Part shown: positions 1 through 27,508 of the stretch, piece after piece
How the letters are laid out: each line of letters begins with the position of its first letter
Numbering within the stretch: the first letter of the stretch is position 1
IMG/VR virus record: IMGVR_UViG_3300043465_000265
Span: 1-27,508 of that record
From: a virus
Direction: 5' to 3' (one strand)
Length of the DNA stretch: 27,508 nucleotides
Position numbers and translations under genes: made by a program
The notes under the pieces: generated by a model
Told to the model about the DNA's origin: nothing
What the model saw: the letters and a program-made list of their open reading frames with translations, nothing else
Database searches by the model: none

Positions 1-85
1 TCCGATAAGCGTCTGCCTGTCCTAATCCGTCAGCGATGCCTTGAGCGAATGCTTCCTGCTTTGCGGTTAGTTTAACATCAGCCAT
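1..85 (-). CDS. Terminase small subunit, N-terminal fragment (TerS)
   Basis: Only the first 28 codons are in the window; the gene continues past base 1. The visible peptide begins MADVKLTAKQEAFAQGIADG and continues with LGQADAYR. This is the LTxKQ..F......G....AYR start typical of phage terminase small subunits, the DNA-recognition part of the packaging motor. The ATG at 85 overlaps the stop of the upstream ParB-methyltransferase gene by 8 bp, so the two are probably translationally coupled. The large subunit would be expected further left. Family call is good but made on a short fragment. Confidence 0.8.
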   Translation of the reverse strand, partial: MADVKLTAKQEAFAQGIADGLGQADAYR

Positions 86-1295
86 TGAATGCCTCACCTG
101 TCTCAGCGTGAACAGCTTTCTGCCCAGTGAAGTCCTGCCAACGCTTGATGATTACGTCACAGTATTTTGGGTCTAGTTCTATCATTGCACAATCGCGTCC
201 TGTTTTTTCACAGGCAATAAGTGTTGAGCCAGAGCCTCCAAAAAAATCAACAACCAAGGATTTTGCATTAGACGCAATTAGTAGTTGGTTTTCAATCATA
301 GCAACAGGCTTCATGGTTGGATGCGGAGTTGAGTTCTCGCGTCCATGCTCCAGCAACTTCGAATACGAAACTCCAGAAATAGCGTTGTTCCAGATGGCAG
401 ACTTACGGAAAACCAAAAGGTATTCCATGTCTGGACGGTATTGTCCTCCTAGCGGAATTGCATTTGGTTTTTTCCAGAACAAGATATTGAACGCATATCC
501 ATTCTGCACTCCCCAATTTAGGTAGTCAGGAACTAAATCCTTGTTGCAAAAAATGTATGCGTTCATCTTATTTTTTGGAAAGACAAGCGGAAGTCCAGCT
601 AAGAAAGCAACAGGGTCAAACTCACAGAGATGTGCAATGGCCTCTCCTAGTTTCGCTGCTGCACGACCAATTGGTTGGTTAGAGCCGCCAGTGGCATCCA
701 TTCTATAAGGCGGGTCAGTAAAGACCATGTCAGCCTTTCGGCCATCTATCAGCTTCTCAACTGCATCAACGCTTGTGCTATCCCCACACATCAATCTATG
801 ATTGCCCAGCACCCAAACGTCACCAAGAACGGTCTTTGGCGTTTCAGGCACTTCAGGAATAGCATCTTCGTCGGTAAGCCCTTCCGTTGGCTCTGGCTCC
901 ATCAATCCATCAAGGAATTTTTCGTCAAAGCCCAGCAAGTTAATATCGAAGTTCTCTAAGTTGAGGTCTTCAATCTCTGCCTTCAGCATATCCATGTCCC
1001 ACCCTGCGTTCAGGGCAAGCTGGTTGTCTGCTATCACTAGGGCGCGTTGCTGTGCCTTTGTCAGATGGTCAAGGATGATTGCTGGCACTTCTTCCATGCC
1101 AAGCTTTCTTGCTGCCAGTATTCGGCCATGCCCTGCAATGATGTCGTTTTTATCCGACACTAGAATAGGATTTGTCCACCCGAACTCTTTAATGCTGGCT
1201 GCTATCTGCGCCACCTGTGCATCGCTATGCGTGCGGCTGTTGGCGGCGTATGGAATTAAATCTGCGACTAGGCGCGTTTCAATCTTTGGTGTCAT
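78..1295 (-). CDS. ParB-domain DNA adenine/cytosine-N4 methyltransferase
   Basis: Fusion of an N-terminal ParB/Srx-type domain (about residues 5-95, with GHGR at 55-58) to an amino-methyltransferase. The catalytic DPPY is at 194-197, HPTMKP at 325-330 and the SAM-binding FFGGSG at 351-356. The order DPPY before FxGxG is the beta-class arrangement, the class that also contains CcrM. It should methylate an exocyclic amino group of A or C in phage or host DNA; the target site cannot be read from sequence. I chose the ATG at 1295 because GGAAG lies 5 nt upstream; an in-frame TTG at 1307 would add four residues but has no ribosome site. The gene overlaps terS by 8 bp. ParB-methylases near terminase genes are common in phages and may protect DNA or influence packaging. 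Confidence 0.93.
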   Translation of the reverse strand: MTPKIETRLVADLIPYAANSRTHSDAQVAQIAASIKEFGWTNPILVSDKNDIIAGHGRILAARKLGMEEVPAIILDHLTKAQQRALVIADNQLALNAGWDMDMLKAEIEDLNLENFDINLLGFDEKFLDGLMEPEPTEGLTDEDAIPEVPETPKTVLGDVWVLGNHRLMCGDSTSVDAVEKLIDGRKADMVFTDPPYRMDATGGSNQPIGRAAAKLGEAIAHLCEFDPVAFLAGLPLVFPKNKMNAYIFCNKDLVPDYLNWGVQNGYAFNILFWKKPNAIPLGGQYRPDMEYLLVFRKSAIWNNAISGVSYSKLLEHGRENSTPHPTMKPVAMIENQLLIASNAKSLVVDFFGGSGSTLIACEKTGRDCAMIELDPKYCDVIIKRWQDFTGQKAVHAETGEAFNG

Positions 1296-1365
1296 CTCAG
1301 CTTCCAATAAGGTCTGGTGAAAACCTTTTAGAGCATCTTATTCACTGTGTCCATAATGTATGAAG

Positions 1366-1617
1366 TCAACTATCCACTTCGTATCGATTGAAGGCTTTGG
1401 CTTCCACTTCGAGAAGCTTTGCGAGATAGTGCTGGCATTTTTTTAAATCTTGCGTGCCATTCTTGTCACGATAGCGTGCGAGATATTTTATGCAGTTGCC
1501 TTGCAGATAACCTGCGAAAGCTTCTGGCGACATCCAGGATTCCATTGCTTCCCAAGGCTGAACGCTTTTGGATGCGTAATGGTCTCCGCCTACCTGATGT
1601 GAATTAATATTCTCCAT
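1366..1617 (-). CDS. DUF3310 small phage protein
   Basis: 83 residues. The pattern GGDHY near the N-terminus, then GYLQGNCIKYLARYRDKNG and a following DLKKCQHYLAKLLE, matches the DUF3310 family (nucleotide-kinase-like small phage proteins of unknown biochemical role). Two adjacent ATGs occur at 1620 and 1617; a strong GAGGAGG site is 3 nt from the first and 6 nt from the second, so 1617 is preferred. The start overlaps the end of the upstream HTH gene by 14 bp. The N-terminal extension to 1650 is not needed and lacks a better start. Confidence 0.85.
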   Translation of the reverse strand: MENINSHQVGGDHYASKSVQPWEAMESWMSPEAFAGYLQGNCIKYLARYRDKNGTQDLKKCQHYLAKLLEVEAKAFNRYEVDS

Positions 1618-1828
1618 CATCTTCCTCCTCATCGTAATCAAAGGGATCATAGCCTTTTAGCATTGCATCTACTGCAACCATGATTGGCCCAGTAATACGC
1701 ACCTTGCCAGCTTCCATCTTGCGAATGGTTGTGCCGCCATTGTCAGGCGATAGGCGGAGAGCGTCCGCCATCTCGTTTACGCTGTAACCCATGCTATTAC
1801 GGGCAAGCTTTAGCTTTGCTGGCGTCAT
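1604..1828 (-). CDS. Small Cro/CI-type helix-turn-helix protein
   Basis: 74 residues. Residues about 4-60 (KLARNSMGYSVNEMADALRL ... GTTIRKMEAGKVRITG) fit an XRE-like helix-turn-helix; the tail is very acidic (YDEEEDDGEY). The ATG at 1828 shares ATGA with the stop of the DnaA-like gene, which supports this start over the longer reading frame to 1954. It probably binds DNA, but it lies inside an operon of nucleotide and packaging genes, not beside a classical switch. Its operator is unknown. Confidence 0.8.
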   Translation of the reverse strand: MTPAKLKLARNSMGYSVNEMADALRLSPDNGGTTIRKMEAGKVRITGPIMVAVDAMLKGYDPFDYDEEEDDGEY

Positions 1829-2073
1829 GCTTCTTCCATCTCTGCTGCCGCTGCCATCTTCTGCAGTGAGTGAACAATGGTGCTGTGATCGCGGTTCATA
1901 ATTCTTCCAATCTCTGTGGTTGAATAGCCCTTGCCTCTCATCCACACAACGCATTTCCGCCTTACTTCTACCAATGGCTTCAGTTTGCTTCTGCCTAGAA
2001 TGTCTTCAAGTGTGTAACCGTGTAATTCTGCAATGGCATCAATCTCTGCTAAATTACGTTCTCTGGGCGTCAT
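1825..2073 (-). CDS. DnaA domain-IV-like DNA-binding protein
   Basis: 82 residues and no ATPase domain. Residues 35-72 carry the DnaA C-terminal signature TEIGRIMNRDHSTIVHSL. In DnaA the DHS/T residues read the DnaA box inside a helix-turn-helix, so this is a free-standing domain IV. It could bind DnaA boxes and compete with host DnaA, or mark the phage origin; this is inference. ATGA overlaps with both neighbours (2070-2073 and 1825-1828) place it in the middle of a coupled operon. A perfect DnaA box occurs in this window at 5496-5504. Confidence 0.88.
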   Translation of the reverse strand: MTPRERNLAEIDAIAELHGYTLEDILGRSKLKPLVEVRRKCVVWMRGKGYSTTEIGRIMNRDHSTIVHSLQKMAAAAEMEEA

Positions 2074-2366
2074 GAGGCTTCCTTGTGGAAAATTCCGTCA
2101 ATCATTTTGCCCTTACGGTCTTTGATTTCCTGCCATGCGCCATCGATGCAATCCTCAATCTGCATACCGTTCTGTGCAGCCATAATGGTTAGCACGACAA
2201 CCATATCTCCAATTGCGTCCGCAAACTCTATGTCGTTCTTTTTAGCGATAGCGTTAGCCAGTTCCCCAGCTTCCTCGATCAGCTTTACGAATTGGCTTTT
2301 CAGGTCGCTTCCTTTGATTAGGTTGCGGTCTTCAGCCCAGCCACGAATTAAATCTGCATACAGCAT
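2070..2366 (-). CDS. MazG-like nucleotide pyrophosphohydrolase
   Basis: 98 residues, a single all-alpha MazG-like domain. The metal-binding pattern appears as KLIEEAGELANAI (E31, E32, E35) followed by EFADAIGDMVVVLTIMA (E47, D50, D54). Enzymes of this family hydrolyse NTPs or dNTPs to NMP plus pyrophosphate, for housecleaning or for lowering (p)ppGpp during infection. The ATG overlaps the stop of the upstream membrane-peptide gene as TAATG, and the 3' end overlaps the DnaA-like gene as ATGA. The substrate cannot be predicted. Confidence 0.88.
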   Translation of the reverse strand: MLYADLIRGWAEDRNLIKGSDLKSQFVKLIEEAGELANAIAKKNDIEFADAIGDMVVVLTIMAAQNGMQIEDCIDGAWQEIKDRKGKMIDGIFHKEAS

Positions 2367-2566
2367 TAGATTGTGTCCTTTTTGACAAAGCGGCCTGTCT
2401 TGGAATCACGCAGTGAAGCGTTGCGTTTCAAGGATAGCAATTCGGCTGCATCGTGCGTCCACATGGCTTGCCAAAATTGGCGGTCTCTATGCGTCATCCA
2501 TAGGACAAACAGTGTCATGGCTTCCAGAGCCAGCAGCGCAATGATTGCAATTTCATATTGGTTCAT
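2366..2566 (-). CDS. Small single-pass membrane protein, unknown
   Basis: 66 residues. Residues 6-24 (IAIIALLALEAMTLFVLWM) form one hydrophobic segment, followed by a basic, polar tail ending SKTGRFVKKDTI. I do not recognise the family. It is the first gene of the leftward operon, with GGAG 7 nt before ATG. The shared promoter-like element at 2612-2652 lies about 50-85 bp upstream. Being first in an operon of nucleotide and DNA-binding genes suggests an early or middle function, but nothing in the sequence says which. Confidence 0.7.
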   Translation of the reverse strand: MNQYEIAIIALLALEAMTLFVLWMTHRDRQFWQAMWTHDAAELLSLKRNASLRDSKTGRFVKKDTI

Positions 2567-2611
2567 TTTCAGTCTCCATATTGGCGGGGAAAATTCCCTT
2601 GCTGAAATTTA

Positions 2612-2652
2612 TTCGTAAACTTGGTGATTTTATATGTAAAGCACTTTTTTCA
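2612..2652 (-). promoter_or_regulatory. Promoter of the leftward operon, with shared 18-nt element
   Basis: On the minus strand TGAAAAAAGTGCTTTACA (2652-2635) is identical to a copy on the plus strand at 8649-8666. TTTACA serves as -35; 17 nt later is TACGAA (2617-2612), a weak -10. The A-run directly upstream resembles an UP element. It lies just upstream of the membrane-peptide gene and downstream of the terminator, the correct place to start the 2566-to-terminase operon. Confidence 0.65.
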
Positions 2653-2672
2653 ATTAAATATCATGGGCAAAT

Positions 2673-2713
2673 AAAAAGGCCGGACACCTTGCAGCGCAGT
2701 CCAGCCTTTTTTT
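2673..2713. terminator. Bidirectional intrinsic terminator
   Basis: AAAAAGGC-C-GGAC at 2674-2685 pairs with GTCC-A-GCCTTTTT at 2699-2711, leaving a 13-nt loop and one C/A mismatch. A T run follows on the plus strand (2707-2713), and the A run at 2673-2677 gives a T run on the minus strand. It separates the replication operon ending at 2827 from the promoter of the next leftward operon. Confidence 0.8.
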
Positions 2714-2749
2714 ATATTATACTGGACGCGTTGCACCGCAGTCCAGCCT
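2682..2749. repeat. Imperfect tandem repeat of two hairpins
   Basis: The 26-nt blocks 2682-2707 and 2724-2749 differ at only three positions, and their starts are 42 bp apart. Each is GGAC...TTGCA-S-CGCAGTCCAGCCT. The first is the core of the terminator. The second forms CTGGAC/GTCCAG (2722-2727 with 2741-2746), extended by GCG/CGC across a one-base bulge, but lacks a T run. The rest of the 2567-2826 gap is A/T-rich sequence with no coding potential that I can see. Confidence 0.8.
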
Positions 2750-2826
2750 CAAGAGCGTCACAAAGCTTGGCAGCGAAGTAACAAATAATTTGTAAATCAA
2801 AGCAAAATTAATAGCAACCATTTTTC

Positions 2827-3003
2827 TCAATTTTTCTGCCGTTTTGCGTGCGCGATGGCTTCAAGCGCCCAGGCTTCCGGCGCTCCTACATAGCGTCCTT
2901 TGGCCCAGTGCTTGCGTATGTCATCCATCGATAACTTCCCAGCTTGATACCTGATCAGGTCGCACATTAGATTCGTTGCGGCGCTTCCGTCAGCCTTGGT
3001 CAC
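2827..3003 (-). CDS. Small unknown protein closing the replication operon
   Basis: 58 residues, starting with GTG at 3003 that overlaps the upstream stop by the four bases GTGA. The sequence (LIRYQAGKLSMDDIRKHWAK, then APEAWALEAIAHAKRQ) looks helical and basic at the end. I do not recognise a family. The exact GTGA coupling and the operon context support a real gene. It is the last gene before the terminator at 2673-2713. Confidence 0.65.
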   Translation of the reverse strand: MTKADGSAATNLMCDLIRYQAGKLSMDDIRKHWAKGRYVGAPEAWALEAIAHAKRQKN

Positions 3004-3581
3004 CTGACAATATACTCCCCATCCACAATGCGAAGGTAGCCACGATCTTCAGCAATCCGCAACCAACGCTCTGGCTTGTCTGTCAGATCGACAGGCTCAC
3101 GGCATCGCAGCGACATAATAAATTCCTCGAACCTTGCTTGCGTGTTATTCAAACAAATACGAAGCGCCTTGTCCTTTTTGGTTGTTCGCGGCGTGTAGCT
3201 ATCCAATATCTGTAAGCACTGGCGCGGCGTCGGGAACCAATCAAGCTCTTTGCAGACGCGCTCAGTCATGTAGCTAAGGGCTTCTTTCGTGTAGCCGCCA
3301 AGAATCCTGGCATAGACTGCTGTACGCATCTGTCCGCTTTGCTCGTCTGTGTTCTTGCTTGGCAGGGTCGCCTCAATAAACTGAAGCTGCTTGGCAAGCT
3401 CTTTGGTTTCGACTGGGATGTTCTCGACAGGCATCGCTAAGGCAATCGATCGCAACTCATCGCATTCTGCTATTGTAAGCTCAGAACGGCTCATCAGTTC
3501 GTCCATCCGCGACGTATCGAAGTGCTGCGGCAAAGCCGTTTTGGTTTCCATGTTGATTAGTTGTCCGATTTGCTGTGCCAT
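3000..3581 (-). CDS. Possible replication protein (lambda P-position), unknown family
   Basis: 193 residues, mostly helical. The central part (AVYARILGGYTKEALSYMTE, then KELDWFPTPRQCLQILD) resembles segments found in phage replisome or helicase-loader-position proteins, but I cannot name a family. It directly follows an O-like winged-helix gene, the place of lambda P, so a role in loading the host helicase is inference only. The ATG at 3581 has AGGAA 8 nt upstream but gives a 101-bp overlap with the O-like gene. An internal ATG at 3494 would reduce this to 14 bp. The start is therefore uncertain; the body of the gene is not. Confidence 0.65.
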   Translation of the reverse strand: MAQQIGQLINMETKTALPQHFDTSRMDELMSRSELTIAECDELRSIALAMPVENIPVETKELAKQLQFIEATLPSKNTDEQSGQMRTAVYARILGGYTKEALSYMTERVCKELDWFPTPRQCLQILDSYTPRTTKKDKALRICLNNTQARFEEFIMSLRCREPVDLTDKPERWLRIAEDRGYLRIVDGEYIVR

Positions 3582-4137
3582 TTTTAAATTTCCTGCTGTT
3601 TAAAACCCAAGTAGACCAAGCATCTTGCCAATTTTTGAATTTATTACCTCGCGATCGATGATAGGCAATAAACGCTTCCAAAGTTGTAACGTATATTCCT
3701 GGAGGCCAACTATCAACGATATCACGGCTTGCGCTGCCAATCTTAAAACTCATTGGCTGCCAATCATCTGGCATCTCATGTGCGCTTATATTTTTCTTAA
3801 TGATGGTTCTTGATGGTTTGTCCGCAGCCACTGCGGGGGTGTTTGCAGTTCTCTGCGGGGGTGCAATATCTGCGGTGGCGCAATCTGTGCGGGGGTGAAC
3901 ATAATAGTTACATCCCTTTCCGCGCACTTCTTTGCGTGTCAAATGGCCAGCATCCACAAGCTGCTTTATGACGCCTTGAATAGTACGCTCACCCTTGCTG
4001 CATTTCTTTGCCAGCGTTGCCATAGAAGGCCAGCAATGCCCTTCATCGTTGGCAGAATCCGCCAAAGCAAGAAGCACAATCTTTTGGCTATCCGGTAGGT
4101 CAATGGCCCACACATCCGTCATGACACGGACACTCAT
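3481..4137 (-). CDS. O-like replication initiator/adaptor with N-terminal winged helix
   Basis: 218 residues. Residues about 8-80 form a winged helix-turn-helix of the phage replication-protein type (QKIVLLALADSANDEGHCWP, SMATLAKKC, ERTIQGVIKQLVDAGHLTRK). A flexible Ala/Pro/Thr linker follows (about 85-115), then a C-terminal segment with TLEAFIAYHRSRGNKFKNWQ and a typical glycine-rich, charged end. Such proteins bind the phage origin and recruit replication factors. The start shares ATGA with the stop of the DUF559 nuclease gene. The origin itself may lie inside or near this gene, as in lambda, but I found no clear iterons. Confidence 0.8.
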   Translation of the reverse strand: MSVRVMTDVWAIDLPDSQKIVLLALADSANDEGHCWPSMATLAKKCSKGERTIQGVIKQLVDAGHLTRKEVRGKGCNYYVHPRTDCATADIAPPQRTANTPAVAADKPSRTIIKKNISAHEMPDDWQPMSFKIGSASRDIVDSWPPGIYVTTLEAFIAYHRSRGNKFKNWQDAWSTWVLNSRKFKNGTANRTTNQHGNQNGFAAALRYVADGRTDEPF

Positions 4138-4700
4138 TGTACAGCACCCAAACGCACATCATTATTCGTATTTAAATTAAAAATTATTTCCTCAACGCAA
4201 GCGTGTGGGTCTGCCCATATTTCGCTGCCAGTAAAGCGTAAAACTTTAAAATCTAAACCCTGAAAAAAGCGGTCACGTTTTTTATCTCTAGCAGCCTGTT
4301 CTTTTGTTTTTTCGTGAAAGTCGTGACCATCGCATTCAACAACAATAATTTTTGGTTCAGCAATTTCAAAAGGGCAAGAGCAATCAAAAATTAAAAAATC
4401 AACGCGATAGCGACCTACATCCATTTGCTGATGGACATAAATAGTTTCTTGATTGGGATTTTTGCTCAATCTGGATGTGCCCATCATTTGCATCTGAAAA
4501 AAATCTGTCTGCAATGATTGAGCGTATAATGCTGCAAAAAGCAGTTGCTCAATTGGGCTTTCGCAAAATCGATCGTAACATTCAAAATCTTCTAACAACT
4601 GAACAGCCTGATGATTGATGCAGTCGTTTAAGATTTTGTTGACTTTAGGGCATGACGCAAACTCTTGCGTAATGGTTCTCTGGCGTGTAATACTATTCAC
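4134..4700 (-). CDS. DUF559/Vsr-like PD-(D/E)XK endonuclease
   Basis: 188 residues. An N-terminal helical part with ESPIEQLLFAALY (E51) is followed by VDFLIFD (D101), IIVVECDGHDFH (E122, D124) and the DUF559-like tail RDKKRDRFFQGLDFKVLRFT. This is the order of acidic residues in the PD-(D/E)XK fold. It probably cuts DNA; whether it is a homing-type nuclease or a replication/repair enzyme is open. The start is GTG at 4700, chosen for the strong AAGGAGG site 7 nt upstream. The coding sequence looks richer in A/T than its neighbours, which may point to separate acquisition. It overlaps the O-like gene by ATGA. Confidence 0.82.
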   Translation of the reverse strand: MNSITRQRTITQEFASCPKVNKILNDCINHQAVQLLEDFECYDRFCESPIEQLLFAALYAQSLQTDFFQMQMMGTSRLSKNPNQETIYVHQQMDVGRYRVDFLIFDCSCPFEIAEPKIIVVECDGHDFHEKTKEQAARDKKRDRFFQGLDFKVLRFTGSEIWADPHACVEEIIFNLNTNNDVRLGAVQ

Positions 4701-4730
4701 AGCGATGCCTCCTTGATCTAGGCGTTGTTA

Positions 4731-4772
4731 GAGCGGGTTGAGTGCCTTTCCTCTCTTGGGCACTCCCCGCTC
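4731..4772. other. Strong 14-bp stem-loop upstream of the replication genes
   Basis: GAGCGGG (4731-4737) and GAGTGCC (4740-4746) pair exactly with GGCACTC (4759-4765) and CCCGCTC (4766-4772). The only interruption is a TT bulge, and the loop is 12 nt. No T run follows on either strand, so a simple intrinsic terminator is unlikely. It lies 31 nt before the GTG of the DUF559 gene. In the minus-strand transcript its loop exposes a purine-rich AGAGAGGAAA. It may be an attenuator, an RNA-stability element or part of an origin. Confidence 0.75.
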
Positions 4773-4822
4773 GCTCTTACATAACTCAGAATCCGCATTT
4801 GTAAAAGCATTTTATGGCAGCG

Positions 4823-4852
4823 TTGACAGCCAATACGCTGATAGCGTATTCT
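4823..4852 (+). promoter_or_regulatory. Strong plus-strand promoter inside the leftward control region
   Basis: TTGACA (4823-4828, full -35 consensus), an 18-bp spacer, then TATTCT (4847-4852, four of six matches to TATAAT). It points against the surrounding leftward operon. No credible plus-strand gene follows; the transcript would reach a terminator about 80 nt later. Confidence 0.75.
4832..4850. promoter_or_regulatory. Operator-like palindrome over the promoter
   Basis: AATACGCT-GAT-AGCGTATT is a perfect inverted repeat with 8-bp arms and a 3-bp centre. It covers most of the promoter spacer and the first four bases of the -10. Flanking ACAG and CTGT extend it imperfectly. The position fits a repressor site; the Cro-like protein at 5271-5477 is one candidate binder. 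Confidence 0.7.
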
Positions 4853-4858
4853 GTGCGG

Positions 4859-4937
4859 ATTGGTACCTCCTTACCGAAACGGACTTGGGTGGTGTTTGGA
4901 TTGGGCTTTCTCGGTCGCACCACCCATTTTTATTTTG
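4859..4937 (+). ncRNA. Predicted ~78-nt counter-transcribed sRNA (OOP-position)
   Basis: Predicted from a promoter at 4823-4852 and a terminator at 4886-4937. The transcript carries a small hairpin GGUA-CCUCCU-UACC (4862-4875) that presents an anti-Shine-Dalgarno loop, then the terminator stem. CCUCCUU is complementary over 7 bases to the AAGGAGG of the DUF559 gene at 4700. The 3' end overlaps the last few codons of the DUF1064 gene on the other strand. Lambda OOP RNA (about 77 nt) sits in the same kind of place, between the Cro side and the O gene. The 5' end is an estimate from promoter spacing. Confidence 0.6.
4886..4937 (+). terminator. Intrinsic terminator of the predicted sRNA
   Basis: TGGGTGGTG (4886-4894) pairs perfectly with CACCACCCA (4918-4926), with a 23-nt loop, followed by TTTTTATTTTG (4927-4937). 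It is directional: the minus-strand reading has no T run after the stem. It overlaps the 3' end of the DUF1064 gene (stop at 4930-4932). Confidence 0.82.
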
Positions 4938-5274
4938 TCTCACGAAGATCGTGATGCGGGAATAGCGCCTTAAAGACAGCGCGGCGCAAGGGCCAATCCC
5001 TGACAACGACTCCCTTAACGTCCTCAGTCACCAGCATTCCGTTTTCGACATATTCGAAATCAGATTTGTAACCAACGCGCCTGCCATTGGAATGTTTAAG
5101 CTGGCGTCCATTGATTACGAACCAGTATTGCGGGTGGATCATCAAGTCACTTATCTCTCCAGCAGCTTCCAGTGCGTGCAGTTCATTGCAGCGTATAGCC
5201 TCCCGTTTGCTGTCATGGGTGTGACCAGCATTGCATTGCGATTTGACAGCACGATATTTTCCGAAGCGCCTCAT
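4930..5274 (-). CDS. DUF1064 putative nuclease
   Basis: 114 residues. The start KYRAVKS...HDSKREAIRCNELHALEAAG, then GEISDLMIHPQY, DFEYVENG (D72) and TEDVKG (E84, K87), is the DUF1064 pattern. This phage family is thought to have a restriction-endonuclease-like, Holliday-junction-resolvase-type fold. It would act on phage DNA during replication or recombination. Its ATG overlaps the stop of the Cro-like gene by ATGA (5271-5274), so it is co-expressed with the regulator. The 3' end overlaps the opposite-strand terminator of the predicted sRNA. Confidence 0.85.
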   Translation of the reverse strand: MRRFGKYRAVKSQCNAGHTHDSKREAIRCNELHALEAAGEISDLMIHPQYWFVINGRQLKHSNGRRVGYKSDFEYVENGMLVTEDVKGVVVRDWPLRRAVFKALFPHHDLRETK

Positions 5275-5477
5275 GCGTTAAGCTTCTGCTCTATTAGCCG
5301 ATCGAGTGCGTCATTGGCTGCAAGCCATGCGCCTAGCTGTGGTTCAGTGCGACCACTTTTCCAATTCGACAGCGTTACACGAGTGATGCCAGCCTCAATC
5401 GCTATCTTGCAAGCCCTGATTTTATGCGTCTTGGCGTAACTAAAAAAGTTCGCAATCTCGTTTTCTACCTGGGTCAT
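5271..5477 (-). CDS. Cro/CI-like HTH regulator
   Basis: 68 residues. ACKIAIEAGITRVTLSNWKS (about residues 22-41) followed by GRTEP is a clear Cro/CI-type helix-turn-helix. The protein is too short for a CI repressor with a cleavage domain, so a Cro-like role is most likely. It is first in the leftward control/replication operon and faces the ERF operon across a 91-bp divergent region. That region, or the palindrome at 4832-4850, may be its target. No full-length CI repressor is visible in this window. Confidence 0.82.
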   Translation of the reverse strand: MTQVENEIANFFSYAKTHKIRACKIAIEAGITRVTLSNWKSGRTEPQLGAWLAANDALDRLIEQKLNA

Positions 5478-5568
5478 TTTAAACTTTCTTTGGGTTGTGG
5501 ATAAAAAGGGCTTTTAATCTTCTGCAAATTAGTTACAAGGGGTTTGGCAAATAAAAGGAGATACCACA
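5478..5568. promoter_or_regulatory. Divergent control region between leftward and rightward operons
   Basis: 91 bp between two divergent operons must hold both promoters. On the plus strand TTGGGT and TTTAAT with 17-bp spacing (from 5490) is a plausible weak promoter. On the minus strand TTGTAA and TAAAAG with 16-bp spacing is possible; neither is strong. A small palindrome, AAAAG-GG-CTTTT, lies in the middle. The ERF gene has AAGGAG 8 nt before its ATG. Confidence 0.55.
5496..5504 (-). promoter_or_regulatory. Perfect DnaA box (TTATCCACA)
   Basis: TGTGGATAA on the plus strand is the complement of TTATCCACA, the high-affinity DnaA box. It is the only perfect copy I found and sits in the 91-bp divergent promoter region. 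The phage also encodes a DnaA domain-IV-like protein (1825-2073), which makes a functional site more likely than chance. Confidence 0.6.
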
Positions 5569-6129
5569 ATGCCAGTACATAAAAAGCTTAACGAAGCGCG
5601 GATTGCTTTCCACGCATTACCGCTGAAAAAGTCCGGCCATAATACTTTTGCCGGATATAAATATTTCGAGCTTTCCGACTTTGTGATTCCAGCCCTTCGC
5701 ATCTTCAACGATGTCGGATTGTGCGCGGTTATCAGCTTTTCGGAATCCACAGCGTCGATGCACATTGTCGATGTTGAAGATGGCTCGATGGTTATTATTC
5801 ACAGCCCAATGGGGTCAGCCAATCTTAAAGGCTGCCACGAGATACAGAACATTGGCGCTTGTGAGACTTACTCCACGCGCTATCTCTGGACAGCAGCCCT
5901 TTGCATTGTCGAGCATGACGCACTGGATGCTACCACAGGCAAGAGTGAGCCAGCGCCACGCATTAAGTTTATCAGCGATGAGCAGTTTGCTGAATTGCAA
6001 GCTTTGGTAGACCAGACCAAGACCGACTTGGCTTTGCTCTGCAAGCATTACAAAATCAGCGCACTCAAGGAATTGCAGGAAAGCCGCTTCGATGCGGTCA
6101 AGGCTGCATTAGAAAAGAAACTCGCATGA
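5569..6129 (+). CDS. erf: ERF-family single-strand annealing protein
   Basis: 186 residues. The N-terminal block KLNEARIAFHALPLKKSGHN, then FAGYKYFELSDFVIPALRIF and CETYSTRYLW, is the ERF superfamily signature. These proteins coat single-stranded DNA and anneal complementary strands in phage recombination. The C-terminal third (about 130-186) is a separate helical region, likely for partner contact. It is the first gene of the rightward operon. The downstream exonuclease starts inside its stop codon (ATGA), the usual annealase-exonuclease pairing. Confidence 0.92.
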   Translation: MPVHKKLNEARIAFHALPLKKSGHNTFAGYKYFELSDFVIPALRIFNDVGLCAVISFSESTASMHIVDVEDGSMVIIHSPMGSANLKGCHEIQNIGACETYSTRYLWTAALCIVEHDALDATTGKSEPAPRIKFISDEQFAELQALVDQTKTDLALLCKHYKISALKELQESRFDAVKAALEKKLA

Positions 6130-6758
6130 CAGACGCAGCAATCATTCAACGCAGCCCTGAATGGTATGCAGCACGTTGTGGAAGCCTTGGCGCTTCCCAA
6201 CTGGCAGACGCACTAGCCAAGACAAAATCAGGCTGGGGAGCGTCACGCGCCAACCTTCGTGCCAAGCTTGTGGTCGAAAGGCTCACAGGACAGCAGGAGG
6301 ATGGATTTGCAAGTTCTGCTATGATCTGGGGAGTAGAAAAGGAAGATGAGGCTAGAATCGCCTACAGCTTCATGACAGGCCATGATGTGACTGAGGTGGG
6401 ACTATATAAGCACCCAACCATTATAGGCTCTCACGCCAGCCCTGACGGCCTTGTAGGCGATGATGGCTGTCTGGAAATAAAATGTCCGAACTCTGCCACA
6501 CACATAGAAGTGCTCAAAACTAATCAAATCGCGCACAAATATATACTCCAGATGCAATGGCAGATGGCTTGCGCCGATCGTCAATGGTGCGACTTCGTGA
6601 GCTTTGATCCACGGATGCCAGACCATCTAATGCTTTACATTGCACGGGTGCAGCGCGACAATGATATGCTGGCGACTTTGGAATCAGAGGTTGCCGCATT
6701 TTTAGTAGAAGTTGATGAAGACGTAAAAGCGTTATCAAAACTAGGAGACCAATCATGA
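6126..6758 (+). CDS. YqaJ-like (lambda exonuclease family) recombination nuclease
   Basis: 210 residues. The core motifs of YqaJ/lambda Exo enzymes are present in order: SPEWYAARCGSLGAS near the start, IWGVEKEDEARIAY (E71, E75), SHASPDGLV (D107) and CLEIKCP (E117, K119), then the helical YILQMQWQMACADRQWCDFV. It should resect double-stranded ends to make 3' single strands for the ERF protein. Length is normal for the family. ATGA overlaps link it to both neighbours. Catalytic residues look intact. Confidence 0.93.
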   Translation: MTDAAIIQRSPEWYAARCGSLGASQLADALAKTKSGWGASRANLRAKLVVERLTGQQEDGFASSAMIWGVEKEDEARIAYSFMTGHDVTEVGLYKHPTIIGSHASPDGLVGDDGCLEIKCPNSATHIEVLKTNQIAHKYILQMQWQMACADRQWCDFVSFDPRMPDHLMLYIARVQRDNDMLATLESEVAAFLVEVDEDVKALSKLGDQS

Positions 6759-6976
6759 CACAGAACGAAAGAGTTTTCGATCACTTGCGTAGCGTTGGGC
6801 CAATCCGCCCAATGACTGCATTAAATGACCTTGGCATCTATCGCCTTGCATCGCGCATTAATGATCTGCGAAAGGCTGGGCATAAGATTAAAACCAAAAA
6901 GGTTGAGGTGGTCAATCGCTGGGGTGAGTCATCTTACATCGCTGAGTATAGCCTGGAACTTGAAGATGCTGCCTAA
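6755..6976 (+). CDS. Small winged helix-turn-helix protein (HTH_39-like)
   Basis: 73 residues. RVFDHLRSVGPIRPMTALND, then YRLASRINDLRKAGHKIKT, followed by a beta wing with SSYIAEYSL, matches the small phage winged-helix proteins of the HTH_39 type. Many phages carry one in the recombination or replication operon; the exact job is unknown and may be local DNA binding or regulation. It begins inside the exonuclease stop (ATGA) and overlaps the next gene by 11 bp. Confidence 0.82.
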   Translation: MTQNERVFDHLRSVGPIRPMTALNDLGIYRLASRINDLRKAGHKIKTKKVEVVNRWGESSYIAEYSLELEDAA

Positions 6977-7298
6977 TCGCATTGCCAAGAAGCCAAAGCG
7001 TTCATCGCGCTGGCGATCGCAAGGCCACCTGAATTTCATTCGATCGTTCCATTGCGCTATCAATGGTTGCCAGGATATGCCGATCGAGTGCGCTCATGTT
7101 CGCTTTGGCAGCAACACAGGCATGGGGCAAAAGCCAGACGATTGGCGAGTAGTTCCGTTGTGTCGCACCCACCACATCCAGCAGCATACAGTTGGTGAGC
7201 AAACCTTTTGGAAGGGCATTGATATTGAGGGCCTGATTGAAGCATTCTGCAAAGCCAGCCCGAAGGCACGCGAGATTAAAGAGGCGCAAAACCAGTGA
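6966..7298 (+). CDS. HNH-type nuclease-like protein (DUF968/Ref-like)
   Basis: 110 residues from ATG 6966. Paired metal-ligand residues C30/C35, then CAHVRFGSNTGMGQKPDDW (H44) and VPLCRTHHIQQH (C66, H69, H70, H74), then EQTFW. This is the DUF968/Ref arrangement of a compact HNH beta-beta-alpha metal site. Ref proteins are RecA-dependent nucleases; DUF968 members occur in phage recombination clusters. The N-terminus is strongly basic, fitting DNA contact. I reject the longer in-frame start at 6825 because it would run through most of the HTH gene. Ends in a GTGA overlap with the next gene. Confidence 0.82.
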   Translation: MLPNRIAKKPKRSSRWRSQGHLNFIRSFHCAINGCQDMPIECAHVRFGSNTGMGQKPDDWRVVPLCRTHHIQQHTVGEQTFWKGIDIEGLIEAFCKASPKAREIKEAQNQ

Positions 7299-7720
7299 GT
7301 GATCTGCTTCTCTATCGACGCACCTTAGATGGATTTGTTCCATTTAGCGACGAGGCTAATGATTACTTTTCTAAAATTAAATTGGGTGAGGTTTGTGAAC
7401 TAAAAGGCAAGCACATCCGAAATGAAAAGTATCATCGCTTGTTTTTTGTAATGCTGCAATTGATAAGCCAAAACAGCAATCCGCACATCTCAACAAAGGC
7501 GGCAAAGCACTTTGCTAAAGTTGCCACTGGAACGGGTGAGGTTGTTACAGACAGCAGAGGCAAAAATCACTTTGTCCCTGGGAGCATATCATTTGCTAAG
7601 ATGGGCCAAGAAGATTTTGAGGCATTTGTGCAGACTGCCATTCCAGCTTTAGTAGGACGTTTTATGGTTGGCACTGCTCCGCAAGATATAATCGACGAAG
7701 CCATGAGTTTGGTGAAATAA
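7295..7720 (+). CDS. DUF1367-like phage protein
   Basis: 141 residues from a GTG at 7295 that overlaps the previous stop (GTGA). The central HIRNEKYHRLFFVMLQLIS block, then PGSISFAKMGQEDFEAF, fits DUF1367, found in recombination modules of many phages and sometimes grouped with Nin-region proteins. The biochemical role is not known to me. Position between the HNH gene and GapR supports a role with recombination or DNA replication. Confidence 0.75.
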   Translation: MSDLLLYRRTLDGFVPFSDEANDYFSKIKLGEVCELKGKHIRNEKYHRLFFVMLQLISQNSNPHISTKAAKHFAKVATGTGEVVTDSRGKNHFVPGSISFAKMGQEDFEAFVQTAIPALVGRFMVGTAPQDIIDEAMSLVK

Positions 7721-7735
7721 TTTAAGGAGAAGAAT

Positions 7736-7969
7736 ATGACGGATAATACAGACGATATGCTGCGCTTGCTAATTGAGCGCATTGAGCGGATGGAAGAAGA
7801 AAAGAAGGGTGTCGCTGATGACATTAAGGATGTTTACAGCGAGGCAAAGTCTCACGGATACGATGTTAAAATCCTTCGCGCTGTGATCCGGCTTCGCAAG
7901 ATGGAAAAACACGAACGGGCAGAATATGAAGTCCTGCTTGAAACATACATGAACGCCTTGGGCGGTTAA
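7736..7969 (+). CDS. GapR-family (DUF2312) nucleoid-associated protein
   Basis: 77 residues. [40 protein letters not shown] and [20 protein letters not shown] cover the whole DUF2312/GapR domain. In Caulobacter GapR is a tetrameric clamp on overtwisted DNA that helps topoisomerases ahead of replication forks. A phage copy may support phage replication or disturb the host nucleoid (inference). It has a strong AAGGAG 6 nt before ATG and is followed closely by ssb. It is the best clue in this window that the host is an alphaproteobacterium. Confidence 0.92.
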
Positions 7970-7980
7970 GGAGAAAGATT

Positions 7981-8358
7981 ATGCAGAATATCACAATATC
8001 AGGAAATGTAGGCAAGGACGCTGAGTTGCGCGACACCCGCGACAGCAAGGTTCTTAGCTTTAACGTTGGCGTTAAAAACGGATTCGGTAAAGATGCTGGC
8101 AGCGTTTGGTATCGGTGCAGCTTATGGGGCAAGGCAGCGGAAGTGTTTGCTGGCAGCTTAAGGAAAGGCACTAAGGTCTTCATCTCTGGCGAACTGACGC
8201 ACGACGAATACGAAGGCAAGCCACAGTTTAACGTGCGCGTTGGAAGCATTGATACAGCGCCGCGATCGGAAGCTGGTGGGAGCCAGGTAAGTGATACACC
8301 TAGTCAGAATCAGCATACAACGTTTGATGATGATTTGGATTCGGATGTCCCATTTTAG
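7981..8358 (+). CDS. ssb: Single-stranded DNA-binding protein
   Basis: 125 residues. An OB-fold (1-95: ITISGNVGKDAELR, VWYRCSLWGKAAE, KGTKVFISGEL, KPQFNVRVGSI) is followed by a short polar linker and an acidic tail ending DDDLDSDVPF. That tail is the bacterial SSB contact peptide for partner proteins. It protects single strands made by the YqaJ nuclease and works with ERF. GGAG lies 7 nt before ATG. It is shorter than host SSBs, mainly in the linker. Confidence 0.95.
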   Translation: MQNITISGNVGKDAELRDTRDSKVLSFNVGVKNGFGKDAGSVWYRCSLWGKAAEVFAGSLRKGTKVFISGELTHDEYEGKPQFNVRVGSIDTAPRSEAGGSQVSDTPSQNQHTTFDDDLDSDVPF

Positions 8359-8368
8359 GATGATGTTC

Positions 8369-8599
8369 ATGTCAACCAAAACACGCCCAGAATTGCCAAC
8401 CCGCTCTAGGAATATTCCGCCACCATCTGAATATCTGGAGCATCGCTATAGGCAGAGCAACCAGGCGATTGCGGATAGTTCTGCTGCATTGCTGAAGGCG
8501 CAGCTAAAGGCTGGTCATCATACGCTAACACCAGAAAGCCTAAGATTGATCATCAAAAAGTATGAATGGCAATTCTGCATACATCCTACATTATTCTAA
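8369..8599 (+). CDS. Unknown basic protein, last gene of recombination operon
   Basis: 76 residues from ATG 8369, which has AGGA 8 nt upstream; ATGs at 8360 and 8363 would add two or three residues. Sequence PPPSEYLEHRYRQSNQAIAD, then LLKAQLKAGHHTLTPESLRL and IIKKYEWQF, is helical and basic. I do not recognise it. It ends just before the terminator, so it closes this operon. Confidence 0.6.
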   Translation: MSTKTRPELPTRSRNIPPPSEYLEHRYRQSNQAIADSSAALLKAQLKAGHHTLTPESLRLIIKKYEWQFCIHPTLF

Positions 8600-8605
8600 G
8601 CCAGA

Positions 8606-8640
8606 TGGCGGGTGGCAATGAGCTTCCCGCCATTATTTTT
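8606..8640 (+). terminator. Intrinsic terminator after the recombination operon
   Basis: TGGCGGG (8606-8612) pairs with CCCGCCA (8626-8632), with a 13-nt loop, followed by TTATTTTT (8633-8640). Confidence 0.85.
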
Positions 8641-8648
8641 GTCTGTTA

Positions 8649-8689
8649 TGAAAAAAGTGCTTTACACATTAAAAATCCCTTTTTATAAG
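8649..8689 (+). promoter_or_regulatory. Promoter of the small accessory-gene operon
   Basis: The same 18-nt element as at 2635-2652 (TGAAAAAAGTGCTTTACA, 8649-8666) holds the -35 TTTACA (8661-8666). Exactly 17 bp later is TATAAG (8684-8689), five of six matches to the -10 consensus. It follows a terminator and precedes the gene at 8735 by about 40 bp. Confidence 0.82.
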
Positions 8690-8734
8690 AGGGCATCAAC
8701 CAAGGGGCCATGCCCCGCCATTGTGGAGTGAGTT

Positions 8735-8920
8735 ATGATAACTGATAATCTAACCGAAGAAGAACGGGTTCAGCGCCGCATAGAATTTTACAGGGAAGTC
8801 GCAAAAGAACTTGCTGAAAGACTCAAATCATATCCGCTGCAAGAGGATGTAGCTACACCGCATCCAGATGATTACGATGGCGGACGCTTTGATTACCTAA
8901 CTTCACGAGGTGTAAAATGA
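8735..8920 (+). CDS. Small unknown protein, first of accessory operon
   Basis: 61 residues, charged and helical at the start (EERVQRRIEFYREVAKELAE), with a Pro/Asp-rich second half. GGAG lies 6 nt before ATG. No family recognised. Its stop overlaps the next gene by ATGA. Being directly behind a strong promoter suggests early expression. Confidence 0.65.
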   Translation: MITDNLTEEERVQRRIEFYREVAKELAERLKSYPLQEDVATPHPDDYDGGRFDYLTSRGVK

Positions 8921-9006
8921 CCAAGATGACAAAGACTCAATTTTGGCTGACCGTAATATGGTTCGCTGCAATGATAATTATGTTCGCAACGGAGAGGACA
9001 TTCTAA
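8917..9006 (+). CDS. 29-residue membrane peptide
   Basis: Starts inside the previous stop (ATGA). The peptide begins MTKMTKTQFWLTVIWFAAMI and continues to IMFATERTF: a basic N-terminus, one transmembrane segment of about 17 residues and a short charged end. Too small for family assignment. The exact overlap with the upstream gene and the one-base gap to the next gene support translation. Confidence 0.55.
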   Translation: MTKMTKTQFWLTVIWFAAMIIMFATERTF

Positions 9007-9007
9007 A

Positions 9008-9196
9008 ATGACATTAATCGAACTTAGAAACATTGTCGCGGATCGCGTTGAGATGATGCACGGCAATGCAGAATTTATCCGCCAAATCAGAAATGGTGAG
9101 CAGGATGATGGCCCATTCATAACAGGCGCTTTAGCAGTCTGGGCAAAGTTTATGGAAGGCTTGCAGCCAGCACCGGAAGGATTGGCAGATGATTAA
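9008..9196 (+). CDS. Small unknown acidic protein
   Basis: 62 residues, helical (LIELRNIVADRVEMMHGNAE, ALAVWAKFMEGL) with an acidic C-terminus. Begins one base after the previous stop and overlaps the next gene by 8 bp. No family recognised. Confidence 0.6.
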   Translation: MTLIELRNIVADRVEMMHGNAEFIRQIRNGEQDDGPFITGALAVWAKFMEGLQPAPEGLADD

Positions 9197-9326
9197 AGCA
9201 CAGCAAGCAGCGCCTATGGGCAAGCCATACCGTGTATCATCTGATAGCGCATGGCCGCTGCGTGGACTTGATGGTAAGACCTTTGCGGAGCGCCGTGCAG
9301 AGCGGGAGAAAGGGCAAAGTAAATGA
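9189..9326 (+). CDS. 45-residue unknown protein
   Basis: Begins MIKAQQAAPMGKPYRVSSDS and ends in a strongly charged helix, FAERRAEREKGQSK. The ATG lies 8 bp inside the upstream gene, whose end provides a GGA purine stretch. The stop overlaps the next ATG (AAATGA). No family recognised; called from its place in the chain of overlapping genes. Confidence 0.5.
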   Translation: MIKAQQAAPMGKPYRVSSDSAWPLRGLDGKTFAERRAEREKGQSK

Positions 9327-9406
9327 AACGCTACATAATCAGCAAGGGAAAGACGTTCAGGATTCGCACTGTGGGCGGTGTTTCATTCATAACTAGATTG
9401 GTGTAG
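9323..9406 (+). CDS. 27-residue basic peptide
   Basis: ATGA overlap with the preceding stop, GGG purine run upstream. Peptide MKRYIISKGKTFRIRTVGGV then SFITRLV: basic and beta-prone. Very short, so the call depends on the gene-chain context. Confidence 0.4.
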   Translation: MKRYIISKGKTFRIRTVGGVSFITRLV

Positions 9407-9410
9407 GCAA

Positions 9411-9575
9411 ATGACAGACGAATTAAAAGACCAGCCCAAGCCCAAGCCTGACCCGCTGGTGGAGGCGATAGAAAAGTGCGCGGCGCAGATGCATCTAACG
9501 AGTGAAGACGCTGCCAACGCTCTCCGCGCCGCACTGGACGCCGCTGGCTTTGAGATACGGGAGAAGGGGCAATGA
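9411..9575 (+). CDS. 54-residue unknown protein
   Basis: A Lys/Pro-rich start (DELKDQPKPKPDPLVEAIEK) leads into an amphipathic Ala-rich helix (SEDAANALRAALDAAGFEI). The end carries GAGAAGGGG, which serves as ribosome site for the next gene. No family recognised. Confidence 0.55.
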   Translation: MTDELKDQPKPKPDPLVEAIEKCAAQMHLTSEDAANALRAALDAAGFEIREKGQ

Positions 9576-9781
9576 TGGACGATTTGGTAACGCTGGTAAG
9601 GCAATATGACATACCAATCAGCAATCAAGCCGCCGACCGCATCGAAGCCCAAGCGGCGGAGATTGAGCGGCTGCGGGAGGCTTTGGAGTATTACGCACAG
9701 GAACTGATGACTGGTCCGTGGGGTATTGATAGCCTCGACTTTGGCGATGTTGCTCGCGCAGCACTGGAGCAAAGCAAATGA
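9572..9781 (+). CDS. Small coiled-coil phage protein
   Basis: 69 residues. AADRIEAQAAEIERLREALE is a clear coiled-coil heptad stretch, a common motif in small phage accessory proteins. Starts with two ATGs (9572, 9575) overlapping the previous stop; GAGAAGGGG lies just upstream. Ends in an ATGA overlap. Function unknown. Confidence 0.65.
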   Translation: MMDDLVTLVRQYDIPISNQAADRIEAQAAEIERLREALEYYAQELMTGPWGIDSLDFGDVARAALEQSK

Positions 9782-9915
9782 CCAACCCAATCCAAACTAA
9801 GCGTATTGAGATGGCTGATAAACGCAAGGGCAGAAGCTGCTTCTATTTTTCGGGGAGCAGGTCTGGCCGCATTTCTTGGGCTGACTGGTTTTATATACGG
9901 GAGAAGCGCAAATGA
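9778..9915 (+). CDS. 45-residue basic unknown protein
   Basis: Starts inside the previous stop (ATGA) and ends in an ATGA overlap with the next gene. Basic (KRIEMADKRKGRSCFYF) with an aromatic second half (ISWADWFYIREKRK). The double overlap supports it; no family recognised. Confidence 0.5.
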   Translation: MTNPIQTKRIEMADKRKGRSCFYFSGSRSGRISWADWFYIREKRK

Positions 9916-10106
9916 CAGACGAATGGCGAGATATTTATATTGACCAATTAAATGCGCTTCATCAGGCTTGCTCTGATATGCTTGGCTATTTGGGCGACAA
10001 CTCATGTAGCGATCCCGAATGCTGTGGTGGCCCATATTATGAAAAGGAAGATTTTGATCGTGGGCAAGATACCTTGCGGACACTTGGTTTACGCTTCGTT
10101 GAGTAA
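9912..10106 (+). CDS. Small Cys-containing protein, last of accessory operon
   Basis: 64 residues, acidic. A cysteine cluster CSDPECCGGP near residues 32-41, plus C21, might bind metal; this is weak inference. ATGA overlap upstream, GAGAAG 5-6 nt before ATG. It ends 54 bp before the convergent metallophosphoesterase gene. Confidence 0.62.
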   Translation: MTDEWRDIYIDQLNALHQACSDMLGYLGDNSCSDPECCGGPYYEKEDFDRGQDTLRTLGLRFVE

Positions 10107-10109
10107 AAT

Positions 10110-10131
10110 CCCGCCACCCGAAGGTGACGGG
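10110..10131 (-). terminator. UUCG-loop terminator for the late operon
   Basis: On the minus strand CCCG-T-CACC, a TTCG tetraloop and GGTG-G-CGGG form an 8-bp stem with one mismatch, followed by ATTTTA. UUCG loops are exceptionally stable. It lies between two convergent operons. The short T stretch on the minus strand suggests it ends the late leftward transcript; it may also slow plus-strand transcripts. Confidence 0.65.
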
Positions 10132-10160
10132 GATCACCGCCGCAGCGATGACGGGGAAAT

Positions 10161-11339
10161 CTAGTCTGCCTCAAGCATTTCGGTGGTTATCATAACCCTG
10201 CCTACAGCGCCATACTTTTTATGGTACGTTATTGCCCAGGCCGCTCGATCAGCAATCCAGCCACCACGCGCAGCATAAGCGTCACGCGCTGCCAAGGTTG
10301 GATGCTGAACCACAGTTACGCCGTTATATTCTTTCTCGTCCCTGTGGTGGCGATGTCCACAGTGTATCTCACGCCTGCTAGTCCTGCCCCATTGCTGCGG
10401 GAACTGCGCCGCAAACAGCAGTGGTAGGCTTTCGTTCTTGACCTTATGACCATGATGGATGCCCAGCATAGTGCTGCCCCATTCAAACACATAGAATGGT
10501 AGGACGCTGTCGTTGACAGTGACGCGGGGTTCTTCTTCGTAATGCACCGAAAACAAATCAGCTAGCCAGCCGCTTGCTTCTTCGTCGTGATTGCCTTCCG
10601 CTATAATCAGATGCACTTCCTGATGACGCAGCAAGGACATTTTTACCAGCGATCGAATGACACGGATTGCAGACTTGCGTATCTTTGGGAAACGGCTGTC
10701 AGCATCCAGAACGTGCTTTGAAGCTGGCGTCACTGGTGTCTTGCCGTCTGTATGCAGAAAGTCGCCCTGGATGTTAATAACTGCCGTGTGAGCCTTTGGG
10801 CTTTGTTCTATCATTTGTTGCAGCGCAGCAATGATGGTGCGCTCTGCGATAGATATGTTCCAATCGCTTCCGCCTTCTTTATGCCATGCCAGCATTCCAA
10901 GGTGGTAATCAGTGAACGTATAAAGGTTGCACAGATGCTCCTCAGAAGCCGCTGGAGCAGCAATTGATACCACAGGCGGTATCTCGTCCTTAAAGCCCTC
11001 AACTGCCTCTCTCATGGCGTCCACAAGAGCCTCATGGCTAAGTGATGCCTTTACCCATTGCCCCGCTGGTTTGCCTTCAGCGTTGTAGTAGGTGCTGACG
11101 CCCTTGGCTACATAGCCATCAGGGACAGGTCGAGTGAAGTCATGCTCAGGAGAATAACCGAATTTTGCAGCCTTGCGCTTTACCGCAACATAAGTCTCGC
11201 TTGCGCCGCCAATGTTCATGCCTAGTTCAGTGGCCGCTGCCCTAGCACTTCCAAGCCGATCTATGGCCTCAAGAACTTGCTTCTGACGAGGCGTGCAATA
11301 CCTGTACAGATTTTCGTCTATCGTTATAGTCGATGGCAT
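10161..11339 (-). CDS. HTH-calcineurin-type metallophosphoesterase
   Basis: 392 residues. An N-terminal helix-turn-helix (about 16-62, TPRQKQVLEAIDRLGSARAA) precedes a calcineurin-like phosphoesterase with FTDYHLG (D144, H146), QGDFLH (D192), EGNHDEEA (N250, H251, D252), HHGHKVK and CGHRHHRD (about 327-334). All metal-binding motifs are present. Such proteins in phages are thought to act on DNA as Mre11/SbcD-like nucleases or phosphatases; the HTH would guide DNA binding. It is last in the late operon, right after the spanin genes, its start one base from the Rz1 stop. Confidence 0.88.
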   Translation of the reverse strand: MPSTITIDENLYRYCTPRQKQVLEAIDRLGSARAAATELGMNIGGASETYVAVKRKAAKFGYSPEHDFTRPVPDGYVAKGVSTYYNAEGKPAGQWVKASLSHEALVDAMREAVEGFKDEIPPVVSIAAPAASEEHLCNLYTFTDYHLGMLAWHKEGGSDWNISIAERTIIAALQQMIEQSPKAHTAVINIQGDFLHTDGKTPVTPASKHVLDADSRFPKIRKSAIRVIRSLVKMSLLRHQEVHLIIAEGNHDEEASGWLADLFSVHYEEEPRVTVNDSVLPFYVFEWGSTMLGIHHGHKVKNESLPLLFAAQFPQQWGRTSRREIHCGHRHHRDEKEYNGVTVVQHPTLAARDAYAARGGWIADRAAWAITYHKKYGAVGRVMITTEMLEAD

Positions 11340-11570
11340 TTACTTGCCTTTCGGACAATCATCCTCGCAGAGACACACAAAAACGCCATTATGTAGCTCT
11401 ATTTCTGCCACAGTTTCAGGCGTGTCTTTTGTCGTGTCATAGGTGATGGGTTTCGCAATAGCGCAATAGCTATTTGTCGGAACGGCTTCTGTCAAATCTG
11501 TTACGCAGCCGCTCAGTGCGCTCAGGATCAGGAGTAATAATGGCGGCTTCACCCAATGCAATTTGCTCAT
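11340..11570 (-). CDS. Outer-membrane spanin (Rz1-like lipoprotein)
   Basis: 76 residues from ATG 11570 (GAGG 6 nt upstream). A hydrophobic signal (PPLLLLILSALSGC) ends in a lipobox LSGC with lipidation at C22. The mature part has further cysteines and the motif SYCAIAKPITYD ... TPETVAEIELHN seen in small phage spanin lipoproteins. About 100 bp overlap the Rz-like gene in another frame, the classic Rz/Rz1 arrangement. Together they would fuse inner and outer membranes at lysis. This implies a Gram-negative host. Confidence 0.85.
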   Translation of the reverse strand: MSKLHWVKPPLLLLILSALSGCVTDLTEAVPTNSYCAIAKPITYDTTKDTPETVAEIELHNGVFVCLCEDDCPKGK

Positions 11571-11688
11571 TGATGGCCTCATTTATTTCTTTGATTGTTT
11601 CCTGACGCCCTTGCCGCTTCCAACGATGCTCTGCCCAAGCTCCCAACAGCTTATCCAGAACACCCAGCAAGAGCGTCAGAAACTTCAT
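11470..11688 (-). CDS. Inner-membrane spanin (Rz-like)
   Basis: 72 residues: a hydrophobic N-terminus (MKFLTLLLGVLDKLLGAW) followed by a charged helical, coiled-coil-prone region (TIKEINEAINEQIALGEAAI) and a polar tail. Short for an Rz, but correctly placed: directly after the holin, whose stop it touches at 11688, and overlapping the lipoprotein gene by about 100 bp. The assignment is by topology and gene arrangement, not by family match. Confidence 0.7.
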   Translation of the reverse strand: MKFLTLLLGVLDKLLGAWAEHRWKRQGRQETIKEINEAINEQIALGEAAIITPDPERTERLRNRFDRSRSDK

Positions 11689-11870
11689 TATTCAGCGGAC
11701 TCAGCTACAGGCTGCTTGCTGAAAACAGACCATACAGCAACGCCAATGGTAGCTACGGCAGCAGCCAACGCATCAACCGTTGCGCCGTCGATAAGGCCTT
11801 TTCCTGCCAGATAGCCAAAGCCAGCCGCAGCCACTGTACGAACGATTCCAAACAATTGTTCCTTATTCAT
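11688..11870 (-). CDS. Holin candidate
   Basis: 60 residues from ATG 11870 (AAGGGGA upstream). Two hydrophobic segments at about 6-26 (FGIVRTVAAAGFGYLAGKGL) and 31-50 (DALAAAVATIGVAVWSVFSK), with a short acidic tail. This is class II holin topology and resembles the Pam3-gp28-type small holins of alphaproteobacterial phages. It directly follows the endolysin gene with one base between. It would open the inner membrane at lysis time. Confidence 0.75.
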   Translation of the reverse strand: MNKEQLFGIVRTVAAAGFGYLAGKGLIDGATVDALAAAVATIGVAVWSVFSKQPVAESAE

Positions 11871-11871
11871 G

Positions 11872-12264
11872 TCATTTCCCCTTAGGATAAATCTTCCAAG
11901 GTAGTTCCCAGTGTGGGCCATCCTTAAAAGTTCGCCAATCGCCGCCCCAGGTAATTGGGACGTTCTCATCTGCCGCAGCAGCTTTTACAATCTTAGCTAA
12001 TCTATGGTATAAAGGCCAGTCCCATGATACTTTACCGCCGATCATGGGGACAATATCAACAGCGTGTCCAGTAATGTGGCGCGAGTTTAGAGTCTTTGAT
12101 GCACCTTGCTTAACCAATTGCTTTTGACGATCAACGGTACGCAGACCTTCCAGCACAGTAAAATCAAGGTCTGACATAGCAGCAGCTTTCTTTACCACAC
12201 GCACTAAATCAGGATGGACTCCCTCAAGACGCGATAAAGAACGGCTACCAAGGATGATGCTCAC
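11872..12264 (-). CDS. M15-family peptidase endolysin
   Basis: 130 residues from a GTG at 12264 that overlaps the upstream stop (GTGA). The zinc-peptidase motifs are SRHITGHAVDIVP (H63, D70) and DGPHWELPW (H118), as in L-Ala-D-Glu/D-Ala-D-Ala peptidases of the VanY/M15 type. It should cut the peptide stem of peptidoglycan. There is no signal peptide, so export depends on a holin. Flanked by membrane proteins and spanins, it is clearly the lysis enzyme. Confidence 0.92.
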   Translation of the reverse strand: MSIILGSRSLSRLEGVHPDLVRVVKKAAAMSDLDFTVLEGLRTVDRQKQLVKQGASKTLNSRHITGHAVDIVPMIGGKVSWDWPLYHRLAKIVKAAAADENVPITWGGDWRTFKDGPHWELPWKIYPKGK

Positions 12265-12443
12265 ACCGCACCCTTTTGCAGCACGCTTACTAGTATGCCG
12301 ATCAGCAATACAATAATTGTGCCGCAAGCAGATATGCCAAGGCTTTCGATTCGCTTCATCCGCGCACAGATACTCTCGTATCTAAATGCACAGACTTGTT
12401 CATGCGTGTTAAGTTGCGCCTGTGTTTCGTCAATGCTAGCCAT
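12261..12443 (-). CDS. Small tail-anchored membrane protein, second holin/antiholin candidate
   Basis: 60 residues: an N-terminal helical, polar region (IDETQAQLNTHEQVCAFRYE) and one C-terminal transmembrane segment (about 38-55, ACGTIIVLLIGILVSVL). This is XhlA-like topology. It lies immediately before the endolysin with a GTGA overlap. A role as accessory holin or antiholin is inference from position and topology. Confidence 0.72.
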   Translation of the reverse strand: MASIDETQAQLNTHEQVCAFRYESICARMKRIESLGISACGTIIVLLIGILVSVLQKGAV

Positions 12444-12470
12444 TTGATCTCACCAATTTGGTTGCAGTGA

Positions 12471-12743
12471 TTAAGCTTCTGCTTCTGGCAGTGCTACTGG
12501 TGCAGCCTTAGCTTGCGCTTCAGCATAGGCAGCTACTACGTCAGCAGTATGCGTTGCAGCGCATATTGCCTGCACGCGAGCATCTTCTGCGCTGTAGTCA
12601 TCGCCTGGTGCGACAACGTGACGGTGGAATGTGCCGCTGATCTGTTCACCGTCTTCGAGGATGGCAGTCTTAGTGCGTACTTGCACTGAGCCGTTTTCAA
12701 GGACTTCGATGCGGTCTACTACTTCTGTTTTCTCTAAAGCCAT
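12471..12743 (-). CDS. Small protein after the tailspikes, unknown
   Basis: 90 residues from ATG 12743 (GGAG 6 nt upstream). Beta-rich start (VVDRIEVLENGSVQVRTKTA) and Ala-rich C-terminus. Proteins of this type often follow tail-fiber genes in podoviruses, but I know no function; an assembly or tail role is only positional. Confidence 0.65.
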   Translation of the reverse strand: MALEKTEVVDRIEVLENGSVQVRTKTAILEDGEQISGTFHRHVVAPGDDYSAEDARVQAICAATHTADVVAAYAEAQAKAAPVALPEAEA

Positions 12744-12773
12744 TTTAATCTCCAATCAAAATCAAGAGTGTTG

Positions 12774-14453
12774 TTACAGATTGCCTTCGCTCACCCATGT
12801 TCCTGGGTTTCCTGCTACCGTGCAGCGCCAGCCTTTAGGCTGACCTACCACAGAAACAGATTGAATTACCCGATCACTTACGTTCCAGTTGTTTCCAGTT
12901 ACAGGCGCTGCGTTTCCATACTGCGATACGATAACACCGCTCCCCGCAGCGTTATCTACCCTGTTAAGCACGGTGTTAGTTTCAGAGAAAATAGACCCTG
13001 CGCTTGAACCTGAAAAAATAATTGCGGGTGTGGTTGTGTCTGAGGAACTAAGATAGTTGGCATCTATACGGGCGCGTGGAGATGCGTTAAGTTCAAAAAC
13101 AATTGCTGCACCAAAAGCTACATTCGCTGTAATTACAGCGCCTGTAACTTTTGCAATTTGAATAGTTTGCACCGTGCAACCTTCAATAAAATTGTTGCTG
13201 AATCGCAAACCTTCATGCGAAGACGTATCTATAGTGTTTACAGCCACGCCATATTGAGAGGCGCGGACTGAATTTGAAAGTATAGCCGTGCTAACCACAG
13301 TTGTTGCTGAACGAGCAATAACCGATAGCGCATAATTTGGTGATGTATGCGTAATGTTATTATTGCTAATTACGCAGCGCGGCGAATTAGAAACATATAT
13401 TGAAACAGGGTTAGCCGCAGAATCCGCGCAATCTAAGACGCACGCATTATTTTGAATTAACACTGGCGAACCATTTGTAATTGCTGAAATACATGGGCCA
13501 CGAATTGAGTCTAAAGAGTTGTTACTGACAATCACTGGTGTGCCTAGTATGCCAGAAGGAGTTGTTATTCCAATGGCAGCAGGAGCCAATGTGAAAAAGT
13601 TTGTAGTGGATATGCAGCAGTTTGAAACTGTATTGCCTGAACAAATAGTTCCAGGTGCTGATTGGAGATATATCCCCGCGCCTGACGCACCACTTAGCGA
13701 TGAGCCTATAATGTCTCGAACCTCATTATTCATAACCTGCGTTTTGGTATTGAAATTGTTAGTCATGTATACAGCAATGCCATAGGCAAGATGAGCGCCT
13801 ACGGTGTTACCTAGAATTTTATTGCCTGTGGGTTGAGCGCCAGCATAGGTATCTTGCACCAATATGCCGTGATCGCCGCCGCCGAAACATTTGTTGTTGG
13901 AAATTGTGTTCCAGTTGGCTTGATTTAACACAGCAATATCGCAAGAGTCCTGCTGATACGCACCGATCCAACCATCGAACCTACAGTTGTCAACAGTGTT
14001 ATAGCTGGAGTCGTACAGCCACACTCCGTATTGACGCATCCCTACGACATTGAGATTAGTTACAGTGTTGAATACGCCACCTTGAAGCCCAACAGCGCCG
14101 CTTGGACTCGTAACTGAAGGGGTTGTGCTGTATATCCAAAGGCTATCAATGACTACTTGGCTTTTGTTAATACCCACAAAAGCAAATCCATTTGCAAAAT
14201 CCCTAAAGATTTTTGTGTCTCTGCTTTGCCCTTTTAACGTCAAAAAGCTGTACAGGTTAAGCGGTGCAGTAGTTCGGTATGATACGGCTGGATCAGGGAA
14301 AATTATCTCTCCACCGCCAGCATCATTAGCTGCGTCGAGAGCAGCTTGGATTGCCAAGGTATCGTCCGTCGATCCGTTACCCACAGCGCCGTAATCTAAT
14401 ACGTTAAATGGCGCACCCTCAATCATTGAGTATGTTGCTTTGGTAAGGCTCAT
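12774..14453 (-). CDS. Tailspike with pectate-lyase-like beta-helix
   Basis: 559 residues. A short N-terminal peptide (SLTKATYSMIEGAP) is followed by NVLDYGAVGNGSTDDTLAIQ at about 17-36, the usual entry to a right-handed parallel beta-helix. Many Asn-rich rungs follow (NTVDNCRFDGW, NTISNNKCFGGG, ISNNNITH). The last 40 residues (QPKGWRCTVAGNPGTWVSEG) form a C-terminal motif seen in many spikes. It likely binds and cleaves host surface polysaccharide. It lacks a head-binding domain, so it probably docks on the 675-residue spike or the fiber protein. AGGA lies 7 nt before ATG. Confidence 0.85.
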   Translation of the reverse strand: MSLTKATYSMIEGAPFNVLDYGAVGNGSTDDTLAIQAALDAANDAGGGEIIFPDPAVSYRTTAPLNLYSFLTLKGQSRDTKIFRDFANGFAFVGINKSQVVIDSLWIYSTTPSVTSPSGAVGLQGGVFNTVTNLNVVGMRQYGVWLYDSSYNTVDNCRFDGWIGAYQQDSCDIAVLNQANWNTISNNKCFGGGDHGILVQDTYAGAQPTGNKILGNTVGAHLAYGIAVYMTNNFNTKTQVMNNEVRDIIGSSLSGASGAGIYLQSAPGTICSGNTVSNCCISTTNFFTLAPAAIGITTPSGILGTPVIVSNNSLDSIRGPCISAITNGSPVLIQNNACVLDCADSAANPVSIYVSNSPRCVISNNNITHTSPNYALSVIARSATTVVSTAILSNSVRASQYGVAVNTIDTSSHEGLRFSNNFIEGCTVQTIQIAKVTGAVITANVAFGAAIVFELNASPRARIDANYLSSSDTTTPAIIFSGSSAGSIFSETNTVLNRVDNAAGSGVIVSQYGNAAPVTGNNWNVSDRVIQSVSVVGQPKGWRCTVAGNPGTWVSEGNL

Positions 14454-14466
14454 AACAAAATCCTAT

Positions 14467-15342
14467 TTATGTCGTTTTGTAAACGCCGCTGATGGCAATT
14501 TCAGGTCTTGCGGATGTAAGGGTTAACCCTGTAAACGCCGCGCCGCCCGTATTATAGAAAATACCGCTAGTCCCGCCAAGGTAAAATGTAGGCAATGCGG
14601 TTCCGGCTACCACAACTCCGCTGGCATAACCCCAACTACAGCCGTTAATTATTCCGCTAGCTGCAGCAAAAGGAAGACCTGTTATACTAAGTGCGTCTAT
14701 GTTGCGCGTTTGACCAGCAGCCATATAAATATAGATGTGGAAATACACTAAATCGCCAACGCGAGTGTACCTACCAGTTTGCGTTGTGTACGATACTGGC
14801 GCTGTAAAGCCTTGGTTAAAGCTAGGTGTAAACGTACCTTCTTCATACCAATCCAGTAATTCGCTGGTCATGCCAGCAGCGTGCGTGTTTGCGCTGAAGT
14901 CGATGCCTTTGCCAGCGGCAGGCGCAAATCCGTTGGTAGTGATGTCGCCAACAACAACACCAGCGATATTAAACTGCACTTTTGACGAAACAGGGGTTGT
15001 TGCGATTTGCATGAAGTTGGAGCCGTTGCTCCAGAAAAGGTTTGCAAAGTTTTCAGCGTTGTTTCCGCCCAGCAAAAACCCACCATTGGTTGAACCAACG
15101 CCACCATAAATGCTGAGGTATGTGTTTGCGGATGTGTTGGTGATACCGACTTGCGTTCCGCCAATGCTATAGGCTGGGGTTCCCGTTCCGAACGATGCAG
15201 ACAGTGCAGACATAGCACGGCCAGCAGTCACGTTGGCTATGCTAACCTTGACTGTTGAGCCGCCTTGCACAATCGGAAGAACTTCCGTGCCTGCAAGCGG
15301 AGTTGATGCTCCGGTTAACGCTGAGATTGTCTTATCTGCCAT
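14467..15342 (-). CDS. Tail fiber/appendage protein
   Basis: 291 residues. The start (ADKTISALTGASTPLAGTEV, then LPIVQGGSTVKVS) is common in trimeric phage fiber and spike proteins. A Gly/Ser/Asn-rich middle leads to EEGTFTPSF at about 170 and beta-rich sequence (GRYTRVGDLVYFHIYIY) seen in fiber tips. No enzyme motif. It lies between two spike genes and may link them or be an additional receptor-binding fiber. Confidence 0.78.
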   Translation of the reverse strand: MADKTISALTGASTPLAGTEVLPIVQGGSTVKVSIANVTAGRAMSALSASFGTGTPAYSIGGTQVGITNTSANTYLSIYGGVGSTNGGFLLGGNNAENFANLFWSNGSNFMQIATTPVSSKVQFNIAGVVVGDITTNGFAPAAGKGIDFSANTHAAGMTSELLDWYEEGTFTPSFNQGFTAPVSYTTQTGRYTRVGDLVYFHIYIYMAAGQTRNIDALSITGLPFAAASGIINGCSWGYASGVVVAGTALPTFYLGGTSGIFYNTGGAAFTGLTLTSARPEIAISGVYKTT

Positions 15343-15351
15343 GTTCGTTCC

Positions 15352-17379
15352 TTAAATCATCCGGCCTTCAAAACGTGTACGCCAATTTGTGAGTGCGCTG
15401 CCAGACGTAACATCTACTGTTTTTGTCGAGCCGCTAATTGTTAGTTTAATATATGCCGTATCGCCAGCGTCCATATACGCCGTGACAGTGCCATCAATAA
15501 CCAGTTCGTTTCCTGATGTGCGGCAAGCGCCAGGGCTTTTGCGATCAATCAGATATTCGCCGTTGCTTGTGACCAAAACTAACTGGCTGTCAGTATGGGC
15601 AGCACCAAGATCACCTAAAGAAAGTTGTGCCTTAAACTCGTAATAGCCGAATAAAGGCGCAGTGAATATACCTGTGGCTGCCGCAAACGCAGACGCCGTG
15701 TCGTATTGTTCGCTCCATGCAACAGCGTTAAACGAATATGCTGTGCCGTCACCAGTTATATTGTTAGCGTCGTTCGTTAACCCAGCCGCAAAAGCGCCGT
15801 TATCAGATCGAATGAAATCGGTTGTCTTGGCCCTATAGCCAGGTTCAATAGTGGCGTTTGTCGATACGATGTCATATTCGGTGGTCGCGTTAATATTTTT
15901 AATCAGCGACGATCCAGACGTAGCGCCTACACTGCAACCCTTCAGCGAGAAGTTACCCGCTGCATTGCCCATATCCATAAGCTGCGTTGTATTGGACGCG
16001 TTAGTCTGCAGGAAGCAGCCGCTAAAGTTTGCACAATGTGCAGTCGCTGCCTGATAAATTCCGCTTACACTATCTTCAAACCAGCAACCATCAAAGTTAG
16101 CTACCTGAATGTTGGTGCCTGTAAAGTCAAACCCACCGGATTGGCTAAAGACGCAGCCGACAAATGCCCATGCCGATCCAGCCAAGGCAACAACAGCATC
16201 ATCGCAACCTGAAAAAGTTGTGTTCGCAAAGCGATATATAGCGCCTGCGCCATAAGCGCCGCGTGCAGCACCGATAACAAAGCAACCTGTTATCTCAGCA
16301 TCATGGGCAAAGTCTGGTGCAGTGCCGCTACCAAGGTTAAAACCAGTGCTATTAGCGCCAGCTAGATCACTAATGGTCAGGTTAATAAAGCGGTTACGCC
16401 ATGCCCCGCCGCTGACAGCCGATGCGTAGGCTTCAACTGCAATGTTAGCCAACGAGTTGCCGTCGAAAAACATATCTCGAACTGTGCAGTTTTGCCAGTT
16501 TTCAGTTGCGCCATCGCTGATGGAAAACATTTTTCCGCTAGATGCGCCAATCCACTTCAAAGTGGTTCGAGCAGGTTCACTTGCATTACCAGTGCCGTCA
16601 CCAAAAAAGATTTGGCCATCAGCAGTTAATCTTAGCGTTGCCGAAATTGCATAGGTTCCCGTTGGCGCGTAAACCGCTTTACCAGTGTCTAGGGCGTCCT
16701 GAATAGCAGTGGTATCATCCTCTACACCATCGCCAACAGCGCCAAAGTCTTTGACTGAAACATATTGCTCCAGCTTCGTCTGAACGGTCTGTGCAGTGGC
16801 TCCAGGGAAGCTTGCAGTGTAGCTAATGGCAGTTGCGTTTCCAGAATTGATGACGCCAGTTTCGTTTGTCATTACCTCAATGCTAGAATTGAGCGGCGGA
16901 GCGATTGAGAATGTAATTACGTTACCAGATAAGCCGTAGCTATCCTTTTCCTGATAGACGCCGTTAATGAAAACGTTGGTTGCTAGAATGGTCGAGGGCG
17001 CGGCAGAAAGCGTAAAATCAACCTCAACGCCATCACCAACAAAGTCGTTCTTGACAACAGACGCAGATACAGCGGCAGGATCGAAGCCATAGCCCACAGG
17101 ACTGTAGAGAACAAACTCCTCGCGCTTGTTGCGGATTGTGATTGAGAACTCGCCAGCCGTATACAACAGTGCTGGCGTGCCGTTACGATAAGCATAGCCA
17201 TTGCTTGTGCGGATAGGCTGCGTAGCTGGAATGGTTAGGTTGCTATCCCAAAATACCTGAATCGGATTCTGTTCAGGGTCTTGGTTAATCTCACCGATAT
17301 ACAGGTAGCCGTCATCCAGCGGCGTGCCGTCTAGATCGGTGAATATTGGGTAAGGGCCAGTAACTTGAGTAAGTGCCAT
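15352..17379 (-). CDS. Tailspike with P22-type head-binding domain
   Basis: 675 residues. Residues 1-105 (YPIFTDLDGTPLDDGYLYIG, then PVGYGFDPAAVS) match the P22 tailspike head-binding domain that attaches to the portal/tail hub. Residues 110-172 form a small adaptor (GDGVEVDFTLSAAPSTI, VFINGVYQEKDSY). A beta-helix starts at about 207 (VSVKDFGAVGDGVEDDTTAI). The C-terminal 140 residues (GDGTAYSFNAVAW ... GIFTAPLFGYYEFKAQLSL) look C1q-like. This is the main host-recognition spike and probably carries the depolymerase site. The Shine-Dalgarno is poor, but a possible promoter lies just upstream. Confidence 0.9.
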   Translation of the reverse strand: MALTQVTGPYPIFTDLDGTPLDDGYLYIGEINQDPEQNPIQVFWDSNLTIPATQPIRTSNGYAYRNGTPALLYTAGEFSITIRNKREEFVLYSPVGYGFDPAAVSASVVKNDFVGDGVEVDFTLSAAPSTILATNVFINGVYQEKDSYGLSGNVITFSIAPPLNSSIEVMTNETGVINSGNATAISYTASFPGATAQTVQTKLEQYVSVKDFGAVGDGVEDDTTAIQDALDTGKAVYAPTGTYAISATLRLTADGQIFFGDGTGNASEPARTTLKWIGASSGKMFSISDGATENWQNCTVRDMFFDGNSLANIAVEAYASAVSGGAWRNRFINLTISDLAGANSTGFNLGSGTAPDFAHDAEITGCFVIGAARGAYGAGAIYRFANTTFSGCDDAVVALAGSAWAFVGCVFSQSGGFDFTGTNIQVANFDGCWFEDSVSGIYQAATAHCANFSGCFLQTNASNTTQLMDMGNAAGNFSLKGCSVGATSGSSLIKNINATTEYDIVSTNATIEPGYRAKTTDFIRSDNGAFAAGLTNDANNITGDGTAYSFNAVAWSEQYDTASAFAAATGIFTAPLFGYYEFKAQLSLGDLGAAHTDSQLVLVTSNGEYLIDRKSPGACRTSGNELVIDGTVTAYMDAGDTAYIKLTISGSTKTVDVTSGSALTNWRTRFEGRMI

Positions 17380-17406
17380 TAGAACTTAATCCCTTGCGTC
17401 GTTAGG

Positions 17407-17435
17407 CTTATAGCCGAAATTATGTTGTGTGGAAA
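17407..17435 (-). promoter_or_regulatory. Possible promoter for the tailspike genes
   Basis: On the minus strand TTTCCA (17435-17430) and TATAAG (17412-17407) with a 17-bp spacer lie in the 61-bp gap before the spike gene. The -10 is good and the -35 moderate. The shared 18-nt element of the two other promoters is absent. Confidence 0.4.
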
Positions 17436-17440
17436 GGCCA

Positions 17441-20263
17441 TTACTGAATTCGCACAACAGGTGCGCCGCTAGTTCCTGGCATTGAATCTTGCTGACCTTG
17501 CGTTACCGCTGCTTGAGTTCCAGCCGCCTGTATCAATGCTGGCTTTGAACCTTCAAGTCGATCAGATAGATTGGTAAGAATGTTAGCTTCTTCCTTGCTT
17601 CCAGACTTTGTTTTTGCAAGCATCGCCATCAGGTTGCGGACAGGCTTACTTTCATAAGCGCGAACCGCTCCGGTGAAAGCCGCAGCCAATGCCGTGCCAA
17701 CTCCGCCTGTTTGCAGAAAATCTCCAAGCCCCAGAGCGCCAAGCAATAACGGAAAGTTTTCTTGTCCCGTTTGGGTCTTGACGCCAGCACCAGAAGCGCG
17801 GCGAGTGGCATTCAGGACGCGAACCAGGCCTTTGATTTCCTCCTGCTGTGACTTGCCGAAAAATACGCCAAGCTGATCCGCACGCTTGTTAATTTGCGTG
17901 ATGAATTTTTCTGCACTGACAGCACCGCCCTCAACGCCCATATCTTTCGCAATACGATTGACGATTGCCATACGCGCCAGAGACTGACCTTCAGGAGTAA
18001 GCGACTTGTAGAGCGCAGAAACATCGCTCTTTTTGCCGCTGAACAGCATATTGTTAATGACTTCAGGCGTTGCTTCGCCGTTGCGTATTATGCTCTTGAG
18101 AGCATTACGATTGGCTTCCTGAATGCTGTCACTCAAACGTGCGTCAGAAATGCGCCACTTATTGTAGTTGGTGCGTCCGCCACGATCGAGAATGAAGCTT
18201 CCCATGTCATCCTTAAATGGGCCATAAAGGTTTTTGACGGCAGATTTCACGCGATCAGATGCACCAACCGATAGAGCCTCATCCTGCCAAGCCTTGCCCA
18301 AAACATCACGGCGGAAAGCATCCATTGCCTCAATGTCTCGTCCAACAGCTTGTCCACGAATCTCTTGCAGCTTAGCGATAGCTTCGTCTGAGGCGGGTGT
18401 GCGAGCCTTGGATAGCTCTGCGATTTGATCATCAATAGCCTTGACAGTCTTATCAACAGCGACTTCGCCAGCGCCAGCAAGTCCAGAGAAAACTTCACGC
18501 TTCAAAGTGGTGTATTTTTCAACAACGTCGCCACGTTTACGAAGAACATCAGAAACAATCCGGTCTTCAACATCCGCTGGAACCGCTCCTGCGTTTTCAA
18601 GAATGAAATCTTTTACAGCTTCTTCGCGTGCTTCCTGTTGGGTTGCGCGTGCGCCACCAGTTCCGACAATAGGAATGCGCTCACCGATTGTTTGAGCAGC
18701 CTTGCCCATAAAGGTTTCGGGAGGACGGATGTCCGATGTCATAACAGGAATGCCAGTGCGTTCACCAGCCTCAATGATTTCTCGTGGCGCAGCGGGTGCA
18801 GCAAGTTCTTCAGTAACACGAGATACTGGCGTTGCTGGAGCAGCAGGCGCAGTCGGTGTTTCTAAAGGAACTTCAGGGCCACGGCGCACGCCACGCACAG
18901 ATGAAATCACGGCAGGCAAAGCTTGTTCAAGCACTTTACCCGCAGCGCCAGCGCCGCCAGCAATAGCAATCTCGCGTGTATCAAATGTTCCGCCAGCACC
19001 AGCCTGCGTTGCTTCAATACCAGCTTGAGTAAGAGCAGAGCCACCAGCAGTTCCAGCAACACTGGCCGCACGACCAGCAGGCGTAAATGCAGCAATGCCA
19101 CCAATGGCACGAGGAACATCGCTCCAGCGGAATCCTGGCTTAATGCCATATTCCTGTCCATCTTGCGAACGAAGGATGTAGTTGCCCTTGGCATCTTGAC
19201 GCACCTGAACGCCAGGATAGTTTGACTTAATAATCTGCACCGATTCTTCGGGGCTTGTGAACATTGTACCAATACCTGTACGCGCACCAGCCAAAGACAA
19301 CTCATTTAATTCAGGCATAGTTGTCCAGTCAGCAACAGCCTCAATCTCAGGTGTGCTGCGATCCGCACCAGTTACCGTTTCAACAATGCCTTCAAAGAAT
19401 CCAGCTTCTTCAGGCGCAGCGCCCTCTGCGGGTGGAAGAATCCGTGCGCCAAAGTTGCCAGCATTACGGAACTCAATAGCTTTTTGAAGGTCTACCTGGT
19501 TAGGTGTGATTCCAAGAGTACCAGCAAGTGCGTTTAGTTCCTCAAGCGTAGCGCCTTTATTGAAAGCCTCTTGAAGCTGCGTTGCTTTGTCTGCGGCAGA
19601 TGTAATTTCATACGGAGTGGCGAGGCCTATGCCCTGCTTATCAGGGTCTGCGCCTTGATCTGTCATCAACCCACGATAGGTTTCCGCCAAAGAGTTATAT
19701 CCTTGGAGCCTCTGGTTGTAGATAGACCGCGCAACGTCAGCCATATCTTTACGCTGAGCTTCAGACAATCCTTCGCCAGAAAGCAGTTGGTTATAAGCGT
19801 TGCGGAAACGGTCTGGGACACCAGCCGCATTTTGCACAGAAGCTGCTTCGCCCTCACGAACAGTAGAACCTGGGTCTAGAATCTTCATCAAAGAAAAGAC
19901 TGAACCAATGTTCCCGATTGGAGTACCTTTTTCTGTCAAGGCGATAATTTGACGGGTGGCGTTTTGAACCTGACGGAATTCCTTGACTTCTGGAATGCCT
20001 AAGAATTCAGTTCTCAATGAACCAATTCGGGAAAACCCTTTTTCCTCTATCTCGCGCTGTTCTCCGCGCTTAGTAATGTCAAGACGTTCTTCTTCAATCT
20101 CTGCCCCGCGAGTTTTACGACCTTCTTCAGCACGACGAGCAGCCGCCTCCTCTGGCGATTCTCCGCCAATGATGGGCCTAATGGTAGAAACAGGCACGCT
20201 TCTTGATTCTGGCCGATAGCCGCCATATTTTTTCAAGAAAGCTTTGTCATCAGGTTCAGCCAT
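17441..20263 (-). CDS. Large DNA-ejection (internal virion) protein, gp16 position
   Basis: 940 residues from ATG 20263; an upstream in-frame TTG at 20269 would add two residues. The N-terminus is charged and helical (EEAAARRAEEGRKTRGAEIE). Residues about 120-205 (SLMKILDPGSTVREGEAASV, YNQRLQGYNSLAETYRGLM) are typical of large ejection proteins. A Gly/Ala-rich, partly hydrophobic region follows at about 386-457, then a long helical C-terminal half. It should enter the cell envelope with the DNA, like P22 gp16. Third in a cassette with gp7- and gp20-like proteins. Confidence 0.8.
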   Translation of the reverse strand: MAEPDDKAFLKKYGGYRPESRSVPVSTIRPIIGGESPEEAAARRAEEGRKTRGAEIEEERLDITKRGEQREIEEKGFSRIGSLRTEFLGIPEVKEFRQVQNATRQIIALTEKGTPIGNIGSVFSLMKILDPGSTVREGEAASVQNAAGVPDRFRNAYNQLLSGEGLSEAQRKDMADVARSIYNQRLQGYNSLAETYRGLMTDQGADPDKQGIGLATPYEITSAADKATQLQEAFNKGATLEELNALAGTLGITPNQVDLQKAIEFRNAGNFGARILPPAEGAAPEEAGFFEGIVETVTGADRSTPEIEAVADWTTMPELNELSLAGARTGIGTMFTSPEESVQIIKSNYPGVQVRQDAKGNYILRSQDGQEYGIKPGFRWSDVPRAIGGIAAFTPAGRAASVAGTAGGSALTQAGIEATQAGAGGTFDTREIAIAGGAGAAGKVLEQALPAVISSVRGVRRGPEVPLETPTAPAAPATPVSRVTEELAAPAAPREIIEAGERTGIPVMTSDIRPPETFMGKAAQTIGERIPIVGTGGARATQQEAREEAVKDFILENAGAVPADVEDRIVSDVLRKRGDVVEKYTTLKREVFSGLAGAGEVAVDKTVKAIDDQIAELSKARTPASDEAIAKLQEIRGQAVGRDIEAMDAFRRDVLGKAWQDEALSVGASDRVKSAVKNLYGPFKDDMGSFILDRGGRTNYNKWRISDARLSDSIQEANRNALKSIIRNGEATPEVINNMLFSGKKSDVSALYKSLTPEGQSLARMAIVNRIAKDMGVEGGAVSAEKFITQINKRADQLGVFFGKSQQEEIKGLVRVLNATRRASGAGVKTQTGQENFPLLLGALGLGDFLQTGGVGTALAAAFTGAVRAYESKPVRNLMAMLAKTKSGSKEEANILTNLSDRLEGSKPALIQAAGTQAAVTQGQQDSMPGTSGAPVVRIQ

Positions 20264-20265
20264 AA

Positions 20266-20574
20266 TCAATCACCATATCTTTCACGAGAACCACTTACGT
20301 CAGGGGCCTTGCCCCAGCCAGGGAAGGTTATATGCAACGCACCTTTGTTACTAGCAGCAACGCGAGTGCCAGGGTATTTTTGTTTTACCAAAGCAATAGC
20401 TTCAGAAACCTTCATTCCCTTGGGTGGCATAAAATCTAATGCATCACCTTTTGGATGTGAGCCACGAGTGGTTGTTGTCATCCCCTGCCTTACTAAAGCT
20501 TGTTGATGCTTTTCAGTTCTAAATCCACTTGTTGGAGTGAATCCAAGGTTGGTTAAATCCTTTACTGGATTAAT
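20266..20574 (-). CDS. M15-like peptidase domain, start unclear
   Basis: The domain itself is clear: TSGFRTEKHQQALVRQG, SHPKGDALDFMPP (H and D zinc ligands) and ALHITFPGWG (second H), the pattern of M15/DUF882-like murein peptidases. No ATG, GTG or TTG occurs between the stop of the upstream ejection gene and the conserved region. Options are: a TTG at 20655 with no Shine-Dalgarno and 80 bp of overlap; an ATT at 20574 with AAGGG 7 nt upstream; or a +1 frameshift near the upstream stop (20576-20578) giving one fused protein. Coordinates here use the ATT. It would open peptidoglycan during DNA entry. Confidence 0.72.
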   Translation of the reverse strand: MNPVKDLTNLGFTPTSGFRTEKHQQALVRQGMTTTTRGSHPKGDALDFMPPKGMKVSEAIALVKQKYPGTRVAASNKGALHITFPGWGKAPDVSGSRERYGD

Positions 20575-20575
20575 G

Positions 20576-21370
20576 TTACTGCCCTTGAAAGTTACCAGAC
20601 GGAGTAGCCGTCTGACCTCCTGCTTGCAGAGTTCTGTTTGCAGAGCCTTTACCAAATATACTATCGAATGCTGCTGGAGTCACTCTACCAGCCTTTAGAT
20701 CAGCGGCAGCATCTTCAGGGATGACGGCCTGCACATCAACAGTTTCTGAACCAGCAGCCTGTGCAGCATTAACGGCTTTCCGAATATCTGACTTCAGAAC
20801 GATACCAATGCCAGGAATGCTCTCATAATCTTTTTGTTCATAAGCTACTTTATAAGCGTCTGGGTCAAATTGATTTAGCAATGAACGGGCTGCGAAGTTA
20901 TCATCCATATTTGGATTCAGCGCCATCTTAGCAGCAGCGTCGAATTTCTCTGCTATGTCTGGACGGTTCGAAGCCCTTGCTGCTTCTGCACCCTGTGCAT
21001 AAATTGTTGAAACTTGCTGATCGTTTTGCCCGTTATCTTTTGCGATAATAGCGCGTTGCAAGATTGTTCCATATGTGCGCTTGTCAGCCTCACCTAGACT
21101 TTTTGAAAACCTATCAATGTCTACGCCATACGTTGGAAAATCAGCGTACAATGCGGACAGCTTTTCAGGCGACGGGTCTTTAGCAACTTCTTTTGCGCGT
21201 ATTCTAAAGTTATTTGCTTCATCAATTTTAGCCTGATCCGCTCGCGCAGACGCTGCAGCAGCCGCCTGTGTAGCCATTGCCTTTTGTTGATTTTGAATCG
21301 CCTGAACACCCGCCAGAAATGACTCTGTGGTTGATGGTGTTTTCAGTGTGTAATCGAAAGGTTGTACCAT
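20576..21370 (-). CDS. DNA-ejection protein, gp20 position
   Basis: 264 residues. A Gln/Ala-rich helical N-terminus (GVQAIQNQQKAMATQAAAAA), then several helical repeat-like stretches (EKLSALYADFPTYGVDIDRF, EKFDAAAKMALNPNMDDNFA). The low-complexity helical make-up and its position between gp7-like and gp16-like genes fit a P22 gp20-like ejection protein. It may extend into the M15 peptidase domain by frameshift, since the next frame follows directly and lacks a good start. Confidence 0.75.
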   Translation of the reverse strand: MVQPFDYTLKTPSTTESFLAGVQAIQNQQKAMATQAAAAASARADQAKIDEANNFRIRAKEVAKDPSPEKLSALYADFPTYGVDIDRFSKSLGEADKRTYGTILQRAIIAKDNGQNDQQVSTIYAQGAEAARASNRPDIAEKFDAAAKMALNPNMDDNFAARSLLNQFDPDAYKVAYEQKDYESIPGIGIVLKSDIRKAVNAAQAAGSETVDVQAVIPEDAAADLKAGRVTPAAFDSIFGKGSANRTLQAGGQTATPSGNFQGQ

Positions 21371-21372
21371 CT

Positions 21373-22029
21373 TTAAAAGCCTCTAGGTGGTGGAGCGTAG
21401 CCCATAGATTTAGAAGCAGACATACCGCCCAGCGTTGACAATAGATTAAATGGCCCACTTAAAGCTTGACCAACACCCAGTGCAGAACCAGCCCTTGCAG
21501 CACCAGCTTGTCCTAATAGATCGGCAATAGCACCAGCAGATTGCATACCAGCAGTTCCAACACCAGCCGCAGATTGCTGACCAAGTGCTGTCATGCCGCC
21601 AAGCCGACCATATTGTTGTTCAAGGAATTGATTCAACAAAGCTGGACGGAACTGTGCTAAAGCACCCTGAACATTGCCGCCACGAAGTCCGCCAGTTGCT
21701 GAAGCGTTTTGCAGCATAGCTTCTTCGCCTTGACGAGCTAAGGCCTGAAAGATTGGGCTTTGCTCTTGCTGCGCTACATAAGCTTGCTGCGCTTCTGTGC
21801 CTCGAAGTCCTAACGCACCCATCTGAGCCTCTAAAGCAGGGTTACCAGCAGCAACATAAGGCTCAAGCAAGCGGCGCATTTCTTCGCGTGCAGCCCGTTG
21901 CTCCGCTGCGCCAGCATCTGCGGCAGCTACCTGAGCCTTACCAGCCTTGCTTGCTGCACTTGCGCCGATGGCTGCACTACCTAATGCGCCAACGCCAAGA
22001 GCGATTGCTGCCGCTGTTCCAATAGCCAT
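21373..22029 (-). CDS. DNA-ejection protein, P22 gp7-like
   Basis: 218 residues. A Gly/Ala hydrophobic N-terminus (AAAIALGVGALGSAAIGASA) precedes a helical region (AAREEMRRLLEPYVAAGNPA) and the widely conserved block QSPIFQALARQGEEAMLQNA ... GGNVQGALAQFRPALLNQFL. This pattern is typical of P22 gp7-like transfer proteins carried inside the virion. The start lies one base past the GNAT stop and two bases separate its stop from the next ATG. Confidence 0.85.
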   Translation of the reverse strand: MAIGTAAAIALGVGALGSAAIGASAASKAGKAQVAAADAGAAEQRAAREEMRRLLEPYVAAGNPALEAQMGALGLRGTEAQQAYVAQQEQSPIFQALARQGEEAMLQNASATGGLRGGNVQGALAQFRPALLNQFLEQQYGRLGGMTALGQQSAAGVGTAGMQSAGAIADLLGQAGAARAGSALGVGQALSGPFNLLSTLGGMSASKSMGYAPPPRGF

Positions 22030-22030
22030 A

Positions 22031-22549
22031 TTACACTAGCCTCTTAATAAATGAGTGTTCGCTTGGTCTGTATCCATTGCGGATATAAAGGTTGGACATT
22101 CTATCGCCATTCAGTGCGTCAATCGATTTCATCTGTATCGAAAGAGCGCCACGCTTTTTAGCTTCTTCTTCCATTTGCTTCTTCAACTTCATGCCAATGC
22201 CAGGATAGTTGGATTCAGGATCGGCCCACCAAAACAATTCTTCACAAGAGATATGCGAGTGGTTGAAATATACTGGGCTTAGAACAAGCGAACCAAATGA
22301 AACGAACCTGCCGTTGACTTCAGCAACCATGCAAATAAAATTAGGCTGACCAATAAAGCCCTCCAAAGACACAATGCAATCGTCTATGTCATATTCTAGA
22401 ATGTCATCCCAGAACGCCTGTTCATGGAATATGCAGCCCAAATACGCAATCTGCTCAGCATCATCAATAGTTGCATGACGGATTACAGGCAAAGAAACCC
22501 TGCCTTGATAAGCTAATTCTGTATTGGAATCTGCGTTACTGTCCGTCAT
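22031..22549 (-). CDS. GNAT-family acetyltransferase in the virion cassette
   Basis: 172 residues. After about 22 polar residues comes IRHATIDDAEQIAYLGCIFH, the usual start of a GNAT fold, then VAEVNGRFVSFGSLVLSPV, WWADPESNYPGIGMKLKKQM (acetyl-CoA loop, with GIG) and SNLYIRNGYRPSEHSFIKRL. The fold looks complete. The target is unknown: it may modify a virion or host protein. It is coupled to the ejection genes (TAATATG). Confidence 0.85.
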   Translation of the reverse strand: MTDSNADSNTELAYQGRVSLPVIRHATIDDAEQIAYLGCIFHEQAFWDDILEYDIDDCIVSLEGFIGQPNFICMVAEVNGRFVSFGSLVLSPVYFNHSHISCEELFWWADPESNYPGIGMKLKKQMEEEAKKRGALSIQMKSIDALNGDRMSNLYIRNGYRPSEHSFIKRLV

Positions 22550-22615
22550 TTCAATCTCTTAAAATGGTAAGCCACAGGCTGCTTGATAACGCTCTGTAGC
22601 CAAACCATAACACAA

Positions 22616-23017
22616 TCAATCTTCAAATTCAAACTCTCGTTCTTCCCACGCTTGACAAGCACGAAGATCATGACAAATAAAACTGAATTTGTGGCAATAG
22701 CCACGGAATCCAGCGTCAACATCCCAATCGTTCCAAGGTATCTTGTCCATCTTGGCTTGTGTCAAGGTGCTGTTGTCGTAATATTCGCAGTTGGAGCAGC
22801 GGCGGCGACGAGCTTCTTCTTCGTCTACTTGCCACGCATTAGCTAGTGCTGACCAGTATTCAGGGTTAGCGCCACGCTCATTGCTGGGATTCTCAGGGCC
22901 AAGCATCCAGTCATCAATGACCATCTTGGTGTTCTTCTTGTTCTCAGCAGTCGTGATGAATGGTTCGCTTTCACGAAGCCCACCGAAACCTTCGATAATA
23001 AATGCTGGCTTTTTCAT
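22616..23017 (-). CDS. Cys-rich phage protein with possible metal/FeS site
   Basis: 133 residues. The C-terminal half, NPEYWSALANAWQVDEEEAR then CSNCEYYDN ... GYCHKFSFICHDLRACQAWE, is a conserved block in many podovirus genomes. The five cysteines (two in CSNC, then GYC, FIC, RAC) look like metal or iron-sulfur ligands. Function is unknown to me. It starts with a TAATG overlap with the preceding gene and lies among minor virion genes. Confidence 0.78.
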   Translation of the reverse strand: MKKPAFIIEGFGGLRESEPFITTAENKKNTKMVIDDWMLGPENPSNERGANPEYWSALANAWQVDEEEARRRRCSNCEYYDNSTLTQAKMDKIPWNDWDVDAGFRGYCHKFSFICHDLRACQAWEEREFEFED

Positions 23018-23352
23018 TATGATATTTCCCGACCAGATGCGCGGATGTTGATGGCTGTAGCCGTTCCCGCAATAGTTGAAATAAATCCACCAGACGCAAG
23101 TACCTGACCGACCAGTTCAGGGAACGTATAGGTTTCCGATGGCTGAAGCGTTTTGGTCTTGACGATCAGGTTGTCATTACCTGCGCTACCAGATACCGTA
23201 ACAAGGTTGACGCTAATCGTCGCAGCCGTTGCGCTGTAATTAGTCGCCGTAAACTTGTCGATGACCGTTGTAACGCTCACCGCAGTGTATTGCGTTGTCT
23301 GCGCGTTCTCCGCAGTCTTTGCTGGAATCAGAACTCTTGTTGCAACTGCCAT
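23017..23352 (-). CDS. Small beta-rich virion protein, unknown
   Basis: 111 residues, beta-rich and Thr/Ser/Val-rich (VLIPAKTAENAQTTQYTAVS, VIDKFTATNYSATAATISVN, FISTIAGTATAINIRASGRE). A conserved type of small protein in podovirus structural modules, with no assigned role that I know. GGAGA 6 nt before ATG. It is probably a virion component. Confidence 0.72.
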   Translation of the reverse strand: MAVATRVLIPAKTAENAQTTQYTAVSVTTVIDKFTATNYSATAATISVNLVTVSGSAGNDNLIVKTKTLQPSETYTFPELVGQVLASGGFISTIAGTATAINIRASGREIS

Positions 23353-23353
23353 A

Positions 23354-24130
23354 TTACGTCTCCAAAGAACTTATATTATCTGTTACCGTCAAAATGACTG
23401 ACGGAACGGAAGGGTGTACGGCAGACGCCGCTTCAGCTAACAAAATAACAGAAGTATCGTCTACTTCCCACATTAATTCAATATAGTCTCCAGCGTTTAG
23501 TTGGATGACGTAATTCCATGCAGCCAAAATTTCAGAGTCATTACCCTGTATGCGTATCTGTCCTGCGCTGTCAGGGACGTTGACGCCGTTCTTGCGTAGC
23601 CATATCCACACCAACCCAACGCCGCCGGACGTTTTATCTACCTGCGCCGAAAACTGCACATTGTACACGTTAGGGCGGTCTACGTAAATGCGTGATGTGG
23701 GCGTGCCGCGAGTGACACCTACCGACAAATCAACAGTGTTGAACGTCATGGCGTAGGCTGTGTTGATAGCCGCCGCTGTCTGTGATGTCGTGTCGTAAAA
23801 CGAACCATAGCGAGGCGATCGAAACTCTTTTGGTGGTGGCATCTGTTGCAATGCCGTAATCTGTTCCTGCAACGATGCGACCTGTTCTTGCGATGCCGAT
23901 GCTGGCGCTCGATCAAGATACTCCAATAAAGACTTCATTACCTCAATAGAGGATAGTGCTTCGTTTGCGGATGCCACTGCGTCTCCAGCCAAGATAGTAG
24001 CTTCCGTAACGCTAAAGGGAGCCACCTCATTGCTGACAACTTGAAACAGCAATTCAAACTGCTTAATCTGTTCATGATCTTGCAAGAACGATGCCAGTTG
24101 GTCGCGGGTAAGATTGAGCCTCTGAACCAT
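23354..24130 (-). CDS. Trimeric C1q/TNF-like virion protein, tail-needle candidate
   Basis: 258 residues. N-terminal LNLTRDQLASFLQDHEQIKQ and a coiled-coil segment (about 80-95, QEQVASLQEQITALQQM) precede a jelly-roll domain (about 105-258: YGSFYDTTSQTAAAINTAYA, DRPNVYNVQFSAQVD, VWIWLRKNGVNVPDS, AAWNYVIQLNAGDYIELMWE). That order, coiled coil then TNF/C1q-like knob, is also found in tail needles such as that of Sf6. Directly downstream of the gp10-like gene, where P22 has gp26, it may plug the portal. The family match is to C1q-like domains; the needle role is inference. Confidence 0.75.
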   Translation of the reverse strand: MVQRLNLTRDQLASFLQDHEQIKQFELLFQVVSNEVAPFSVTEATILAGDAVASANEALSSIEVMKSLLEYLDRAPASASQEQVASLQEQITALQQMPPPKEFRSPRYGSFYDTTSQTAAAINTAYAMTFNTVDLSVGVTRGTPTSRIYVDRPNVYNVQFSAQVDKTSGGVGLVWIWLRKNGVNVPDSAGQIRIQGNDSEILAAWNYVIQLNAGDYIELMWEVDDTSVILLAEAASAVHPSVPSVILTVTDNISSLET

Positions 24131-24131
24131 A

Positions 24132-25541
24132 TTAGTAGGCTAACGGCTCGATTGCCGCCTCTAGTCTAGCAAACGACATATGCGCGTCTGACGTTCCTTG
24201 GAATCGCTGTATGCGCCAGTTACGCATCCAACCCTGCTGGAACCACACCAAACGCTTTGCACGCTGTCCTGTAGTGCCAGCCTTAATGAACTTCTGCTGG
24301 CTCCACGTTTCGCCATCAGTTGAATAGCTAGTGTTGATTGTTGGGTCGATGCCATATGCAACGGAACCAGTTAGACCAACCAACTCAAGGTTCTGAATGA
24401 TTGCGCCACGGCCTTCGTTGTAAACAATCGTTGTGCCAAACTCCCAGCGCACTTTTTGTCCGTAATGGGTTGAGATATCGCTGACCATGTAGCCTACAGC
24501 TACATCTGTTGGGTCGCCCACCAGCCACTTGTCATAGCAATACACAAGGTTCTGTGCGCGATACTTCGACAAACCAACCAAGCTGCTTGTCAGGGTGAAC
24601 CAAACTGGCTGGCCTAAGTCCTGCGAGGCCGCGCCATCAAACACAAGCGTGCGATCGGGCAAGTGAATATATAGATGCTCGTGTGCCTTATCATTACGCG
24701 CTTCCAGCTTGACCGTAGACAGTTGTGCTTCAGTAAACTCAAGCAGGATTTGGTCTATCTCTTGCGTGCTGATTTTATTCGCTTTGGCATTGCCGCCAAG
24801 ATAAACGCCAGGTGCTTCATTGAATCCGCTACCAAGGAAGGCAATGCTCTCCAGATAGACGCAGCAAGCATGAGTGCCGACAACGCCCTTTTCAACCTGA
24901 GCGCCCTCAATGCGCTGGAACGGAAATAGGTCACCGCCTACGTTGTCAAAGACTTCAATGGTGTTCCGGTTCAGCGCGTATATCTCATTGCGAAGCTTCA
25001 GCAGCGCGACAACTGGATCTGGGTCAATTTCAGACGAACCGTATTTCAGGGGATTAACCTGCGTCGGGTCGCTTAGTTCCGTAACGACAAGAAACTCGCC
25101 GTCAGTGGTCATGAAGTAGCCATCTACCCAAACCACATCCAGAACGATTCCAAGGTCAGGATCGGTGACTTGAACAAGGCCAAGGCTGGGAGACCAGTAA
25201 AACAGGTCTTCGTTAGATGCGATAGCCAAGCGATCGAAGCTGTAGTCCATCGTCACTAGTTGACCGTTGTTTCCAACGTCACCCAGAATCGTTACCGCAC
25301 CTGTGCTGGACACTGTGACAAGCTTAGAACCCATCACGCGATAACAGACGCCATTCCAGTTAATGCCGCCACGATCGATGCCAGGGCCAGTGCCGTTAGC
25401 CACCAAGCCATCAGCAGGACGCAAGAAGCCTTCGCTTATACCATTACTCTTTGGCACTGGAATCATATTGACAGGATAGGACGTACGAAAGTCCGGCCCA
25501 TTGTCCGTGTAGATTCCATTGACTATCGGAATTTGAACCAT
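24132..25541 (-). CDS. Packaged-DNA stabilisation protein, P22 gp10 type
   Basis: 469 residues. The start (IVNGIYTDNGPDFRTSYPVN then MIPVPKSNGISEGFLRPADG) and spaced blocks such as RLAIASNEDLFYWS, GYFMTTDGEFLVVTELSDPT, RNTIEVFDNVGGDLFPFQRI and QVEKGVVGTHACCV follow the P22 gp10 stabilisation-protein family over its full usual length. Gp10 binds gp4 at the portal and closes the head. It is one of the strongest reasons for calling this phage P22-like. Confidence 0.9.
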   Translation of the reverse strand: MVQIPIVNGIYTDNGPDFRTSYPVNMIPVPKSNGISEGFLRPADGLVANGTGPGIDRGGINWNGVCYRVMGSKLVTVSSTGAVTILGDVGNNGQLVTMDYSFDRLAIASNEDLFYWSPSLGLVQVTDPDLGIVLDVVWVDGYFMTTDGEFLVVTELSDPTQVNPLKYGSSEIDPDPVVALLKLRNEIYALNRNTIEVFDNVGGDLFPFQRIEGAQVEKGVVGTHACCVYLESIAFLGSGFNEAPGVYLGGNAKANKISTQEIDQILLEFTEAQLSTVKLEARNDKAHEHLYIHLPDRTLVFDGAASQDLGQPVWFTLTSSLVGLSKYRAQNLVYCYDKWLVGDPTDVAVGYMVSDISTHYGQKVRWEFGTTIVYNEGRGAIIQNLELVGLTGSVAYGIDPTINTSYSTDGETWSQQKFIKAGTTGQRAKRLVWFQQGWMRNWRIQRFQGTSDAHMSFARLEAAIEPLAY

Positions 25542-25557
25542 GTTTTATCCGACAAAG

Positions 25558-25689
25558 TTAGAGGAGGATGTAGCCGCCATCCTCAAGTAATAGAAAGTCG
25601 CCGTTCTCTTGCAACAAAGCGCCTAGCACTGGGCCACCGCCTGTGTTGAAATAACGGAGGCGTGAGCGCAAGCGCGTCAGCAGGAACAT
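25558..25689 (-). CDS. 43-residue phage protein
   Basis: Begins MFLLTRLRSRLRYFNTGGGP and ends ALLQENGDFLLLEDGGYILL. The C-terminal ENGDFLLLEDGGYILL pattern recurs in small proteins and fiber ends of phage structural clusters. ATG overlaps the upstream stop as TAATG. Function unknown; recognised from the motif and the coupling. Confidence 0.65.
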   Translation of the reverse strand: MFLLTRLRSRLRYFNTGGGPVLGALLQENGDFLLLEDGGYILL

Positions 25690-25988
25690 TAGAAGCCCTC
25701 GCCAGGAATGATGTGAAGCGAACCACCGCCAGCAGGAGCGATGTAAGCAATCGTATCATAGTCACGGAACTTGGAGATGGTAACTTGACCATTTGGCGGC
25801 ACAAGGTAATCAGCAGTCGTTGCCGTAACGCCAGCAGGCCCAACGCGCACAAAGCACTCAACCGAATTGCGGCTTGTGATGCAAAGCGTTTCTGTAGCTA
25901 CAGGCAAAGTCGTGCTAGCCGTTGTGTTACCTGGTGTTACTGCAAAGCCACGACCAAAGGCGGGTGCAAATGTTTCAATATCAGCCAT
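25689..25988 (-). CDS. Small beta-rich virion protein, unknown
   Basis: 99 residues (FGRGFAVTPGNTTASTTLPV, VRVGPAGVTATTADYLVPPN, YDTIAYIAPAGGGSLHIIPG), predicted all-beta. AAGGAG 6 nt before ATG. Such proteins are common between the gp4- and gp10-like genes of podoviruses; no function known to me. Confidence 0.72.
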   Translation of the reverse strand: MADIETFAPAFGRGFAVTPGNTTASTTLPVATETLCITSRNSVECFVRVGPAGVTATTADYLVPPNGQVTISKFRDYDTIAYIAPAGGGSLHIIPGEGF

Positions 25989-26030
25989 AATAAACTCCTT
26001 TAGTTTCCTTAGCGTAAATTGCGCTATCTG

Positions 26031-26315
26031 TCACCACTTAGTCTTGTCAGCCCAATATGCCGCTGACATCTTGCCCTTAGCTATGTTCTTTGCGTGCCTA
26101 GCCTTAAAAGATGCACGCTTCTTCTTCATCGCTTCAGACTCGCCCTTCTTTGGCGAGCCAGCAGTCTTAGCGCCCTGCTGTCCAAATCGAATGGTCTTTA
26201 TCTTGTCGCCTACTTTGGCAACAACAATGTGAGACTTCTTCGGATGTTCAGGCGTGCGCTTAGGTTTATTATAGCCAGAAACGCCAGCGCGAGAGAGGCG
26301 CGAGTCCTTTTTCAC
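26031..26315 (-). CDS. Basic phage protein (DUF6321-like)
   Basis: 94 residues from GTG 26315, overlapping the upstream stop (GTGA). Very basic and conserved across phages: LSRAGVSGYNKPKRTPEHPK, VGDKIKTIRFGQQG and FKARHAKNIAKGKMSAAYWA. Probably binds DNA or RNA; no function is established to my knowledge. Confidence 0.82.
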   Translation of the reverse strand: MKKDSRLSRAGVSGYNKPKRTPEHPKKSHIVVAKVGDKIKTIRFGQQGAKTAGSPKKGESEAMKKKRASFKARHAKNIAKGKMSAAYWADKTKW

Positions 26316-26431
26316 TTTTTCTTTTTGGCCTTAGCCATCTTCATGGTCTTACCAGTTTTGGCAGCAGCCTTCTTCGCCATTGCCATACCTTTTGCATCGT
26401 AGCTGAACTTTTTTCCACCGACCATTGGCAT
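26312..26431 (-). CDS. 39-residue Lys-rich protein
   Basis: Begins MPMVGGKKFSYDAKGMAMAK and ends KMAKAKKKK: over a third lysine. GGAG lies 7 nt before ATG and the stop overlaps the next GTG. Small basic proteins of this MPxVGGKKF type are common in phage structural clusters and may neutralise DNA charge (inference). Confidence 0.75.
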   Translation of the reverse strand: MPMVGGKKFSYDAKGMAMAKKAAAKTGKTMKMAKAKKKK

Positions 26432-26458
26432 TTCAATTCTCCATCAATTAAGTTTAAC

Positions 26459-26785
26459 TTAGCCTACTTTCCACACAGTGCCATCGCTGTAGACGGGAAC
26501 GAAGTTAGAGCCACCGCCTGCAACAGTTGCGCCGAATGTCGCAGTGCTGCCGTCAGTGACAAAAGCGCGTGCGCCAGTGTTGCCAACAGGATTTGGAAGC
26601 TGGGCAAAGGTCGATGGCGTTGTTTGCACTGTAGCCGCAACCACATTGCTGAAGTTGGCTTGCATATAGGTAATCATCGTTGTCACAGAACAACGACGCG
26701 CATCACCTTGGCTTGTTACATAAAGCGGGAACTGATCTCCACCTGATACCTGAGTAACGGTAGGAAGCTGATTAATTGCAGGCAT
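26459..26785 (-). CDS. Small virion-module protein
   Basis: 108 residues. The N-terminal block INQLPTVTQVSGGDQFPLYV then SQGDARRCSVTTMITYMQAN is widespread in phage fiber and head-tail regions; the C-terminus (GARAFVTDGSTATFGATVAG) is of a type found at the ends of tail proteins. It follows the gp4-like gene after two bases. Function unknown, likely virion. Confidence 0.72.
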   Translation of the reverse strand: MPAINQLPTVTQVSGGDQFPLYVTSQGDARRCSVTTMITYMQANFSNVVAATVQTTPSTFAQLPNPVGNTGARAFVTDGSTATFGATVAGGGSNFVPVYSDGTVWKVG

Positions 26786-26788
26786 GAC

Positions 26789-27268
26789 TTAACTCCATTC
26801 AATAGGGCCATCAGGCCCAGCGTCAACAGGATCGACAGGTAGCATGACGAAAGGATTATCCCAGCGCCAAGGTTTGTTGCCCTGACCGATCGGCATTGTT
26901 TCAGGTAGCTGCTGTTCAAGCGGGAATGCGGCTCTTTGCAGTAGCGTGTTGTATGCAGCCTTAGCGGTTGTCTTGGTGTCAGCAGCCACAGCCTTACCAT
27001 ATCCAGGCGCAATACGAATGGCTAGATTGGTAATGATGGCTTCCCATGCGCTGTCAGGCACAAAGGTAGGCTCGTCTAAGTCGCTATCCTGTGGGCTGCT
27101 TGGCATTGAATAACCTAAGCGCAGTCCTTTAGCGTTCCACTCAGCCATCATAGCGTCGAGGCGGTTAAGCGCACTCTGTAGCTGCTCTGGCTGTAGATCG
27201 AACACATATTCCGCCATGCCTATTTCTTCAAAGGCGGCGGACACGAACTGGCGCTTGCTGTAACCCAT
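26789..27268 (-). CDS. Head-completion protein, P22 gp4-like
   Basis: 159 residues. KRQFVSAAFEEIGMAEYVFD, LQSALNRLDAMMAEWNAKGL then LGYSMP, and VPDSAWEAIITNLAIRIAPG are the characteristic blocks of P22 gp4-type head-completion proteins. It binds beneath the portal after packaging and provides the platform for gp10 and the spikes. Lies at the start of the late-gene stretch in this window. Confidence 0.9.
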   Translation of the reverse strand: MGYSKRQFVSAAFEEIGMAEYVFDLQPEQLQSALNRLDAMMAEWNAKGLRLGYSMPSSPQDSDLDEPTFVPDSAWEAIITNLAIRIAPGYGKAVAADTKTTAKAAYNTLLQRAAFPLEQQLPETMPIGQGNKPWRWDNPFVMLPVDPVDAGPDGPIEWS

Positions 27269-27508
27269 TTATTCCTCCAACGCCTTCGCAATGCGTTCAG
27301 CTAGCTTCTTATCAGAAGTTCGCCCATCATACGATACATTTAGTTCTTTAGCCTTGGCCTCAAGCTCCTCACGGGTTGGGCCAGAGACTTCATCAATCTC
27401 ATCTTCAACGGGTTCCGCAGGTGCAACAACCTTTTTGGCTGCTTTGCTGTCCTTGGCTTCTTCGTAAGACGGGAGCCAACCCTTCGCAATTAATGCGTCA
27501 AATGCCTC
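27269..27508 (-). CDS. HeH/SAP-like virion-module protein, C-terminal part
   Basis: The last 79 codons; the start lies beyond the right edge. The end (PTREELEAKAKELNVSYDGR then TSDKKLAERIAKALEE) fits a small helix-extended-loop-helix (HeH/LEM/SAP-like) DNA-binding motif, preceded by an acidic, Ala/Pro linker. Proteins of this kind often lie between the coat protein and the gp4-like gene in podoviruses. The stop is directly followed by the gp4-like ATG. Confidence 0.68.
   Translation of the reverse strand, partial: EAFDALIAKGWLPSYEEAKDSKAAKKVVAPAEPVEDEIDEVSGPTREELEAKAKELNVSYDGRTSDKKLAERIAKALEE

Follow-up and report, generated by a model that had tools for sequence, protein, structure and literature searches.

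The window, that is, the whole stretch of 27,508 nucleotides that was analysed, is a 27.5-kb IMG/VR phage record. It carries P22-like structural genes, for head closure, DNA transfer and the tail spike, whose nearest relatives are at 45–69% identity, and no close relative of the window was found in the phage collection. The leftward genes lie in the order HTH, DUF1064, cassette interval, DUF559/MTES_1575-like gene and O-like initiator. The first gene of the leftward operon encodes a Cro-like HTH protein (5271–5477, minus strand) and has a leader without GGAG. It is followed by a DUF1064 / Holliday-junction-resolvase-like gene (4930–5274, minus strand), the constant neighbour of the cassette, whose stop codon lies under the U-tail of the small RNA described below. 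Beyond the cassette are a DUF559/MTES_1575 endonuclease-like gene (4134–4700, minus strand), which has an AAGGAGG leader and is not conserved at this place, and the gene for an O-like replication initiation protein (3481–4137, minus strand; phrog_1032, phrog_391). The rightward operon, on the plus strand, carries the ERF recombinase gene (5569–6129), followed by a YqaJ exonuclease gene, a gene at 6755–6976 (gene 6755), and NinB-like and SSB-like genes.

The cassette lies on the plus strand. It begins with a sigma-70-type promoter (4823–4852), recognised from its sequence and from the spacing of TTGAC in relatives, in which a −35 TTGACA (4823–4828) and a −10 TATTCT (4847–4852) are separated by an 18-bp spacer. 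The small RNA is placed at 4857–4937 on the plus strand by its fold, its homologues and a covariance model; its start at about 4857–4859 was inferred from the position of the −10 element, and its end was placed in the T-run. The 5′ hairpin, UUGGUA-[CCUCCU]-UACCGA (4860–4877, plus strand), exposes an anti-Shine-Dalgarno (SD) loop. An intrinsic terminator follows (4886–4936, plus strand), identified by sequence and fold and consisting of a 9-bp stem with an inner hairpin (UGGGUGGUG...CACCACCCA, 4886–4926) and then TTTTTATTTT (4927–4936); the scanner missed it on account of a loop of more than 8 nt. The RNA overlaps the coding end of DUF1064 by the U-tail only (about 4930–4936). The original prediction had placed a promoter, a CCUCCU hairpin, a 9-bp terminator stem and T-runs here, and all are present at the positions it gave. 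It had drawn the first hairpin as GGUA-CCUCCU-UACC; the anti-SD loop is as described, and the stem is of 6 bp rather than 4 bp. The same prediction likened the position to that of λ OOP RNA, and the cassette is indeed counter-oriented between the HTH and DUF1064 genes on one side and the O-like initiator on the other.

The RNA at 4857–4937 folds with an energy of −30.1 kcal/mol (z = −3.7), and none of 200 shuffled sequences was as good. The CCTCCT string alone is unremarkable, occurring nine times in the window where 7.4 are expected.

The promoter spacer contains an 8-bp perfect inverted repeat, AATACGCT-GAT-AGCGTATT (4832–4850, no strand assigned). An operator reading was rejected for the cassette at large, as the repeat has one copy in the window and is absent or degraded in many relatives; it is possible that it serves as an operator in the window's subgroup only. 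Six of 100 shuffled sequences yielded such a repeat within three mismatches.

Two other hairpins were observed. The inner hairpin of the terminator, TTTGGATTGGGCTTTCTCGGTCG (window 4895–4917), is letter-for-letter identical in about 10 relatives while the outer stems differ (GGGTGGTG, GGGCAGTG, AGGCGGCG). It is doubled, with changes, in locus L034, and contigs L329 and L335 have its core in another hairpin, away from any cassette, as if it were a small module moving between terminators. The second, a strong hairpin GAGCGGGTTGAGTGCC...GGGCACTCCCCGCTC at window 4731–4776, immediately precedes the leader of the leftward gene that lies downstream and is conserved in nearly all relatives, those without the cassette included. 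Together with CTTTTACAAA...TTATGTAAG upstream, it may represent a leftward promoter and a 5′-end hairpin.

Conservation and covariation of the cassette

With the DUF1064 protein as query, 63 viral loci were retrieved. These were combined with the window and five entries from other searches, which partly repeat the same contigs, to give 69 oriented DUF1064 entries, and the cassette was found 3′ of DUF1064 in 64 of them. It is separated from DUF1064 by an insertion in L062, and L052, L057, L058 and L061 are without it. L062 and L061 both have several hundred extra bases between DUF1064 and the next gene, possibly an inserted gene; the cassette lies beyond it in L062, and L061 has none. A search by pattern, in which the terminator was fixed, returned 55 stretches, all adjoining DUF1064, and no cassette without DUF1064 was found among these 55 matches. 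When the pattern-found loci were added, 45 distinct RNAs could be counted. Neither a DUF1064 relative nor the cassette was found in 84,980 bacterial and archaeal species genomes. One 68.9-kb record (G017, IMGVR_UViG_3300042314_000177) has two cassettes, unlike each other and separated by about 35 kb, and may be a join of two related phages.

The promoter keeps a fixed distance from the loop. TTGAC lies 41–44 nt upstream of the loop CTCCT in 61 of 64 loci, compared with 0.6% at random positions, and a TATnnT-like −10 element follows at 17–18 bp in nearly all loci; the three loci outside the rule have a different promoter region. Alignment of related phages had been proposed as a check on the RNA. 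CUCCU is invariant in all 45 distinct RNAs, as are the stem GG and the T-run, while neighbouring positions of the loop and stem vary. In the terminator stem, both partners of a pair have changed (UA to CG in five cases, GC to AU in four and GC to AU in one), with 100% of the cells paired. Two-sided cells numbered 12, against 1.8 by shuffling. The covariation score of 0.193 (versus 0.146) was reached by none of 500 shuffles, and slid structures scored 0.07 or less. In most relatives the RNA is shorter, at about 50 nt, and its terminator is capped by C(UUCG)G; the window carries a version with a longer terminator. A covariance model gave 64.2 bits at the site and 10 bits for the next best position in the window, the window being among the model's own sequences.

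The alignment also indicates which strand is structured. Cells of the 5′ hairpin comprised 219 Watson–Crick pairs, 34 G-U pairs, 4 A-C and 13 others. The 34 G-U pairs would be 34 mismatches on the other strand, and the structured molecule is therefore the plus-strand RNA. The plus-strand T-run and the UUCG cap point the same way.

These comparisons bear on the view that there is no RNA gene here, and that a promoter-like string and a terminator insulate the leftward operon or have come together by chance. The promoter match alone is indeed at chance level (four such sites in 2.4 kb, with 2.9 expected). The conserved promoter spacing, invariant loop, covarying stems and plus-strand polarity speak against this view, which we regard as barely credible. 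It is the comparison across relatives, with its distinct versions, invariant loop, promoter spacing and covariation, that raises the cassette above chance. On this comparative evidence, the cassette very probably encodes a real, conserved plus-strand small RNA, and the original prediction of a plus-strand RNA with an anti-SD loop is borne out by the invariant CUCCU, the G-U polarity and the fixed TTGAC spacing.

Relatives without the cassette

Six relatives with ERF proteins of about 80% identity or more had no cassette in the sequence searched, and no cassette match was found in the more distant ERF relatives searched. The cassette-less relatives included in the DUF1064 tree are scattered, suggesting several independent losses; this was rejected, as all six form one fully supported clade in the ERF tree. 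The absence is best read as one loss, or as a lineage that never had the cassette, combined with exchange of DUF1064 by recombination. Relatives lacking the cassette had been named in advance as evidence that would count against the RNA. They exist, and, as a single clade in the ERF tree, they do not refute it.

Distances between the RNA sequences follow those of ERF and HTH (partial r = 0.51 and 0.50, respectively) and not those of the adjacent DUF1064 (0.04); they also track YqaJ. The tracking of ERF and HTH may reflect a shared backbone history and not function. The DUF1064 tree conflicts with ERF, HTH and the RNA around it, which suggests that DUF1064 is a single gene frequently exchanged.

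Candidate targets and proposed mode of action

The RNA has a conserved unpaired loop complementary to the SD sequence, a feature of small RNAs that block ribosome binding sites in trans, and it probably acts through anti-SD pairing. Any strong SD can be bound by such a loop, which makes the choice of target from the phage genome alone uncertain.

The original prediction had named the replication operon as the controlled one, on the basis of a 7-base match to the AAGGAGG of the gene at 4700. This SD stands at the GTG start in the window and forms a duplex with the RNA of −13.6 kcal/mol. An SD match of 6–7 nt would be expected of any anti-SD loop. Among readable leaders of cassette-bearing loci, GGAG is kept in 36 of 58, the other 22 having become GGAAAGGC or similar; L002, L003 and L008 have the same RNA core and a leader without GGAG; and GGAG is present in three of four readable leaders of cassette-less loci. 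Moreover, a DUF559/MTES_1575-like gene occupies this place in the window and one relative only. This claim is not upheld by the alignment, and the gene at 4700 is a very improbable target.

Among candidate targets in the phage, the leader of the ERF recombinase gene, AAAAGGAGATACCACAATG (5549–5571, plus strand), is the best conserved. AAGGAG is present in this leader in 67 of 67 cassette-bearing loci, and GGGAG in four of six cassette-less ones; because the latter loci form one clade, the difference counts as one event, for which drift may account. The mean duplex energy between leader and RNA is about −17 kcal/mol, and cognate pairs had no advantage over reshuffled RNA–leader pairs. We tentatively put ERF forward as a main target, while considering it somewhat more probable that it is not.

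The second candidate is the leader of gene 6755, CTAGGAGACCAATCATG (6739–6757, plus strand), which forms a duplex of −17.3 kcal/mol. It has GGAG in 46 of 55 loci with the cassette and in none of five without. Here cognate pairs were better than reshuffled ones, only 0.2% of shuffles being as good, for one of ten genes tested. When pairing was compared with shuffles of the context that keep the SD, it was somewhat better for ERF (mean z = −1.2) and gene 6755 (−0.8), and not for four other genes. In that comparison, AAACC leaders occurred only with GGUU RNAs, in three of six distinct pairs versus none of 19 (hand count). A 57-aa basic protein gene, which headed the duplex ranking of gene families, was rejected since its leader is variable in relatives.

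In the target candidates, ACCA (or UCAA) stands within a few bases after the SD and is able to base-pair with the RNA's UUGGU arm. SD-plus-ACCA starts numbered 28 of 312 in cassette-bearing genomes and none of 101 in cassette-less contigs. Collapsed to gene families, the counts were 9 of 134 and 0 of 62 (p = 0.06), with 7.2 expected from shuffling, so that these figures give only a hint of an SD-plus-ACCA regulon.

The RNA might instead be aimed mainly at host mRNAs, or at many SD-led mRNAs at once, its loop imitating the CCUCC at the 3′ end of 16S rRNA so as to favour phage messages. The phage's own early leftward genes, whose leaders lack GGAG, would then escape, and the HTH and DUF1064 leaders are without GGAG in all 73 loci. 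The loop is the invariant core of the anti-SD motif; alphaproteobacterial anti-SD small RNAs such as NfeR1 hit many host mRNAs (PMC7143759); and, ERF excepted, no single phage leader keeps a perfect partner. Against this, phage operons with strong SDs (ERF, SSB-like 7981 and 7736) would be hit too. We consider such a host-directed or global blocker possible and rather less than even in probability. More speculative still, and distinctly unlikely in our view, is the proposal that virulent phages use a minimal 50-nt decoy of the anti-SD end of the ribosome, with an SD-plus-ACCA code by which selected mRNAs would open the hairpin through strand displacement, so that phage and host translation is re-ranked during infection.

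The position of the cassette raises a further alternative, that of an OOP-like cis antisense RNA. Control of DUF1064 or of the replication genes would then come from transcription that crosses the leftward operon's end, or from full pairing with leftward read-through mRNA and its cleavage by RNase III. The order of HTH, resolvase, small RNA, variable gene and O-like initiator, with the RNA counter-oriented, resembles the OOP arrangement, and a leftward read-through RNA would be fully complementary to the small RNA. However, OOP overlaps 52 nt of cII, on which it acts as a cis antisense RNA (PMC5869508), whereas the overlap with DUF1064 is of a few nucleotides, and neither the invariant CUCCU loop nor the plus-strand-specific G-U pairs would be needed for pure cis pairing. 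Furthermore, 13 contigs of 32–38 kb yielded no tyrosine integrase, leaving no obvious lysogeny decision to control, and for this reason the lysis–lysogeny role of OOP is unlikely to apply here. Cis antisense control as a whole appears unlikely.

The reading that we prefer, and consider likely, is that the phage carries a small RNA gene, complete with promoter and terminator, whose product blocks translation in trans through its anti-SD loop, the ERF operon leader being the likeliest phage target. The RNA would be transcribed from its own promoter and stop at the terminator, giving a molecule of 50–80 nt with CUCCU presented in a short hairpin at the 5′ end. CUCCU would pair with the AGGAG SD of mRNAs in trans, so that 30S binding is presumably blocked. 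Pairing could be extended when ACCA or UCAA after the SD of the target takes over the UUGGU arm, opening the hairpin by strand displacement; the target sequence would in this respect copy the RNA's own 3′ arm. Within the phage, the likeliest target would be the leader of the ERF–exonuclease recombination operon (ERF and possibly gene 6755), and host mRNAs are possible targets as well.

Comparison with known RNAs

Phage small RNAs with solid comparative support are few, and those described come mostly from temperate phages. Dozens of uncultured P22-like phages have kept the present RNA, whose strand is defined and whose ends are predicted, and clear predictions that can be tested follow for its loop and for the ERF leader. 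If our reading is true, it would be an RNA gene in the OOP position that uses anti-SD pairing in trans, in phages that are apparently not temperate.

Neither the window nor any of four relatives matched an Rfam family at its gathering score. SorY (RF02651) gave a weak match over 4832–4932, with UACCUCC aligned, of 24.7 bits where the gathering score is 111; membership was rejected, as the score is far too low and the aligned 5′ stem falls in the promoter of the small RNA. No published description of an anti-SD small RNA family in phages like these was found in a limited literature search.

The RNA resembles λ OOP in its length of about 80 nt, in having its own promoter and terminator, and in being counter-transcribed between early regulator genes and an O-like gene. 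Unlike OOP, it barely overlaps the neighbouring gene, which is resolvase-like and not cII, and it has an anti-SD loop. It shares with the cuckoo/αr14 RNAs (NfeR1, SmelA075, SmelA099) an invariant anti-SD loop, variable stems and a sigma-70 promoter. In those RNAs, known from bacterial genomes, CCUCCUCCC recurs in each of three or four hairpins (PMC3927594, PMC10746234), whereas the phage-borne RNA has a single anti-SD hairpin, with CUCCU/CCUCCU, and a terminator. It is not a cuckoo/αr14 RNA, and membership of the 'cuckoo' RNAs, which the original prediction had brought in for comparison, is not supported.

P22 sar RNA and P1 c4 RNA, small antisense RNAs likewise encoded by phages, keep translation of a phage mRNA from being initiated (PMC12197685). 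They act on the antirepressor gene ant and differ from the present RNA in place and sequence; no ant gene or immI-like arrangement came to light here, in an analysis not directed at these. SprD and SprX, from Staphylococcus aureus islands, and DicF, from the Qin prophage, are RNAs of mobile elements that inhibit translation by pairing with mRNAs, and SprD and SprX do so by masking the ribosome binding site (PMC9266662, PMC12197685). They differ from the phage RNA in that SprD and SprX are longer, DicF is processed from an operon transcript, and all have known host targets and unrelated sequences. The RNA is best described as a new phage family of the known kind that blocks ribosome binding sites.
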